From: Bradyrhizobium sp. 170
Lineage (GTDB): Bacteria; Pseudomonadota; Alphaproteobacteria; Rhizobiales; Xanthobacteraceae
DNA length: 64,000 nucleotides
Assembly (NCBI RefSeq): GCF_023101085.1
Contig: NZ_CP064703.1
Location: 5,208,001-5,272,000 of the forward strand
Direction of reading: 5' to 3'
The notes under the pieces were generated by a model that saw nothing but the letters and a program-made list of their open reading frames with translations, was not told the DNA's origin and searched no databases. Below, one piece after another: positions 1 to 64,000 of the stretch. Numbering within the stretch: position 1 is the stretch's first letter; the number at the start of each line of letters is the position of its first letter. The translations under genes were made by a program, and so were the position numbers.

Positions 1-467
1 ACGGGAATGGCGAGCCAGTCGTCGCCCTGCTTGCAGGTCTTTGCGGCAGCGTCGGTCCATCCGCCATACTTCTTGCCGAGATAATCGGCGACGTCGTTCA
101 TCTTCAGCGCTTTGGTCGGGAACAACTGCGGCGTCGTATGCAGGCCCCAGACTAGATCGAGGCCCGAGCCAGTGTTCGCGGAGACGGAAGCCTTTGGCTG
201 CACGTCCTCGAAGCCCTCGCTGAATACGTTCATCTCGACGCCGGTCGCCGCCTTGAATGCCGCGACCATCGCATTGAACGCGTCGTCCTCCGACGGCACA
301 AAGCGCTTCCAGCGCATCACCGTGAGCTTGGCACCCTTCTCCGGCTTCCACGGCGCGGCTTGCGCCCAGGCCTTGGCGAAATCAAGAAGCGCCGGCCCGG
401 TCAGTGCGCCGGCCGCAGCGAGCGCGGTGCCGCCCTGAAGCAGAGTGCGGCGAGTAAAATCCTGCAT
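1..467 (-). CDS. ABC transporter sugar substrate-binding protein (5' part only)
   Basis: The reading frame starts at the ATG complementary to 465-467 and runs off the left edge, so only about 155 N-terminal residues are present. It opens with a twin-arginine signal (TRRTLLQGG, then an alanine-rich hydrophobic stretch ending in AWAQA), so export by Tat is likely. The mature part (KLTVMRWKRFVPSEDDAFN, later GLDLVWGLHTTPQLFP) looks like the lobe of a group-1 extracellular solute-binding protein. The gene follows the ATPase gene by about 40 bases in the same direction, so it is the binding component of that importer. The permease genes should lie beyond the window. The substrate cannot be read from the sequence; the LacI/dehydratase neighbourhood suggests a sugar or sugar acid. 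Confidence 0.85.
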   Translation of the reverse strand, partial: MQDFTRRTLLQGGTALAAAGALTGPALLDFAKAWAQAAPWKPEKGAKLTVMRWKRFVPSEDDAFNAMVAAFKAATGVEMNVFSEGFEDVQPKASVSANTGSGLDLVWGLHTTPQLFPTKALKMNDVADYLGKKYGGWTDAAAKTCKQGDDWLAIP

Positions 468-507
468 AGTCCATCCTCCCGTTGATTTATAATTTTGACT
501 TTATTTT

Positions 508-1575
508 TTAGGCGTTCAGTCGTTTCCCGGTCTGCTCGTCGAACAGATGCACGAGCGCCGGGTCTGGCTTCAGCCGGACCTTGTCGCCCGGGTTGAATTG
601 GTGACGTTCGCGGAATACGGCGACGACCTGCTCGCCGCCGAGCTTGGCGAACACTTGGGTTTCCGAGCCAGTCGGCTCGACCACGACGATCTCGGCTTCG
701 GCGCCGTCATCGGCGATGGTGAAATGTTCGGGACGGACGCCATAAACTGCGGGCCGCCCTTCCGAATTGGCCGGCGCCGACGCCAGCGGCAGCTTGACGC
801 CATTCGGTCCCTCAAAGCCCGCGCTGCCGTTCGACTTCACCTGGCCCTTGAGGAAGTTCATCGCCGGCGAGCCGATGAAGCCCGCCACGAACTGGTTGGC
901 CGGGGTGTCGTAGAGCTCGAGCGGGGTGCCCATCTGCTCGACGACGCCGTCATGCATTACGACGATCTTGTCGGCCATGGTCATGGCTTCGATCTGGTCG
1001 TGGGTGACGTAGACCGTCGTGGTCTTCAGCCGCTGGTGCAGCTCCTTGATTTCGGTGCGCATCGCGACGCGCAGCTTGGCGTCGAGGTTGGACAAGGGTT
1101 CATCGAACAGGAACACCTGCGGATCGCGCACGATGGCGCGGCCCATCGCGACGCGCTGGCGCTGGCCGCCCGACAATTGCCGGGGATAGCGCTCGAGCAG
1201 CGGCGTCAGGGCCAGGATTTCCGCGGCGCGCTTGACGCCGTTCGAGATTTCATCGGCACTCGCGCCGCGCAGCTTGAGCGAGAAGCCCATGTTGTCGGCG
1301 ACGGTCATGTGCGGATAGAGCGCGTAGTTCTGGAACACCATCGCAATGTCGCGCTCTTTCGGCTGGACATTGTTGACGACGCGATCGCCGATCGAAATGG
1401 TTCCCGAGGTGATGTTTTCGAGGCCCGCGAGCATCCGCAACAAGGTCGACTTGCCGCAGCCGGATGGGCCGACCAGCACGACGAACTCGCCATCCTCGAT
1501 CGGAATCGACACGCCGTGCAAAACTTCAAAATTGCCGAACGACTTCCGCACGTCGCGAATCTGTACCGACGACAT
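508..1575 (-). CDS. ABC transporter ATP-binding protein, UgpC/MalK (sugar importer) family
   Basis: ATPase of a carbohydrate importer, 355 residues, the usual length for MalK/UgpC proteins. Visible motifs: Walker A GPSGCGKST (residues 36-44), signature LSGGQ (134-138), Walker B FLFDEP (155-160), an H-loop in YVTHDQ, and a C-terminal regulatory TOBE-like domain (YGVRPEHF and onward). The frame is open six codons further upstream, but a strong ribosome-binding sequence (GGGGAGAG) precedes the ATG at 1575, which was chosen. The gene is cotranscribed with the downstream binding protein. A LacI-type palindrome lies about 140 bases upstream, in the gap it shares with the divergent regulator gene. 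Confidence 0.93.
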   Translation of the reverse strand: MSSVQIRDVRKSFGNFEVLHGVSIPIEDGEFVVLVGPSGCGKSTLLRMLAGLENITSGTISIGDRVVNNVQPKERDIAMVFQNYALYPHMTVADNMGFSLKLRGASADEISNGVKRAAEILALTPLLERYPRQLSGGQRQRVAMGRAIVRDPQVFLFDEPLSNLDAKLRVAMRTEIKELHQRLKTTTVYVTHDQIEAMTMADKIVVMHDGVVEQMGTPLELYDTPANQFVAGFIGSPAMNFLKGQVKSNGSAGFEGPNGVKLPLASAPANSEGRPAVYGVRPEHFTIADDGAEAEIVVVEPTGSETQVFAKLGGEQVVAVFRERHQFNPGDKVRLKPDPALVHLFDEQTGKRLNA

Positions 1576-1715
1576 CGAACTCTCTCCCCTCATTTTCTGT
1601 TTTGTGGCGCGCCACGGGTGGGCGGCGGCGCTCTGCTGTCTTTTTCGACTTTAATGCCGGAAGCCGAATTCAACCGTCATCATCATCCGCAGTTTGGCGG
1701 TTTTTAGCAATCCGA

Positions 1716-1729
1716 TGGTAGCGCTGTCA
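1716..1729. promoter_or_regulatory. LacI-family operator candidate between ugpC-like gene and lacI-type gene
   Basis: TGGTAGCGCTGTCA, centred on the AGCGCT core at 1720-1725. It shares GGTAGCGCT with the palindrome at 2838-2857 on the other side of the regulator gene. AT-rich DNA (CAATAATTGTTCAAAC) follows, consistent with divergent promoters. LacI/GalR proteins typically bind such palindromes with a central CG step. The assignment to the adjacent regulator is inferred. Confidence 0.6.
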
Positions 1730-1771
1730 ATAATTGTTCAAACGTCTAATCTGTTGTGATATGAGCGCAAG

Positions 1772-2803
1772 ATGGGACGAAAACAGACAAAGTCTGGCAA
1801 AATCCGCCTCACCGAGGTCGCCAAGCTCGCTGGCGTCAGCCCAATCACGGCATCGCGTTTTTTCAGGAACCCCGAAGCGCTGTCGTTGAGCAAGCGGGAA
1901 CGCGTCGATAGCGCCGTGAAGGAACTGGGTTATGTACCCAATCTCGCGGCGCGCGCGTTGGCCTCGCACCGTACCGAAGTCATCGGCGTCGTGATCCCTT
2001 CCCTCACCAACAACGTGTTCGCAGATGTATTGCGCGGTGTCTACGATTCTTCCGAAGGCAGCCGCTATAGTATTCAGCTTGCCAACACCCGCTACAGTAT
2101 ATTGCAGGAAGAGAAGCTCCTGCGTTTGTTCCGGGCGCAGAAGCCGGCGGGACTGATCGTGACCGGCATCAACCAGACCGCGGAATCGCGCGCGATTCTG
2201 GAGTCCATGAATTGTCCGGTCACGCAGATCATGGAGATCGGCGACAGTCCGGTCGACATGATGGTCGGTTTCTCGCACTACGATGCGAGTTTTGCGGCCA
2301 TCTCCCACATTCTCGAGCAAGGGTGCCGGCGTATCGGATTTCTCGGTGCACGCATGGATCCTCGCGTCCAGCGGCGGCTCGAAGGGTATCGTGATGCCAT
2401 GAAAGCGGTCTCCCTGTTCGATCCGAACCTCGTTGTCACCACCTCCGTACCAACCACCGTCACGCTTGGCGGCACACTGTTCGCCGATCTTCTCGCCCAA
2501 GCGCCCGACATCGACGCGGTCTTCTGCGTCAACGATGACCTTGCTCTCGGCGTTCTGTTTGAATGCCAGCGCCGCCAGATATCGGTTCCCAGTGACCTGG
2601 CCATTGTCGGCTTCAACGACCTGGAGTTCATGGCTTCCGCGGTCCCCTCACTCACCAGCGTGCGCACCAATCGCTACGAAATGGGCCGGCACGCCGTGAC
2701 GATGGTGATCGACGCGATCGAGGGCCGTCGCCCGCGGGAGCCGGTTCTCAACCTTGGTTTTCAGTTGATGGTCCGCGAGAGCTCGACGCCGCAAAGCACT
2801 TGA
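1772..2803 (+). CDS. LacI/GalR-family transcriptional regulator
   Basis: A 343-residue LacI-type repressor. The N-terminal helix-turn-helix with hinge helix is clear (LTEVAKLAGVSPITASRFF at about residues 14-32, later YVPNLAARALASHRTEVIG), followed by a periplasmic-binding-protein-like effector domain (IGVVIPSLTNNVFADVL; FCVNDDLALGVL; IVGFNDLEF). It is most like the gluconate-type GntR branch of the family. Divergent from the ABC transporter and codirectional with the dehydratase gene, with matching palindromes in both flanking gaps, it probably controls transport and catabolism together. The effector is likely the imported sugar or an aldonate intermediate, which is inference. Confidence 0.93.
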   Translation: MGRKQTKSGKIRLTEVAKLAGVSPITASRFFRNPEALSLSKRERVDSAVKELGYVPNLAARALASHRTEVIGVVIPSLTNNVFADVLRGVYDSSEGSRYSIQLANTRYSILQEEKLLRLFRAQKPAGLIVTGINQTAESRAILESMNCPVTQIMEIGDSPVDMMVGFSHYDASFAAISHILEQGCRRIGFLGARMDPRVQRRLEGYRDAMKAVSLFDPNLVVTTSVPTTVTLGGTLFADLLAQAPDIDAVFCVNDDLALGVLFECQRRQISVPSDLAIVGFNDLEFMASAVPSLTSVRTNRYEMGRHAVTMVIDAIEGRRPREPVLNLGFQLMVRESSTPQST

Positions 2804-2837
2804 TCGCCGTCTGCGGCTTGGATTGCGCGTGGACAGA

Positions 2838-2857
2838 AAATGGTAGCGCTACCTTTT
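2838..2857. promoter_or_regulatory. LacI-family operator candidate upstream of the dehydratase operon
   Basis: AAATGGTAGCGCTACCTTTT is a 20-base palindrome with a single mismatched pair (T/T at the fourth position from each end), perfect over GGTAGCGCTACC. It lies 35 bases after the regulator gene and about 125 bases before the dehydratase start, where an operator would be expected. It matches the site at 1716-1729. Confidence 0.7.
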
Positions 2858-2980
2858 GGGTCGAACTAAGATCGGATTGCTCGGACGGGAGAAGGCAAGC
2901 GCGTTGCAGCGGATGAAATTCTTGGCATGGTCGCTGCCGTGACTTAAGCCGTCCACGAGTTTGCAGTGCGGGAGGAACCA

Positions 2981-4801
2981 ATGAAAAAGAACGACAACAA
3001 AACTGCCACCAACGGCAAGGGCCGGAAACTACGTTCCCTCGAGTGGTTCAACAACCCGCATAACCCGGGAATGACCGCGCTCTATCTCGAGCGCTATCTC
3101 AATTACGGCCTGACCCGCGAGGAATTGCAATCCGGCAAGCCGATCATCGGTATCGCGCAGACCGGCAACGACCTCTCCCCGTGCAACCGCCACCATCTCG
3201 AACTGGCGCACCGGGTGCGCGAAGGCATCCGCGCGGCCGGCGGCATCGCGATGGAATTTCCGACGCATCCGATCCAGGAAACCGGAAAGCGGCCGACCGC
3301 GGCGCTCGACCGCAACCTCGCCTATCTTGGCCTGGTCGAAATCCTGTTCGGCTATCCGCTTGATGGCGTGGTGCTGACCACCGGCTGCGACAAGACCACG
3401 CCGGCCTGCCTGATGGCGGCGGCGACCGTCAATCTGCCCGCGATCGTGCTCTCGGGCGGCCCGATGCTGAACGGCTGGTTCAACGGCGAGCGCACCGGTT
3501 CAGGCACCGTCGTCTGGAAGCAACGCGAACGGCTTGCCGCCGGCGAGATCGACTACAACGAGTTTATCGAAATCGTGGCCTCTTCGGCCCCGTCGGTCGG
3601 CCACTGCAACACGATGGGCACCGCCTCGACCATGAACTCGCTTGCGGAAGCGCTCGGCATGTCGCTGCCGGGCTGCGCGGCGATTCCCGCGCCCTATCGC
3701 GAGCGCGGCCAGATCGCCTACGAGACGGGAAAGCGGATCGTCGAGATGGTCTGGGAGGACCTCAAGCCTTCCGACGTCCTGACCCGCAAGGCGTTCGAGA
3801 ACTGCATCGTGGTGAATTCGGCGATCGGCGGATCGACCAACGCGCCGATCCATATCAACGCGCTGGCCCGGCATGTCGGCGTCGAGCTCTCGATCGACGA
3901 CTGGCAGAAGCACGGCCACGACATTCCGCTGCTGGTGAACATGCAGCCGGCCGGTTTTTATCTCGGCGAGGAATATCATCGCGCCGGCGGCGTGCCGGCG
4001 GTGGTACGCGAATTGATGGCGCACAAGCGCATCCATGAGGACGCCGTGACGGTCAACGGCCGCACCATGGGCGAGAACTGCCGCGAGGCACCCAAGCCCG
4101 ACGGCGACGTGATCTGGAGCTACGACAAGCCGCTGGTGAAGGACGCCGGCTTCCTGGTGCTGCGCGGCAACCTGTTCGATTCCGCGATCATGAAGACCAG
4201 CGTGATCTCGAAGGAATTCCGCGACCGCTATTTGATCAATCCCAAGGACCCGAACGCGTTCGAAGGCCGCGCCATCGTGTTCGAAGGGCCTGAGGATTAT
4301 CATGACCGGATCGACGATCCCGCGCTCAATATTGACGAGCACTGCGTGCTGTTCATCCGCGGCGCCGGGCCGATCGGCTATCCCGGCGGCGCCGAGGTGG
4401 TGAACATGCAGCCGCCGGCGGCGCTGATCAAACGCGGCATCCTGTCGCTGCCCTGCATCGGGGACGGAAGGCAGTCCGGTACCTCAGGCTCACCGTCGAT
4501 CCTCAACGCCTCGCCGGAAGCCGCCGCCGACGGTGGGCTTGCGATCTTAAGGACCGGCGACAAGGTTCGCATCGACCTCAACAAGGGCGACGCCAACATC
4601 CTGATCACGAGCGATGAGTTGAAGAAGCGTCGCGCCGAGCTGAAGGACAAGGGCGGCTTCCCCTACCCGGCCAACCAGACACCGTGGCAGGAGCTCTATC
4701 GTTCGACCGTCGGCCAGCAGGCCACCGGCGCCTGCATGGAGCTCGCCACGCGCTATCAAAATATTGCGGGCACGGTCGGCGTGGCGCGGGATAATCATTG
4801 A
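2981..4801 (+). CDS. IlvD/Edd-family sugar-acid dehydratase (XylD-like, probably D-xylonate or related aldonate)
   Basis: Iron-sulfur dehydratase that converts an aldonate to a 2-keto-3-deoxy sugar acid. 606 residues from the ATG at 2981, chosen because GGAGGA stands six bases upstream; a GTG at 2966 is in frame but weaker. Cluster-ligand cysteines are visible at C68 (LSPCNRHH), C136 (TTGCDKTTP) and C209 ([11 protein letters not shown]). By recall the protein resembles Caulobacter XylD over its whole length (start [17 protein letters not shown], end TPWQELYR...YQ), so D-xylonate is the leading substrate; L-arabinonate or another aldonate is possible. It is followed by two SDR dehydrogenases, as expected for a non-phosphorylating sugar oxidation pathway. 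Confidence 0.9.
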
Positions 4802-4809
4802 CCATTGCC

Positions 4810-4950
4810 GTCATTGCGAGCGCAGCGACTTGTCCGCCGTAGCTCAACGAGCGAAGGCGGAAGCAATCCATCGTGCCGCAAGGCGAGAATGGATTGCTTC
4901 GTCGCTTCGCTCCCTTGTGCAAACGCGTCGCGTTTGTCGCAGGCAATGAC
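4810..4950. repeat. Composite palindromic repeat (GTCATTGCGAGCG...CAATGAC type) with a nested second hairpin
   Basis: The left end GTCATTGCGAGCGCAGCGA and right end ...GGCAATGAC form a long inverted repeat with AGCAATCCAT/ATGGATTGCT inside. It is the same family as the element at 29362-29437. A second hairpin, TCCGCC...GGCGGA enclosing GTAGCTCAACGAGCGAA (4833-4861), is inserted in its left arm. It fills the gap between the dehydratase and the first SDR gene and could act as an RNA processing or stability element. Confidence 0.8.
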
Positions 4951-4973
4951 GAAAGGATAAGGAGAAGAAAAAA

Positions 4974-5708
4974 ATGTCAGACCGTCTGAAGGGCAAGCGC
5001 GCATTCGTCACCGCCGCCGCCGTGGGCATCGGCCGCGCCTGTGCAGTGGCTTTTGCGCGCGAAGGGGCGACCGTGTTCGCCACCGACATCGACGAGGCCA
5101 AGCTCGCCGCGCTCAAGAGCGAAGGAATCGCGGAAGTGGCCAGGCTCGATGCGCGCGACAGCGCAGCGGTTGCCGCCATGGCCAAGCGCGCCGGCAACAC
5201 CGACATCCTGCTCAATGCCGCCGGCTTCGTGCATCACGGTACCGTGCTGGATTGCTCCGACGAAGACTGGGATTTTTCGTTCGACCTCAACGTCAAGTCG
5301 ATGCACCGCACGATCCGCGCATTCCTGCCGGGCATGCTGGAAAATGGCCGCGGCGCGATCGTCAACATCTCTTCCGCCGCCGGCGTGTTCAAGGCAGCAC
5401 CCAACCGCTACGTCTACGGCGCGACCAAGGCCGCCGTCGCCGCGCTGACGCGCTCGGTCGCCGTCGATTTCGTCAGCAAGGGCGTACGATGCAACTGCAT
5501 CTGCCCCGGCACCATCGAAACCCCTTCGATGCTCGATCGCGCCGCCGCCGCCGGCCCCAACGGACGCGAGATGTTCATCTCACGGCAGCCGATGGGACGG
5601 CTCGGCACCGCCGAGGAGATCGCTTCGCTCGCCGTCTATCTCGCCAGCGACGAAAGCGCGTTCACCACGGGTGTCGCGCATGTCATCGACGGTGGCTGGA
5701 CGCTGTAA
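4974..5708 (+). CDS. SDR-family NAD(P)-dependent oxidoreductase (2-keto-3-deoxy-L-fuconate dehydrogenase-like)
   Basis: Classical short-chain dehydrogenase of 244 residues. The cofactor loop reads VTAAAVGIG (13-20), with Ala replacing the usual Gly of TGxxxGIG. The active site shows Ser in NISSAAG and YGATK (Y148, K152); NAAG (81-84) stabilises the fold. The sequence style (LKGKRAFVTAAAVGIGRA, ARLDARD, RYVYGATKAAV) recalls the BDH2/2-keto-3-deoxy-L-fuconate dehydrogenase branch. Position directly after the aldonate dehydratase suggests that it oxidises the 2-keto-3-deoxy acid. AAGGAGAAG precedes the start. Substrate is inferred. Confidence 0.88.
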   Translation: MSDRLKGKRAFVTAAAVGIGRACAVAFAREGATVFATDIDEAKLAALKSEGIAEVARLDARDSAAVAAMAKRAGNTDILLNAAGFVHHGTVLDCSDEDWDFSFDLNVKSMHRTIRAFLPGMLENGRGAIVNISSAAGVFKAAPNRYVYGATKAAVAALTRSVAVDFVSKGVRCNCICPGTIETPSMLDRAAAAGPNGREMFISRQPMGRLGTAEEIASLAVYLASDESAFTTGVAHVIDGGWTL

Positions 5709-5723
5709 CGCAGGAGAAATCTC

Positions 5724-6470
5724 ATGAACAAGATCGATCTGAACGGCCGTTGCGCCGTGGTCACCGGCGGGGCGCAGGGTTTTGGGCGCGCCATCGCCGA
5801 GCGCTTCGCAGCCTCCGGCGCCAAGGTCGCGATCTGGGATCACGACCTGCCGTTTGCGGAAAAGACCGCCAGGGAAATCGGCCCTGCCGTGTCGGCCTTC
5901 AAGGTCGACGTTTCCGATCTCGCCGCGGTCGAGAAGACGCGTGACGAGACGCTGAAGGCGCTCGGCAAGATCGACATCCTCGTCAACAATGCCGGCATCG
6001 CCGGCATCAACAAGACGGTGTGGGAGACCGACCTCGAGGAATGGCGCAAGGTGCTGCGCATCAATCTCGACGGCCCCTTCATCTGCTGCAAGGCGGTGGT
6101 GCCGGCGATGCTGGCGCAGAAATACGGCCGCATCGTCAACATCGCCTCGATCGCCGGCAAGGAAGGCAACCCCAACGCCGCGCATTATTCCGCCTCGAAA
6201 GCCGGCCTGATCGCACTGACCAAGTCGCTCGGCAAGGAGCTCGCGCAACACGACATCCTCGTCAACGCGGTGACGCCAGCGGCGGCGAAAACCGCGATCT
6301 TCGACCAGCTCACGCAGCAGCACATCGACTTCATGCTGTCGAAGATTCCGAAGGGACGATTTGTGCTGGTGGAAGAACTCGCGGCGATGGTGGCGTGGCT
6401 GGCGTCGGAAGACTGCGCGTTCTCGACCGGCGCGGTGTTCGACATTTCCGGCGGCCGGGCGACTTATTAG
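5724..6470 (+). CDS. SDR-family NAD(P)-dependent oxidoreductase (FabG-like sugar dehydrogenase)
   Basis: A second short-chain dehydrogenase, 248 residues, 15 bases after the first and preceded by AGGAGAA. Motifs: TGGAQGFG (14-21), NNAG (88-91), Ser in NIASIAG, and YSASK with Y155 and K159. The acidic residue after beta-2 (IWDHD) favours NAD. It ends ISGGRATY, where most SDRs have DGG. In this operon it could be the first, aldose-oxidising step or a later keto-acid oxidation; the sequence does not decide. Confidence 0.88.
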   Translation: MNKIDLNGRCAVVTGGAQGFGRAIAERFAASGAKVAIWDHDLPFAEKTAREIGPAVSAFKVDVSDLAAVEKTRDETLKALGKIDILVNNAGIAGINKTVWETDLEEWRKVLRINLDGPFICCKAVVPAMLAQKYGRIVNIASIAGKEGNPNAAHYSASKAGLIALTKSLGKELAQHDILVNAVTPAAAKTAIFDQLTQQHIDFMLSKIPKGRFVLVEELAAMVAWLASEDCAFSTGAVFDISGGRATY

Positions 6471-6573
6471 CCGATAGACTGTTGGCGCCGAGGCGAGACC
6501 CATACGACAACGGCGGCTGCCTTCTTACGGCCCGTCGGTTGGATCGCCCGAGCAAACTGCTGGACAAAAAACG

Positions 6574-6963
6574 ATGCCATTGAAACTTCGATCGATAAAC
6601 GCCAAGTCGGCCCCTGAGGCGGTCGGCGGTTATTCCCAAGCCCTGGAAGCAACGAACAGCATCCGGCGGCTTTACATCAGCGGTCAGATTCCCATGGCTC
6701 GCGGCGGCGCGGTGCCGCACAGCTTTGCTGAACAAGCGAAGCTTGTATGGGCCAACGTCCTTGCGCAGCTCGAAGCCGCAGACATGACGATCGGCAATCT
6801 TGTGAAGGTTACGATCTTCCTGTCTGACAGAAAATACGCGCTCGAAAACCGTCAAGCGCGACACGAGGCTTTGGGTGATCACGCCCCCGCGCTTACAGTT
6901 ATCATTGCAGGCATTTTCGACGAAGCCTGGCTATTGGAAATAGAGGCCATTGCCGAGGCGTAA
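6574..6963 (+). CDS. RidA/YjgF-family protein lacking the catalytic arginine
   Basis: 129 residues, normal for the RidA family of small trimeric proteins that hydrolyse reactive enamine/imine intermediates. Recognisable features: GGYSQALEA near the N-terminus, LYISGQIP, and the C-terminal LEIEAIAEA. In canonical RidA an arginine stands in the strand before the last one (pattern xRSxV). Here the aligned stretch reads APALTV, so the residue that binds the imino-acid carboxylate seems absent, placing this protein in a Rid subgroup without proven deaminase activity. It lies about 100 bases after the SDR operon and may be transcribed with it. Confidence 0.85.
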   Translation: MPLKLRSINAKSAPEAVGGYSQALEATNSIRRLYISGQIPMARGGAVPHSFAEQAKLVWANVLAQLEAADMTIGNLVKVTIFLSDRKYALENRQARHEALGDHAPALTVIIAGIFDEAWLLEIEAIAEA

Positions 6964-7018
6964 CGAGTATCACCAGGATACCAACCGCCAGAACGGCGAA
7001 TGCAGCCGCGGAGACACA

Positions 7019-7408
7019 ATGACCAGAGAAGGTGGATGCCTGTGTGGCACGGTCCGGTTCAAGGCCGAGGGCGAGCCGCTCAACGTCCGCGTCTGCCACT
7101 GCCGCAACTGCCAGAAGGCGATGGGCTCGCCGTTCTTTGCCCGCGCGCTGTTCGACCAACGGGCGCTTTCGGTCGAGGGCGACACCGCGCGCTACCCGTC
7201 ATCGGAGGCGCTCGACCGGGTGTTCTGCAAGGTTTGCGGGACGCGCCTATTTTCCCGGCGGACCAACGGTACCGTGGTCGGCGTTGCGCTGGCCGTCTTC
7301 GACGACCGCAACGCCTTTGCACCGACCGGGCACATCTGGGTCTCGGAAAAGATGGCCTGGGTGCGGCTCGACGACGGTTTACCGCAATATCAGGAGACGG
7401 TTCCGTAG
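7019..7408 (+). CDS. GFA (glutathione-dependent formaldehyde-activating)/CENP-V-family protein
   Basis: 129 residues with the zinc-binding cysteine pattern of the GFA fold: GGCLCGTVRF near the start, CHCRNCQ, and FCKVCGTRLF. The ATG at 7019 directly before TREGGCLCG was chosen; the open frame extends upstream but its sequence does not look family-like. Members bind zinc and in some cases accelerate the glutathione-formaldehyde reaction; most have no known substrate. The stop codon TAG (7406-7408) lies inside the palindromic repeat that starts at 7405. Confidence 0.88.
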   Translation: MTREGGCLCGTVRFKAEGEPLNVRVCHCRNCQKAMGSPFFARALFDQRALSVEGDTARYPSSEALDRVFCKVCGTRLFSRRTNGTVVGVALAVFDDRNAFAPTGHIWVSEKMAWVRLDDGLPQYQETVP

Positions 7409-7493
7409 CCCGGATGGAGCGCCAGCGTAATCCGGGATTATTTCACATGCGGATGGATCGATCCCGGATTGCGCTTCGCTCCATCCGGGCTAC
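7405..7493. repeat. Palindromic repeat GTAGCCCGGATGGAGCG...CTCCATCCGGGCTAC
   Basis: Long inverted repeat: the left arm GTAGCCCGGATGGAGCG with AATCCGGGA further in, and the right arm TCCCGGATTGCGCTTCG then CTCCATCCGGGCTAC. It is a different family from the CATTGCGAGCG elements. Its first bases supply the stop codon of the preceding gene, and it ends about 28 bases before the protease gene. Confidence 0.85.
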
Positions 7494-7520
7494 GATGCCG
7501 GGCAAACCGGGGCAGATCGA

Positions 7521-8201
7521 TTGAACATCTCACTCTACGGCATCTCGATCTGGATTCTCCCCCTCCTCATCGCCATCACCTTCCATGAGGCCGCGCACGC
7601 ATTTGTGGCATACAAGCTCGGCGACAATACCGCCTGGCAGCTTGGCCGGGTCAGCTTCAACCCTTTCAAGCATATCGATCCGTTCGGGACCGTGATTCTG
7701 CCGGGCGTGCTGCTGCTGGCGCACTCCCCGTTCCTGTTCGGCTACGCCAAGCCGGTCCCGGTGAATTTCCGGAACCTGAACAACCCGCGGCTCGACATGG
7801 TCTGGGTGGCGCTGGCCGGCCCCGTCACCAACATCATCCTGGCGACGATCGTGGCGTTTGCCTTCCATGCCCTGCCTTTGGTGCCGGCGGACGCCGCCAA
7901 ATGGACGGCGGACAACCTCAAAAATGCTTTCCTGATCAATATCGTGCTGGCGATCTTCAACATGATGCCGATCCCGCCGCTGGACGGCGGCCGGGTCGCC
8001 GTTGGGCTGCTGCCGCAGGTGCTGGCTTACCCGCTGTCGCGGCTGGAACCCTACGGGATGCTGATCCTGCTCGGCCTTTTGATCCTGCTGCCCGTCATCG
8101 GCGCGCAGCTCGGCCTAAATCTTGATGTTATTTCGGCGATACTTCGGACACTGACCGGATATGTGATCAGCGCGCTTCTCTTCATCACCGGCAACGCTTA
8201 A
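7521..8201 (+). CDS. Site-2 protease (M50 family) membrane metalloprotease
   Basis: Intramembrane zinc protease of the compact S2P type with no PDZ domain; 226 residues is usual. HEAAH (residues 23-27) supplies two zinc ligands and the catalytic Glu, and NMMPIPPLDGGR carries the third ligand (Asp) in a later membrane segment. About six hydrophobic segments are visible. The start is TTG at 7521; no better ATG lies upstream and the first hydrophobic segment begins directly after it. Substrates are unknown; the family often cleaves membrane-bound regulators. Confidence 0.88.
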   Translation: MNISLYGISIWILPLLIAITFHEAAHAFVAYKLGDNTAWQLGRVSFNPFKHIDPFGTVILPGVLLLAHSPFLFGYAKPVPVNFRNLNNPRLDMVWVALAGPVTNIILATIVAFAFHALPLVPADAAKWTADNLKNAFLINIVLAIFNMMPIPPLDGGRVAVGLLPQVLAYPLSRLEPYGMLILLGLLILLPVIGAQLGLNLDVISAILRTLTGYVISALLFITGNA

Positions 8202-8245
8202 ACTTCAGATAGAAAACAGAGGACAGGGAAGAATCAGCTCGGGCC

Positions 8246-8677
8246 ATGGCGACAAAAGCTGCCGATATGTTGATTGCACGCCGCGCCGATACCCGTGCGA
8301 GGGCAGATTTTGCAACCTGGAAAATGCTGGCCAAGCTCAACGGCTTCTCCGCCCTGCCCGCCGAGGCGCAGAGCTTTCTGGAAGGCTATAGGCAGTTACT
8401 GGCGAGGATGACCGAGGCGGACGCCTCCGAGGCCACCATCCAGCTCATGTACAAGAGCTATTATGCCGAGATGGGCGGCTCCGGAACGCCCCCCGAAATT
8501 CCCACGCGCGCCAGCGAGCCGGTCGCCGATACCGGCACCGTCACCGCGTTCCGACGGCCGCCCCCGCGGCCCAAGCCCGCCGCATCCGGCCCGGTGGCCA
8601 AACCACGGTTGCCGGTCGCGCTGATCTTTGCCTGCCTCGCCGTGGTCTATGTCGGCATCCGCTATTACTGGCGCTGA
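8246..8677 (+). CDS. Conserved-looking hypothetical protein with C-terminal membrane anchor
   Basis: 143 residues and not recognised. The first 85 residues are helical and charged (WKMLAKLNGF, FLEGYRQLLARM, IQLMYKSYYAEMGG), then a proline-rich linker (RRPPPRPKPAASGP), then one hydrophobic segment (LPVALIFACLAVVYVGI) ending in RYYWR. That suggests a small cytoplasmic helical domain held at the membrane. It follows the M50 protease by 44 bases in the same direction, so it could be a partner or substrate. It is followed by a good terminator. Confidence 0.7.
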   Translation: MATKAADMLIARRADTRARADFATWKMLAKLNGFSALPAEAQSFLEGYRQLLARMTEADASEATIQLMYKSYYAEMGGSGTPPEIPTRASEPVADTGTVTAFRRPPPRPKPAASGPVAKPRLPVALIFACLAVVYVGIRYYWR

Positions 8678-8802
8678 CGCGCGTTTCCTCACATTGCTGA
8701 GCCTCCTTTTCGCGAATTCGCCGCGCAGCGGAATATTCGCGAAAGAGCGTCTGCCCGATGCTCAAGAGGACCTGAGGGTTGCGATCCCGGATGACGTCAC
8801 GA

Positions 8803-8833
8803 AGCCCTCTCCCGTCGCCGGGAGAGGGCTTTT
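8803..8833 (+). terminator. Rho-independent terminator
   Basis: AGCCCTCTCCC, a short GTCGCC loop, then GGGAGAGGGCT followed by TTT: an 11-pair perfect stem. It closes the protease/membrane-protein transcription unit. Confidence 0.8.
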
Positions 8834-9165
8834 GCATGTCCGAACACAAAATATCGAAAACAACCCCATGCACAGTAGAGACGGGCTTGAATTCGCGGCA
8901 CTTTTCGCCGCCGCGTGACCCAGTCACGAACTGCTCAGCCACCGCGGCAGAAACCGATCTCAACCCTGCTCTCGTTCAGGCACCTTGCGGGCCACGCAGT
9001 TGGAGCCGACCGTTGCGGGCGCTGACTGCTATCGGGATACTTCGTCAACTTGGTTTTCGTCCCTAAGAAACCCAACCGGGTCAAGCGCTCGCGTCCGCTC
9101 TCGACCAGGAGGCAGCCGTTGACCGCAGCTTGCGCGATGTGCGCTGAGTCAACGTCATCGTGTTG
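8834..9165. other. Gene-free stretch between convergent units
   Basis: Between the terminator at 8803-8833 and the end of the kinase gene. Only short overlapping open frames without recognisable protein features are present. No repeat or RNA gene was seen. Confidence 0.5.
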
Positions 9166-10491
9166 TCAGCTCGAAAATTCGAGACGCGCTTCCAATCCGC
9201 CGCCGTCGCGATTGGCGAGCGTGAGTGTGCCGCGAAGCGCGCTGACAAGTTGCTGGGCGATGGCAAGGCCAAGCCCGGTGCCGCCGGTTTCGCGATTGCG
9301 CGAAGCTTCCACCCGATAGAACGGCAGGAATACCGACTTCAGATGCTCCTCGGGAATACCGGGTCCGCGGTCCGATACGGTGATCGTGATGCGGTTCGAC
9401 CGTTGCACATCGACGGCGACTGCGACATCTTCGCCGAATTTCAGCCCGTTATCGATCAGGTTGATCATGATGCGGCGCAAGGCCTGCGGGTGCGTGAGAA
9501 TCGTCACCCCGCGTTCTCCGGAAAATCGAAGGGATTCTCCGGCGTCGGAATAGTCGCAGACGATGCTGTCGATAAGCGCATGCAGGTCGGTCTGGCACCG
9601 CTGCTTGGCGATCTCGTCGCGTCCGCGGGCCAGGGCAAGACCCTGCTTGACGAGCGTCTGCATTTCCTGCAGGTCGCCCTGCAGCTTTTCCCTGGCGTCG
9701 CTGTCACCAAGGAAATCAGCGCGCAGCCGCATGCGCGTGATCGGAGTCTGAAGGCGGCGCGAGATTCCCGCCAGAATCTGGATCCGTTCCACAGCCTGCT
9801 CGGCAATGCGCCGCTGCATGGCGTTGAACGCGGTCGCGGCGCGCGCCACTTCCTTCGGACCATCCTCCGGGAGCGGCTCACGCCGCAGATCCGAACCCAG
9901 GCTGTTGGCCGCGCGCTCGAGGCGCGCCAACGGTCGCGTCGCGAGCTTCACGGCAATCCAGGTGAAGAAGGCGAGAAAACAGAGTTGAACCGCGAGCGCC
10001 GCGGGTAGCCAGAGCGACATGACCCTCCTCTGCGCGAGGTATTCCATCGTCAACGGACTGCCGTCCTTGAGGTGAATGAGCATGCCTCGTTTCGATCGCG
10101 TCGGCGGATCGAAGTAGACATAGTTCACGTCGTGGTCGGCCCCAAGCTCGGCCCTGAGGCCCGCCAAAAACAGTTCCCCTCGACGTCTGAGCGGCGCATA
10201 TACCTCGCCGCCGCCTTTGAGAACGTACCGATATGTAGGTCGAGCGAGGCGCTCCAGCCATGCGGGTCTTTCTTCGGGCTTGACCCGGTCGAGGATAGCG
10301 ACCTCCGTCGCGACGGCCCTCATGAAATAGTCATCCGATAACTCGTTGGAGGGGCCGAATACATTGAGGGCGACCAGACCAAAGGACAGCAGATGCGCAG
10401 CCAGCAGACCGGCGAACAGGATGATCGCCAGCCGGCGGAACAGTGAGTCCGGCCAAAGACGCGCCGCCATACGTCGAAGCTGGGCGCTCAT
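9166..10491 (-). CDS. Sensor histidine kinase paralogue HK1, full length but with the phospho-acceptor His replaced by Arg
   Basis: EnvZ-like membrane sensor, 441 residues. Order: first membrane segment (about 19-43), periplasmic domain with FDPP and HLKDGSP, second segment (about 158-182), HAMP, dimerisation helix, ATPase domain. The ATPase domain is intact: N box NLIDNGLKF (344-352), G1 DRGPGIP (374-380), G2 GGTGLGLA (403-410). The H box reads ISRRLQTPITR; the residue that should be His is R245 (codon 9757-9759), and the following Asp is also Arg. It therefore cannot accept phosphate in the normal way. Its ATG overlaps the stop of the preceding paralogue as ATGA, so translation is probably coupled. 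Confidence 0.92.
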   Translation of the reverse strand: MSAQLRRMAARLWPDSLFRRLAIILFAGLLAAHLLSFGLVALNVFGPSNELSDDYFMRAVATEVAILDRVKPEERPAWLERLARPTYRYVLKGGGEVYAPLRRRGELFLAGLRAELGADHDVNYVYFDPPTRSKRGMLIHLKDGSPLTMEYLAQRRVMSLWLPAALAVQLCFLAFFTWIAVKLATRPLARLERAANSLGSDLRREPLPEDGPKEVARAATAFNAMQRRIAEQAVERIQILAGISRRLQTPITRMRLRADFLGDSDAREKLQGDLQEMQTLVKQGLALARGRDEIAKQRCQTDLHALIDSIVCDYSDAGESLRFSGERGVTILTHPQALRRIMINLIDNGLKFGEDVAVAVDVQRSNRITITVSDRGPGIPEEHLKSVFLPFYRVEASRNRETGGTGLGLAIAQQLVSALRGTLTLANRDGGGLEARLEFSS

Positions 10492-11420
10492 GACGGCTCC
10501 CGCGATGCTTCGACGGCGACATGCGTGGTGTCCGACGGGACAATGTCGTACTCTCGCGCCAGGGCAAGCCCCTGCTTGACGAGCGTCTGCATTTCCTGCA
10601 GGTCGCCCTGCAGCTTTTCCCTGGCGTCGCTGTCGCCCAGGAAATCAGCGCGCAGCCGCATCCGCGTGATCGGGGTCTGAAGATCGTGCGAGATCGCCGC
10701 CAGAATCTGGATTCGTTCCGCGACCTGCTCGGCAATGCGTCGCTGCATGGCGTTGAGCGCGGCAGCGGCGCGCGCCACTTCCTTCGGACCATCCTCCGGG
10801 AGCGGCTCGCCGCGCAAATCCGAGCCCAGGCCGTTGGCCGCGCGCTCGAGGCGCGCCAGCGGTTGCGTCGCGAGCTTTACGGCAACCCAGACGAAGAATG
10901 CGATGATACAGAGTTGAACGGCGAGCGCCGCCGGCAACCACGGCGAAATGATTTCCTTCGGCGGAAAGACCGCGATCGTCACGGGGCTACCGTCCTTCAG
11001 GTGCATGCGTATGCCCCGTCGCAGTCGCTGCGGTGGATCAAAGTGGACAAAATTCGCGTCGTGGTCGGGCCCCAGCGCGGCCCGCAAACGCGCGATGTTC
11101 GCTTGCCGTCGTTTGGGTGTCTCCGCTTCTAGCTCTCCCTCGCCGCTGAGAATGTATCGCCAATGGCGTCGAGAGAGGCGGTCGAGCCAGGCGGGTCTTT
11201 CTTCAGGCTTGAGGTAGTCGAGGAAAGCGACCGCTTCCGCGATGTCCACGGCAGCATATTTACTCCCCAGCTCGTCTTCGATAGCGATGCGGTCGAGGGC
11301 AATCAAAACGAAGGCCAGCACATGAGCCGCCACAAGGCCGGAAAACAGGATGATCGCCAGCCGACCGAACAGGGAGTCCGGCCAAAGACGCGCCGCCATG
11401 GGCCGAAAACGAGCGCTCAT
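10488..11420 (-). CDS. Sensor histidine kinase paralogue HK2, keeps the H-box His but lacks the whole ATPase domain
   Basis: 310 residues from the ATG at 11420, which overlaps the regulator's stop as ATGA; the longer open frame upstream is only the regulator's shadow. It aligns without gaps with HK1 over residues 1-289: same membrane segments, FDPP and HLKDGSP periplasmic motifs and HAMP. Here the H box is canonical, ISHDLQTPITR with H245 (codon 10686-10688). After QGLALARE the homology stops; a 20-residue tail with no kinase motif follows and then the stop. N, G1 and G2 boxes are absent, so it cannot bind ATP itself. The end is a clean stop at the coupled start of HK1, not a frameshift. Confidence 0.92.
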   Translation of the reverse strand: MSARFRPMAARLWPDSLFGRLAIILFSGLVAAHVLAFVLIALDRIAIEDELGSKYAAVDIAEAVAFLDYLKPEERPAWLDRLSRRHWRYILSGEGELEAETPKRRQANIARLRAALGPDHDANFVHFDPPQRLRRGIRMHLKDGSPVTIAVFPPKEIISPWLPAALAVQLCIIAFFVWVAVKLATQPLARLERAANGLGSDLRGEPLPEDGPKEVARAAAALNAMQRRIAEQVAERIQILAAISHDLQTPITRMRLRADFLGDSDAREKLQGDLQEMQTLVKQGLALAREYDIVPSDTTHVAVEASREPS

Positions 11421-12157
11421 GTCGGCCCCTGCAATGCCTCGACGGCGGCTGTAAAGACGTAGCCTTCGCTGCGCACCGTCTTGATGTAGGACGGCTCCCG
11501 GGCGTCTTCGCGCAATCGCTGGCGAAGGCGGCTGACAAGAAGGTCTATCGACCGGTCGAACACTTCGGCCTCGCGGCCTTGCGTCAGGTCGAGCAGTTGG
11601 TCGCGATTGAGGACATGTTGGGGGTGATCGAGAAACACGCGCAACAGTCGATACTCGGCGCCGCTCAACGAGACCACGGTCTCGTGGGCGTCGACCAGGC
11701 AACGCCCGGCCGTGTCGAGCTTCCATTCGCCAAACCGAAAGAGCCGGGCTTTCTCCGATGCCGCAAGGTTGCGGGGCAGCATCTCAGCCCTGCGCAACAC
11801 CGAGCGGATTCGTGCGAGCAGCTCGCGCGGGGCAAACGGCTTCGTGAGGTAGTCGTCCGCCCCCATCTCCAGGCCGACGATGCGGTCTGCTTCATCGCCC
11901 CGCGCCGTCAGCATCAGGATCGGAATGTCATAGGGTTGATTCGCGCGCAAGTTGCGGCAGAGCGTAAGGCCGTCGTCCCCCGGCAGCATGAGGTCGAGTA
12001 CGATCAGATCGATCCGGTGGTTGGCGAGAACCTCGCGCATCTGCCGGCCGTTGGCCACCGTCGTGACCCGATAGCCGTTGCCGACAAAGTATCGGTCCAG
12101 CAGTTCGCGCAAACCCAGGTCATCGTCGACGACGAGAATATGGTCCGGCTTCTCCAT
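11417..12157 (-). CDS. OmpR-family response regulator
   Basis: 246 residues. Receiver domain with DDD near residues 11-13, phospho-acceptor D55 (IVLDLMLPG), Thr in LMLTARG and Lys in YLTKPF; then a winged-helix DNA-binding domain (EYRLLRVFLDHPQHVLNRDQL...RSIDLLVSRLRQRL...IKTVRSEGYVF). The start at 12157 (MEKPDHILVVDDD) puts the receiver at the N-terminus; the open frame reaches 12292 without family-like sequence. First gene of a three-gene operon with HK2 and HK1, all joined by ATGA overlaps. Divergent from the six-cysteine protein genes, which are plausible targets. Confidence 0.93.
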   Translation of the reverse strand: MEKPDHILVVDDDLGLRELLDRYFVGNGYRVTTVANGRQMREVLANHRIDLIVLDLMLPGDDGLTLCRNLRANQPYDIPILMLTARGDEADRIVGLEMGADDYLTKPFAPRELLARIRSVLRRAEMLPRNLAASEKARLFRFGEWKLDTAGRCLVDAHETVVSLSGAEYRLLRVFLDHPQHVLNRDQLLDLTQGREAEVFDRSIDLLVSRLRQRLREDAREPSYIKTVRSEGYVFTAAVEALQGPT

Positions 12158-12210
12158 ACACGCCAGAGTATCCAACCGCCGCGGCAAGTGACATCCCATT
12201 TTGTAACGTA

Positions 12211-12279
12211 ATGTATCGTCCTGCCGGCCCGACATAGAAAATTTCAAAACCGGCACAGGCGGAAATTCGCAGGATACAT
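12211..12279. promoter_or_regulatory. Inverted half-sites in the divergent regulator/secreted-protein intergenic region
   Basis: ATGTATCGTCCTGC at 12211-12224 and GCAGGATACAT at 12269-12279 are near inverted copies about 50 bases apart, in the only gap between the response-regulator gene and the first six-cysteine protein gene. Widely spaced inverted half-sites could bind a regulator dimer by looping, but the match is short. Confidence 0.3.
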
Positions 12280-12349
12280 CGGACACTTCCAATCATGCTT
12301 GCGATGTCGGTCGACCCGGACAAGGACATGCTCGCGCTGCCAGGAGAGG

Positions 12350-12441
12350 CCGGGGACGGCGTTTATTTCCGGATTTGGGAGAACGAGTCATGAGAATGTC
12401 ATCAAGCCTTGTCGCGCCCTCAGCTGTCGCGATCCTGTCAA
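12350..12441 (+). repeat. Tandem duplication unit, copy A (leader, RBS and signal-peptide start)
   Basis: From CCGGGGACGGC through TTTATTTCCGGATTTGG, the ribosome-binding sequence and the first codons, this segment is almost identical to 13034-13125, with only scattered single-base differences. It shows that the two downstream genes arose by duplication that included the 5' untranslated region. Confidence 0.8.
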
Positions 12442-12944
12442 CTTCGTTATTGTGCGGCCTAAGCGGCACGGCAGCCTCGCAAACCACGCCAAGCTCCACT
12501 CTTCCCAGCGTCACGGTCACGGCGCCTGAGCAAAGGGCGAGGCCGCCACAGAGGCAGGAGCGGGCGGCAAACACCGGTGCAGGTCTCCGGAGAGGGCTGG
12601 CCACCCGGACGACGGCTCAAACAGCGGGAGCGACGCCGTCGGTTGCGCGGGGGCCTGTCATGGCGAAGCTTGGCCGGCTCGAGAGAGAGGCCAGCAGTTG
12701 CAACGATGGTTGCGAATCAAGCTTCAAACGCGGCAAGGACCCTTGGGTTGGATGCAGCGAATCGGCGGGATACTTCTCAGTTTTCTCAGCAACCTGCAAA
12801 GACACACTCACTCACAGGGACTACGTGCAATGCGTAGAAACCAAAATGTTCCTGGGCTGGGACCGACAACGAGTCTGGTGGTATTGCACCGGCATGCTGG
12901 CTGGGGGGAAATTTCGGGTCACCGCAGAGAATCGAAACAGGTAG
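12390..12944 (+). CDS. Six-cysteine secreted protein, copy A
   Basis: 184 residues; function not recognised. The ATG at 12390 follows a GGGAGAACGAG ribosome-binding sequence. Signal peptide to about residue 30 (MRMSSSLVAPSAVAILS... GTAASQ), then LPSVTVTAPE, a low-complexity Arg/Ala/Thr/Pro linker, and a C-terminal domain with six cysteines spaced C-x3-C-x13-C-x13-C-x11-C-x17-C ending in WWYC. The spacing suggests three disulfides in a small periplasmic or extracellular domain. A near paralogue follows. The pair is divergent from the OmpR-type regulator and may belong to its regulon. Confidence 0.8.
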   Translation: MRMSSSLVAPSAVAILSTSLLCGLSGTAASQTTPSSTLPSVTVTAPEQRARPPQRQERAANTGAGLRRGLATRTTAQTAGATPSVARGPVMAKLGRLEREASSCNDGCESSFKRGKDPWVGCSESAGYFSVFSATCKDTLTHRDYVQCVETKMFLGWDRQRVWWYCTGMLAGGKFRVTAENRNR

Positions 12945-13033
12945 CGCATGCGTATCGAGGCTCAATAGCGGACAGCTGAACCCCGTCTGTCATTTGTCTT
13001 CGGAAATGCTGGTTGGAAGACACGGTGTCCGCA

Positions 13034-13125
13034 CCGGGGACGGCATTTATTTCCGGATTTGGGAGAACGAGTTATGAGAATGTCATCGAGCCTTGTCGCG
13101 CCCTCAGCTGTCGCTGTTCTGTCAA
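13034..13125 (+). repeat. Tandem duplication unit, copy B (leader, RBS and signal-peptide start)
   Basis: Second copy of the segment at 12350-12441, again ending in the signal-peptide codons of a six-cysteine protein gene. The coding parts diverge quickly after the signal peptide. Confidence 0.8.
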
Positions 13126-13646
13126 CCGCATTGCTGAGCGGCACGGCAGCCTCGCAAACCGCAACAGGCCCCACCAACCAGCTTCCCAGCATCACGGTCC
13201 AGGCGCCGAAGCAGGTGGCAAGGCCGGTGGCAAGACCACAGAGGCAGGCGCCGCCGGTGGCAAACACGATTGCAGCTCGCCCGACCTCGCCAGCCCCTCA
13301 AACCCCACCGACAACCGCTCAAAAGCCGGCGCCCGGTTCAGTGATGGCGAGGATTGCCGCGCTTGAGAAGACCTCCAGCAATTGCACCGACGGTTGCCAA
13401 ACAAGCTTCAAATACGGCAATCAACCGTGGAACGGATGCTCCACGTCGTCCGGGGATTTTACTTTATCGACAACGTGCAGAAACGGACGCAACTACAAAA
13501 CCTACCAGGAGTGCAGGGAGACCGGAATGTTTTTGGCCTGGAGACAATATGAGGTCTGGTGGTATTGCAGCAGCCTGCACGCCGCGGGCAAGCTTTCCGG
13601 GGAGAAGCTTCAGGTCGCCGAACTCAAGCGATCAGGACGTCGCTAG
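13074..13646 (+). CDS. Six-cysteine secreted protein, copy B
   Basis: 190 residues, paralogue of the preceding gene. Same signal peptide (MRMSSSLVAPSAVAVLS) and LPSITVQAP motif, a longer Pro/Ala/Thr linker, and a C-terminal domain with C-x3-C-x13-C-x12-C-x11-C-x17-C ending WWYC. Shared residues around the cysteines include DGC, SFK, PW.GC, MFL.W and VWWYC, while the linker has diverged freely, as expected if only the cysteine domain is under selection. No enzyme or adhesion motif was recognised. Confidence 0.8.
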   Translation: MRMSSSLVAPSAVAVLSTALLSGTAASQTATGPTNQLPSITVQAPKQVARPVARPQRQAPPVANTIAARPTSPAPQTPPTTAQKPAPGSVMARIAALEKTSSNCTDGCQTSFKYGNQPWNGCSTSSGDFTLSTTCRNGRNYKTYQECRETGMFLAWRQYEVWWYCSSLHAAGKLSGEKLQVAELKRSGRR

Positions 13647-13655
13647 TCCGTACCG

Positions 13656-13979
13656 GTGCCGATACCGAGCCTCGAAAACTCATATCCGATAGCCAGCCAA
13701 GTCAGCCTGGGAGAGCAGTCGTGCGGAGATGAATCGGGCGTAACGGGACTTGCGCAATGTGGTTGGCTCGTCGAGCTACGCTTGGCGGAACGGGAAGCTG
13801 ATCCCAGATTCTTTGCGGTTGGAACGCGTGAGGTAGGTGACGCGGAAGAGGCTATCCTGCGCTATCCGGGTATCGTTCGGGAAGACAAGAGGACCGCCTT
13901 GCGCCCCCTTTCCGACAAGGAGATCGCGTGTCTCAGACTGAGAACGGATAGCGTGAGGCCGTATATTCTGCACCCTTAG
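13656..13979 (+). CDS. Small open frame, possible hypothetical gene or remnant
   Basis: The frame opens with GTG at 13656 and codes for 107 residues ending in RPYILHP. The second half (DPRFFAVGTREVGDAEEAILRY, then LSDKEIACLRLRTDSVRPY) has protein-like composition; the first 35 residues do not, and no convincing start or ribosome-binding site is visible. It could be a small conserved gene whose real start was lost. It is convergent with, and almost abuts, the AraC-type gene. Confidence 0.4.
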   Translation: MPIPSLENSYPIASQVSLGEQSCGDESGVTGLAQCGWLVELRLAEREADPRFFAVGTREVGDAEEAILRYPGIVREDKRTALRPLSDKEIACLRLRTDSVRPYILHP

Positions 13980-13980
13980 T

Positions 13981-14889
13981 TCACGGCCACGCCGCATACG
14001 ACGGCCCGCTGCGCGCGTGCTCCAGCCTGATCTGCCGGCGATAGTTGCCCGGCGACGCCCCGCGATACTTTCGGAAGAATCGATTGAAATAGGCTGGATC
14101 GCGGAAACCCAGACCGTATCCGATCTGCTCGACAGGCAGGTCGAGCTGCTGCAGCCGCGTGCAGGCTTCGCGAACCAGCCGCTCGTGGATGATCGCGCGC
14201 GGGCCGCAGTTGTTCTCGCGCTGGCAATGGGCGTGCAGCTTGTCGGAGGTAACGCCAAGCGCGTCCGCATAGCGTGCCACCGGCCAGCCGTCGCGATAAT
14301 GCAGCTCGACCATTTGCAGGAAATTGCCGACCAGCGCCGGACCGCCGCGTGCCGCCACCTCGTGACGCTCGTCGTGCGAAGCGCTGAGCCGCCAGAGCTG
14401 CAAGCACAGCAACAGCAAATGCGAGGAGATCAGCGTCGCACCGCCATAGCCCGGCGTGCGCAGCTCCGCCACGATGGCGCGGCATGATTCAGCGATGGTG
14501 TCGAGAGTTGGCGGAAGCACTTCGCCGGCGATCAGCGCAACGCGCTCGGTGGTCCTGCGCAGATGCAGCGCCTCGGCATTGCCGGCGACGATCTTGATCA
14601 GGAAATCATCATCTACCGACAACAGGAAGCCGTGCGCGCCCGGCCCCACTTCCACCGTCGCATCGATGCTCCCCGGCAGCCAAAGCAGCGCCGGCGCTTC
14701 AAGCGCAACGCCGGTCCCGTGCCATGACGCATGACCGCGGTCCGATTGCAGCAACAACAGATGCGCCCGGCGCCCGGACTTCTGACGGATCACCCACGAT
14801 CGCGCCGCCAGCGATGCCGAAAACACCTCCGCACGCACCGCCAGCGCGGTGCCGACCGACAATCCGTTCAGCCCTGGCGATGCCGACAT
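13981..14889 (-). CDS. AraC-family transcriptional regulator
   Basis: 302 residues from the ATG at 14889 (MSASPGLNGLSVG). N-terminal cupin-like sensing region (about 1-170) and C-terminal double helix-turn-helix domain: RYADALGVTSDKLHAHC, then LPVEQIGYGLGFRDPAYFNRFFRKYRGASPGNYRR, the diagnostic second AraC motif. Divergent from the Liv-type transporter and aldehyde dehydrogenase operon, about 170 bases away, so it probably activates that operon in response to the transported compound. Confidence 0.9.
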   Translation of the reverse strand: MSASPGLNGLSVGTALAVRAEVFSASLAARSWVIRQKSGRRAHLLLLQSDRGHASWHGTGVALEAPALLWLPGSIDATVEVGPGAHGFLLSVDDDFLIKIVAGNAEALHLRRTTERVALIAGEVLPPTLDTIAESCRAIVAELRTPGYGGATLISSHLLLLCLQLWRLSASHDERHEVAARGGPALVGNFLQMVELHYRDGWPVARYADALGVTSDKLHAHCQRENNCGPRAIIHERLVREACTRLQQLDLPVEQIGYGLGFRDPAYFNRFFRKYRGASPGNYRRQIRLEHARSGPSYAAWP

Positions 14890-15059
14890 ACCCCGTCTCC
14901 TGAGACAATCCGCCGCCTGTGAACAGGCCGAATTGCCAGAAAAGTACAATCTTTCCCCGGCTTCGTCCAATTCCAAGCATCCCGGGACCTCCCCTAACGT
15001 CAGGGCGATCATGAGCGCCAGTTCAATGGCGCCGGCAGATGCACCCCGGGGAGGACAAC

Positions 15060-16286
15060 ATGACGACATTCCTGACGCGACGCACGGCACTGCTTGTGGC
15101 CGCCACCTGCGCCGCCACGCTCGGCCTGGCCGCCGTCGCGCAAGCTCAAACCTCGATCAAGATCGGCTACGCCATTTCGCGCACCGGCCCGAACACCGGC
15201 GGCGCCGCCGTCACCACGATCCCCAACTACGAATTGTGGGTGAAGGAAGTGAATGCCGCCGGTGGCATCAAGCTCGGCGACAAGCGCGTCCCGATCGAGG
15301 TCGTGCAGTATGACGACCGCTCCAACGCCGAAGAAGCCGTGCGCGCGCTGGAGCGGCTGATCAATCAGGACAAGGTCGATTTCATCCTGCCGCCATGGGG
15401 CACCGGCCTCAATCTGGCGGTTGGCCCGACGCTCAACCGCGAAGGCTATCCGCACCTGGCCGCCACCGCCGTGACCGACCGTGCGCCGGAACTCGCCAAG
15501 CGCTGGCCCAACAGTTTCTGGATGCTCGGCACCAGCGCCGATGCCGCCAAGACGCTGGTCGAACTGCTGTCCAAGCTGCGTGATGAAAAGAAGATCGGCG
15601 ACACGGTTGCGATGGTCAGCATTGCCGACGGCTTCGGCATCGACCTGTCGAGCGCGGCGCGGCCGGCGATCACCAACGCGAAATTCAAGCTGGCCTACGA
15701 CAAGAGCTATCCGATCGGCACCCAGGATCTCGCGCCCATCATCAACGAGGTGAAGGCGCTCAATCCGGATGTCTTCATCGCCTTCAGCTATCCGCCGGAT
15801 ACGCTGGCGCTGACCGAGCAATCGCGCATCGCCGGCTTCAATCCGAAGGTGTTCTACACCGGCGTCGGCACCGCCTTCCCGCTCTATCGCGGGAAGTTCG
15901 GCAAGAACACCGAAGGCGTGATGGGCATCGGCGGCTGGAGCGGCGACAGCCCGGCGATCAAGGACTATCTCGCCCGCCACAAGGCCTCCGCCGCCAACGG
16001 CGCCGAGCCGGACCGCTGGGCGAGCGCAGTCACCTACGCCAGCCTGCAGATGCTGCAGCAGGCGATCGAACGCGTCGGCAAGATCGATCGTGCCGCTGTC
16101 ATCAAGGACCTGCAGACCGGCTCGTTCGATACCGTGATCGGCAAGGTCAAGCTCGAGAACAACATGCCGACCCGCTACTGGTGGGTCGGTCAATGGCAGG
16201 ATGGCGAGTTCTACGGCATCGCTCCGGCTGGCAATGAAGGTGCGCGTAAAGCGATCGTTCCGAAGCCGGCGTGGGTGGCGCCGTAA
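15060..16286 (+). CDS. Branched-chain-type ABC transporter substrate-binding protein (aromatic compound uptake likely)
   Basis: 408 residues. The ATG at 15060 follows GGGGAGG and opens a signal peptide (MTTFLTRRTALLVAATCAA...AQA). The mature protein is a type-I periplasmic binding protein of the LivJ/K family (IKIGYAISRTGPNTGG; YDDRSNAEEAVRALERLI; GYPHLAAT; AIKDYLARHK). It heads an operon with LivH, LivM, LivG and LivF homologues and an aldehyde dehydrogenase. Such receptors in soil Alphaproteobacteria often bind aromatic acids or amides rather than amino acids; the neighbouring dehydrogenase supports an aromatic ligand here, by inference. Confidence 0.9.
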   Translation: MTTFLTRRTALLVAATCAATLGLAAVAQAQTSIKIGYAISRTGPNTGGAAVTTIPNYELWVKEVNAAGGIKLGDKRVPIEVVQYDDRSNAEEAVRALERLINQDKVDFILPPWGTGLNLAVGPTLNREGYPHLAATAVTDRAPELAKRWPNSFWMLGTSADAAKTLVELLSKLRDEKKIGDTVAMVSIADGFGIDLSSAARPAITNAKFKLAYDKSYPIGTQDLAPIINEVKALNPDVFIAFSYPPDTLALTEQSRIAGFNPKVFYTGVGTAFPLYRGKFGKNTEGVMGIGGWSGDSPAIKDYLARHKASAANGAEPDRWASAVTYASLQMLQQAIERVGKIDRAAVIKDLQTGSFDTVIGKVKLENNMPTRYWWVGQWQDGEFYGIAPAGNEGARKAIVPKPAWVAP

Positions 16287-16313
16287 CGTCACACTAACGC
16301 GGCCGGTCTTGTC

Positions 16314-17183
16314 ATGACGAATGCTATCCTGACCGGCCTGATGCTGGGCGGCATGTATGCGCTCATCGCCATGGGGCTCACGCTCCAGTACGGCGTTGCG
16401 CGCATCATGAACCTCTCCTACGGCGAGTTTCTGATTGCAGCCGCCTTTGCCTCGCACTGGCTGTTCACGGGCTGGGCGATCAGTCCGTTTGTCGGACTGA
16501 CGCTGGTCGTGCCTGCGGCCTTCCTGCTGAACTTCGCGATCTACAAGCTGCTGCTCACGCCGCTGGTGCGCCGCGCGCCCAACCGCGACGCACTCGAGGT
16601 CGACAGCATTCTCGCAACCTTCGGGCTTACCTTCGTCATTCAGGGCTCGATGCTCGCGCTGTTTGGCGGGGCCTATTACAGCTACTCGTTCCTCGCCTTC
16701 CCGGTGCAGTTTCTCGGCGAGACCGTTGCGGCCAACCGCCTCGCCGCTCTCGGCATCACCATCCTGCTTGGCCTTGTGCTTTATCTGGCTCTGACACGGA
16801 CCCGCGCCGGCACGGCGGTACGCGCCGTTGCCGTCGATCCCTTTGCCGCCCAGCTTGTCGCCATCAACGTGCCGCAGGCCTCCGCTCTTACCTTTGCACT
16901 GGGCGGCGCGCTGGTCGCGGCGGCTGGCGTGCTGGTCAGCACCTTCCTCACCTTCAGCGCGTCATCCGGCGTGGTCTTCACGATGAAGGCGTTGATCGTC
17001 GTCGTGATGGGCGGCGTCGGCAACATGCTCGGCTGCCTGGTTGCGGGCCTGGCGCTTGGTCTCAGCGAGTCGCTGGTTGCCTCCTATGTCGATCCCGGCC
17101 TGACGCTGGCGGTCAATTTCGCCCTGTTCCTCACCGTGTTGCTGGTGAAGCCGGCCGGCCTGTTCGGCAGGGCGACACGATGA
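16314..17183 (+). CDS. livH: Branched-chain-type ABC transporter permease (LivH family)
   Basis: 289 residues with about eight membrane segments. Typical LivH opening (LTGLMLGGMYALIAMGLTLQYGVARIMNLSYGEF) and the cytoplasmic loop motif (RTRAGTAVRAVAVDPFAAQLVAINV), later MKALIVVVMGGVGNMLGCLVAGLALGLSES. Forms the translocation pore with LivM. Its stop overlaps the LivM start by four bases. The symbol names the family; the substrate is probably not a branched-chain amino acid. Confidence 0.92.
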   Translation: MTNAILTGLMLGGMYALIAMGLTLQYGVARIMNLSYGEFLIAAAFASHWLFTGWAISPFVGLTLVVPAAFLLNFAIYKLLLTPLVRRAPNRDALEVDSILATFGLTFVIQGSMLALFGGAYYSYSFLAFPVQFLGETVAANRLAALGITILLGLVLYLALTRTRAGTAVRAVAVDPFAAQLVAINVPQASALTFALGGALVAAAGVLVSTFLTFSASSGVVFTMKALIVVVMGGVGNMLGCLVAGLALGLSESLVASYVDPGLTLAVNFALFLTVLLVKPAGLFGRATR

Positions 17184-18124
17184 CCGCGCGAACCGCAGGC
17201 CTCGGTGTCCTCACGCTCGTAGCCCTTGTGCTGCTGGCCTTCGTGCCGCGTCTCGGCAATCCCTATTACCTCGCGCTCGCCATCAGCCTCTTGCAGTACA
17301 CCGTGCTGGCAACGGCCTGGGGCATGTTCTCAGGCCCCACACGCTACGTCTCGCTGGCAACGACCGCCTTCTTTGGTGTCGGTGCCTACACGGTTGCCGT
17401 GCTCGGCGAGATATTGCCCTGGCCGCTGGTGCTGCTGATCGCAGCGGCCCTCGGCGCCTTCGTGGCAGCCATTGTCGGGCTCTCGACGCTGCGCCTGAGC
17501 GGCGTGTATTTCGTCATCTTCACATTTGGCCTCACTGAGTTGATCCGCCAACTCGTGGTCTGGTTCGAGGTCAACAAATCGCGCGTGCTCGGGCGCTATG
17601 TCTTCGTCGACATCACCCAGGCCGATATTTACTGGCAGTTGCTGGCGCTCGCGGCGGCCGTGTTCCTGCTGGGCTGGCTGATCGCGCGATCTCGCCTCGG
17701 CTTTGCGCTGCGCGTCATTGGCGAAGATGAGACCGTCGCCAAGCATTGCGGGATCGATACCACCTTCGCCAAGGTCGCCCTGTTCACGATCAGCGCCACC
17801 GTCATGACGCTGGTCGGCGCGATCATGGCGCCGCGCTGGACCTATATCGAACCATCGATCGCCTTCAATTCGATGATCTCGTTTCAGGTGCTGATCATGG
17901 CGCTGCTCGGCGGTGCGCACCGGCTGTGGGGGCCGGTGCTCGGCGCCGTGCCGCTGACCCTGTTGTTCGAGCTCCTGAGCGCGCGTTTTCCGAATACGTT
18001 CACGATCATCCTCGGCTGCATCTTCCTGCTGATCGTTTACATGCTGCCGCGGGGCGTAGCGGGATTGATCGAGAAGCTGGCGGCGGCGCCGGGCGGCAAA
18101 ACCACCGGACGGGTGGCCGCATGA
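17180..18124 (+). CDS. livM: Branched-chain-type ABC transporter permease (LivM family)
   Basis: 314 residues with eight to ten hydrophobic segments. Family features: SLLQYTVLATAWGMFSGPTRYVSL, FFGVGAYTVAVL, the EAA-like cytoplasmic stretch SRLGFALRVIGEDETVAKHCGI, and the late GGAHRLWGPVLGAVPL. The start ATG is inside the last codons of livH and its stop overlaps the livG start as ATGA, so the three are translationally coupled. Confidence 0.92.
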   Translation: MTARTAGLGVLTLVALVLLAFVPRLGNPYYLALAISLLQYTVLATAWGMFSGPTRYVSLATTAFFGVGAYTVAVLGEILPWPLVLLIAAALGAFVAAIVGLSTLRLSGVYFVIFTFGLTELIRQLVVWFEVNKSRVLGRYVFVDITQADIYWQLLALAAAVFLLGWLIARSRLGFALRVIGEDETVAKHCGIDTTFAKVALFTISATVMTLVGAIMAPRWTYIEPSIAFNSMISFQVLIMALLGGAHRLWGPVLGAVPLTLLFELLSARFPNTFTIILGCIFLLIVYMLPRGVAGLIEKLAAAPGGKTTGRVAA

Positions 18125-18870
18125 TCAGGGAAAGCGGAACACCGGTACTCGAGGTCGCCGGCCTGCGGCGCGCTTTCGGCGGGCTGGTTGCGGTCAACGA
18201 CCTAGGTTTTGCGGTCGGGCACGGTGAAATCATGGGCCTGCTCGGCCCCAACGGGTCCGGCAAGACGACGGCGCTCAATCTGATGTCGGGCGTGCTGCGT
18301 CCCGATGCCGGCACCATCCGCCTGATGGGCCGGAACATCGCCGGCCTCGCCTCGTACCGGATCGCGCGGCTCGGCCTGGCGCGGACATTTCAGCTCGTCC
18401 GCGTGCTCGATGGCATGGATTGCCGCGAGAACATCAGGGCGGGGCTGGCGTTCCAGAAGCCGCATCTGCCCGCCACCGAGGCCGAGGTCCGGATCGACAC
18501 GCTCCTCGATCGCGTCGGCCTTGCCGGGCACGACCGGCGGCCGGCGGCCGACCTCACCTATATCGACCGCAAGCGCCTGGAGCTCGCACGCGCCCTCGCC
18601 GCCAGGCCGCGGCTGCTGCTGCTCGACGAATGGCTCGCGGGCTTAAATCCATCCGAACTCATGATCGGCATCGACCTGATCCGGTCGCTGAAGGCTGATG
18701 GCATCACCATCGTGCTGGTCGAACATGTGATGAACGCGGTGCGCGCGCTGTGCGATCGTTGCGTCGTGATGAGCAGTGGCCGCAAGATCGCCGAAGGCGC
18801 GACCGCTGATGTTCTGAGCGATGCGGCCGTCGTGAAGGCCTATCTCGGCGGAGTAGCCGCCGATGCTTGA
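18121..18870 (+). CDS. livG: Branched-chain-type ABC transporter ATP-binding protein (LivG family) with degenerate signature
   Basis: 249 residues starting at 18121; a longer open frame from 17746 only shadows livM. Walker A is canonical (GLLGPNGSGKTT), Walker B is LLLLDEWLAGLNP with Trp where most ABC ATPases have Pro (DEP), and an H-loop His stands in LVEHVMN. The signature, normally LSxGQ, reads LTYIDRKRLELARAL. Related LivG subgroups also carry altered signatures, so the protein is probably functional as a heterodimer with LivF, whose signature is normal. Confidence 0.9.
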   Translation: MIRESGTPVLEVAGLRRAFGGLVAVNDLGFAVGHGEIMGLLGPNGSGKTTALNLMSGVLRPDAGTIRLMGRNIAGLASYRIARLGLARTFQLVRVLDGMDCRENIRAGLAFQKPHLPATEAEVRIDTLLDRVGLAGHDRRPAADLTYIDRKRLELARALAARPRLLLLDEWLAGLNPSELMIGIDLIRSLKADGITIVLVEHVMNAVRALCDRCVVMSSGRKIAEGATADVLSDAAVVKAYLGGVAADA

Positions 18871-19582
18871 GGTCAGAAATCTCAGCCTGGCGTATGGCCT
18901 GCATCGCGCGCTCGACGGCGTCGCGCTCAGTGTCGGGGCCGGCGAGATCGTGACGATCCTCGGCGCCAACGGCGCGGGCAAGACCTCGCTTCTGAAAGCC
19001 ATCGCGGGCGTCGTACGCACACTTCCAGGCAAGCAGGTGAGCCTCGCCGGCCGCGATATCTCGGCGCTCCCGGCACACGAGATCGTCGAAAGCGGATTGG
19101 CGCTGGTCCCCGAAGGCCGCGGCATATTCGGCGACCTGACGGTCAAGGAAAATCTCCTGCTCGGTGCCAACCCGAAGCGCGCCCGCGACGGCGAAGCGGC
19201 GCGGCGCGAACAGGTGCTGGGGCTATTCCCCCGCCTGCGCGAACGCGCCGCCCAGATCGCGCGCACCATGAGCGGCGGCGAACAGCAGATGCTCGCCATC
19301 GGCCGCGCGCTGATGTCCAATCCGGACATTTTGCTGCTCGACGAACCCTCGCTCGGGCTCTCGCCCGCCATGGTGCAGGAGTTGTTCGCAACGCTTCGGC
19401 GGGTGCGCGAGGCCGGCGTCGGATTACTGCTCGTTGAGCAGAACGCGCAGGAGAGCCTGCGGATTGCCGATCGCGGCTATGTGCTCGAAAACGGCATCAT
19501 CGTCGGGCATGGCACCGCCGATCATCTGAAATCCGATCCCGCCGTCCAGCGCGCCTATCTCGGCGGCGCACCATCATCGTAA
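18863..19582 (+). CDS. livF: Branched-chain-type ABC transporter ATP-binding protein (LivF family)
   Basis: 239 residues, the usual size. Walker A GANGAGKTS, signature MSGGEQQM, Walker B ILLLDEPSLGLSP, H-loop replaced by LVEQN as is normal in LivF. The ATG overlaps the end of livG by eight bases. It supplies the complete catalytic half that pairs with the aberrant LivG signature. Confidence 0.93.
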   Translation: MLEVRNLSLAYGLHRALDGVALSVGAGEIVTILGANGAGKTSLLKAIAGVVRTLPGKQVSLAGRDISALPAHEIVESGLALVPEGRGIFGDLTVKENLLLGANPKRARDGEAARREQVLGLFPRLRERAAQIARTMSGGEQQMLAIGRALMSNPDILLLDEPSLGLSPAMVQELFATLRRVREAGVGLLLVEQNAQESLRIADRGYVLENGIIVGHGTADHLKSDPAVQRAYLGGAPSS

Positions 19583-19604
19583 CGCCACGCCAAAGGAGAA
19601 AGCC

Positions 19605-21056
19605 ATGTACGAAATCACGCTGCTGCTCGAGAGCAAGGATGTCCCGGCGTCGAACGGTGCGACGTTCGATCGCCTCAACCCCGTCACGGGTGACGTCGCA
19701 AGCCGCGCCGCGGCGGCCCAGATCGCGGATGCGAAGCGCGCGGCCGATACCGCCGCAGCCGCCTTCCCGGCGTGGTCCGCCACCGGCCCAAATGCCCGGC
19801 GCGCGATCCTGCTGAAAGCCGCCGATCTTCTGGCGTCGAAGGCTCCGCAATTCATCGAGCTGATGGCAGCCGAAACCGGGGCGACCGCCGGCTGGGCCGG
19901 CTTCAACGTTCACCTCGCCGCCGGCATGCTGCGCGAGGCCGCCGCCATGACCACGCAGATCTCGGGCGAAGTCATCCCCTCGGACAAGCCGGGCTGCATC
20001 GCCATGGCCGTTCGCCAGCCCGCGGGCGTGGTGCTGAGCATGGCGCCGTGGAACGCGCCGGTCATTCTCGGTGTGCGCGCCATCGCGCTGCCGCTGGCCT
20101 GCGGCAACACCGTGGTGTTGAAGGCTTCCGAAATCTGTCCGGGTACCCATCGGCTGATCGCGGAGTGCCTGCGCGACGCGGGCCTGCCGCCGGGCGTCCT
20201 CAACGTCATCACCAACGCACCGGAAGACGCCCCTGCCCTGATCGAAATGCTGATCGGCCATCCCGCCGTGCGCCGGGTCAATTTCACCGGCTCGACGCGG
20301 GTCGGCCGCATCATCGCACAGGTCGCGGCCAAATATCTCAAGCCGGCGTTGCTGGAACTCGGCGGCAAGGCGCCGATGATCGTGCTTGACGATGCCGATA
20401 TCGACGCGGCCGTTGCCGCCGCGGCGTTCGGCGCCTTCATGAACCAGGGCCAGATCTGCATGTCGACCGAGCGCCTCGTCGTCGACGAGAAGATCGCCGA
20501 CACCTTCGTGACCAAACTCGCCGCGAAGGCCGGATCGCTGGTCGCCGGCGATCCCCGCAAGGGCAATGCGCCGCTGGGATCGCTGATCGGCACCGATGCC
20601 GCGGCCCGCATCCAGGCCCTGATCAACGACGCCGTCAGCAAGGGCGCCAAGGTGGTCGCAGGCGGGCGCAGCGAGGGCACGCTGATGTCGGCAACGGTCA
20701 TCGACGGCGTCAACTCGTCGATGCGCATTTACGGCGAGGAGTCGTTCGGGCCGGTGGTCTGCATCGTGCGGGTCAACGGTGTGGACGAAGCCGTGCGGGT
20801 CGCCAATGACACCGAATACGGGCTATCGGCCGCCGTGTTCGGCCGCGATATCGCCCGCGCCTTCGAGGTCGCCAAACGGATCGATTCCGGCATCTGCCAT
20901 GTCAACGGCCCCACCGTTCACGACGAGGCGCAAATGCCGTTCGGCGGCGTCAAGGCGTCGGGCTATGGCCGCTTCGGCGGCAAGGCCGGCATTGCCGAAT
21001 TCACTGAGCTACGCTGGATCACGATCGAGACCGGACCGCAGCATTATCCGATATAG
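19605..21056 (+). CDS. Aldehyde dehydrogenase, salicylaldehyde/vanillin dehydrogenase type
   Basis: NAD(P)-dependent oxidation of an aldehyde to the acid; 483 residues. Catalytic C285 in GQICMSTER, general base E251 in LELGGKAP, nucleotide-binding NFTGSTRVG and the oxyanion Asn in MAPWNAP are all present. The combination of MSTER after the catalytic Cys and the C-terminal HDEAQMPFGGVKASGYGRFGG recalls salicylaldehyde and vanillin dehydrogenases rather than betaine or succinate-semialdehyde enzymes. It lies 22 bases after livF behind AAAGGAGAAA, so it belongs to the transporter operon and suggests import of an aromatic aldehyde or precursor. Substrate is inferred. Confidence 0.88.
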   Translation: MYEITLLLESKDVPASNGATFDRLNPVTGDVASRAAAAQIADAKRAADTAAAAFPAWSATGPNARRAILLKAADLLASKAPQFIELMAAETGATAGWAGFNVHLAAGMLREAAAMTTQISGEVIPSDKPGCIAMAVRQPAGVVLSMAPWNAPVILGVRAIALPLACGNTVVLKASEICPGTHRLIAECLRDAGLPPGVLNVITNAPEDAPALIEMLIGHPAVRRVNFTGSTRVGRIIAQVAAKYLKPALLELGGKAPMIVLDDADIDAAVAAAAFGAFMNQGQICMSTERLVVDEKIADTFVTKLAAKAGSLVAGDPRKGNAPLGSLIGTDAAARIQALINDAVSKGAKVVAGGRSEGTLMSATVIDGVNSSMRIYGEESFGPVVCIVRVNGVDEAVRVANDTEYGLSAAVFGRDIARAFEVAKRIDSGICHVNGPTVHDEAQMPFGGVKASGYGRFGGKAGIAEFTELRWITIETGPQHYPI

Positions 21057-21060
21057 AATC

Positions 21061-21083
21061 TGGCTCTGATTGAATCAGAGCCA
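21061..21083. terminator. Hairpin between convergent genes, probable terminator
   Basis: TGGCTCTGATT, one G, AATCAGAGCCA: a perfect 11-pair palindrome immediately after the aldehyde dehydrogenase stop. It is followed by TATTCTAGATTCTTGTTTT rather than a pure T run. It may serve both this operon and the converging tonB gene. Confidence 0.55.
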
Positions 21084-21100
21084 TATTCTAGATTCTTGTT

Positions 21101-21150
21101 TTGACGCGTTTTCTTCACGCGAACCGGTATCCACTTCGCTCGAAAACGCC
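21101..21150. repeat. Short palindromic repeat (GCGTTTTC...GAAAACGC with a conserved core)
   Basis: TTGACGCGTTTTCTTCACGC, GAACCGGTATCCACTTCGCT, CGAAAACGCC read continuously. The outer GCGTTTTC and GAAAACGC pair and GAACCGGT forms the centre. It resembles a dispersed intergenic element common in Bradyrhizobium-like genomes, by recall. Confidence 0.6.
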
Positions 21151-21171
21151 ATGGCCGGGAGTGGCGACGCG

Positions 21172-21963
21172 TCAGCTCTTGGTCTTGACGCGGAAGATCA
21201 CCGGCAGGGTGAAAGTCAGGCCTTCGTCGGCGATGACAGGCGGTGGCATCGGCACCGGATCGGAGCGCCGCACCATCGCCAGCGCCGCCTCGTCGAAGGC
21301 CGTATCGCCCGAGCCCTTTTCGATATCGGTCGAGAGCACGTGGCCCATGCGGTCGAGCGTGAAGCGAATCTGGATCTCGGCGGATTTTTGCTGCCGTTCC
21401 TTCGGGTACCGCTTGTGCTTGTCGAGATGCGCGACCAGCTCCTTCTGCCAGGTCGCGCGTGCACGCCGCGCGCTCTCGCCGGTACCGATCACCGGCGCGA
21501 CGGAACGCTGCCCTTCCGGAATGGCCTCCGAACTCGGCGTCGCGGTGGCTTCGGCGGCAATCGACTCGGTGGAAGCCTGCGTCTGCACCGCCGCGATCTT
21601 CGGATCGTCCTCTTTCGGCTTCTTCGATTCGGTCTCCGTCACCACCCGGTCGGCCTCTTCAGGCTCGGTCGGCCTGTCCTGCGGCAGCTCGGTTTCCTTG
21701 ACCTCGGCCTTCTGCTCGGAGAGCTGAGGCGACGCAGCGGAAGCATCGGTATCCGGACCCGGTGGGAGGTCGGTCACCTCCCGACGGACAGAGGCCATTT
21801 CGAGCCCGATCTCGATCGCCGATGCACCAAGCGCGTCATCGGCTTCCTCGGTCTGCAAATGCACAATCGCCAGCGCCGCGCCGCCGACGTGAAGCGCGAG
21901 CGCGATTACCGCGGCGGAAATCCAGAGCCGCCGGGATGGCTTTTGCTCGTCGGGGCCGGTCAA
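21172..21963 (-). CDS. tonB: TonB-family energy transducer
   Basis: 263 residues. One N-terminal membrane segment (LWISAAVIALALHVGGAALAI, with the His common in TonB anchors), a long Pro/Glu/Lys-rich periplasmic spacer, and a C-terminal TonB domain (YPKERQQKSAEIQIRFTLDRMGHV...FDEAALAMVRRSDPVPMPP). It transmits the proton-motive force from ExbB/ExbD to outer-membrane receptors. Its start overlaps the exbD stop by four bases. No TonB-dependent receptor gene is in the window. Confidence 0.92.
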   Translation of the reverse strand: MTGPDEQKPSRRLWISAAVIALALHVGGAALAIVHLQTEEADDALGASAIEIGLEMASVRREVTDLPPGPDTDASAASPQLSEQKAEVKETELPQDRPTEPEEADRVVTETESKKPKEDDPKIAAVQTQASTESIAAEATATPSSEAIPEGQRSVAPVIGTGESARRARATWQKELVAHLDKHKRYPKERQQKSAEIQIRFTLDRMGHVLSTDIEKGSGDTAFDEAALAMVRRSDPVPMPPPVIADEGLTFTLPVIFRVKTKS

Positions 21964-22427
21964 GGCTTTGCCGGCGCCGCTTGCGCCGCGGCTACTTCGG
22001 GAACGCCTTCGAGCGCCACCAGCTTGATCTTGGAATAGCCACCGGCGCGCAGGATTTCGAGAATGTCCATCAATTCGCCGTAAGGCACGGCGCGGTCGGC
22101 GCGCAGGAAGATGTGGCGTTCCTTGCTGGCATCGGCCATCGCATCGAGCGAGCGCACCAGGTCGACGCGCTTGACCATGTTTTCCCCGATCGCAACCGAG
22201 AGATCCGGCTTGATGCTGACATAGGTCGGCTTGTCCGGCTTCTTCTGCGGGGTCGCGGTCGAGGTCGGCAAATCGATCGGCAGGTCGACGGTCGATAGCG
22301 GCGCCGCGACCATGAAGATAATCAGGAGGACCAGAATGACGTCGATGAACGGCGTGACGTTGATCTCGTGCGATTCCGCAAAATCGCTGTCGTCATCGAG
22401 GTCGGTGTCTGCGATCGAGGCGCCCAT
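21960..22427 (-). CDS. exbD: ExbD biopolymer transport protein
   Basis: 155 residues. Single membrane segment VTPFIDVILVLLIIFMVAAPL carrying the essential Asp of the ExbD/TolR family, preceded by HEINVTPF and followed by a periplasmic domain (RADRAVPYGELMDILEILRAGGY.KIKLVALEG). It forms the proton channel with ExbB. Three bases separate it from exbB. Confidence 0.93.
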   Translation of the reverse strand: MGASIADTDLDDDSDFAESHEINVTPFIDVILVLLIIFMVAAPLSTVDLPIDLPTSTATPQKKPDKPTYVSIKPDLSVAIGENMVKRVDLVRSLDAMADASKERHIFLRADRAVPYGELMDILEILRAGGYSKIKLVALEGVPEVAAAQAAPAKP

Positions 22428-22430
22428 TGC

Positions 22431-23396
22431 CTACTCCGCTGCTCCACGGGCGCGCTGCCCGCCGCTAACGTGCGTGCGGTCGAGATCGCGCGACAACAGG
22501 CGCCCTGCGGCACCTGACGCGCGGTTGACCAGTTCGAGGTAGCCTTTGGTAACCCGCGCGAAGTGATTGTAGATGATGACGGCGGGGATTGCCGCGACGA
22601 GGCCGATGGCGGTGGCCAGCAGCGCTTCGGCAATGCCGGGCGCCACCACGGCGAGGTTCGTGGTCTGCGATTTCGAAATGCCGATGAAGCTGTTCATGAT
22701 GCCCCAGACGGTGCCGAACAGTCCGACGAAGGGCGACGTTGCGCCGATCGTTGCCAACAGGCCCATGCCGAGCCGGATGCGCCGTGCCTCGGCGCGCACG
22801 ATTTCGGCAAAACTGGAAGCGGCGCGCTCCTTGATGCCAGCGTCGCTCGATATGCCCGCCGACAGCCGCGCCTCACGCATCGCTGCCGCAAGGAAGGACG
22901 CCAGCACGCTGCCCTTGGCGCCCAGCGCGAACTGCGCTTCCGCCAGCGACCGCGCGTCGCCGATCTTGGCCAGCGCCGAGCGCACCTTGCGCTGAACGAC
23001 CGTCAGCTCGAGCATCTTGGCGATGAAGATGGTCCAGGTCACCAGCGAGGCAAAGGCAAGGCCGATCATGACCGCCTTGACCACCACGTCGGCCGACTTG
23101 AACATCGTCCACGGCGACAATTCCTTGAGTTCGGCGGCCGCGGCCTTCAGCAATTTGCCCTCGCGCTCCGCCGGCGTGGCGGCCGCGTCCGAAGCTGCGG
23201 CCGGCGCAGCAGCGGCGGCCGGCTGGGACAGCGTGGCCGGAGGCTGCGATACGGCAGGCGCCTGCTGGGCCACGGGTGCGGATGGTGCCGCAGGGGTCGC
23301 GCCCTGCTGGGCCGACGACGACCCCGCCAGCGACAGCATCGCCAGCGCCGAGATCACCGCAAATGTCGTCACGCGAGAAAGAGACATGTTCTTCAT
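22431..23396 (-). CDS. exbB: ExbB biopolymer transport protein with cleavable N-terminal extension
   Basis: 321 residues. Begins with a signal-like segment ([27 protein letters not shown]) and an Ala/Pro-rich periplasmic stretch of about 70 residues, as in the long ExbB form of many Alphaproteobacteria, then three membrane segments with the family motifs [20 protein letters not shown] and [20 protein letters not shown]. It probably forms the pentameric stator. Its start overlaps the end of the piuC-like gene by four bases, giving a piuC-exbB-exbD-tonB order. Confidence 0.93.
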
Positions 23397-24039
23397 ACTT
23401 CGGCCCAGTAGCGGATCAGGTTGTGATAGATACCGGTCAATTTGACCGTTTCAGGGTCGTCTCGCCCAAGCCGCTCCACCAGGGCCTGGATCGAGGTATC
23501 GAGATCGAAGATCAGGCTGCGGGCGTGGGCATCCCGTACCATGCTCTGCAGCCAGAAAAAAGACGCCACGCGCATACCTCGTGTGACCGGCGTGACCAGA
23601 TACAAACTAGACGCAGGATAAAGCACGAGGTCCCCCGCGGCGAGCTTGATTTCGTGGGAACCATAGAGATCCTCGACCACCAGCTCGCCCCCATCATACT
23701 CGTCCGGCTCCGACAGAAACAACGTCACCGACAGGTCGGTCCGGATCCGCTGGCCGGTGAGACGATCTCCCCTCACCGCGTTGTCGACATGGAGGCCGAA
23801 ATGGTGCCCGCCGGAGGCCACGTAGCGATTAAATAGCGGCGGAAAGATCTGCAGCGGGATCGCCGCCGAGATGGATCTCGGACTGGCCGTCAGCGCCGAA
23901 AGCAGGCGATTGCCGAGCGTTCGCGCAACCTCGCTGTCCGGCGGAAGCTGCTCGTTGCGCTTCACCATCCGATTTGCGCCCCCGCAGTAGAGCGGCCGTC
24001 CTCCCAGGCGGAAGCGTCCGGCGCCATTGCAAAATTCAT
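23393..24039 (-). pseudogene. piuC: PKHD-type Fe(II)/2-oxoglutarate hydroxylase (PiuC/YbiX family), frameshifted near the N-terminus
   Basis: From 23968 downward an uninterrupted frame of 191 residues covers most of the family: iron ligands HVD and the later His (VTPVTRG region), [33 protein letters not shown] and [10 protein letters not shown]. The family is usually near 225 residues. The missing start is found in another frame just upstream: [14 protein letters not shown] (about 24009-23970) fits the conserved WxDGRxTAGxQ motif and would join to VKRNEQLPP if one base were added around 23970-23975. Even then the first 20-25 family residues are not recognisable upstream. A real lesion or a consensus error are both possible. 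The family sits beside exbB/tonB or siderophore receptors in many genomes. Confidence 0.75.
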
Positions 24040-24411
24040 TACGTGCCTTTGATCGATTTCAATTCGCGCAGATCGACATGCGGCGAGTAGTCCCGCGGTA
24101 GGTACCGAGCAAGAAATTTGGGGTCAACGCGATTGGAGCAGGACTCTGGTTGAATACGCTCAGATCACAGCGATTCTAATCTGTAGTTTGAAATGGTTCT
24201 AAGAACTCCGCTGCAACCAATCGCGCATTCACCCTGCTCGCAAGACACACTGACGATCGCGCGTCATTTGGCGCTGGCGCAGAACGCTGCTCGACGGCTG
24301 TTTCAAACCTTTCCAATTGTTTAGGATTTTCAAGCCTTAGTGTTTGTACAGGGCAAGCGGGCGGACTTTAAATCGGCATGCGGGGGAACTTCCTTCAATC
24401 CATGGGCTGAT
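24040..24411. other. Intergenic region between the piuC-exbBD-tonB unit and the efflux operon
   Basis: About 370 bases with higher A+T than the neighbours, carrying divergent promoters by position. No gene was recognised. One candidate iron-control site is listed separately. Confidence 0.5.
24187..24202. promoter_or_regulatory. Candidate iron-control (Irr-like) site
   Basis: TTTGAAATGGTTCTAA is close to the TTAGAA-spacer-TTCTAA inverted repeat that I recall for Irr-controlled promoters in Bradyrhizobium, with one mismatch in the left arm and a four-base spacer. It lies about 150 bases upstream of the piuC-exbB-exbD-tonB unit, which would be expected to be iron-regulated. Confidence 0.3.
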
Positions 24412-25581
24412 ATGTCGAGGTCACGCACCATCCGTTGGGCTTTGCTGATCGTAGCGATCGCTGCGTTGGGCTTTTTGGGCTGGCAGCGATTCCATGGCGG
24501 GGATCATCAGGCGCAAGCTGAAGCTCAGAAGCGCGTGCCTGCCCGTGTCGCCGTCCCCGTGCGGATTGCCCCGGTCGAAAAGGCTGATTTTCCAGTCTAT
24601 CTGACCGGCCTCGGCACCGTGCAAGGCTTCAACACGGTGCTGGTCCGTACTCGGGTCGACGGCCAGATTAACAGGATCGCGTTCCAGGAAGGCCAGTTCG
24701 TTCGTGAAGGCGACACGCTGGTCGAGATCGATCCGCGGCCGTTCCAGGCTGCGCTCGATCAGGCCAAGGCCAAGAAGGCGCAGGACCAAGCCAATCTCGC
24801 CAATGCCAACCTCGACCTGCAGCGCTCCACCCGGCTCGGTGAGTTCGCGACCCGCCAGCAAACGGACACCCAGCGGGCTTTGGTCGCGCAACTGACGGCG
24901 CAAGTGGCCGGCGACGATGCAGCAATCGCCAATGCGCAGACGCAGCTCGACTACGCGACCGTCAAGGCGCCGTTCTCGGGCATTGCCGGCCTGCGCCAGG
25001 TCGACGTCGGCAACATCGTCAATGCCGCGACGCAGACCGGCATCGTCAGCATCGCCCAAATCGAGCCGATAGCCGTGATCTTCACCGCGCCGGAGGACCA
25101 GTTGCCGGATATCAAGGCCGCGCTCGCCGCCGGCTCTCCCAAGACGATCGCGCTCTCCACCGACGGCAAGCGGGTGCTTTCCACCGGCGCGCTTTCGCTG
25201 ATCAACAACCAGGTCGACACGTCAAGCGGGACGATCAGGCTCAAAGCCGTGTTCGACAACAAGGACCACGCGCTGTGGCCTGGCCAGTCGGTTTCGACCC
25301 AGCTGCTGGTAGCGACGCTGAAAGACGCCACCGTTGTTCCCGACGATGCCGTTCAGCATGGCCCCAATGGTCTTTACGCCTACACGGTCAACAAGGAGAA
25401 CAAGGCTGAACTTCGCAAGATCAGGGCGACGCGCTCGACCGACGGCCGCTCCGTGGTCGACGAAGGGCTGTCGCCCGGCGAGCAGGTGATCACGGCGGGC
25501 CAGTTCAAGGTTCAGCCGGGCACGCTGGTGACGACGGCCGTCGCCAGCTCTCAGGCCCAGGCCAAGGTGACCGGCCAATGA
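24412..25581 (+). CDS. RND efflux periplasmic adaptor (HlyD/MdtA family)
   Basis: 389 residues from the ATG at 24412. One membrane or signal-anchor segment (ALLIVAIAALGFLGW), then the lipoyl/barrel-sandwich halves (VRTRVDGQINRIAFQEGQFVREGDTLVEIDPRPF; YATVKAPFSGIAGLRQVDVGNIV) around an alpha-helical hairpin, and the beta-barrel/membrane-proximal domains (VPDDAVQHGPNGLYAYTV). Connects the RND pump to an outer-membrane channel. The RND gene starts within its stop codon (ATGA). No TolC-type gene is in the window. Confidence 0.92.
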   Translation: MSRSRTIRWALLIVAIAALGFLGWQRFHGGDHQAQAEAQKRVPARVAVPVRIAPVEKADFPVYLTGLGTVQGFNTVLVRTRVDGQINRIAFQEGQFVREGDTLVEIDPRPFQAALDQAKAKKAQDQANLANANLDLQRSTRLGEFATRQQTDTQRALVAQLTAQVAGDDAAIANAQTQLDYATVKAPFSGIAGLRQVDVGNIVNAATQTGIVSIAQIEPIAVIFTAPEDQLPDIKAALAAGSPKTIALSTDGKRVLSTGALSLINNQVDTSSGTIRLKAVFDNKDHALWPGQSVSTQLLVATLKDATVVPDDAVQHGPNGLYAYTVNKENKAELRKIRATRSTDGRSVVDEGLSPGEQVITAGQFKVQPGTLVTTAVASSQAQAKVTGQ

Positions 25582-28500
25582 GCGGGGGAATCTCCGCCCC
25601 CTTCATTCGCTACCCGATCGGCACCTCGCTGATGATGGCGGGGATCATGTTCGTCGGCCTCGTCGCCTATCCCTTGCTGCCGGTTGCGCCCCTGCCGCAA
25701 GTCGACTTTCCGACCATCCAGGTCTCGGCCTCTCTGCCCGGCGGCAGTCCGGAAACCATGGCCTCGTCAGTGGCGCAGCCGCTGGAACGTCAGTTCGCGC
25801 AAATTCCGGGCGTCGCGCAGATGACGTCGACCAGCTATCTCGGAACCGCGGCGATCAATATCCAATTCGATCTCAACCGTTCGATCGACGCCGCCAACGA
25901 CGTGCAGGCCGCGATCAATGCGGCCAGCGGCCAATTGCCGAAGAACCTGCCCTCGCCGCCGACCTATCGCAAGGTCAACCCGGCCGACTCGCCCGTCCTC
26001 CTGCTGTCAGCGACGTCGGACACGCTGCCGCTGACATCAGTCAGCGACGCCGTCGATGCCCAGCTCGCGCAGCAGATCAGCCAGATATCCGGCGTCGCCC
26101 AGGTCATCATCGGCGGGCAGCAGAAGCCGGCGATCCGCATTCAGATCGACCCCGCCAAGCTCGTCGCCAAGGGCCTGTCGCTGGAGGACGTGCGCAACCA
26201 GATCGCGATCACGACCGTGAACAGTCCCAAGGGCAATATCGACGGCGACCGTCGCGCCTACACCATTTACGCCAACGACCAGTTGCCGGACTCAAAGGAC
26301 TGGAACGACGTCGTTATCGCCTTTCGCAACGGCGGCCCCTTACGAATTCGCGATATCGGCCAGGCCGTTACCGGGCCGGAAGACGCCAAGCAGGCGGCCT
26401 GGGCCAATGGCAAGCGCGGCGTGTTCCTGATCGTGTACAAGCAGCCCGGCGCCAACGTCATCGAGACCGTCGACAAGATCAAGGCGGAGTTGCCGCGGCT
26501 GGTCGCTGCGATCCCATCGGCGATCAAGATCGAAGTCATCAGCGACCGCACCCAGACAATCCGCGCGGCGGTGGAAGACGTGCAGTTCACCCTGCTGCTC
26601 ACCATCGCGCTGGTCGTCATGGTGATCTTCATCTTCCTGCGCAGTTTCTGGGCGACCGTGATTCCGGCCGTGACGGTGCCGCTGGCGCTGCTCGGCGCCT
26701 GCGCGCTGATGTGGGTGTTCGGCTACACGCTCGATAATCTCTCGCTGATGGCGCTCACCATCGCCGTCGGCTTCGTGGTCGACGATGCCATCGTGATGCT
26801 GGAAAACATCACGCGCTATATCGAGGAAGGCGAAAAACCGCTCGCCGCGGCCTTCAAGGGCGCCCGCGAGATCGGCTTCACCATCGTATCGATCAGTATC
26901 TCGCTGGTCGCGGTGCTGATCCCGCTGTTGCTGATGGGCGGCATCATCGGGCGGCTGTTCCGCGAATTCGCCGTGACGCTGGCGATGACCATCTTCGTCT
27001 CGATGATCGTGTCGCTGACGCTGACGCCGATGATGGCCTCGCGCTTCCTGCGCGCGCACGGCGAAACCAGGCACGGCCGGTTCTACCAATGGAGCGAACG
27101 CGCCTTCGATGCGATGCTGCGCGCTTACGAGCGCGGTCTCGACCTCGCGCTGCGCTGGAAGTTCACGACGCTGATGATTTTCTTCGCAACGCTCGGTCTG
27201 TCGGTTTATCTGTTCGTCATCATTCCCAAAGGCTTCTTCCCGCAGCAGGACAACGGCCTGATCACGGCTACTTCGGAGGCCAGCCAGGACATCTCCTTCG
27301 CCGACATGAAGCGGCGCCAGGAGGAACTCGGCAAGATCGTGCAGGCCGACCCCGATGTGGCCTCTGTCGCGATGGTGATCGGCGGCAGCGGCCGCGCCGG
27401 CAACAATGGCAATCTGTTCATCACGTTGAAGCCGCGCGACGAGCGCAAGGCGTCCGCCCAGCAGGTCATCGCTCGCCTCCGTCCTCAATTGGAGAAGGTC
27501 GAGGGCGCCCGTCTCTACATGCAGGCGGCGCAGGACGTGCGGCTCGGCGGCCGGCCGACGCGAACCCAGTTCGAGTTCACGCTGCAGGACGCCGACCTTG
27601 CCGAGCTGAACGAATGGGCGCCGAAGATCCTTCAGAAGATGCAGACGCTGCCCGAGCTTCGCGACGTCGCCACCGACCAGCAGACCAATGGCACCACGCT
27701 GGAGCTGCAGATCAACCGCGATACCGCCTCGCGCTACGGCATCCAGCCGCAACTGATCGACGACACGCTATATGATGCGTTCGGCCAGCGCCAGGTGACG
27801 CAGTTCTTTACCCAACTCAACACCTACAAGGTGGTGCTCGAAGTGCTGCCGGAATTGCAGGGCAGTCTCGACACGCTGAACAAGATTTACGTGAAATCGC
27901 CGGCCACCGGCGACCAGGTGCCGCTGTCGGCCTTTGCCACCTGGACCAGCGTGCCGGTGCGGCCGTTGTCGATCAGCCATCAAGGCCAGTTCCCGGCCAT
28001 CACGATCAGCTTCAATCTCGCGCAGGGCGTGGCGCTGGGACAGGCGACGGACGCGGTGCAGAAGGCGATGGTCGAACTCGGCGCGCCGGCGACGCTCAAT
28101 TCGAGCTTCCAGGGCACCGCGCAGGCGTTCCAGCAGTCGCTCGGTACCGTGCCGCTGTTGATCCTTGCAGCGCTCGTCGTGGTGTATTTGATCCTCGGCA
28201 TTCTCTACGAAAGCTACATCCACCCGATCACGATCCTGTCCACGCTGCCGTCCGCCGGCGTCGGCGCGCTCGCGATCCTGATGCTGTTCGGGTTCGACTT
28301 CAGCCTGATCGCGCTGATCGGCATCGTGCTCCTGATCGGCATCGTGAAGAAGAACGGCATCATGATGGTCGATTTCGCGATCACGGCCGAGCGCGACGAG
28401 CGTCTCGAGCCCGAGGCCGCGATCCGCAAGGCGGCGCTATTGCGCTTCCGCCCGATCATGATGACGACGATGGCGGCGCTGCTCGGCGGCGTGCCGCTGA

Positions 28501-28721
28501 TGCTGGGTACCGGCACCGGATCGGAAATCCGCCAGCCGCTCGGCTATGCCATGGTCGGCGGCCTGATCGTCAGCCAGGCGCTGACGCTGTTCACGACGCC
28601 GGTGGTCTATCTCTATCTCGACCGGCTCTCTAACGCGTTTGCACGATGGGGCCGTTCGTCCAATCCTAACCACGATGCGCAGTTGGACGCTGGCGGCTCG
28701 GTCAAGCAAGCGGCCGAATGA
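25578..28721 (+). CDS. RND multidrug efflux permease (AcrB/MdtB/MdtC family)
   Basis: 1047 residues, the normal length. Proton-driven inner-membrane pump with twelve membrane segments and two large periplasmic loops. Recognisable: start FIRYPIGTSLMMAGIMFVGLVAYPLLPVAPLPQVDFPTI; in segment 4 VGFVVDDAIVMLENI with the paired Asp of the proton relay; segment 10 IGIVKKNGIMMVDFAI with the matching Lys. The style (LPQVDFPTI, QLARQIS-like spacing, KDAMAG-free C-end) is closest to MdtBC/MexF-type pumps. Translationally coupled to the adaptor. Confidence 0.93.
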   Translation: MSGGISAPFIRYPIGTSLMMAGIMFVGLVAYPLLPVAPLPQVDFPTIQVSASLPGGSPETMASSVAQPLERQFAQIPGVAQMTSTSYLGTAAINIQFDLNRSIDAANDVQAAINAASGQLPKNLPSPPTYRKVNPADSPVLLLSATSDTLPLTSVSDAVDAQLAQQISQISGVAQVIIGGQQKPAIRIQIDPAKLVAKGLSLEDVRNQIAITTVNSPKGNIDGDRRAYTIYANDQLPDSKDWNDVVIAFRNGGPLRIRDIGQAVTGPEDAKQAAWANGKRGVFLIVYKQPGANVIETVDKIKAELPRLVAAIPSAIKIEVISDRTQTIRAAVEDVQFTLLLTIALVVMVIFIFLRSFWATVIPAVTVPLALLGACALMWVFGYTLDNLSLMALTIAVGFVVDDAIVMLENITRYIEEGEKPLAAAFKGAREIGFTIVSISISLVAVLIPLLLMGGIIGRLFREFAVTLAMTIFVSMIVSLTLTPMMASRFLRAHGETRHGRFYQWSERAFDAMLRAYERGLDLALRWKFTTLMIFFATLGLSVYLFVIIPKGFFPQQDNGLITATSEASQDISFADMKRRQEELGKIVQADPDVASVAMVIGGSGRAGNNGNLFITLKPRDERKASAQQVIARLRPQLEKVEGARLYMQAAQDVRLGGRPTRTQFEFTLQDADLAELNEWAPKILQKMQTLPELRDVATDQQTNGTTLELQINRDTASRYGIQPQLIDDTLYDAFGQRQVTQFFTQLNTYKVVLEVLPELQGSLDTLNKIYVKSPATGDQVPLSAFATWTSVPVRPLSISHQGQFPAITISFNLAQGVALGQATDAVQKAMVELGAPATLNSSFQGTAQAFQQSLGTVPLLILAALVVVYLILGILYESYIHPITILSTLPSAGVGALAILMLFGFDFSLIALIGIVLLIGIVKKNGIMMVDFAITAERDERLEPEAAIRKAALLRFRPIMMTTMAALLGGVPLMLGTGTGSEIRQPLGYAMVGGLIVSQALTLFTTPVVYLYLDRLSNAFARWGRSSNPNHDAQLDAGGSVKQAAE

Positions 28722-28778
28722 CTTGACTTTGTGCGGGAACCGGCACTACCGAAGGTAGTTCATTTCGGAGCCGGTTCA

Positions 28779-29348
28779 GTGAAAATTTTAGTAAAATTTG
28801 CAGTCGCTGCCGCGACAACCTTCGGTTTATGCGGCCATAGCCACGCCCAGGCGCCCAAGGCCAAAAATAACGCCGCGCCCTTGGCCCAGGCAGCGCCGGC
28901 TCCTACCGCCGCAGCGACCGAGGGTGCGAATACACCAGCGCCTCCCGGCTGGATTGCGCGATGCAGCAGCGCAAGCCGTGGCGCACCGCTCGAATGCGCG
29001 ATCGAGCAGAGCGCGGTTCTGACCAAGACCGGCCAGTTGATCGTGCTGATCAATATCCGCGTATCAGCCGAAACCCGCGCGCCGATCGCACTGGTGCAAT
29101 TGCCGCTCGGGCTCAACCTGCCGGCCGGCGCCAGAATCCAGGTCGACGACGGCAAGGCGTCCGAGTTGCAGATCCAGACCTGCGAGGCCCGCGGCTGCTA
29201 CGCCAACCTGCAGATTTCGCCCGACGTGCTGGCCGCATTGAAATCCGGCAAGCAGTTGAAAGTGTCGTTCCAGAATCTGGCGAAGGAGACGATTACAATT
29301 CCCATGCCGCTGGGCGATTTCGCCGCGGCGTATGAGAAGATTAAGTAG
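28779..29348 (+). CDS. Invasion-associated locus B (IalB)-family exported protein
   Basis: 189 residues from a GTG at 28779, chosen because it opens a proper signal peptide (MKILVKFAVAAATTFGLCGHSHAQA) and GGAG stands about eight bases upstream. A Pro/Ala linker precedes the IalB domain (GWIARCSSASRGAPLECAIEQSAV...LPLGLNLPAGARIQVDDG...CEARGCYANLQI). Four cysteines probably form disulfides. IalB proteins are periplasmic and widespread in rhizobia; the molecular role is unknown. Confidence 0.85.
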   Translation: MKILVKFAVAAATTFGLCGHSHAQAPKAKNNAAPLAQAAPAPTAAATEGANTPAPPGWIARCSSASRGAPLECAIEQSAVLTKTGQLIVLINIRVSAETRAPIALVQLPLGLNLPAGARIQVDDGKASELQIQTCEARGCYANLQISPDVLAALKSGKQLKVSFQNLAKETITIPMPLGDFAAAYEKIK

Positions 29349-29361
29349 GCGCTCTCTCCAT

Positions 29362-29437
29362 GTCATTGCGAGCGCAGCGAAGCAATCCATCCCTCCGCAG
29401 ATGACAAAATGGATTGCTTCGCTTCGCTCGCAATGAC
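29362..29437. repeat. Palindromic repeat GTCATTGCGAGCGCAGCGAAGCAATCCAT-type
   Basis: The left arm begins GTCATTGCGAGCGCAGCG and continues AAGCAATCCAT; the right arm ATGGATTGCTTCG, then CTTCGCTCGCAATGAC, is its near-perfect inverse. It lies between the convergent IalB-like and arylsulfatase genes and is the simple form of the element at 4810-4950. Confidence 0.9.
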
Positions 29438-29466
29438 GGGTCTGCTTGCGGCGGGTCCTACACCAG

Positions 29467-31755
29467 CTACTGCCGCGCCATCTCCGCAGCCCCCACCCCC
29501 TCGCCGTCCAGCTTCTGGTCGTCATGCATGTCGACCGTCACCCGCAACAACTGCCCGGTGAATTCGTACGGCGCCTCGTAGTACGAGACCGGGCTGGAGC
29601 GGTCGCGGCCGATGTCGAGGCCGGACCACGAGATGAAGTTGTTGAAGGCAAGCTGGGTCTGGATCGAGCCTGCCGCCTCGCCGTCGATCAGGAGCGTATA
29701 GGCCGTCACGCCGGTGCGGGAGCCCTTGGCCGGCGGCTCCTTGCGCAGCAGACGCTCGACATGCACGCCGAGACGGTGCGCGCCTGATGGCACCTTGCGG
29801 TTGGAGGTCACGATCTCATGGCCGCCGCCGATATTGAGATCGTGCACCAGCACGCCGTCCTTGATGTAGAGGCTGTAGCCTGACGTCGCATCGCCATGGG
29901 CGATCAGCACGCCCTCGGCGCCATCATCGCCAATCTCCACATGGGCTTCGATGGTGTAGCTGCGGCTGCGCACATCGGGCGCGACGTCGGTCGGCACGTG
30001 CCCCATGCCGGCGTGAAAAGTGAATTTGTTACGGGCGCCGTGGAAGCGCGCCGCGTTCTCCGCAAAGCGCGGGCCGAACCGGTCGTCGAGCGGCAGGACT
30101 TTGTGCTTCTCGGCCTCGCTCCACCACAGTCTGATCATCGCTTCCAGCCGCTCGGGCTCTTGCGCCGCCAGATCGTTCGTTTCCGAAAAATCCTGCGCCA
30201 GGTGAAACAGCTCCCATTTGTCGTTCTCGAACGGCGTGCCCGAGGGATGGAAGGAAACCGCCTTCCAGCCGTCCTGCCAGATCCCGCGATGCCCGAACAT
30301 TTCAAAGTATTGCGGCGAAGGTTTTGACGGCGCGGCTGGATCGGCAATCGAGCGAGCAAAGCTCTCGCCTTCGATCGGCATCTGCGCGACGCCGCCAATT
30401 TCGGCCGGCGGCGTGATGCCGATCAGGTCGAGCAAGGTCGGCGTCAGGTCGCAGGCATGGACGAATTGATGGCGCACCTCGCCTTTGGCGGCGATCTTCT
30501 TCGGCCAGGTCATGACGAAGGGATCGCGGATGCCGCCGCCATGGGTGTTCTGCTTGTAGCGGCGCAGCGGCGTGTTCGACGCCATCGCCCAGCCGTGCGG
30601 AAAGTTGCTGTGCGAAGCCGGCCCGCCGATGTCGTCGATCCGGCGCAGCTTTTCCGCGATCGGTTCGGGACGGAAATTATACGGCCCCATCGCGTTGACG
30701 AAGCCGAGCGGCCCGCCCTCCTGGCTCGCGCCGTTGTCCGACAGCACCAGGATCAGGGTGTTGTCGCGAATGCCGGCTGTGTCGAGAAAGCCGATCAGCC
30801 GCGCCAGATGCTGGTCGGCATGATCGAGCATGCCGGCGAAGGCCGCCTGCAGCCGCGTGAAGACGCGCTTTTCGTCGGCACTGTGCTCGTCCCATGCCTT
30901 CACGCCGTCATTGCGTGCGGGCAATCGGGTTTCCGGTGGCACGATGCCCATCGCCTTCTGCCGTGCCATCCGCTGCTCGCGCTCGACGTCCCAGCCATGG
31001 GCGAACTTGGCGTCATAGCTCTTGATGATGTCCATCGGCGCCTGGTGAGGCGCGTGGCAGGCGCCGAGCGCCACCCAGGTCAGCCATGGGATATCAGGCC
31101 GGTCGGCGGTGTGATCGGCGATGAAGCGGATCGACTGGTCGATCAGGTCGGACGTGAGGTGATAGCCATCCGCGTAGGTGCCGGGCGCATCGATGTGGGT
31201 GTTGTCGGAAACGAGTTCCGGCGCAAACTGATCGGTCTCGGCATCGAGAAAGCCATAGAAGCGATCAAAACCGCGGCCGAGCGGCCAGCCGTCGAATGGC
31301 CCGGTGGCGCCGCTTTCGGTCAACGGCGTTACGTGCCATTTGCCGACCATGTAGTTGCGATAACCGTGCGGCCGCAGCATTTCCGCCAGCGTCCCCGCCT
31401 CGCGCGCGATCTTGCCGCGATATCCGGGGTAGCCGCTATCGAAATTGGCGAGGCAGCCGACACCGACCGAATGATGGTTGCGCCCGGTGAGCAGCGCCGC
31501 GCGCGTCGTCGAACACATCGCGGTGGTGTGAAAGCCGGAATAGCGCAGGCCTTCGGCGGCGAGACTGTCGATGGTCGGCGTCCTGATGGCCGAGCCGTAG
31601 CAGCCGAAATCGGAGAATCCCACATCGTCGAACAGCACGACCAGGATGTTCGGCGCGCCTTGCGGCGGCTTCGGCGCCGACGGCCACCACGGCTTCGATC
31701 CGGCCACCGTCTTCCCGATCGTGCCGCCGAACGGCTTTGCGCTGCCTGCCGCCAT
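29467..31755 (-). CDS. Arylsulfatase (type I, formylglycine-dependent)
   Basis: 762 residues from the ATG at 31755, preceded by GGGAGGA. Sulfatase landmarks: metal-binding DDVGFSDFGCYG (43-54), the modification motif CSTTRAALLTGR with C81 to be converted to formylglycine, KWHVTP, and DNGASQEGGP. The C-terminal 200 residues form an extra beta-rich domain. No signal peptide is evident, so it may be cytoplasmic. It releases sulfate from sulfate esters, in soil bacteria mainly for sulfur nutrition. No formylglycine-generating enzyme gene is nearby. Divergent from a TetR-type regulator. Confidence 0.92.
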   Translation of the reverse strand: MAAGSAKPFGGTIGKTVAGSKPWWPSAPKPPQGAPNILVVLFDDVGFSDFGCYGSAIRTPTIDSLAAEGLRYSGFHTTAMCSTTRAALLTGRNHHSVGVGCLANFDSGYPGYRGKIAREAGTLAEMLRPHGYRNYMVGKWHVTPLTESGATGPFDGWPLGRGFDRFYGFLDAETDQFAPELVSDNTHIDAPGTYADGYHLTSDLIDQSIRFIADHTADRPDIPWLTWVALGACHAPHQAPMDIIKSYDAKFAHGWDVEREQRMARQKAMGIVPPETRLPARNDGVKAWDEHSADEKRVFTRLQAAFAGMLDHADQHLARLIGFLDTAGIRDNTLILVLSDNGASQEGGPLGFVNAMGPYNFRPEPIAEKLRRIDDIGGPASHSNFPHGWAMASNTPLRRYKQNTHGGGIRDPFVMTWPKKIAAKGEVRHQFVHACDLTPTLLDLIGITPPAEIGGVAQMPIEGESFARSIADPAAPSKPSPQYFEMFGHRGIWQDGWKAVSFHPSGTPFENDKWELFHLAQDFSETNDLAAQEPERLEAMIRLWWSEAEKHKVLPLDDRFGPRFAENAARFHGARNKFTFHAGMGHVPTDVAPDVRSRSYTIEAHVEIGDDGAEGVLIAHGDATSGYSLYIKDGVLVHDLNIGGGHEIVTSNRKVPSGAHRLGVHVERLLRKEPPAKGSRTGVTAYTLLIDGEAAGSIQTQLAFNNFISWSGLDIGRDRSSPVSYYEAPYEFTGQLLRVTVDMHDDQKLDGEGVGAAEMARQ

Positions 31756-31845
31756 GCTTTCCTCCCGTTTTTTGGATGCGACCGCGGTTGACCCACAGGT
31801 TCGCCGGGGCCACGGCAACGCGCTGCCTGCGCATTGCCAGAAACC

Positions 31846-31859
31846 ATAATCCGAATTAT
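31846..31859. promoter_or_regulatory. Candidate TetR-type operator
   Basis: ATAATCCGAATTAT, an interrupted palindrome with ATAAT/ATTAT arms, lies in the 140-base gap between the divergent arylsulfatase and TetR-type genes, 37 bases before the latter. The surrounding AT-rich stretch (ATCATTATTGTTATTTCGAA) contrasts with the GC-rich flanks. Confidence 0.35.
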
Positions 31860-31895
31860 CATTATTGTTATTTCGAACGGAGACGCAAGTTCCCA

Positions 31896-32600
31896 ATGCA
31901 GCGACCGCCCGAACTCGACCTTCCCGGCGTCACCCCGTCGCGGCAGCAGCGCAGCCGCGAGACCACGGCCGCCCTGCTCCAGGCCGGCGCGGAGATGTTG
32001 CGCACGCACAGCCTCGCGGAATTGTCGATCGAGGTGCTGTGCCGGCAGGTCGGCGCCACCGTCGGCGCCTTCTACAGCCGCTTCGAGAGCAAGGACGCCT
32101 ATTTCAATGCGTTGATCGAACTGGCCGCGCGCGACGGCGGAAGCCGACTGTCCCGGATGAAGGAGGACAAGCGGCTGGCCGATGCCGATCTCGCCGGGCT
32201 CAGCCGCCTCCTCGTCCGCGGCACCATCGGCTGGGTACGAAACCACGAAGGCGTGCTGCGCGCAGCACTGCAGCACGACGACACAAGGCCGGACCGGTGG
32301 TCCACCTTCAAGGGGCTGGCGCGCGCCAACGTGGCGGACGCCACGCCAATCCTGCTTGGCGCCATGGGCCGGGCCGACAAGGCGGCAAAAACGCGCGCCA
32401 TCGCCTTCGGCTTTCAGGTCGTGCTGGGAACGCTGGTCAATGCTATCCTCAACGATCCCGGGCCGCTGTCGATTCACGACCGGGAAATGGAAGAGCGGCT
32501 GGCGAATTGCCTGCTGCTGTTGCTGCAGGCGGAGATGACGGCGCCGACGGTTCGCAATTCGCGCGGTCGCAAAAAACCGGCTCATCGTTCGCAGGGCTGA
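31896..32600 (+). CDS. TetR/AcrR-family transcriptional regulator
   Basis: 234 residues from the ATG at 31896. The N-terminal DNA-binding domain is clear: RETTAALLQAGAEMLRTHSLAELSIEVLCRQVGATVGAFYSRFESKDAYFNALI (about residues 21-72), followed by an all-helical ligand-binding domain and a basic tail (RNSRGRKKPAHRSQG). Probably represses the divergent arylsulfatase gene; ligand unknown. Confidence 0.9.
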   Translation: MQRPPELDLPGVTPSRQQRSRETTAALLQAGAEMLRTHSLAELSIEVLCRQVGATVGAFYSRFESKDAYFNALIELAARDGGSRLSRMKEDKRLADADLAGLSRLLVRGTIGWVRNHEGVLRAALQHDDTRPDRWSTFKGLARANVADATPILLGAMGRADKAAKTRAIAFGFQVVLGTLVNAILNDPGPLSIHDREMEERLANCLLLLLQAEMTAPTVRNSRGRKKPAHRSQG

Positions 32601-33003
32601 CCCGGGACCGCGGTAAATGCCGCCCGCAGCCCCCTGCAATTCGGCCCGAAAAGGCCCGGACCGAGCGAGTAGAACGACGCACCAGCGAAAGCGGCGATTT
32701 GCAAAATCCCCGCTCCAGCCGATTGCCCGGACATCCACCTAACCTATTGATGTCACTGAGCAATTATTGGGGAATGGTGTAACGGTAGCACAACGACTTT
32801 CGGGCTAAGCCGTTGAAATCTCTCACTTGGTTTTGCAAACCACCTCCATTCTCCGGCTATATCCGGTCACTTCTGAAACGTTTGCAAAACTCTTCTCGTT
32901 GTCCTCGGTGTTGAGCAGATTAGTTGATCGATGGCGAAGCTGTCATCCTTGGCGTTGACGGTGTTCCCGATTTCGCGAATATCCACGCTCATTATTGATA
33001 CTG
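32601..33003. other. Gene-free stretch with a tRNA-like segment
   Basis: Between the TetR-type gene and the end of phaC. No protein-coding gene was recognised. A tRNA-like sequence is listed separately. The segment 32860-33000 is relatively AT-rich and shows no clear motif. Confidence 0.5.
32769..32854 (+). tRNA. Degenerate tRNA-like sequence, possibly a tRNA-Gln remnant
   Basis: GGGGAAT at the 5' end pairs with ATTCTCC at the 3' end (seven pairs, one G-T), and the D-arm GTGTAACGGTAGCAC is textbook. A stem AACGACTT/AAGCCGTT (one mismatch) encloses a seven-base loop TCGGGCT, and TGGT...ACCA stands where the T-arm should be. The loop lacks the universal T before the anticodon and the T-loop lacks the TTC sequence, so it is unlikely to be a working tRNA. 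The 5' half resembles a tRNA-Gln. No CCA follows. Confidence 0.35.
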
Positions 33004-34722
33004 TCAGTCGGCCTTTTCCCTCACATATCGGCCGGGCGCAGATTCACCGGGAGGGTAGAGGTTGCTGCCGAGTTGCGCGCGCGCCGGCAGTTGCTCTTCC
33101 GCCTGCGGCTTGAGCCAGCCGATCCAGTCATTCCACCAGCTGCCGGGCTTTTCATTGGCGCCGGCCAGCCATGTCGCGGGATCTTCGCATCGATCGGTCG
33201 ATACCCAATAGCTTCGCTTGTTCTTCGACGCCGGATTGATCACACCAGCGATATGTCCGCTCGCGCCGAGAACAAAGCGAGTGTCGCCGCGGAAGAGGCC
33301 CGTCGTCCGATAGGCGGACCGCCACGGCACGATATGGTCCTCGACGGTCGCCAGAACATAGGCAGGCAGGTCGACCCGCCCCAAATCGACTGACGTGTTG
33401 CACATCATCAACCTGTTCGGGTGCCGGAGATTGTTCTCCAAGTACATGTTCCTGATGTACCAGCAGTACATCGGTCCCGGCAGATTCGTCACGTCGGCAT
33501 TCCAGAACAGGAGATCGAAACGCTCGGGCGACTTCCCCTTCAGGTAATTGTTGACCACGTTCGGCCATATCAACTCTTTCGAGCGCAGGGTCTGAAAGAC
33601 GAACCCGAGTTCGGAGCCGCGGTAGATGCCTCCATTCCCAATGGTCTGCTCACGCTGTCGCACGCTATCCTCGTCCACAAATACGCCGAGGTCACCCGGC
33701 TCGCGGAAATCGAGCATGGTCGTCAGCAGTGTCACGCTGGCGACCGATTCGTCGCCTCGCGTCCGCAGGATAGCGAGGGCAGACGACAGGATCGTTCCGC
33801 CGACGCACCAGCCGACCACGTTGACCTTGTCAGCACCGGAAACCGATCGGGCGATCTCGACGGCGCGCATTGCGCCATGCTCGACGTAATCATCCCATCC
33901 AAAATGCCCGCAAGAGGCATCCGGGTTGCGCCAGGAAACGATGAAGACCGTCATGCCGTGCTCGACCGCGAACCTGACAAAGGAATTGGCCGGCTGAAGG
34001 TCAAGAATATAGAACTTGTTGATGCAGGGCGGCACGATCAGCAATGGCCGCACGGCCACCTGCTCGGTCGCCGGTTCATATTGAATCAGTTGAAACAGGG
34101 CATTCTCGAATACGACGGCGCCCTTGGACGTCGCGACGTCTTTCCCGACCTCGAAAGCGCCCTCGTCCGTGATCGTCAGGCTGCCCCTGCCCAGATCCGA
34201 CATCAAATTGTCCAGGCCTGCCTTGAGGCTTTGGCCTTCGGTGTCCGTCGCGAGCTTGATGACGTCGGGATTGGTGGCAAGAAAATTGGTCGGACTCATC
34301 GCTTCGACGAGTTGGCGCGTGAAGAAACGCAGCCGATGCTTCTCCTTTTCGTCCAGATCCAGCGCTTCGACGAAGTCGGTGCAATAGCGCGAATTCAGCA
34401 GATAGCATTGCTTCAGCAGACTATGGAGCGAATTGTCCCGCCATTCCGTGGCGTTGAACCTGCGATCGCCGCGCGCGGGTTCGAGCGCCGCTTCGGTCTG
34501 CATTCCCGCAGCCGATTTGAAGGCGCTTTCCGTGAGTTGGTACAGACGCATCAGATGGTCAGCCTGTAGTTCGGCGATACGCCTCGACGAACCCAGAGAC
34601 GATTTCGACGTCGTACCGTCGCCGTCGGCACCCGGCGCCCATCCCAGCGACCGCCAGAGGCTCGCGCCTGCCTTCATGAACCCTTCGACAAATTCGTCAG
34701 GTATATTGAATGGCCGATTCAT
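33004..34722 (-). CDS. phaC: Class I polyhydroxyalkanoate synthase
   Basis: Polymerises (R)-3-hydroxyacyl-CoA into PHA on the granule surface. 572 residues from the ATG at 34722 (GAGGGG upstream); typical class I length is near 590. Catalytic Cys306 in the lipase-like box VGWCVGGT, Asp in the VEDHIVPW motif and His in GASGHIAGVINP complete the triad; WNPDAS/WRNPD and YYWYIRNMYLENNL-like stretches fit the family. It is the last gene of the minus-strand cluster, directly after dctD, with about 170 bases between. phaA, phaB and a phasin are upstream in the same cluster, so the polymer is probably poly-3-hydroxybutyrate. Confidence 0.95.
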   Translation of the reverse strand: MNRPFNIPDEFVEGFMKAGASLWRSLGWAPGADGDGTTSKSSLGSSRRIAELQADHLMRLYQLTESAFKSAAGMQTEAALEPARGDRRFNATEWRDNSLHSLLKQCYLLNSRYCTDFVEALDLDEKEKHRLRFFTRQLVEAMSPTNFLATNPDVIKLATDTEGQSLKAGLDNLMSDLGRGSLTITDEGAFEVGKDVATSKGAVVFENALFQLIQYEPATEQVAVRPLLIVPPCINKFYILDLQPANSFVRFAVEHGMTVFIVSWRNPDASCGHFGWDDYVEHGAMRAVEIARSVSGADKVNVVGWCVGGTILSSALAILRTRGDESVASVTLLTTMLDFREPGDLGVFVDEDSVRQREQTIGNGGIYRGSELGFVFQTLRSKELIWPNVVNNYLKGKSPERFDLLFWNADVTNLPGPMYCWYIRNMYLENNLRHPNRLMMCNTSVDLGRVDLPAYVLATVEDHIVPWRSAYRTTGLFRGDTRFVLGASGHIAGVINPASKNKRSYWVSTDRCEDPATWLAGANEKPGSWWNDWIGWLKPQAEEQLPARAQLGSNLYPPGESAPGRYVREKAD

Positions 34723-34893
34723 CAACTACCCCTCGCTCAGCAAGATTGAATGTTTCGTTCGTTTCCTCTTCGGGCAGCTTCTGTCGGCGCCCTTCGCTCT
34801 CGTATGCGCCAAGAGCTTGTCAGCTATCCGGCCGGACCCGTGGCTTCGGCCGCCAAGCCTGTCCAGGGTGTCGCAAATGGCCGCTTGTTGTCG

Positions 34894-36270
34894 TCAGGAG
34901 CCGGAGCGAACATTTGTTCCCTCCCTGATCTCGTCAACGTTGACCGAAAGGCGCTTGATCTTGTCGTACAGCGTCTGCTTCGGGATGCCCAAAAGCATTG
35001 CAGTCGCCTGAACGTCGCCTTGCTTGCGCCGCAGCGCGTCCTCGATGATCGATCGCTCGATGTTTTCCAACTGTCGAGGCAGCGACACATCCGATGTACC
35101 CAACCCGGGCTTGTTGATGACCTTGCCGTCGAGCACGCCAAGCACGAAGCGATCGGCGACGTTACGGAGCTCCCGTACGTTTCCCGGCCACGAATAGGCC
35201 AGCAAGACGGACAGCATCTGCTCGTCCAGTATCGGCGCGTCGCGCTCGAACCGTCTGGCGGCGTCCAGCGTGAAGTGCTCGAACAGCAGGGGAATGTCTT
35301 CGCGGCGCTCGCGAAGCGGCGGCAGTTCGATGAATGCGACGCCAAGGCGATAGTAGAGATCGGCGCGAAATAGCCGCTTCTCGCTCAACTCGAGCAGATT
35401 CGTCTTACTCGCCGCAACGACGCGGCAATCCACCGAGATCGGCTTGTTCGTTCCGACGCGTTCGATCGATCGATCCTGCAGCGACCTCAGCAACTTCACC
35501 TGCACGCTAAGCGGCATGCTCTCGATTTCGTCGAGGAACAGTGTTCCTCCGTTGGCATATTCGATCTTTCCGATGCGCTGGCGGGTGGCACCGGTAAATG
35601 CCCCGATTTCGTGGCCGAACAGCTCGCTCTCGACGAGCGATTCAGGGAGACCGCCGCAGTTCACCGGGACATAGTTGCCGCCGCGTCGCGTGCTGTGATT
35701 GTGGAGGCAGCGCGCGACAACATCCTTGCCGGTTCCGGTCTCGCCATAGATCGTGACATCGACGTTCGTCGAGGCCAACGTGGAAACGAGCCGGCGCACT
35801 TCCTGTATTTGCGGCGAGCGGCCGAGCAGATTCGCCTCGATTCCCTGGCGGTCCGCGAGCGCCGATCGGAGCGAGCGCACCTCCAGTGTCAGCCGTCTCT
35901 TTTCGGTCGCTCTGCGTACCACCGAGACGAGCTGCTCCGACGAGCACGGCTTCTCGATGAAGTCGTAGGCGCCGTTTCGCATCGCCTGCACGGCCATGGA
36001 AATATCGCCGTGGCCGGTGATCAGGATCACTGGCAGATCCTGATCCAACCTGTGCAGATCGGATTGCCATTCAAGGCCGCTCTTGCCGCGCAGACGTACG
36101 TCGCAGACCACGACGAAGGGCATGTCGGAGCGCACGGATGCGCTGGCGGTCTCGACCGAAGCAAATCCCGAGACCGAAAACCCCGCAAGTTCGAGGGCCT
36201 GAACACCGCCGATCCGGACATCGTCGTCGTCCTCGACGTAGATCACGCCGATTGATTGGTCATCGCCCAT
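34894..36270 (-). CDS. dctD: Sigma-54-dependent response regulator, DctD-like
   Basis: 458 residues. Receiver domain with phospho-acceptor D57 (VVCDVRL) and Lys in FIEKPCS; AAA+ domain with Walker A GETGTGKD (176-183), sigma-54 contact loop GAFTGA (223-228), Walker B LFLDE (245-248) and R-finger region LPPLRERREDIP; C-terminal Fis-type helix-turn-helix (GDVQATAMLLGIPKQTLYDKIKRL). DctD activates sigma-54 promoters of C4-dicarboxylate transport genes. It overlaps the sensor gene by 11 bases. dctA is 9 kb away in the same cluster, and phaC directly follows. Confidence 0.9.
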   Translation of the reverse strand: MGDDQSIGVIYVEDDDDVRIGGVQALELAGFSVSGFASVETASASVRSDMPFVVVCDVRLRGKSGLEWQSDLHRLDQDLPVILITGHGDISMAVQAMRNGAYDFIEKPCSSEQLVSVVRRATEKRRLTLEVRSLRSALADRQGIEANLLGRSPQIQEVRRLVSTLASTNVDVTIYGETGTGKDVVARCLHNHSTRRGGNYVPVNCGGLPESLVESELFGHEIGAFTGATRQRIGKIEYANGGTLFLDEIESMPLSVQVKLLRSLQDRSIERVGTNKPISVDCRVVAASKTNLLELSEKRLFRADLYYRLGVAFIELPPLRERREDIPLLFEHFTLDAARRFERDAPILDEQMLSVLLAYSWPGNVRELRNVADRFVLGVLDGKVINKPGLGTSDVSLPRQLENIERSIIEDALRRKQGDVQATAMLLGIPKQTLYDKIKRLSVNVDEIREGTNVRSGS

Positions 36271-38155
36271 GCGAAGCCGCCTCTGTTGTGTCAGCCAACG
36301 GAAGAATCACGACAAATTCGGCACCACTCGAAAGGTTCCGCGCACGCAATTCGCCGCCAAAGGTTCGCGCGATGTGGTTGGAGAGCATCAGACCTAGACC
36401 GAGCCCCTTGCCTGCAGGCTTTGTCGTCACAAAAGGCTCGAACATGCGCTGGAGAACATCGGAGGAAATCGCAGGACCGCTATTGCTGATGGCGATGCGA
36501 CAGCGGGCGGCTTGCCCCTCTTCTCTGGTTGCCCGGATCAGGATCGACTTTCGCTCGACGCTCTCCACGGCATCCAGCGCATTCGCCACAATGTTACACA
36601 ACAGCTGCTCAAGCCGCGTTTGATCGGCAACGACGCTAAGGTCAGCGTCAATATCCGACACGACGGCGACGCCGCCCTCCTTTACACGCGCGGCGAGTAG
36701 CTTGAGCGATTCAGCCACGGCATGTTCGATAGAGACCGCGTCAAGCGCGCTGCTTGATTTGTATGCGAAAATCCGCAGTTGACTGGTCAAGCGTCCGAGC
36801 CGGCGTACCAGCTCGCCAATGCGGGTGAGGTTTCCACGGGCATCGCCGATCGACCCGCGATCAACGAGCAATATCGCATTGTCGGCCGCGGTCTGCAGCG
36901 CGGCCAGAGGTTGGTTCAGTTCATGCACGATTCCGGCCGACATCTGGCCGAGGGCGGCGAGCTTGCCGGCATGGACCAAATCATCCTGCGCGGCCCGCAG
37001 TTCGGCGGTTCGTTCCTGCACCCTGATCTCGAGCATGTCGTTTGCAGCCTGCAACGCCGCCTGGTTGGCCAGACGCTGCTTGATCGCTCGCCTGCGCTGC
37101 TCGACCAGAACAGCCGCCAGCAACGCAACGATGCAGGCGAGACCCGACATCGCGCCGATGATCAGCGCGGTCTGCCGCGTCGGCACCTCGTCGTCGAGCA
37201 GGACCAGTTTCCACAGGCCGTGGTTGATCGGACGTTCGCTGAGGGTGTAGGCCGCGCCGTTTTCTGCGGTGATGCGTGCAGCACCATCCGAGAACTGGGC
37301 AACGAAGGTCCATCCGAGCGGCGTCAGTTCGTGGTTGCCGTATGGCTTGGATCGCGAAATCTCATCGCGCATCTGATGCGACAGCGGCGCCATCGGACGA
37401 AAGCGCCACGCGTCGCGGGACGAGAGTATCGCGACCCGGCGCTCGTCAAGCAAAAGGATATCGCTCTCAACGTCGCGCCATCCATGCTCGAACGATTCCA
37501 GGTTGACCTTGACGGTGGCAACACCCCTCGTCTCCCCGCCGTCCTTCAGGGCATAGGAGAGATAGTAGCCGGCGCGCGCGCTGGTAATGCCGACTCCGAA
37601 GAACGCCCCTCGACCTTTCGAAAGCGCCTCGCTGACATAGGGACGGTACGACAGGTTCTGGCCAAACGGTGTACCCGGCTGCTCGAAATCAGCCGCGGCC
37701 AGCGTATCGCCGGAGACGCCGAGGACGTAGAGATTTTCGGCTCCCGCAAGCAGATTGATCGACTTCAAGTACTGGCTGACGGTATGCCGCAGTGCGGGAT
37801 CGCTGGGTGCGCCGAGCAGCCGGAAGACACTGGGGGACGTCTCGAGCAAGGACGGCAGGTATTCAAATCTTGAAAGATGACCGTCGAGCCGGACGGCCTC
37901 CACGGCCAGCCGCTGCTGGGCGGCGGCGCGCAAATGCTCCAGTCCGCGCTGGAAAGCCACTGCATATCCGAGCCACGAAGCGGCCATGACCAGCGCGACT
38001 GCAATTGCACCGCGCACAAGCCAACGCGTCGAACCAGGCGCCACCGAACTGATTTCGGGACTCCCCTTGATGTTCACCAGCGATGGAAGGTCCGTCATCT
38101 CGGCAACCAGACAAATCCGAGGAGCGCCGGCCACGACGGACGACCGCTCATGCAT
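36260..38155 (-). CDS. dctB: C4-dicarboxylate sensor histidine kinase, DctB-like
   Basis: 631 residues from 38155; an internal ATG at 38098 (MTDLPSLVNIKG) is a reasonable alternative. Two membrane segments (about 49-70 and 333-354) flank a periplasmic double-PAS sensor domain (LSYRPYVSEALSKGRGAFFGVG, GYYLSYAL). Then a coiled linker (VQERTAELRAAQDDLVHAGKLAALGQMSAGIVHELNQPL) with the acceptor His in IVHELNQP, and an ATPase domain with N box NIVANALDA and G2 GKGLGLGL. Its first bases overlap the end of cydB, and it overlaps dctD at the other end. Confidence 0.92.
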   Translation of the reverse strand: MHERSSVVAGAPRICLVAEMTDLPSLVNIKGSPEISSVAPGSTRWLVRGAIAVALVMAASWLGYAVAFQRGLEHLRAAAQQRLAVEAVRLDGHLSRFEYLPSLLETSPSVFRLLGAPSDPALRHTVSQYLKSINLLAGAENLYVLGVSGDTLAAADFEQPGTPFGQNLSYRPYVSEALSKGRGAFFGVGITSARAGYYLSYALKDGGETRGVATVKVNLESFEHGWRDVESDILLLDERRVAILSSRDAWRFRPMAPLSHQMRDEISRSKPYGNHELTPLGWTFVAQFSDGAARITAENGAAYTLSERPINHGLWKLVLLDDEVPTRQTALIIGAMSGLACIVALLAAVLVEQRRRAIKQRLANQAALQAANDMLEIRVQERTAELRAAQDDLVHAGKLAALGQMSAGIVHELNQPLAALQTAADNAILLVDRGSIGDARGNLTRIGELVRRLGRLTSQLRIFAYKSSSALDAVSIEHAVAESLKLLAARVKEGGVAVVSDIDADLSVVADQTRLEQLLCNIVANALDAVESVERKSILIRATREEGQAARCRIAISNSGPAISSDVLQRMFEPFVTTKPAGKGLGLGLMLSNHIARTFGGELRARNLSSGAEFVVILPLADTTEAASHGR

Positions 38156-39151
38156 AGTCTAACTCTATGGTCTTGCCCCGGAATACGCGATAGGAAAATC
38201 CGGTGTAGGCGATAATGACAGGCAACGTGACGCAAACTCCGATCAGGATGATTTTGAGCGACTCGGGACTGCTGGCGGCTTGCCAGACGGTGAGCCTGTC
38301 GATCACCACGAAGGGATAGATGCTGTAGCTGAGGCCGAGGAAGCTCAGGAAGAAGACCAGCACCAGCAATGCGAAGGGCAGCAGCACAGGCTGCCGCGCA
38401 CGGCCGGCGACCCGAGCAGGAGGCGCGCCGCCAGCAGTGCAATGCCCGTCGTGATCGGGATCGACACCACCGCAATCATCGCCGGCAATGTAAACCATCT
38501 GACACGAACGGTCTCGCTGATCCACGGCGTTGCCATCGAGATCAGTATCAAGCCCACGACCATCGGCGGCCAGGCGATCTTGCTCCATCCGATCGCCTTT
38601 TCCTGGAGCTCGCCGTCCGTCTTCATCACCAGCCATGTCGCGCCAAGCAGCGCGTATGCCATCGGCAGCGCCACCGCAATGGCGCCTGCAAAGATCGGAT
38701 AGTTCCAGCCCTCGCCGAAGCCGCTGATATAACGACCGAGCATCCACCCCTGGCACACCGACGCAAGCATCGACCCGGCGATGAACAGGCGGTCCCACAT
38801 CGCCTTCCGGCCGGCCTTGCCCTTGACCCTGAAATCGAAGGCCGCGCCGCGCAGGATCAGGCCAACCAGCATGAGAGCGGTCGGCAGGTACAGTTCCGAC
38901 AGGACCAGCCCATGCGCCTTGGGGAAAGCGACGAGGAGCAGGCCAACGCCAAGAACCAGCCATGTTTCATTGGCGTCCCAGAACGGACCGATGGACGCGA
39001 CCATGGTATCCCGCTCCTCTGGTGTCGCCCGATGCATGAGCATGCCGACCCCGAGATCGTATCCGTCACTCACCACATAGACGAGCAGCGACACCCCCAT
39101 CAACCCGATGAAGATCAGCGGGAGCAGTTCGTCGAACGACATCGAAGTCAT
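38148..39151 (-). pseudogene. cydB: Cytochrome bd-type quinol oxidase subunit II, interrupted by a one-base frameshift
   Basis: The first frame (39151 down to about 38405) encodes the N-terminal three quarters: MSFDELLPLIFIGLMGVSLLVYVVSDGYDLGVG, PFWDANETWLVLGVG, GWMLGRYISGFG. It then runs into CCCPSHCWCWSSS and a stop. The rest continues cleanly in the next frame: RARQPVLLPFALLVLVFFLSFLGLSYSIYPFVV...YRVFRGKTIELDYA, ending at 38148. Adding one base near 38398-38406 (GGCC|GTGCGCGG on the coding strand) restores a normal 330-340-residue CydB. Both halves are well conserved, so the shift is either recent or a sequencing error. Starts in the last codons of cydA. Confidence 0.85.
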
Positions 39152-40539
39152 GCGAATTCTCCCCGGTGCTGATATTTCTGTTGGCCCTCTGCGAGCCCCT
39201 CCGTTATGAGCGGCCGCGCGGTCTTATCCGCCGTCTCCGACATGTATTTCAGCACGCCGACATAGGCGGCGAGCAACACCAGATAGAGCACAACGTAGAT
39301 TCCCAGGGTGAGGGCAACGCTCGATGACGGGACACGCGAGGCCACATCGCTCGTTCGAATGAGGCCGGCAACGATGAAGGGCTGGCGTCCGATCTCCGTG
39401 ACGTACCAGCCGGCAATGGTGGCAACCCAACCTGCAAAAGTCATCGCCGCGAACAGCTTGAGCATTGGCCGCGGCATCCGGGCGAAATCCCAGCCATCGC
39501 GCCAATGCCTCCACAGACCGATCCAGCTGACCAGCAGCATCAGGATGCCGGTACCCACCATGATCCGAAAACACCAGAACACCGGAAAAACCGGTGGATG
39601 GGCTGATGGAAACTCGTTCAGTCCCTTGAGTTCGCCGTCAGCCTCGTGCCGGAGGATCAGGCTCGCAAGTTTTGGTATGGCCAGCTCGAAACGGTTCGAT
39701 CTTGTCGAATCGTCCGGGATCGCGAACAGGAGAAGCGGTGCTCCGCGCGTAGTTTCCCAGATGCCTTCCATCGCCGCGACCTTCTGCGGCTGATGCTTGA
39801 GCGTATTGAGCCCGTGAAGATCACCCGCCACTATTTGCGCCGGCATAGCCAGGGAGGCGAGTATCAGCCCGGTCCGCAATACGCGTGACGCGCTGGCCAC
39901 CGCGACTCCCTTGAGAATCTGCCAGGCGCTGATCCCGATGAGCAGGAACGCGCAGGTCAGCGCGGATGCCAGCATCATGTGGACGAAGCGATAGGGGAAG
40001 GACGGATTGAAGATGATTTCCAGCCAGTTCTTGGCGTGAAACTGGCCATCGATGATTTCGTATCCGGCCGGCGTCTGCATCCAGGAATTGAGCGCAAGAA
40101 TCCAGAATGCGCTCATCAGCGTACCGAGGGCGACCAGAAAGGTCGATCCAAGGTGAACCATCTCGCCGACGCGGCGGTGGCCGAACAGCATCACGCCGAG
40201 AAAGCCCGCCTCCAGAAAGAAGGCGGTCAGCACTTCATAGCCGAGCAACGGGCCCGCGATGTTGCCGACGCGCTCCATGTAACCCGGCCAGTTGGTGCCG
40301 AACTGAAAGCTCATGGTGACGCCGCTGACGACCCCGAGCGCGAACGTCAGGGCGAATATCTTGGTCCAAAGGCGGTAGGCGCGCAGCCAATCGAGCTTCT
40401 GCTGCGGGTCGGTCGCGCGCAGGTGCTTCAACCGAAAAAACAGCAGAACCCAGCCCAGCGCGATCGAAATCGCGGGAAACAGAATGTGGAACGTGATGTT
40501 GGCGGCAAACTGGATGCGCGCAAGGAACACAACATCCAT
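39148..40539 (-). CDS. cydA: Cytochrome bd-type quinol oxidase subunit I (cyanide-insensitive, short Q-loop type)
   Basis: 463 residues with about nine membrane segments. Family features: RIQFAANITFHILFPAISIALGW with haem-ligand His, GVVSGVTMSFQFGTNWPGY, YEVLTAFFLEAGFLGVMLFG, and FRIMVGTGILMLL. The loop between segments 6 and 7 is short, as in CIO-type enzymes. It oxidises quinol and reduces oxygen without pumping protons, usually with high affinity or under stress. Coupled to cydB by a four-base overlap and preceded by a type II NADH dehydrogenase gene. Confidence 0.93.
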   Translation of the reverse strand: MDVVFLARIQFAANITFHILFPAISIALGWVLLFFRLKHLRATDPQQKLDWLRAYRLWTKIFALTFALGVVSGVTMSFQFGTNWPGYMERVGNIAGPLLGYEVLTAFFLEAGFLGVMLFGHRRVGEMVHLGSTFLVALGTLMSAFWILALNSWMQTPAGYEIIDGQFHAKNWLEIIFNPSFPYRFVHMMLASALTCAFLLIGISAWQILKGVAVASASRVLRTGLILASLAMPAQIVAGDLHGLNTLKHQPQKVAAMEGIWETTRGAPLLLFAIPDDSTRSNRFELAIPKLASLILRHEADGELKGLNEFPSAHPPVFPVFWCFRIMVGTGILMLLVSWIGLWRHWRDGWDFARMPRPMLKLFAAMTFAGWVATIAGWYVTEIGRQPFIVAGLIRTSDVASRVPSSSVALTLGIYVVLYLVLLAAYVGVLKYMSETADKTARPLITEGLAEGQQKYQHRGEFA

Positions 40540-40628
40540 CAGGATCCCCTCCAGCTTCGGCGCAGCGCCTTCGCATCAATCAAGCTTGCATCGGCCGGCA
40601 CGACATCCCTCCCGCTTGCGACTTGATA

Positions 40629-41951
40629 TCAATGCAGCTTCACATGCGGCTCGGTGCGCCGGGTGATCAGGCGAGCCAACGTGTCGAGCACCACCTTCAC
40701 CGAACCGTGCAGCGCGTGTTCGTGCATCTTGTAGAGCGACAGGTACATCACCCTTGCGAAGATGCCTGCGAAGACAAGGTTGCCGCCCACGAGCGCCCCC
40801 ATCATCGAGCCAACCGTGCTGAATTCGCCGAGCGACACCAGTGATCCGAAGTCCCTGTACCGATAGTCCTTGAGCGGTTTGCCCTGCAGATATTGCGGAA
40901 TCTGTGAATAGAGGTACGAGGCCTGCTGGTGAGCCGCCTGTGCGCGAGGCGGCACATTGCCACGCTCGCCCCATGAGCAGGCCGCGCAGTCGCCGATTGC
41001 AAAGATGCCGTCATCGCGCGTTGTCTGCAGCGTCGGCCGAACGACGAGCTGATTGATGCGGTTGGTTTCGAGACCGGCGATATCTTTCAAGAAATCGGGC
41101 GCCTTGACTCCCGCAGCCCATACGATCAATTCGGCGGGAATCGTCCGGCCGTCCGTCAGGTTCACACGGTCGGCGCCGACCTCGGAGACCTTGGCGCCCA
41201 CCAGCAGATTGACGCCCAGCCTGACGAGCAACTTCTCCGTTTCCTTCGAAACCCGTTCGGGCAAGGCGGGAAGCACCCGTTCGGCGGCTTCAATCAGCGT
41301 AATCCTGATGTCCTTCTGGGGATCGACCTGATCGAGGCCATACGCCACGACTTCACGCGTCGTTCTGTGGAGCTCGGCCGCAAGTTCGACGCCGGTCGCA
41401 CCGGCCCCGATGATTGCGACTTTCAATTGGTGCGCTCCCAGAGGCGACGATTGGGCATGCGCGCGGATACACGCGTTGACCATTCTTTCGTGGAACCGCC
41501 GTGCGTCCGACTGCGATTCAAGCTTGATCGCATGGTCCACGACCCCAGGCGTGCCAAAGTCGTTGTTCTGGCTTCCGACGGCGATGACGAGGACATCATA
41601 GTCAAAGGTCCGCTTCGGCGTGACCTCGCGGCCCTCAGCGTCGAAATACGGCGCCACCTGCACCTGACGGCGATCCCGATCGATCCCGGTCATCTCCCCG
41701 ATCCGGTAACGAAAGCCGTGCCAGTAGGATTGCGCAAGATAGTCGACCTCGTGGGCAGCGATATCCATGCTCCCGGCGGCAATTTCGTGAAGCTTCGGCT
41801 TCCACACATGCGTGCGGTTTCGCTCGATCAGCGTGATGTCGAGCTTTCCCTTGCGTCCGTACTTGTCGCCCAGGCGCGTCGCAAGCTCCAATCCGCCGGC
41901 TCCGCCTCCAACGATCACGATGCGGGATGTTCCCAACTGCGGCTCACTCAT
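40629..41951 (-). CDS. ndh: Type II NADH:quinone oxidoreductase (NDH-2)
   Basis: 440 residues. FAD-binding IVIVGGGAGGLELATRLG (about 11-28), NAD-binding VAIIGAGATGVELAAEL (about 170-187), third FAD motif IFAIGDCAAC, and a C-terminal amphipathic/hydrophobic membrane anchor (GALVGGNLVFAGIFARVMYLSLYKMHEHAL). Transfers electrons from NADH to quinone without proton translocation. With cydAB it would form a short respiratory chain that removes NADH without building a strong proton gradient. Confidence 0.92.
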   Translation of the reverse strand: MSEPQLGTSRIVIVGGGAGGLELATRLGDKYGRKGKLDITLIERNRTHVWKPKLHEIAAGSMDIAAHEVDYLAQSYWHGFRYRIGEMTGIDRDRRQVQVAPYFDAEGREVTPKRTFDYDVLVIAVGSQNNDFGTPGVVDHAIKLESQSDARRFHERMVNACIRAHAQSSPLGAHQLKVAIIGAGATGVELAAELHRTTREVVAYGLDQVDPQKDIRITLIEAAERVLPALPERVSKETEKLLVRLGVNLLVGAKVSEVGADRVNLTDGRTIPAELIVWAAGVKAPDFLKDIAGLETNRINQLVVRPTLQTTRDDGIFAIGDCAACSWGERGNVPPRAQAAHQQASYLYSQIPQYLQGKPLKDYRYRDFGSLVSLGEFSTVGSMMGALVGGNLVFAGIFARVMYLSLYKMHEHALHGSVKVVLDTLARLITRRTEPHVKLH

Positions 41952-41998
41952 GATGGCCTCGACCGATCAGTTCACAGCTCGTCCAAGCGCTTTCCCGA

Positions 41999-44275
<2,277 letters not shown>

Positions 44276-44352
44276 CGTGTTCCTCGACTGGTTACTTCGT
44301 TCGAGAGGCCGGTCCGAGCGACCTCCCTCCTGCTCTGAGCCGCCGGCGGGCC

Positions 44353-44778
44353 TCACGCTCTGGCGCCGGGATTGCGCATCGCCGCCATGCCGTCCTCGAA
44401 ACGACGGCGCAGTATTTCTATCGTTTGCTTTTGGGATTCGGTCGCCGTCTCGGCAAGCTGGCGCATGTTGGCCAACGCTTTCTCGAATCCCTCCCTGGCG
44501 ATCTCGGCGCGGCGTCCCGCGACGGATTCGCCGCCCGCCTCGGCGGCGATCGCCTTCATGGTTTCCTGGAAAACCTCGGCCTGTTGCGCCATCAGGTTTC
44601 GCCAACCGTCATATGCCGACCGATTGACCTCCATGAGCGCGTCGATGTTCTTCTTCTCCGTGTCGATCAACGCTGTCATATCGACGCCGCTGATCTGGCA
44701 GGATTCGATGAGCTTGGCGAAGTCGAACCCGGCAAAGCCCCAGTCGGCGTCGTTTGACTTCGATTTGCTGTCGGACAT
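44353..44778 (-). CDS. phaP: Phasin (PHA granule-associated protein)
   Basis: 141 residues, helical and amphipathic, without cysteine-rich or catalytic motifs: NRSAYDGWRNLMAQQAEVFQETMKAIAAE and AREGFEKALANMRQLAETATESQKQTIEILRRRF fit the phasin_2/TIGR01841-like family. Phasins coat PHA granules and control their size. A strong ribosome-binding sequence (GGAGAGAAA) precedes the start. Location between the acyl-CoA thioesterase and maeB, within a cluster carrying phaA, phaB and phaC, supports the call. Confidence 0.85.
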   Translation of the reverse strand: MSDSKSKSNDADWGFAGFDFAKLIESCQISGVDMTALIDTEKKNIDALMEVNRSAYDGWRNLMAQQAEVFQETMKAIAAEAGGESVAGRRAEIAREGFEKALANMRQLAETATESQKQTIEILRRRFEDGMAAMRNPGARA

Positions 44779-44827
44779 TTTTTCTCTCCTTCATCGGTTG
44801 TCGGTGCAGTCTCGTTTGAAGCGTCGT

Positions 44828-45232
44828 TTACGGTAGAGATGCTTCCTCATGTCGATCAGGCGCGATTGGCGCAGGACGTCCCTCGCCGTCGAGCGCGACG
44901 AACGTAAAGATGCCTTCGGTCACCTTGACACGGTCCCCCAGGCGGCGGCGCAGCGCCCAGGCCTCCAGGCGGATCGCCAGTGATGTCCGGCCCACACGCT
45001 CGGCCGCGGCGTACACGCAAAGAACGTCTCCGACATGGACCGGCTTGATGAAATGCATCGCCTCGATCGCAACCGTCGCGACACGCCCCTGCGCACGCTG
45101 GCCGGCATGGATGCCACCCGCGATATCCATTTGGGAAAGCACCCAGCCACCGAATATATCGCCGCTCGGATTCGCATCCGCAGGCATGGCGAGCGTTCGT
45201 GTCGTGAGATCCCCTCGTGGCTGCATCGACAT
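44828..45232 (-). CDS. Hotdog-fold acyl-CoA thioesterase (YciA-like)
   Basis: 134 residues. Typical YciA opening: TRTLAMPADANPSGDIFGGWVLSQMDIAGG with the catalytic Asn/Asp, followed by VATVAIEAMHFIKPVHVGDVL. Hydrolyses acyl-CoA to the free acid and CoA. Ten bases after phaB and before the phasin gene, it may recycle CoA or limit acyl-CoA flow into polymer; the substrate cannot be judged. Confidence 0.88.
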   Translation of the reverse strand: MSMQPRGDLTTRTLAMPADANPSGDIFGGWVLSQMDIAGGIHAGQRAQGRVATVAIEAMHFIKPVHVGDVLCVYAAAERVGRTSLAIRLEAWALRRRLGDRVKVTEGIFTFVALDGEGRPAPIAPDRHEEASLP

Positions 45233-45242
45233 GGCGGCGGCC

Positions 45243-45968
45243 TCAGACCATGCTCTGTCCGCCGTTGGCGGATATCGTCGATCCCGTGATGAAGCCGGCC
45301 TCGTCGGATGCCAGGAACAGCACCGTTCGCGCGATCTCGTGCGGTTCGCCCAGACGGCCGACCGGGATCAGGGGAAGAATGTTCTTGGCCACGACCTCGG
45401 GGTTGATCGCCTTGACCATCTCGGTGGCGATATAGCCGGGGCAGATCGTGTTGACGGTGATGCCGGAGCGCGCTCCCTCCTGGGCCAGCGCCTTGACGAA
45501 GCCCATGTCGCCCGCCTTGGCGGCGGAGTAGTTGACCTGGCCCATCTGGCCCTTCTGGCCGTTGATGGAGGAGATGCAGATCACGCGGCCGAACTTGCGC
45601 TCGCGCATTCCTTCCCACACCGGCCGCGTCATGTTGAACAGCGAGTTCAAATTGGTGTTGATGACCCCGTACCATTGGTCCGGCGTCATCTTGTGGAACA
45701 TGCCGTCCTTGGTGATGCCGGCGTTGTTGACCAGCACGTCCACCGGACCCAGATCAGCCTCGACCTGCTTGAGACCTGCGACGCAGGCGTCGTAGCTCGA
45801 CACGTCCCATTTGTAGACGTTGATGCCGGTCTCGCCCTTGAACTTCGCCGCCGCCTCATCGTTGCCGGCATAGCTCGCAGCTACCTTGTAGCCGGCCGCC
45901 TTGAGCGCGATCGAGATCGCCTCACCTATGCCTCGCGTACCGCCCGTTACCACCGCAACTCTGGACAT
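45243..45968 (-). CDS. phaB: Acetoacetyl-CoA reductase
   Basis: SDR of 241 residues producing (R)-3-hydroxybutyryl-CoA from acetoacetyl-CoA, usually with NADPH. Motifs: VTGGTRGIGEAIS, NNAGITKDGMFHKM, CISSINGQKGQMGQVNYSAAKAGDMGF with the Ser-Tyr-Lys triad (YSAAK), and PGYIATEMV. The GQ.GQ.NYSA stretch is typical of PhaB rather than FabG. Follows phaA by about 130 bases, after a GGAGGAGA ribosome-binding sequence. Confidence 0.93.
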   Translation of the reverse strand: MSRVAVVTGGTRGIGEAISIALKAAGYKVAASYAGNDEAAAKFKGETGINVYKWDVSSYDACVAGLKQVEADLGPVDVLVNNAGITKDGMFHKMTPDQWYGVINTNLNSLFNMTRPVWEGMRERKFGRVICISSINGQKGQMGQVNYSAAKAGDMGFVKALAQEGARSGITVNTICPGYIATEMVKAINPEVVAKNILPLIPVGRLGEPHEIARTVLFLASDEAGFITGSTISANGGQSMV

Positions 45969-46094
45969 CGTCTCCTCCTGATCTTGATCGGTTCAACTTG
46001 CATTCGCCGGCTCTCGGGGAGCCGTTGTCGTTCGCGGGCGGCCCGGTGCCGTCCGCATCTCGCTCCGGCCGGAACGACCGGCCCGTCCGCCGGT

Positions 46095-47267
46095 CTAGCG
46101 CTCGACCGTCAGGGCGACGCCCATGCCGCCGCCGATGCACAGCGTGGCAAGGCCTTTCTTCGCGCCGCGCTTCTGCATCTCGAACAGAAGCGTCGTCAGA
46201 ACGCGCGCGCCGGACGCACCGATCGGATGGCCGATGGCGATGGCGCCGCCGTTCACGTTCACGATCGAGGGATCCCAGCCCATATCCTTGTTGACCGCGA
46301 TGGCCTGCGCCGCGAAGGCCTCGTTGGCCTCGACAAGATCGAGGTCCCTTACTTTCCAGCCGGCCTTTTCGAGCGCCTTGCGCGACGCCGGAATTGGGCC
46401 CGACCCCATCACCGCGGGATCGACGCCCGCGGTCGCCCAGGAGACGATCTTGGCAAGCGGAGTGAGGCCGCGTTTGCTGGCTTCGTCGGCGCTCATCAAA
46501 ACCAGCGCGGCCGCGCCGTCGTTGAGACCGGAGGCGTTGCCGGCGGTTACCGTGCCCTCTTTGTTGAAGGCGGGCTTCAGCTTTGCCAGCGCATCAAGCG
46601 TCGTGCCGGGGCGAATAAACTCATCCTGGTCAACGACAACGTCGCCCTTTCTAGTCTTCACCGTGACGGAGACAATCTCATCCTTGAATCTGCCGGCCTT
46701 TTGAGCGTCCTCGGCCTTGTTCTGCGAGCTGGTGGCGAACGCGTCCTGCTCTTCCCGGGTGATCTGCCACTTGGCGGCGATATTCTCCGCGGTGACTCCC
46801 ATATGATAGCCGTGGAAAGCATCCAGCAGCCCGTCCTTCAGCATGGAATCGACGAACTTGGTGTCGCCCATCTTGGTGCCGTTCCGCATGTGCGACAGAT
46901 GCGGCGCCATCGACATCGACTCCATGCCGCCGGCGACGATGACTTTCGCATCGCCATTGGCGATCTGCTGCAAGCCGAGCGCCACCGACCGCAAGCCCGA
47001 ACCGCAGAGCTGGTTCATGCCCCACGCCGTCTTCTCCTTCGGAATGCCGGCCGCCATCGCTGCCTGCCGCGCCGGGTTTTGCCCCTCGCCGCCAGATAGT
47101 ACCTGGCCCAGGATCACTTCATCGACATCTTCCGGCGCGACCTTGGCTCGTTCGAGCGCGCCTTTGATGGCAATGGCTCCCAATTCATGGGCAGAGATCG
47201 AGCCGAGCGCTCCGTTGAACGCACCGACCGGCGTCCGGGCAGCAGACACAATTACTACTTCAGTCAT
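46095..47267 (-). CDS. phaA: Acetyl-CoA acetyltransferase (beta-ketothiolase)
   Basis: 390 residues from the ATG at 47267 behind GAGGAG. Condenses two acetyl-CoA to acetoacetyl-CoA. Active-site Cys in [14 protein letters not shown], His in [12 protein letters not shown], second Cys in [11 protein letters not shown], and the opening [16 protein letters not shown] all fit. First committed step to PHB here. The gap upstream (47268-47311) follows the restored end of dctA closely, so the unit may be continuous with it. Confidence 0.95.
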
Positions 47268-47311
47268 GATCAACTCCTCGTTTAGCGTTTCCTGCGCTTC
47301 CGTTTTCAAGG

Positions 47312-48681
47312 TCAAGCGACGACTGGCTGGGGCGCGCCTGCCTCTATCTCGTCATCCGCAATCTTTACTGACTCCGGATCGTCCGCTTCGGCATCGCGCT
47401 CCTGGTTTAGACGTTGGTGGAGCACTTCTTCATCGAGCGCCCTTCCCATTTGGCGACAACGACTGTCGCAACGCCATTTCCTATGAGGTTGGTGAGCGCG
47501 CGCGCCTCCGACATGAAGCGGTCAATGCCAAGGATCAAGGCGATGCTCGCGACCGGAATTGTCCCGACGGATGCAAGTGTTGCGGCTAGAACGATGAAGC
47601 CGGATCCCGTGACACCGGCGGCGCCCTTGGATGTAAGGAGCAGAACGCCAATGATGCCGAGCTCTTGCCAGATCGTCAGGTTCGTACCGGTCGCCTGCGC
47701 CAGAAAGATCGCGGCCATTGTCAAGTAAATACAAGTGCCATCGAGGTTGAACGAATAACCGGTCGGAATGACCAAACCGACGACCGACTTTTCGCAGCCA
47801 AGATTTTCCATCTTGGCGATCATACGCGGCAGTACTGTTTCCGACGACGAAGTGCCAAGCACGATCAGGAGTTCTTCCTTGATATAACGGATGAACTTAA
47901 AGATCGAAAAACCGCTAAGGGCAGCAACGGAGCCGAGCACGACGAAGACGAACACCAAGCATGTTACGTAAAACGCCAACATGAAGTTTCCCAGCGAGAT
48001 CAGCGTCGCCACGCCATACTTGCCGATCGTGAATGCCATTGCGCCGAACGCTCCGATCGGGGCAACTTTCATGATGTAGCCCACGATCTTGAAGAACACG
48101 TGGCTCACGACATCAATCAGCCGCAGCACGCCCTCACCGTGTTGACCGAGAGCTTGCAACCCAAATGCAAACAGAATCGCAAAGAACAACACCTGCAAGA
48201 TTTCGCCAGTGGCAAACGCGCCCACGACTGTCGACGGGATAATGTCCATCAGAAACTGGACCGTGCCCTGGTCCTTCGCTTTTGCGGTGAATGCCGCGAT
48301 CGACTTTGTGTCAACCGTCGACAGATCGACGTTCATGCCTGCGCCAGGCTTCCACAAATTGATAACGATAAGTCCGATGATCAGCGCAGCCGTCGTTAGA
48401 ACTTCGAAATAGATCAATGCCTTCAAACCAACACGTCCGACCTTCTTCATGTCGCGCATGCTGGCAATACCATGCACAACCGTGAAGAAGATGATCGGGG
48501 CGATAATCATCTTGATGCATTTGATAAACGCATCGCCGAGCGGCTTCATCTGCTCGCCAAGCTGAGGATAAAAATGGCCCAGTAATATGCCGGCTGTGAT
48601 TGCAGCCAACACCTGCACATAGAGGTGCTGATACCATTTTACGGAATGGTGACCGCCTGTCGTTGCTGCTGCTGTTGCCAT
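47312..48681 (-). pseudogene. dctA: C4-dicarboxylate transporter DctA, frameshifted near the C-terminus
   Basis: The uninterrupted frame (48681 to 47407, 424 residues) contains the entire transport core: [75 protein letters not shown] and [17 protein letters not shown]. It then ends in [10 protein letters not shown]. In the next frame the normal tail continues: [16 protein letters not shown] through to AGAPQPVVA, with a stop at 47312. One missing base in GCGCCC (47437-47442) explains it. Because only the cytoplasmic tail is altered, transport could survive even if the lesion is real. Imports succinate, malate and fumarate with protons or sodium. 28 bases after the TAXI gene. Confidence 0.85.
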
Positions 48682-48709
48682 ATCTCATTCCTTCCCTAGA
48701 AACTGTTTC

Positions 48710-49681
48710 TCAGTCCGAATGCGCAACCCCAGGCGTAACCCTGTTGCGGTACCAACTGACCGCGCCACCATGAAGCGGAATGAAATTGTTGCGCGTGATG
48801 TTCGAGGGGATCGTTTCCGCCGCCGCCGGATGAAATTCGACCATCCGCTCGTTATTGGCGAACACTGTGTCGACGATGGCTGTGACCAGGTCGTCCGGCA
48901 AATCCTTGTGCGCAACGGCAAAGTTGAACAGGCCGACCGTGTCGTAACGGCGCCGCAAGGTAGGATACGAACCCGCCGCAACAACGGATGCGGAGAGTTC
49001 CGGCATCGTCAGGCGCAGCGTTGCGATCTCCTGCCGCGTGAGAGGGAGGTAGCGCACCTTCGCCTTTCGCTCGATATCGATAAGCATCGGAACCGGTACG
49101 CCGGCCCCAACCGCGAGCGCATCGATGCTTCGCGCCAACGACTTCTCCGCGAGCTCCGCCCAATCGCCGTGAACTACGGTGGCCTCGATCTTCAGCGTCT
49201 TGAGGAACTCGGGAAAGTAGGTGGCGGTGGTGCCGCCTTCGGGCCCGACACCGATACGTTTGCCGGCGAATTCGGCAAACGATTGAATCGGCGAGTCACT
49301 GAGCACCTGAAACTGAAACGGCGTATCATACATCGCGAACATGACGCGCATGTTTCGGTATTGCCGCCCATCGGTCCAGGCAGCGCTGGCGTTCCAGGCT
49401 TGCAACGCCACGCCTTGTGTGACGAAGGCCAGTTGAATTTCACCGGTCTCAAGCAGCTTGATATTCTCAATCGGGCCGCCGGTTGGTCGCGCTACTACCG
49501 CGATGCCGAGTTCTCGCGAGAGCAATCGGGCCAGCCCTTCGCCGTAGGCGTAATAGGTGCCGCCTTCCGACGCGGTGCCGAGAGTGAGCACCTGGGGCCA
49601 ATGCGCCTCCGCCGCCGACGCCAACTTGGGCGGAAGCAGAAATGCGAGAAGGATAAGAATTCGCCACGCTCTTGAAACCAT
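48710..49681 (-). CDS. TAXI-family TRAP-type solute-binding protein
   Basis: 323 residues from the ATG at 49681. Signal peptide (MVSRAWRILILLAFLLPPKLASAAEA), then the TAXI pattern: LTLGTASEGGTYYAYGEGLARLL, IENIKLLETGEIQLAFVTQGVA, GKRIGVGPEGGTTATYF. TAXI receptors normally work with a fused DctQM-type TRAP permease, but none is in the window; the neighbour is instead dctA. It could serve a permease elsewhere or act as a periplasmic sensor. It lies 28 bases after lpd and 28 before dctA, so all are probably one transcript. Confidence 0.88.
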   Translation of the reverse strand: MVSRAWRILILLAFLLPPKLASAAEAHWPQVLTLGTASEGGTYYAYGEGLARLLSRELGIAVVARPTGGPIENIKLLETGEIQLAFVTQGVALQAWNASAAWTDGRQYRNMRVMFAMYDTPFQFQVLSDSPIQSFAEFAGKRIGVGPEGGTTATYFPEFLKTLKIEATVVHGDWAELAEKSLARSIDALAVGAGVPVPMLIDIERKAKVRYLPLTRQEIATLRLTMPELSASVVAAGSYPTLRRRYDTVGLFNFAVAHKDLPDDLVTAIVDTVFANNERMVEFHPAAAETIPSNITRNNFIPLHGGAVSWYRNRVTPGVAHSD

Positions 49682-49709
49682 GACTGTCTCCTTCGTCTCA
49701 ACCGCGGCG

Positions 49710-51458
49710 TCACTTTTTCTTTTGTGGCGGAAGGTCCGTGCAGTGGCCCTCGAACACCTCGGCCGCCATGCCGATGGACTCTCCGAGTGTCGGGTGCGGA
49801 TGAATGGTCTTGCCGATATCGGCCGGCTCGCAGCCCATCTCGATCGCAAGGCAGACCTCGCTGATAAGATCGCCGGCATGCGTCCCGACGATGCCTCCAC
49901 CGACGACGCGGTGCGTCGTGGTGTCGAACAGCAGCTTGGTAAAACCCTCGTCGCGGCCATTGGCGATGGCGCGGCCGGAGGCTGCCCATGGAAAGACCGC
50001 CTTGCCGACCTTGAGCCCCTCGGCCTTGCACTGCTCTTCTGTCTTGCCGGCCCAGGCGACTTCAGGATCGGTGTAGGCGACGGAAGGAATTTGCCGCGCG
50101 TCGAAGTACGACTTCAAGCCATGCGCGACTTCCGCGGCCACATGGGCCTCATGCACCGCCTTGTGCGCCAGCATCGGCTGGCCGACGATGTCTCCGATCG
50201 CGAAGATGTGCGCCACGTTGGTGCGCATCTGCTTGTCGACGTCGATGAAGCCTCGCTCGGTCACCGCGATACCGGCCTTCTCGGCGCCAATCTTCTTGCC
50301 ATTCGGGCTGCGGCCGACCGACACGAGAACGAGGTCATAGATCTGTGGCCCGGCAGGCGCCTGCTCGCCCTCGAAACTCACCTCGATCCCGGCGTCCGTC
50401 GCCTTCGCGCCTACCGTTTTGGTCCTCAGCATGACCTTGTCGAAACGGCCGGCGTTCATCTTCTCCCAGACCTTGACCAGATCACGGTCGGCTCCCTGCA
50501 TCAGGCCGTCGAGCATTTCGACAACGTCGATGTGCACGCCAAGCGTCGAATAGACCGTCGCCATTTCCAAACCGATGATGCCGCCACCGATCACCAGCAT
50601 GCGCTTGGGGATCGATTTCAGCTGCAGCGCGCCGGTCGAATCGACGATGCGCGGATCCTCAGGCAGAAACGGCAGTTTCACGGCCTGGCTGCCGGCAGCG
50701 ATGATGGCGTTGGCGAACTTGACCGTCTTCTTGCCTGCGGCCGAGACAATCTCGAGATGATGCGGGTCGAGGAAGGCACCGACGCCGGTCACGACCTCGA
50801 CCTTGCGAGCCTTCGCCATGCCGGCAAGGCCGCCCGTCAACTTCTTGATCACGCCATCCTTGAACGCGCGCAGCTTGCCGAGGTCGATCTGCGGCGGGCC
50901 AAAGGAAATTCCATGGTCGGGAAGATGCCTGACTTCGTCGACCACGGACGCGGTATGCAGCAGCGCCTTGCTCGGGATACAGCCGACGTTGAGACACACG
51001 CCTCCGAGCGTGTCGTAACGCTCGACCAGCACGGTCTTCATGCCGAGATCGGCGGCGCGGAAGGCGGCTGAGTAGCCACCGGGACCGGCGCCCAGCACCA
51101 GTATGTCGCATTCAATGTCCGCCTTTCCGGCATAGGATGCCGCAGCAGGTGCACTTGGTGGCGGCGCGGCCGCGGCCGGCTGCGGTGCCGGCGCGGCCTT
51201 TGGCGCAGCAGCGGCGCCTGTGGCCTCCAGCACGAGGATGGTTGATCCTTCGTTCACCTTGTCGTCGACCTTGACCCTGACCTCCTTGACGACGCCGGCA
51301 TGCGAAGACGGAATCTCCATCGACGCCTTATCGGACTCGACCATGATGAGGCTGGTGTCGACCGCGACGGTCTCGCCGGGCTTCACCATGACCTCGATCA
51401 CCGCGACGTCCTTGAAGTCACCGATATCGGGGACCTTCACTTCGATCTGCTGAGCCAT
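49710..51458 (-). CDS. lpdA: Dihydrolipoamide dehydrogenase (E3) with N-terminal lipoyl domain
   Basis: 582 residues from the ATG at 51458 behind GGGGGAAG. Residues 1-78 form a lipoyl domain ([21 protein letters not shown]...[12 protein letters not shown] with the lipoylated Lys), followed by an Ala/Pro linker. The E3 core has FAD motif [20 protein letters not shown], redox disulfide [16 protein letters not shown] motif [15 protein letters not shown], and C-terminal catalytic HPHPTLGE. A lipoyl-E3 fusion is typical of beta/gamma-type pyruvate dehydrogenase operons such as Cupriavidus pdhL and unusual beside the usual alphaproteobacterial PdhAB type. Re-oxidises lipoamide with NAD. Confidence 0.94.
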
Positions 51459-51474
51459 GCTGCTTCCCCCGATC

Positions 51475-53040
51475 TCAGAACAGCACGCGCCGCAAATCGG
51501 CGAGCACGTTGGCGAAGTAGACGTTGAAACGCGCGGCCGCCGCACCGTCGATGACGCGGTGGTCCCAGGACAGCGACAGCGGCAGCGTCAGCCGCCAGTT
51601 CGATGTCTTGCCGTCGGAGGAGTGCTGCTTCCAGTAACCCTTGCAGACGCCCATGATGGCGACTTCGGGCGCGTTGATGATCGGCGTGAAATAGATGCCG
51701 CCGATGCCGCCGAGCGAGGAGATCGAGAAAGTCCCGCCCTGCATCTGGTCGGGCTTGATCTTGCCTTCGCGCGCGACCTTGGCGAGGGCGTTCATCTCCT
51801 TGGCGATTTCGGGCACCGATTTCTTGTCGGCGTCGCGGATCACGGGCACCATCAGGCCATTCGGCGTATCAGCGGCAAAGCCGATGTGCCAGTAGTTCTT
51901 GTAGACGAGCGTGTCGCCGTCGAGGCTGGCATTGAATTCCGGGAATTTCTGCAGCGTCGCTACCGCGGCCTTCACCATGAACGGCAGGAGCGAGAGTTTT
52001 ACACCGCTCTTCTCCAGCTCCTTGTTCATCTGGACCCGGAATTGTTCGAGATCGGTGATATCAGCCTCGTCGTGGGTTGTGACGTGCGGAATGACGACCC
52101 AGTTGCGGTGAAGATTGGCCGCCGAAATCTTCTTGATGCGGCCGAGCTCCTTGCGCTCGACCGGCCCGTACTTCGCAAAATCGACCTTGGGCCAGGGCAG
52201 AAGGTCGATGCCGCCGACGCCGCCTCCGCTTGCGGCCGCTGCTTGCGGCTTGGCCGGCGCCGCTCCGCCTTTGCCGAAGGCCTCGACGTCTTCGCGCAGA
52301 ATACGGCCGTGATTGCCCGAGCCCTTGACCTTGCCGAGATCGACTCCCCGTTCGCGCGCCAGCTTGCGCACGGCCGGACCGGCATAGGCGAGCGCGAAAC
52401 TTCTTTCGTCAAAGGCGCCGACCACCGCCGTTCCAGCGGCGGTGGCCGACGAGGACGCAGGCGGCGACACGGGAGCGATGTCGGCCTGCAAAGGTGATGC
52501 TCCAGTTGCCAGCGATAGGATGATCGAGCCCTCGCTGACCTTGTCACCGGTTTTGACCTTGATCTCGCGCACGGTGCCCGAGAGAGGCGCCGGCACTTCC
52601 ATCGTCGCCTTGTCCGACTCGAGCGCGATCAGCGGATCCTCCGCTTTCACGCTGTCGCCGGCCCTTACGAAGATCTCGATGACCGGAACGTCCTTGAAGT
52701 CGCCGATATCGGGGACTCGCACCTCGGCGACTCCAGCCGGTGCGTTGACCGGCGATGGCGGAGCACTGACTACAGGGCGCGCCTCGGCCTGCTCCGCGCC
52801 GGCGCCCTCGAACTGCACAACCACCGTGCCTTCGCTGACCTTGTCGCCGACCTTCACGACCACCGACTTCACCATGCCATCGCGCGGCGACGGCACCTCC
52901 ATGGTCGCCTTGTCGGACTCCAGCGAAACCAGGGGATCCTCAGCCTTCACCCTGTCGCCCGGCTTGACGAAGACCTCGATCACCGGGACGTCCTTGAAGT
53001 CACCGATGTCGGGAACCTTGATGTCGATCAAACCACTCAT
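51475..53040 (-). CDS. aceF: Dihydrolipoamide acetyltransferase (E2) with two lipoyl domains
   Basis: 521 residues. Two tandem lipoyl domains (starting at about residues 1 and 108, each [16 protein letters not shown] and [10 protein letters not shown]), a peripheral-subunit-binding domain ([33 protein letters not shown]), Ala-rich linkers, and a catalytic domain ([19 protein letters not shown]...[18 protein letters not shown]) with active-site His and Asp. Transfers acetyl groups to CoA. 16 bases before lpd and 20 bases after aceE. The two lipoyl domains share blocks of near-identical DNA. Confidence 0.94.
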
Positions 53041-53060
53041 CGCTCTGTCCTCGGCTCCGC

Positions 53061-55748
53061 TCACACGGTCCAGGGCGCAGCACGCCCGGCGTCGATTTTA
53101 TATTTGGCGATGGCTTCGGCCACGATCGCAGGCTTGATCGCGCCTTCGTCGGCCAGTGCCTTGAGTGCCGCGACGGCGACGTAATGCCGGTCGACCTCGA
53201 AGAATTCTCGCAGCTTCACGCGATAGTCGCTGCGGCCGAAACCGTCCGTGCCCAGCACGACGTAGCGACGGCCGGCCGCCTGGACATATTCCCGGATCTG
53301 GTCGGGGTAGTTGCGCATGTAGTCGGTGGAGGCCACGACCGGCCCCGGATGCCCATCGAGTTGCGTCTCCACCCAGCTCTTGCGGCGCGGCTCGGTCGGA
53401 TGCAGCAGGTTCCAGCGCTCCGACGCCATGCCGTCGCGGCGCAGTTCGTTGAAGCTGGTCGCGCTCCAGATATCGGCGGTCACGCCGAAGTCCGCCTTGA
53501 GCAGATCGGCAGCCGCGATCACCTCGCGCAGGATCGTGCCCGAGCCGACGAGCTGGACGCGAAGCCCCTTCTTCGCCGTCTCGCCGCCGCTCTTCAGGAG
53601 ATACAGCCCCTTGAGAATTCCCTCCTCCGCCCCCTTGCCGGCGTCGGCGAGCGAGGGATGCTGATAATTCTCGTTCATCAGGGTGATGTAGTAGTAGACG
53701 TCCTCCTGCACCTCGTACATGCGCCGCATGCCTTCGCGGACGATCGTCACGACCTCGTAGGCAAAGGTCGGGTCGTACGACACGCAGTTCGGGATGGTGG
53801 CGGCAAGGACGTGGCTGTGACCATCCTCGTGCTGCAACCCCTCGCCGTTCAGCGTGGTGCGGCCGGCGGTGCCACCGAGCAGGAAGCCGCGGGCACGCAT
53901 ATCGCCGGCGAGCCAGGCGAGGTCGCCGACACGCTGCAGGCCGAACATCGAATAGTAGATATAGAACGGAATCATCGGCACGTTGTTCGTACTGTAGGAC
54001 GTCGCCGCGACGATCCAGCTCGACATCGCGCCACCTTCGTTGATGCCCTCCTGCAGCACCTGGCCGGTTTTGTCCTCGCGGTAGTACATCAGCTGATCGG
54101 CGTCCTGCGGCCGGTAGAGCTGGCCGACCGATGAATAGATGCCGAGCTGGCGGAACATGCCCTCCATGCCGAAGGTCCGGGATTCGTCCGGCACGATCGG
54201 CACGATGTGCTTGCCGATCGCCTTGTCGCGCACGAGGGTGCCGAGCATCTGCACGAACGCCATCGTGGTCGAGATTTCGCGGTCGCCCGTCGCGTCGAGC
54301 AACCGCTGGAACGTGGACAGCGGCGGAATTGGCAGAGATGCTGACTTGCGCCGGCGCTGCGGCAGGCTGCCGCCGAGCTTTTCGCGCTGCGCGCGGAAAT
54401 ACTTCATCTCCGGACTGTCTTCCGGCAGGCGAAGGAAAGGCACCTTCGGCAGTTCATCGTCGGCGACCGGCACCTGGAAGCGATCACGGAAGCCGCGCAG
54501 CGCTTCCTGCGTCATCTTCTTGGCCTGATGCGCGATCATCTGGCCTTCGCCGGACTCGCCCATGCCATAGCCCTTGACGGTCTTCGGCAGGATCACCGTC
54601 GGCTGGCCCTTGTGGTTCACCGCCGCTGCGTAGGCCGCGAACACCTTTTCCGGATCATGGCCGCCGCGCGCGAGCTTCCAGATCTCGTCGTCGCTCATAT
54701 CAGCGACGAGCTGTTTCAATTCATCGTACTTGCCGAAGAAATGTTCGCGGATATAGGCGCCGCTCTTGCTCTTGTAATCCTGGTACTCGCCGTCAACGCA
54801 CTCCTCCATGCGCTTCAGCAGCAATCCGCTGTTGTCCTTTTCGAGCAGGCGATCCCAGCCCGAGCCCCACAGCACCTTGATGACGTTCCAGCCGGCGCCG
54901 CGGAAAACGCTTTCGAGCTCCTGGACGATCTTGCCGTTACCGCGAACGGGCCCGTCGAGCCGCTGGAGGTTGCAATTGATGACGAAGATCAGATTGTCGA
55001 GATTTTCGCGGCCGGCGAGCGAAATCGCGCCCAGCGATTCCGGTTCGTCCGTTTCGCCGTCGCCCATAAAGGCCCAGACCTTGCGATTCGATGTCTCGGC
55101 CAGCTTGTGGTTCTGGAGATACTTCAGGAATCGCGCCTGATAGATCGCCACCAAGGGCCCCAGTCCCATCGACACCGTCGGGAACTGCCAGAAGTCCGGC
55201 ATCAGCCACGGGTGAGGATAGCTCGACAAGCCTTTGCCGCCGGTCTCCTGCCTGAAACCGAGAAGCTGCTCCTCGCTCAACCGTCCCTCAAGAAAGGCGC
55301 GCGCATAGATGCCGGGCGAGCAGTGTCCCTGCACGAAGATCAGATCGCCGCCATGGCCGTCCGTCGGTGCATGCCAGAAGTGGCCGTAGCCGATATCGTA
55401 GAGCGTGGCAGCCGACTGGAAGCTTGCGATATGGCCGCCAAGCTCCGAGCTGTCCTTGTTGGCGCGCAGAACGATTGCAAGTGCGTTCCAACGGATGATC
55501 GAGCGAAGCTTGTGCTCGATCGCACGATCGCCCGGCAGCGCCGGCTGCCGATCCGGCGGGATCGTGTTGCAATAGGGCGTCGTCAGCGATTGCGCTATCT
55601 GAAGCCTGTCACGGCGCGCGGCGTCAATAACCGCGTTGACGACGAACTCGGCTCGTTCGTTGCCGCGATGACCCCGGACTGCCGACAAGGCGTCAAGCCA
55701 TTCCCGGGTTTCCTGCGGATCCAGATCTTGCGCGTCCGCGAGCTTCAT
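53061..55748 (-). CDS. aceE: Pyruvate dehydrogenase E1, homodimeric type
   Basis: 895 residues from the ATG at 55748, chosen because GGAGAAGG stands just upstream; an ATG at 55760 is in frame but lacks such a site. Decarboxylates pyruvate with thiamine diphosphate. Typical AceE stretches: FASPATLYDVGYGHFW-like QSAATLYDIGYGHFWHAP, FMGDGETDEPESLGAISLAGRENLDNLIFVINCNLQRLDGPVRGN (the GDG...N cofactor motif), and the C-terminal GTDGFGRSD. Most Alphaproteobacteria use the heterotetrameric PdhA/PdhB enzyme, so this homodimeric operon is probably a second, acquired complex. First gene of the minus-strand cluster. Confidence 0.95.
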   Translation of the reverse strand: MKLADAQDLDPQETREWLDALSAVRGHRGNERAEFVVNAVIDAARRDRLQIAQSLTTPYCNTIPPDRQPALPGDRAIEHKLRSIIRWNALAIVLRANKDSSELGGHIASFQSAATLYDIGYGHFWHAPTDGHGGDLIFVQGHCSPGIYARAFLEGRLSEEQLLGFRQETGGKGLSSYPHPWLMPDFWQFPTVSMGLGPLVAIYQARFLKYLQNHKLAETSNRKVWAFMGDGETDEPESLGAISLAGRENLDNLIFVINCNLQRLDGPVRGNGKIVQELESVFRGAGWNVIKVLWGSGWDRLLEKDNSGLLLKRMEECVDGEYQDYKSKSGAYIREHFFGKYDELKQLVADMSDDEIWKLARGGHDPEKVFAAYAAAVNHKGQPTVILPKTVKGYGMGESGEGQMIAHQAKKMTQEALRGFRDRFQVPVADDELPKVPFLRLPEDSPEMKYFRAQREKLGGSLPQRRRKSASLPIPPLSTFQRLLDATGDREISTTMAFVQMLGTLVRDKAIGKHIVPIVPDESRTFGMEGMFRQLGIYSSVGQLYRPQDADQLMYYREDKTGQVLQEGINEGGAMSSWIVAATSYSTNNVPMIPFYIYYSMFGLQRVGDLAWLAGDMRARGFLLGGTAGRTTLNGEGLQHEDGHSHVLAATIPNCVSYDPTFAYEVVTIVREGMRRMYEVQEDVYYYITLMNENYQHPSLADAGKGAEEGILKGLYLLKSGGETAKKGLRVQLVGSGTILREVIAAADLLKADFGVTADIWSATSFNELRRDGMASERWNLLHPTEPRRKSWVETQLDGHPGPVVASTDYMRNYPDQIREYVQAAGRRYVVLGTDGFGRSDYRVKLREFFEVDRHYVAVAALKALADEGAIKPAIVAEAIAKYKIDAGRAAPWTV

Positions 55749-56290
55749 TACCTTCTCCATTGCAGGCCAAGCCGAAAACAGGCGTCAACGTTCATTGCGC
55801 TCCGCGTACTGCGGAAACGCGCAATGCCACACAGGCGATATCGCCTGGCGCTCTAGGTGATGAGTTGAATACTGGCTGGCATCTGAACGTCCCCTCGTGT
55901 TGTTGTTCTTGAGCTATTGCTTCTTCTTTTGCCGATACCTAAGCAGCATTCGTGCCAGACCACGAAAGGCGCAGCCAATCGCGGGCATCCCATTCATTTT
56001 GCTTGAGTTCGCCTCGTCTGCCGCCGCGCGCGCCAATCCGATCGGGCAGGATCTGTCTGAAGCTCCGGAAAACCGGCTGGAGGTTCATCCGAGATGTCGG
56101 ATCGGCGCGGCAACGGGTTCCAAATGCAAGGCTTGAAGTCGGAAATCGGCCTGCGCGCGCGAAGCGAGAGTCCCCGCGCGATACAGCGACCGGTCATGAG
56201 GGGCGCTGGTGAGAGGATGAAGAATCGAATAGACGAAGTTCGCTTGGATAGCTGAATGTCCGCGACTGGCGCATTCACGAGGTTGACCAA
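55749..56290. other. Divergent regulatory gap between aceE and lipA
   Basis: About 540 bases with no convincing gene; a plus-strand frame at 55897-56136 has no protein-like character. By position it holds the promoters of the aceE cluster and of lipA. No clear sigma-54 (TGGCAC-N5-TTGC) element was seen by eye on either strand. Confidence 0.5.
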
Positions 56291-57319
56291 ATGACAGTCG
56301 TGCTTGATCTCCTCAACAACGATCCGAGAGCGAAGTTGCGGCCCGACATGCCGCGTCACCCCGAAAAGGCCAAACGACCCGACACGCCCTTGCAGAGCAA
56401 GCCTGCGTGGATCCGCGTGAAGGCTCCCGGCTCCGCCGATTGGGCCGAGACGAAGCGCATCGTGCGCGAGAACAAACTCGTGACCGTTTGCGAGGAAGCA
56501 AGCTGTCCCAACATTGGCGAGTGCTGGGCGAAGAAGCACGCGACCTTCATGATCATGGGCGATACCTGCACGCGCGCATGCGCTTTCTGTAACGTGCGCA
56601 CCGGCCTGCCGGGTGCCCTCGATACGGATGAACCGGTCAAGGTCGCCGAAGCTGTCGCCAAGCTGGGACTGGAACATGTGGTCGTCACCTCGGTCGATCG
56701 TGACGACCTTGCCGACGGTGGCGCCGCGCATTTCGCCGCGACAATTGTGGCCATTCGGACGGCAAGCCCGGGCACGACGGTCGAAATCCTGACCCCAGAT
56801 TTTCTGCGCAAAACGGGCGCACTCGAAACCGTCATTGCGGCGAAACCCGACGTATTCAACCATAATCTGGAGACCGTGCCGTCGAAATATCTGACGGTGC
56901 GGCCCGGTGCGCGCTACTTTCACTCAGTCCGGCTGCTGCAGCGCGTCAAGGAACTCGACGCACAGATGTTCACCAAGTCCGGGATCATGGTCGGCCTCGG
57001 CGAAGAGCGCAGCGAAGTCCAGCAATTGATGGACGACCTTCGTTCCGCCGACGTCGACTTCCTGACCATCGGCCAGTATCTCCAACCCACGCGCAAGCAC
57101 CACGCTGTCATGCGCTTCGTGCCCCCTGATGAATTCGAGGCCTATGAGAAGGTCGCTTACGCCAAGGGCTTTCTGCTGGTGTCAGCCACGCCGCTGACAC
57201 GCTCCTCGCACCACGCCGGAGACAACTTCCGCAAGCTACGCGAGCGCAGACGGGGATTGGCTCCAGCCGGCGCCGCAGCCCCTCCAGGTCCAGTCAGCGA
57301 AAGGCGAACGCGGCTCTGA
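56291..57319 (+). CDS. lipA: Lipoyl synthase
   Basis: Radical-SAM enzyme inserting two sulfurs into octanoyl groups on lipoyl domains; 342 residues. Auxiliary cluster cysteines C67, C72, C78 ([12 protein letters not shown]), radical-SAM cysteines C93, C97, C100 (CTRACAFC), and the C-terminal RSSHHAGD carrying the conserved Ser. The tail after residue 325 ([14 protein letters not shown]) is a short extension. Divergent from the aceE-aceF-lpd operon whose three lipoyl domains need this cofactor. Likely a second copy in addition to a housekeeping lipA, which cannot be checked here. Confidence 0.95.
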
Positions 57320-57338
57320 TTGCGGCACTTGCGCCGAG

Positions 57339-57432
57339 GGCGGCGGTTAACTGGCGCGTCCAGGTGCGCCGCAAGACCCGTTATGTGGCCGAGACGTTCC
57401 GGAGACGCGTCTATCGGAAGAAGCGCGGTTGA
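57339..57432 (+). pseudogene. Fragment resembling the N-terminal arm-binding domain of a phage-type integrase
   Basis: In the frame ending at the TGA 57430-57432 the text NWRVQVRRKTRYVAETFRRR matches the opening of tyrosine-recombinase arm-binding domains (WRVQVRRKG...SETFRRR...). After about 25 residues it stops. No catalytic part, attachment repeat or tRNA was found nearby, so it is a remnant at most. Confidence 0.4.
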
Positions 57433-57559
57433 TTTAATTCGAAGCGATTTGAACACTATTACTGAATTCACAGTATATGCTGCGCGTTGCAAGATGCGAT
57501 ACTTCGGCGGGCTGAGATCACGCCAAACATTTGCTTGGTGGCGGGACGGCCCTCGCCCC

Positions 57560-58450
57560 TCAAAAGCTGACCGATAGACCTCCGTCGATCGTGAGTGTGA
57601 GCCCATTCACGTAGCTCGATCCAGCTGAAGCTAGAAACACCGCAGCGGCGCCGATCTCGTCCGGGGTCCCCCAGCGGGCCAACGGTACGCGCGTGCGAAT
57701 AAAGGATTGCACGTCGTCCCTTCCGACAAACTCGATATTCGAGTCAGTCGTGAACCAACCCGGTGCAATTGCATTCACGGTCATGCCGCACCGTCCGAAT
57801 TCGACCGCAAGGGATCGCATCAATGCGGCTAGCCCGCCCTTGGCCGCGGTGTAGGCCGGGTCCCCCGATCGCGCGATCGGGCCCGCGATGGAGGTCAGAA
57901 AGATCAGGCGCCCCGCTCCGCTTGCCTGGAGCGGGACGAATGCCGACTTCGCGAGTCCATAAGCGCCAACAAGATTGACGTCGATCAGCCGCGCGAAATC
58001 CGCACCCGAGATATTCTGCGTCCCTCGCCGATCACGCTGCCCAACGCAATGCACCAGGATGTCCAAGCTGCCGAGACGCGACACGACGTCGTCGATCAGC
58101 TTGCCCGTGTCGCCGCTCACATCCGCGACGAAACTCGATGCCTTGAGACCCTCGCCCGAAAGACGGTCCGCCGCTCGATTGACATTGACGGGATCCCGGC
58201 CGTTCAACGCCACGGCAGCGCCGGCCGCCGCGAGCGCGCGCGCGATTTCGAACCCCAATCCACGCGCGCTTCCCGTCACCAAGGCGACTTTTCCCGACAG
58301 GTCAAACCATCGGTTAGCCGCCGGCGCGTGCGAACCTTCGCCCCGCGGACCGCCCGGGCCGCAATGCCCGTCGGACAGCGTTTGATTGATGTCATGTCTC
58401 TCCACGCCGGCGAAGCCCGGCGTGCCGATATCGACCGATTGAATCGTCAT
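57560..58450 (-). CDS. SDR-family oxidoreductase with N-terminal extension
   Basis: 296 residues from the ATG at 58450. The first 50 residues are an unrecognised polar extension (FAGVERHDINQTLSDGHCGP). Then a classical SDR: VTGSARGLGFEIARALA, DILVHCVGQRDRRG (NNAG replaced by HCVG), LTSIAGPIARSGDPAYTAAKGG with Ser-Tyr-Lys, GWFTTDSN, and C-terminal NGLTLTIDGGLSVSF. Resembles gluconate 5-dehydrogenase/FabG-like enzymes. Substrate unknown; if linked to panB next door it could act on ketopantoate, but ketopantoate reductases are a different family, so that is speculation. Confidence 0.85.
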   Translation of the reverse strand: MTIQSVDIGTPGFAGVERHDINQTLSDGHCGPGGPRGEGSHAPAANRWFDLSGKVALVTGSARGLGFEIARALAAAGAAVALNGRDPVNVNRAADRLSGEGLKASSFVADVSGDTGKLIDDVVSRLGSLDILVHCVGQRDRRGTQNISGADFARLIDVNLVGAYGLAKSAFVPLQASGAGRLIFLTSIAGPIARSGDPAYTAAKGGLAALMRSLAVEFGRCGMTVNAIAPGWFTTDSNIEFVGRDDVQSFIRTRVPLARWGTPDEIGAAAVFLASAGSSYVNGLTLTIDGGLSVSF

Positions 58451-58640
58451 CGCGAATAACCCGTTCTTTCGGCGAGCGATCGGATGGTCCCGTGTCCGCG
58501 GGATACCGCCGCCTGTTCTCCGCAAGCCGCCGAGGCTTCAGATGCGATATCCCCCCGCGCAGTTCCTCCGCGATCGATATCGGCGGCCAGGACAGGCATT
58601 CAGCCTGAACACGCATTGGCCGCGATTGCGCGAGCCCGGG

Positions 58641-59489
58641 TCATGCCTGAGCGGCGATTTTGGCGGTGCTCGCGACAGCGTCCGCGAAAACGTGCTCCAT
58701 GCCGGGGAAGCTCCGGTTTCGCACTTCGGCGGCATAGGCTGACATCGCCTGACCTGCGTCCTTTGCAATCTCGGCGTAACGCTTCACGAATTTCGGCCGG
58801 AACTCGACGAACATTCCGAGCATGTCGTCAACGACCAGTATCTGTCCGTCACACGATGCCGAGGCGCCGATGCCGATCGTGGGAATCTCCACCGCCGCCG
58901 TGATCTTGCAGGCCGTCGTCTCGGCGATCTTCTCGAGGACGACGCTGAATGCGCCGGCCTGCGCAACGGCTCGGGCGTCCCGTTCTACGCGCTCGGCATC
59001 TCTTCCACGCCCCTGCACCTTGTAGCCCCCCAACGTGTTGATGGACTGCGGGGTGAGCCCGATGTGCGCCATGACCGGAATTCCGCGTTGGGTCAGGAAG
59101 TGAATGGTGTCTGCCATCGTTTCGCCGCCCTCCAGCTTCACGGCCGCGCAGCCGGTGCGCGCCATGATCGTGCTGGCATTTCTCAGCGCCATCTCGCGGC
59201 TTTCCTCATACGTTCCGAACGGCATGTCCACGACCATCAGAGCTCGATCCAGGCCACGACGCACCGCTTCCCCGTGCATGATCATCATGTCCAGCGAAAC
59301 ACCGACCGTCGATGGAAGACCATGGACCACCATTCCAACGCTGTCGCCGACCAGCACCAGATCACAATGCTTGTCCGCGAGGCGTGCGACGGGTGTCGTA
59401 TATGCTGTGAGGCAAACGATCGGATGATTCCCCTTGCGTGCGCGAATGTCAGCCGGCATCAGCGCCTTCACAGTCACTGCTACACTCAT
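58641..59489 (-). CDS. panB: 3-methyl-2-oxobutanoate hydroxymethyltransferase (ketopantoate synthase)
   Basis: 282 residues from the ATG at 59489 behind GGGAGAAG. First committed step of pantothenate synthesis. Family stretches: [90 protein letters not shown] and [24 protein letters not shown]. Metal-binding Asp and Glu residues lie in these motifs. Divergent from panC, with a 500-base gap. Confidence 0.94.
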
Positions 59490-59993
59490 ATTCTTCTCCC
59501 ACCATTTTTGTACGTCGGACAACGCTCGAGCCTCACCGGCCGATGCATTCCGTCCACTATTATGAACGCATGGAGGCAGAGCTCGGCCTCAATTTCACTC
59601 AAACCGTCTCTCCGTTGTCCGCTCCTCACTTCTGTCCGATGGCCCGTCGCGAGACGCGTTCGTCGTTCGGAACCAGCATGCCTTGTCGCAGTCCGCACGC
59701 AAGGGACACCTCACTCGTCGCGGAGCGAACATCGCGACCGCTCCGATGACCTCGACATCCCAGTCGAGAGAGCGGACGAGCCTGCCTCGGTAACTGCTCG
59801 GCGCTCCGATGAGAACGATTCTACAGTGCGCGCCCTGTCTCAATACTGCTCAAGCATCATCAAAGATGCCGGTCGACCCGTTCTAACCAAAAAAACTTCG
59901 GCTAGCCTCTTCGTCGATCTCAGGGAGCAGTCATCACCGATCCGATCGCAGATCTCTCCAGATCAATCCCTTCCAATATCATCGAGGCGAGGC
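59490..59993. other. Divergent gap between panB and panC
   Basis: About 500 bases. The panC frame happens to stay open through it and panB, but the translation lacks protein character and the family start is at 59994. No repeat or RNA element was recognised. Confidence 0.5.
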
Positions 59994-60851
59994 ATGAGCG
60001 AGATTCTTACGGCAAAGACTGTCAATGAACTGAAGACCGAGGTTCGGCTCTGGCGATCCCGCGGCTTCAGAGTTGGACTTGTACCGACTATGGGCGCCCT
60101 GCATGACGGACATCTTTCACTCGTCAAGCACGTGCTGGAAGTCGCCGATCGCTGTGTAGTGAGTCTTTTCATCAACCCGAAGCAGTTCAGCACGGGAGAG
60201 GATTTCGAGATCTACCCAAGACAGATTTCAGCGGACCTGCACAAGCTTCAGAGCGCCGGAGCCCATCTTGCATACCTGCCGACCGTCGACCAAATGTATC
60301 CCGAGGGGTTCTGCACCAGGATCTCGCTGGACGGTCCGGCTTCGGGGTTGGAGGGCGACCTTCGCCCCTACTTCTTCAGCGGTGTGGCAACGGTGGTCAC
60401 CAAGCTGCTGCTTCAGGCCCTTCCCGACGTCGCCATCTTCGGGGAGAAGGACTACCAACAGGTTTGCGTCATCCGTCGGGTGGTCAAGGACCTCGACATC
60501 CCGGTAGAAGTCATGTCTGCGCCGATCGCGCGCGATGCCCAGGGGCTCGCGCTCTCCTCGCGCAATTCGTATCTCAACGACAACGAGCTGAGGATCGCAC
60601 GTCAACTCAACAAAGTTCTCTTCTCCATGTCCGATGCGTTGACCAGCGGGGCCGATCCAATATTCATCATTGACAAGACTCGGGCGGCATTGCGCGAATG
60701 CGGATTCGACAACGTCGACTATGTCGCCCTGCGCAAGATGGAGACGTTTGGGCCCTGGCAACCGGGAGACGACGGCTATCTGATCGGTGCCGTGCGCATT
60801 GGGAAAACCCGGATCTGGGATGGCGTAAGAATCGCCGGCCCCAGGCAATAG
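59994..60851 (+). CDS. panC: Pantothenate synthetase (pantoate--beta-alanine ligase)
   Basis: 285 residues from the ATG at 59994, with GAGGCGAGGC just upstream. Joins pantoate and beta-alanine at the cost of ATP. Nucleotidyltransferase motif PTMGALHDGH (31-40), SLFINPKQF, PEGFCTRI, FFSGVATVVTKLLLQALPDVAIFGEKDYQQ and LALSSRNSYL all fit the family. Normal length. Confidence 0.95.
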   Translation: MSEILTAKTVNELKTEVRLWRSRGFRVGLVPTMGALHDGHLSLVKHVLEVADRCVVSLFINPKQFSTGEDFEIYPRQISADLHKLQSAGAHLAYLPTVDQMYPEGFCTRISLDGPASGLEGDLRPYFFSGVATVVTKLLLQALPDVAIFGEKDYQQVCVIRRVVKDLDIPVEVMSAPIARDAQGLALSSRNSYLNDNELRIARQLNKVLFSMSDALTSGADPIFIIDKTRAALRECGFDNVDYVALRKMETFGPWQPGDDGYLIGAVRIGKTRIWDGVRIAGPRQ

Positions 60852-60889
60852 CCCTACCCGCCGCCCCTTGGTCATCTCGGGAAACAGGA

Positions 60890-60916
60890 CCGTGGTCGAC
60901 ATCCCGTGGACCACGG
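60890..60916. terminator. Hairpin between convergent panC and EamA genes
   Basis: CCGTGGTC, an 11-base loop, GACCACGG: a perfect eight-pair stem about 40 bases after panC. There is no T run, so the terminator role is inferred from position. Confidence 0.4.
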
Positions 60917-61014
60917 CCGGACGTTATCCTTCCATTGGATCGCGACCAGAACCTCGCTCGGTTCGATTCAACGAAATCGCACCCTGCTCCTGCAGCACCT
61001 CCCGCTCCAATGAT

Positions 61015-61968
61015 TCATGCTCCATGCGACGTCCTGATGGTCAGCAGGAGGCCGACACATACAGTGGCGATTCCAATTCCTTGCAGGACCGACAGTGTCT
61101 CCCCTAACAACACGATCGCCAGAAGGGTCCCGAACAATGGCACGAGGGATGCAAATACAACTGTCCGGGATGGACCGATCGTGTTGATGGCATGCACGAA
61201 AAGGAATACGGCCAGACCGTTTGCCAGCGCTCCCTGATAGACCGCTTGATAGACGATCTCCTTTAGCGGCACATCGAGCAAATGCTGGGGCCGACCGAAG
61301 ACCGCGTACGCGGGAAGCCACATGATCGCAGACAGCACGCATACGATCGCGACGGACAAGGCAGACGGCACCTGCCATCGGCGCATGAGAACGCTGAAGA
61401 GGCCGTACCATATTGCAGCCATGGCGAAGAGCAGATCGCCGACCCAGACCAGCGATCCGCCGCCCCAAAAGTCACCGCCGGCCAGGAGAATGAGGCCCAC
61501 AAAAGCCGTGGGTATGCCTATGATTGCTCCACGTCCCAGGCGTTCACCCAGTGCGAACCAACTGAACAGGACGCCAAACACGGTCGTCAATCCCGGATGC
61601 AGGACGACCCCGTGAACTGCGGGAGCCATTTGTAGACCGAGCATGAGACAATAGGCGTATGGCGCGCCGATCAGCGAGGCAAGGACTGCTCCCCGGAACC
61701 ATCCCACTCCGCCGAGGTCCCGAATTCCATGTCTGAACAACACGGGTGCGAAGATGATCCCGGCCATGGCGTAGCGCGAGGCAACGATGTCAGCCGGCTC
61801 GAGCCCGACATTGACGCCGTGGCGGCCGACGACGAAATTTCCTCCGAAGATGACTGCCGCGAGCAATGCTCCAGCAAACGCCATCGCGCGGTCGCAGGAC
61901 TGCCGAGGCCGGAGCAGATCGCCGCCGCGTCCCGCGCAAGTCATCCCCGTGCTTCCGTTCGTTGACAT
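61015..61968 (-). CDS. DMT-superfamily transporter (EamA domains)
   Basis: 317 residues with about ten hydrophobic segments in two EamA repeats (AGALLAAVIFGGNFVVGRHGVN...; GDLLFAMAAIWYGLFSVLMRRW...). The second repeat ends with FASLVPLFGTLLAIVLLGETLSVLQGIGIATVCVGLLL, the family hallmark. Such proteins usually export amino acids or metabolites. The start at 61968 gives a short polar leader; the ATG at 61884 (MAFAGALLAAV) is an alternative. Substrate unknown. Confidence 0.88.
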   Translation of the reverse strand: MSTNGSTGMTCAGRGGDLLRPRQSCDRAMAFAGALLAAVIFGGNFVVGRHGVNVGLEPADIVASRYAMAGIIFAPVLFRHGIRDLGGVGWFRGAVLASLIGAPYAYCLMLGLQMAPAVHGVVLHPGLTTVFGVLFSWFALGERLGRGAIIGIPTAFVGLILLAGGDFWGGGSLVWVGDLLFAMAAIWYGLFSVLMRRWQVPSALSVAIVCVLSAIMWLPAYAVFGRPQHLLDVPLKEIVYQAVYQGALANGLAVFLFVHAINTIGPSRTVVFASLVPLFGTLLAIVLLGETLSVLQGIGIATVCVGLLLTIRTSHGA

Positions 61969-62277
61969 CTCATAGGCAGTTCCCGCGAGGATCCCGGCCT
62001 GCTTTCAAGGCTTTCATCGACGAGCGCAACTGGCGACATGGCGCGTACCCTTCCGACGGCTGACCTCTCAGCGATATGCCCGGTCATCTGAATTGAATTT
62101 GCCGATGCGCCCCCCTTACCCGTGCATGCCGCCCCCGCATGCAGTTGCTTCGCGGCCATACGGCCACCACCATGCGGGTCCGCCCGCGCTTTGCGCGGAT
62201 TTCGTCCCGATGCTATTTGTCCGATCGAGCAAGATGGGCCGGTACCGAGCCCACGTTCCTGCGCAAGGAGACGAAGC
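61969..62277. other. Divergent gap with a short hairpin before the Nudix gene
   Basis: About 310 bases. At 62123-62143 TGCATGC, CGCCCCC loop, GCATGCA form a perfect seven-pair stem, followed by further GC-rich self-complementary sequence (CGCGCTTTGCGCG). It could structure the 5' end of the Nudix transcript. No gene was seen. Confidence 0.4.
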
Positions 62278-62874
62278 ATGCAAGCGCGACAGGTATTCAG
62301 CGCATATCTTCGTGGTCCCGCCGAAGAGCACCCTTGGAGATATTGCCCGTCATGCAGCAAGCCTTTGGAGCGCTGCGAGGATCCGGAAAGCGCCATGCGG
62401 TGTGTCGATCCCAGCTGCCGCAGCATCCATTTCCGAAATCCGGTTCCGATCGTCGCCATCATGGTTGTGTCCGGCAACCGGGTCCTGCTCTGCAAGCGTC
62501 GAGCAGGCACTCTGAACGAAGGCGAGTGGTGCCTGCCGTGCGGATACATCGAGTTCGACGAGGACTTTCTGACCGCCGGGCGCCGAGAGGTTAAGGAAGA
62601 GACGGGACTGGACGTCGCTATTACGTCTATCCTGAGCGTCGCGTCCAATTTCCTGCGATCCGATCTCCACACTCTTGCCGTGGCCCTGCTGGCGACACCG
62701 ACCGGCGGACTTATGCAGGCGGGCAGCGACGTTGACGACGTCGCATGGTTCACGGTGGGAGATCCGCTTCCGAAGCTGGCATTCTCGGCCGACAGCCACA
62801 TGATAGAACGATACTTCGCGACGAGGCTGCCGGGGGCCCCGGTCGATCCCCTGTATTCCGGCAGCGCCAGCTGA
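62278..62874 (+). CDS. Nudix hydrolase with N-terminal zinc ribbon
   Basis: 198 residues from the ATG at 62278, with AAGGAG upstream. The N-terminal zinc ribbon has CPSC and, later, C..DPSC; the Nudix box is GYIEFDEDFLTAGRREVKEETGLD with the canonical REVKEE core. This ribbon-Nudix layout is shared with NudC-like NADH pyrophosphatases, though the diagnostic SQPWPFP motif is missing. Probably cleaves a nucleotide-diphosphate cofactor. Near panB/panC, coenzyme A or a dephospho form could be considered; that is speculation. Confidence 0.9.
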   Translation: MQARQVFSAYLRGPAEEHPWRYCPSCSKPLERCEDPESAMRCVDPSCRSIHFRNPVPIVAIMVVSGNRVLLCKRRAGTLNEGEWCLPCGYIEFDEDFLTAGRREVKEETGLDVAITSILSVASNFLRSDLHTLAVALLATPTGGLMQAGSDVDDVAWFTVGDPLPKLAFSADSHMIERYFATRLPGAPVDPLYSGSAS

Positions 62875-62899
62875 CTCCCGCAGATGCGTTCCATGGCCG

Positions 62900-64000
62900 T
62901 CACGGCTTCGAATCGGTGAAGGATCGGCCAAGGCGGCGAGCCGCCGCGAGGGCGGCCTCGACGTCGCTCCATGTCGTGCGGTGGTTTACGAAGCAAAAGC
63001 GAAGGGCACGACGCCCCCCGATGGACGTTCCGGCCACCAGCGCATTGTCGACGAAGCGGAAGCCGTCCTCGATCTGCTGATTGATCATGTCGATCCCCCC
63101 GTCGGACAACGCGACACGCGGAATGTATCTGACGCAGAGCACACTCAGGCTCGGCTCGTGCAGCGGCTCGAATTCCGGATCGTCGCGGACCAGCCGGTGC
63201 AATCGCCTGGCAAATTCGAGGTGGTCTTCGATCATGCGCCTGTAGGCTCGCACCCCATGCTGCGAGAGGGCGAACCAGACCTTGGCTGCACGATCCGACC
63301 GACTGAGCTCGAATCCGCTCTGCCAATGGTCGTGCGCATCCGCGCTGGCCCCTGACTCCAGATAAGGAGCGGTCGCACGGAAGGTATCCAGGAGATCCGT
63401 CGGCCGCCTGACCAGGACACACCCCGCTTCGAACGGAATGTTGAGCCATTTGTGAGGATCGACCGAAACGGAATCCGCCTGCGACAGGCCGCGAAAGAGG
63501 GGCTTGCAGGCATCGACGGACGCCGCGAGCGCTCCGTAAGAGCCGTCGACATGCAACCAGACCCCATGTTCCTTCGCGACGGCGGAAATCGCCTCGATCG
63601 GATCCACTGCGCCGGTGTCGGTCGTTCCGGCGGTGGCGACGATGCAGAATGGGCGGCGCCCCGCTCGAACGTCCTCCCGGAGCGAGTGCTCCAATGCGTC
63701 CGGCCGCATCCGGTGCCGGGAATCGAGCGGAATGCGTCGCAGGTTTTCCGTTCCGACTCCAAGGAGCGCCATGCTCTGCTCGATGCAAATATGGGCGTGC
63801 TCCGACGCATAGGCGACGAGTTGGGCGCCTGCTCTCATTCCCTTCATTCGCACGTCCGAACCGGCCGCCCTGGTTCGCGCGGCCGCCAGGGCGTACAAGT
63901 TCGCAACCGTTCCCCCGGTCGTAAAGTGACCGGTCGCGCGGTCGCCAAAGCCGGCCATCTCTCCGAGCCACCGACAAACGGTGAGCTCGACCTGAATGCT
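62900..64000 (-). CDS. PLP-dependent group II decarboxylase (N-terminal part outside the window)
   Basis: The frame enters at the right edge without a start, so only about 366 C-terminal residues are seen. Features of the aromatic-/aspartate-/glutamate-decarboxylase superfamily: HFTTGGTVANLYALAAAR, CIVATAGTTDTGAVDPIEAI, WLHVDGSYGALAA, and SVSVDPHKWLNIPFEAG with the PLP Lys. Subfamily members act on L-DOPA, tyrosine, 2,4-diaminobutyrate or aspartate. An aspartate 1-decarboxylase role (PanP-like) would supply beta-alanine to the nearby PanC and is attractive but unproven. Confidence 0.88.
   Translation of the reverse strand, partial: SIQVELTVCRWLGEMAGFGDRATGHFTTGGTVANLYALAAARTRAAGSDVRMKGMRAGAQLVAYASEHAHICIEQSMALLGVGTENLRRIPLDSRHRMRPDALEHSLREDVRAGRRPFCIVATAGTTDTGAVDPIEAISAVAKEHGVWLHVDGSYGALAASVDACKPLFRGLSQADSVSVDPHKWLNIPFEAGCVLVRRPTDLLDTFRATAPYLESGASADAHDHWQSGFELSRSDRAAKVWFALSQHGVRAYRRMIEDHLEFARRLHRLVRDDPEFEPLHEPSLSVLCVRYIPRVALSDGGIDMINQQIEDGFRFVDNALVAGTSIGGRRALRFCFVNHRTTWSDVEAALAAARRLGRSFTDSKP

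Follow-up and report, generated by a model that had tools for sequence, protein, structure and literature searches.

A likely split, EnvZ-like membrane sensor histidine kinase encoded by a gene pair with complementary losses in Bradyrhizobium

Two adjacent kinase genes of Bradyrhizobium sp. 170 were found to carry complementary losses in the window, by which we mean the whole stretch of 64,000 nucleotides that was analyzed. The product of the first, HK2, retains the phosphoacceptor His and has no ATPase domain, and that of the second, HK1, retains an intact ATPase domain and has Arg at the position of the His. We consider it likely that the two constitute a naturally split, EnvZ-like membrane sensor histidine kinase born by duplication, in which HK1 would phosphorylate HK2 in trans.

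Gene organization

The module resides in a genome of 9.2 Mb assembled as one contig, and its three genes are arranged on the minus strand in the order regulator, HK2, HK1. The first gene (11417..12157, minus strand) encodes an OmpR-type response regulator of 246 amino acids, which matched the Pfam models Response_reg (9.8e-32) and Trans_reg_C (6.7e-21) when scored from its second codon, and whose motifs VVDDD, LDLMLPGDDG, MLTARG, and TKPF we take to be the sites of the key residues of the receiver. Its score against the OmpR equivalog NF007005 was 272.4 bits, below the curated cut-off of 331, and the regulator is OmpR-like, short of the OmpR equivalog itself.

HK2 (10488..11420, minus strand), the phosphoacceptor half of 310 amino acids, consists of a membrane sensor, a HAMP domain, and a HisKA/DHp domain, with no ATPase domain following. 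HK1 (9166..10491, minus strand), the ATPase half of 441 amino acids, consists of a membrane sensor, a HAMP domain, a degenerate DHp domain, and an intact HATPase domain. Both were present at all of the 10 loci described below, and no internal stops were found in either translation of the window. ATGA overlaps had been predicted to join both kinases to the regulator; the two overlaps are indeed there, at the regulator/HK2 and HK2/HK1 junctions, but HK1 overlaps HK2 and not the regulator. An identity of the module with the mycobacterial TcrA system was dropped, as the close matches were Bradyrhizobium records.

Domains and key residues of the two kinases

The alignment of HK1 with HK2 proved to be free of gaps over residues 1–289, as originally predicted, with 202 of the 289 residues identical (87 of 160 in the sensor part, and 53 of 58 in residues 232–289). 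The H box of HK2 reads SHDLQTP, with His245-Asp246 encoded by CAC GAT (10683..10688, minus strand), and its counterpart in HK1 reads SRRLQTP, with Arg245-Arg246 encoded by CGC CGC (9754..9759, minus strand). In the Pfam search, HK2 matched HisKA (30.3 bits) and HAMP and gave no HATPase match; HK1 matched HATPase_c (1.9e-24) and HAMP, and its HisKA score stayed under the cut-off (22.7 vs 26.9 bits). The HATPase_c domain of HK1, covering residues 335–439 (9175..9489, minus strand), contains the N, G1, and G2 boxes, and its residues N348, D374, G378, G404, G406, and G408 were invariant in 123 of 123 rows among the matches listed. These results bore out the prediction of a canonical H box without an ATPase domain in HK2, and of an intact ATPase domain together with an Arg pair in HK1. 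In the whole genome, HK2 was the only one of 54 HisKA matches without a same-strand HATPase match starting within 700 bases downstream.

EnvZ was the best NCBIfam relative of both kinases. Their scores against the EnvZ equivalog NF007004 (184.7 bits for HK1 and 75.4 bits for HK2) were both below the curated cut-off of 415, and the two are EnvZ-like, not EnvZ. Kinases of the CheA class have a P1 Hpt domain and a P3–P5 architecture; no such architecture was found in the pair, in which HAMP, HisKA, and HATPase were the only Pfam models. The pair does show a split of the CheA3/CheA4 kind, as characterized in parts of PMC3591291, with the ATP-binding domain on HK1 and the phosphoacceptor His on HK2.

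Position 249 was Thr in 69 and Asn in 54 of the 123 rows among the matches listed. The phosphatase motif HE/DxxN/T was found in the acceptor half, as HDLQT in 117 of the 119 distinct HK2-type proteins among the matches listed; the other two read HDLQS and RRLQT. According to excerpts of PMC3510030, mutants of HisKA kinases revealed that the acidic residue following the His is needed only for the kinase and the Thr/Asn only for the phosphatase activity, and the DHp domain of EnvZ or NtrB suffices for phosphatase activity, which the CA domain helps greatly. Judged by its residues, HK1 has lost both kinase residues, the His and the next acid, and has kept the phosphatase residue Thr/Asn249. The earlier statement that neither protein can be an autonomous kinase is to be read in two parts: its basis is sound for HK2, where the ATPase domain is absent, and in the case of HK1 it depends on the loss of the His and on the mutants described in those excerpts.

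Positions separating HK1 from HK2

Within residues 161–295, only positions 172, 173, 177, 242, 245, 246, 290, 291, and 293 split HK1 from HK2 almost completely in an analysis that left out the proteins P0084, P0041, P0081, and P0123. The first three lie, by our reading, in the membrane helix, the next three in the H box, and the last three at the end of the DHp domain. Because so few positions separate the two kinases, their dimer surfaces and regulator-binding surfaces would be mostly common to both. The DHp identity between HK1 and HK2 was 0.869 within a locus and 0.864 between loci (nine loci, with B. jicamae left out), and these equal values gave no indication of ongoing gene conversion between the two at the nine loci. 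Older conversion may have taken place, because dS between the paralogues was lower in residues 161–231 (0.27) than in residues 61–160 (0.44).

Conservation across genomes

HK1 was searched against 265 genomes of the genus at E ≤ 1e-70, and the best six first-look candidates of each genome were scored. The regulator-HK2-HK1 order was identified in nine of the 265 Bradyrhizobium genomes at 10 loci, one pair-bearing genome having two such loci about 11 kb apart; at the same threshold and among the best six candidates each, no genome without the pair gave an HK1- or HK2-like match. A paired conservation of H245 in one kinase and R245 in the other had been anticipated for genomes with this gene order, and it was borne out in these nine: HK2 had His-Asp at 10 of 10 loci, and HK1 had Arg-Arg at nine of 10. 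The overlap between HK2 and HK1 was four bases at nine loci and one base at the remaining one, and the reading frames were open at all 10. For its Arg residues, HK1 uses CGC or CGT synonymously, and neither codon can be reached from the Asp codon GAT by fewer than two changes.

When GTDB species genomes were scanned with a pattern, 80 loci were retained, of which six showed 81–89% identity and 74 showed 48% or less. In 88 of 397 genomes of the order, matches reached E ≤ 1e-55, and identity exceeded 47% only in the genome of the window and in one other pair-bearing genome. Identity to the nearest single kinases was 41–47%, and one of these kinases is encoded at a different site in a pair-bearing genome. 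All 11 of the closest order-level single-kinase loci had SHDLQTP, as did the second kinase that G030 carries. Across 30 loci of single-kinase relatives, 17 readable kinases were obtained, all with His-Asp (17 of 17), and the pattern yielded none at the other 13. Close relatives having one normal kinase here, along with random decay of both copies, would have told against the split-kinase reading, and this was not seen, the nearest single kinases being as distant as stated. Nor was a single-kinase version encountered in the same neighborhood: at five pair-less loci, chosen via relatives of the adjoining small proteins (55–81% identical), tblastn at E 1e-4 detected no regulator or kinase, three of these loci being cut by contig ends.

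Database proteins and exceptions

Distinct proteins were counted in two lists, the best 120 of 1640 matches and the best 120 of 6142 matches, with the window added; because only these best matches were taken, the lists lean to close relatives. Among the matches listed and the window, 119 distinct HK2-type proteins were counted, all but one of them (118) with His-Asp, and 121 distinct long proteins, of which 114 had Arg-Arg; the seven other long proteins among the matches listed read His-Arg (three), His-Asp (three), and Gln-Arg (one). Two of the three with His-Asp (P0041 and P0081) resemble HK2 as far as about residue 280 and HK1 from there on, and look like a rejoined full kinase; the third, P0148, resembles HK1, with an H box like that of HK2. 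P0084 is a short protein having the reverse H box, Arg-Arg. On their sequences, these exceptional proteins may be natural recombinants or assembly chimeras.

In B. jicamae, HK1 reads His-Arg, and HK2 is devoid of about 53 residues around the HAMP domain, so the complementary design is not universal. Because the trees place the B. jicamae HK1 within the Arg-Arg sequences and it uses its own His codon, CAT, vs the CAC of HK2, its His245 looks derived. As Arg246 remains, this HK1 is predicted to be still kinase-poor. The His245 was weighed as a compensation for the damaged HK2 and is not counted as proof. This copy alone could be decaying.

Selection on the pair

The two kinases had the same median dN/dS, 0.30, calculated from 35 of 36 pairs for HK2, where B. 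jicamae was excluded, and from 44 of 45 pairs for HK1; the regulator, likewise with 44 of 45 pairs, gave 0.145. By region, with pairs of dS ≤ 0.05 left out, the values were 0.059 and 0.096 in the DHp domains of HK2 and HK1, respectively, 0.20 in the ATPase domain of HK1, 0.36 and 0.44 in the sensor parts, and 0.90 (range 0.25–3.7) in the HK2 tail of the last ~19 codons. HK1 and HK2 are both under purifying selection, the HK2 tail excepted. Relaxed selection and scattered lesions, by which a pseudogene pair is recognized, were not found, dN/dS being 0.30 for each kinase and the frames being open at every one of the 10 loci; the pair is a kept design, not decay.

Probable origin by tandem duplication

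The C-terminal tail of HK2 with its stop (10488..10523, minus strand) looks like a copy, since diverged, of the regulator 3′ end (11417..11452, minus strand), which is the likely source of the tail and of a copied ATGA junction. When the last 11 codons of the two genes were compared, 24 of the 33 coding bases were equal at the window locus, the best of 288 control windows reaching 19, and 22–27 of 33 were equal at nine of the 10 loci (control maxima 16–20). At the tenth locus, G030, the count was 15 of 33 with a control maximum of 17; there the stop of HK2 comes one codon sooner, and the registers differ for this reason. In the full-length tree, HK2 formed one group (support 0.996) with the 10 HK1 sequences outside it, and the outgroup joined inside the HK1 sequences (0.923), so that the root of the tree is unsettled.

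If a segment running from the regulator 3′ end to about kinase codon 292 was duplicated once in tandem, the truncation of HK2, its new stop, and the second overlap would all be accounted for, and we consider a single event of this kind the probable source of both the truncated kinase and the overlap. The duplicated segment would have comprised the regulator 3′ end and kinase codons 1 to ~292; the upstream copy, having borrowed a stop and an overlap, would then have become the truncated kinase, and the other, downstream copy, keeping the ATPase domain, would later have lost His245 and Asp246. The single-event origin leans on the 33-base similarity and on the tree with its unsettled root.

Neighboring genes and candidate operator

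A family of small Cys-containing proteins adjoins the module in nine of nine genomes, just upstream of the regulator, with one to three divergent genes per module and, by our reading, signal-peptide-like starts. The window has two of them: the gene at 12390..12944 (plus strand), a possible target of the regulator, and its paralogue at 13074..13646 (plus strand). Neither protein matched any Pfam model, and in NCBIfam the former had no match and the latter had one chance-level match (E 0.24). Regulator and kinases aside, no other real neighbor family was common to all nine genomes, and some genome pairs share flanking genes, for example the genome of the window and G138 on both sides. The small-protein family was detected in 126 of the 265 genomes, 117 of these being without the kinases.

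Upstream of the regulator, a conserved block matches GATACATTAYGTTACAAA at 10 of 10 loci with small variation, two loci having second copies of the motif. In the window, it corresponds to the candidate operator GATACATTACGTTACAAA (12200..12217, minus strand). This motif has a single match in the 9.2-Mb genome at up to two mismatches, and the small-protein genes of this genome have no second copy of it; a scan for sigma-70-type promoters found none. The arrangement suggests autoregulation and control of the divergent small-protein genes by the regulator.

Proposed mechanism and alternative readings

HK1 and HK2 probably work as a mixed dimer. We infer that the two proteins, having one DHp dimer surface in common, assemble into a heterodimer, within which ATP bound by the ATPase domain of HK1 would be used to phosphorylate His245 of HK2 in trans. 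HK2 would in turn hand the phosphate to the OmpR-type regulator, which would probably act at the promoter region between its own gene and the divergent small-protein genes as the putative targets. Because both kinases keep Thr/Asn249, homodimers of HK1, and perhaps those of HK2, would only dephosphorylate the regulator, making phosphatase activity the presumed default. The kinase output would be set by the amount of heterodimer and by the signals read by two different sensor domains. A cis-acting DHp loop would render the heterodimer inactive. An inverse coupling of kinase and phosphatase may be possible, by which split kinases become switch-like in the model presented in parts of PMC3591291.

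We put forward a stricter form of the mechanism tentatively, being more inclined to doubt than to accept it: the heterodimer would be obligate, and the Arg pair would have been selected, leaving HK1 homodimers kinase-dead and acting as phosphatases via Thr/Asn, with the ratio and the signal state of the two different sensors deciding between phosphatase homodimers and a kinase heterodimer. If true, the pair would represent the classic complementation of EnvZ mutants, fixed in nature.

Another reading, which we judge unlikely, holds that HK1 is a phosphatase-only or allosteric pseudokinase and that HK2 or the regulator obtains its phosphate from another cellular kinase or from acetyl phosphate, the pair tuning the signal with no split kinase involved. 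This would fit the loss of both kinase residues with Thr/Asn249 kept, and other HisKA kinases are plentiful in the genome, with 39% identity over residues 122–435 for the nearest one that does not belong to the pair. An ATPase domain can also serve phosphatase activity, and ChrS, which has no working CA domain, acts without its own His in the account given in excerpts of PMC9491836. Against this reading stand the purifying selection on the ATPase domain of HK1 (0.20) with its invariant ATP-binding residues, the His-Asp of HK2 kept at 10 of 10 loci, and the adjoining gene, which already supplies a kinase so that none is needed from elsewhere.

Transfer without a DHp heterodimer, in which HK1 homodimers would act on HK2 homodimers in the manner of CheA4 on CheA3, appears improbable to a still greater degree. 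The full dimer surface is kept in both kinases, so homodimers are possible, and CheA3 and CheA4 interact dynamically in their chemotaxis cluster (as described in parts of PMC3591291); however, with near-identical DHp and HAMP domains, heterodimers would be about as likely to form if the two proteins are made together. Independent degeneration of the two copies of a duplicated kinase scarcely deserves credence, for although each copy carries a loss and there are a few exceptions and one HAMP deletion, the same losses recur at nine of 10 loci with frames open at all 10, the same pattern is seen in most of the 240 distinct proteins among the matches listed and the window, and dN/dS is low in every part but the HK2 tail.

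Comparison with known systems

The reading we favor, a split kinase with transfer in trans, has several relatives among known systems. In Mycobacterium tuberculosis, Rv0601c and Rv0600c are two kinase halves beside the OmpR-type regulator TcrA, with the acceptor and the ATP-binding domain on separate proteins; by its description, this is a kinase cut in two pieces and not a duplicated kinase with complementary losses, which sets it apart. Complementation between EnvZ mutants was reportedly described by Yang and Inouye in 1991. In the parts of PMC4734776 used here, G2-box and H243A mutants of EnvZ complement each other in vitro, their mixed dimers autophosphorylating in trans. As in HK1 and HK2, one subunit has no His and the other has no ATP binding; those mutants were made in the laboratory from one gene, whereas the defects of HK1 and HK2 are fixed in two natural genes.

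Split kinases are already known, CheA3/CheA4 of Rhodobacter sphaeroides being a split chemotaxis kinase (excerpts of PMC3591291), and what is new here is a HisKA pair with two membrane sensors. Common to both systems are the placement of ATP binding and phosphoacceptor on two proteins and a response regulator as the output; according to the same excerpts, each half of CheA3/CheA4 is inactive alone, and the acceptor half is also a phosphatase. In contrast to the present pair, CheA3/CheA4 belong to the CheA (P1–P5) class and to a cytoplasmic cluster, and CheA3 has no dimerization or kinase domain; HK1 and HK2 are both HisKA kinases with membrane sensors, HAMP domains, and near-identical DHp domains.

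Heterodimers of two different membrane kinases are also formed by RetS and GacS of Pseudomonas aeruginosa, with the difference, in the portions of PMC12189002 drawn upon, that RetS inhibits GacS and that GacS autophosphorylates alone. ChrS/HrrS of Corynebacterium glutamicum (excerpts of PMC9491836) is alike in that a kinase without a working ATPase domain stands beside a recently duplicated paralogue; it differs in that ChrS came from laboratory evolution and leaves its own His unused and HrrS is complete, and these excerpts report that a ChrS-HrrS heterodimer was not detected. The action of ChrS without its His counts against a split-kinase reading. Searches of the open-licence PMC literature, which covers few subscription papers, brought up no naturally occurring HisKA pair in which the losses are complementary and both sensors are full. 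PMC3591291 gives a count of HisKA proteins that have no HATPase domain, and its introduction and discussion name no HisKA pair.

HisKA is the most abundant class of histidine kinases (stated in parts of PMC3510030). If true, the split-kinase reading would establish natural, conserved heterodimerization by complementary losses in ordinary membrane HisKA kinases. It would also suggest a one-step route to such a system, in which a tandem duplication provides a truncated copy with a ready stop and translational coupling, and mutual dependence follows. The module would then serve as a worked example for modular signaling design, and the switch behavior predicted for split bifunctional kinases in parts of PMC3591291 would become testable in a compact system of three genes and two sensors.

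Operator-like motif upstream of the regulator

On the minus strand at 12200-12217, upstream of the OmpR-type regulator gene, a near-repeat (GATACATTAC/GTTACAAAAT) was identified as a candidate tandem operator. With up to two mismatches allowed, it occurs only once in the genome to which the window belongs, and a match was found upstream of the regulator at all 10 loci carrying the regulator-HK2-HK1 module. Two of these loci, L056 (taken as Bradyrhizobium sp. SRL28) and L057 (taken as B. lablabi), each have a second copy of the motif some 700 to 900 bases farther upstream. The regulator start region of L056 also shows one-base gaps relative to the other loci.

Small Cys-containing proteins and neighboring ORFs

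The kinase module is adjoined by a tandem pair of plus-strand genes (12390-12944 and 13074-13646) encoding paralogous small Cys-containing proteins, which are probably exported and belong to one family. This family lies beside the module in each of the nine module-bearing genomes, and was found in 126 of the 265 genomes of the genus. In L058 (taken as B. roseum), which has two complete modules about 11 kb apart, such genes accompany each module.

As for the kinases themselves, the HK2 of L062 (taken as B. jicamae PAC68) exhibits an in-frame absence of about 53 residues around HAMP, and its HK1 has His245, encoded by its own codon CAT, while retaining Arg246. In the two sets of database matches considered (the best 120 of 1640 and the best 120 of 6142), four proteins (P0041, P0081, P0148, and P0084) were HK2/HK1 mosaics, two of them full-length kinases having both His-Asp and an ATPase domain; these mosaics may be natural recombinants or assembly chimeras.

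The long plus-strand ORFs opposite the kinases (9160-10008 and 10521-11132) were taken as by-products of GC-rich coding sequence. A further plus-strand ORF (7521-8201) encodes a hydrophobic protein with an HEAAH motif, which we take to be reminiscent of site-2 proteases.
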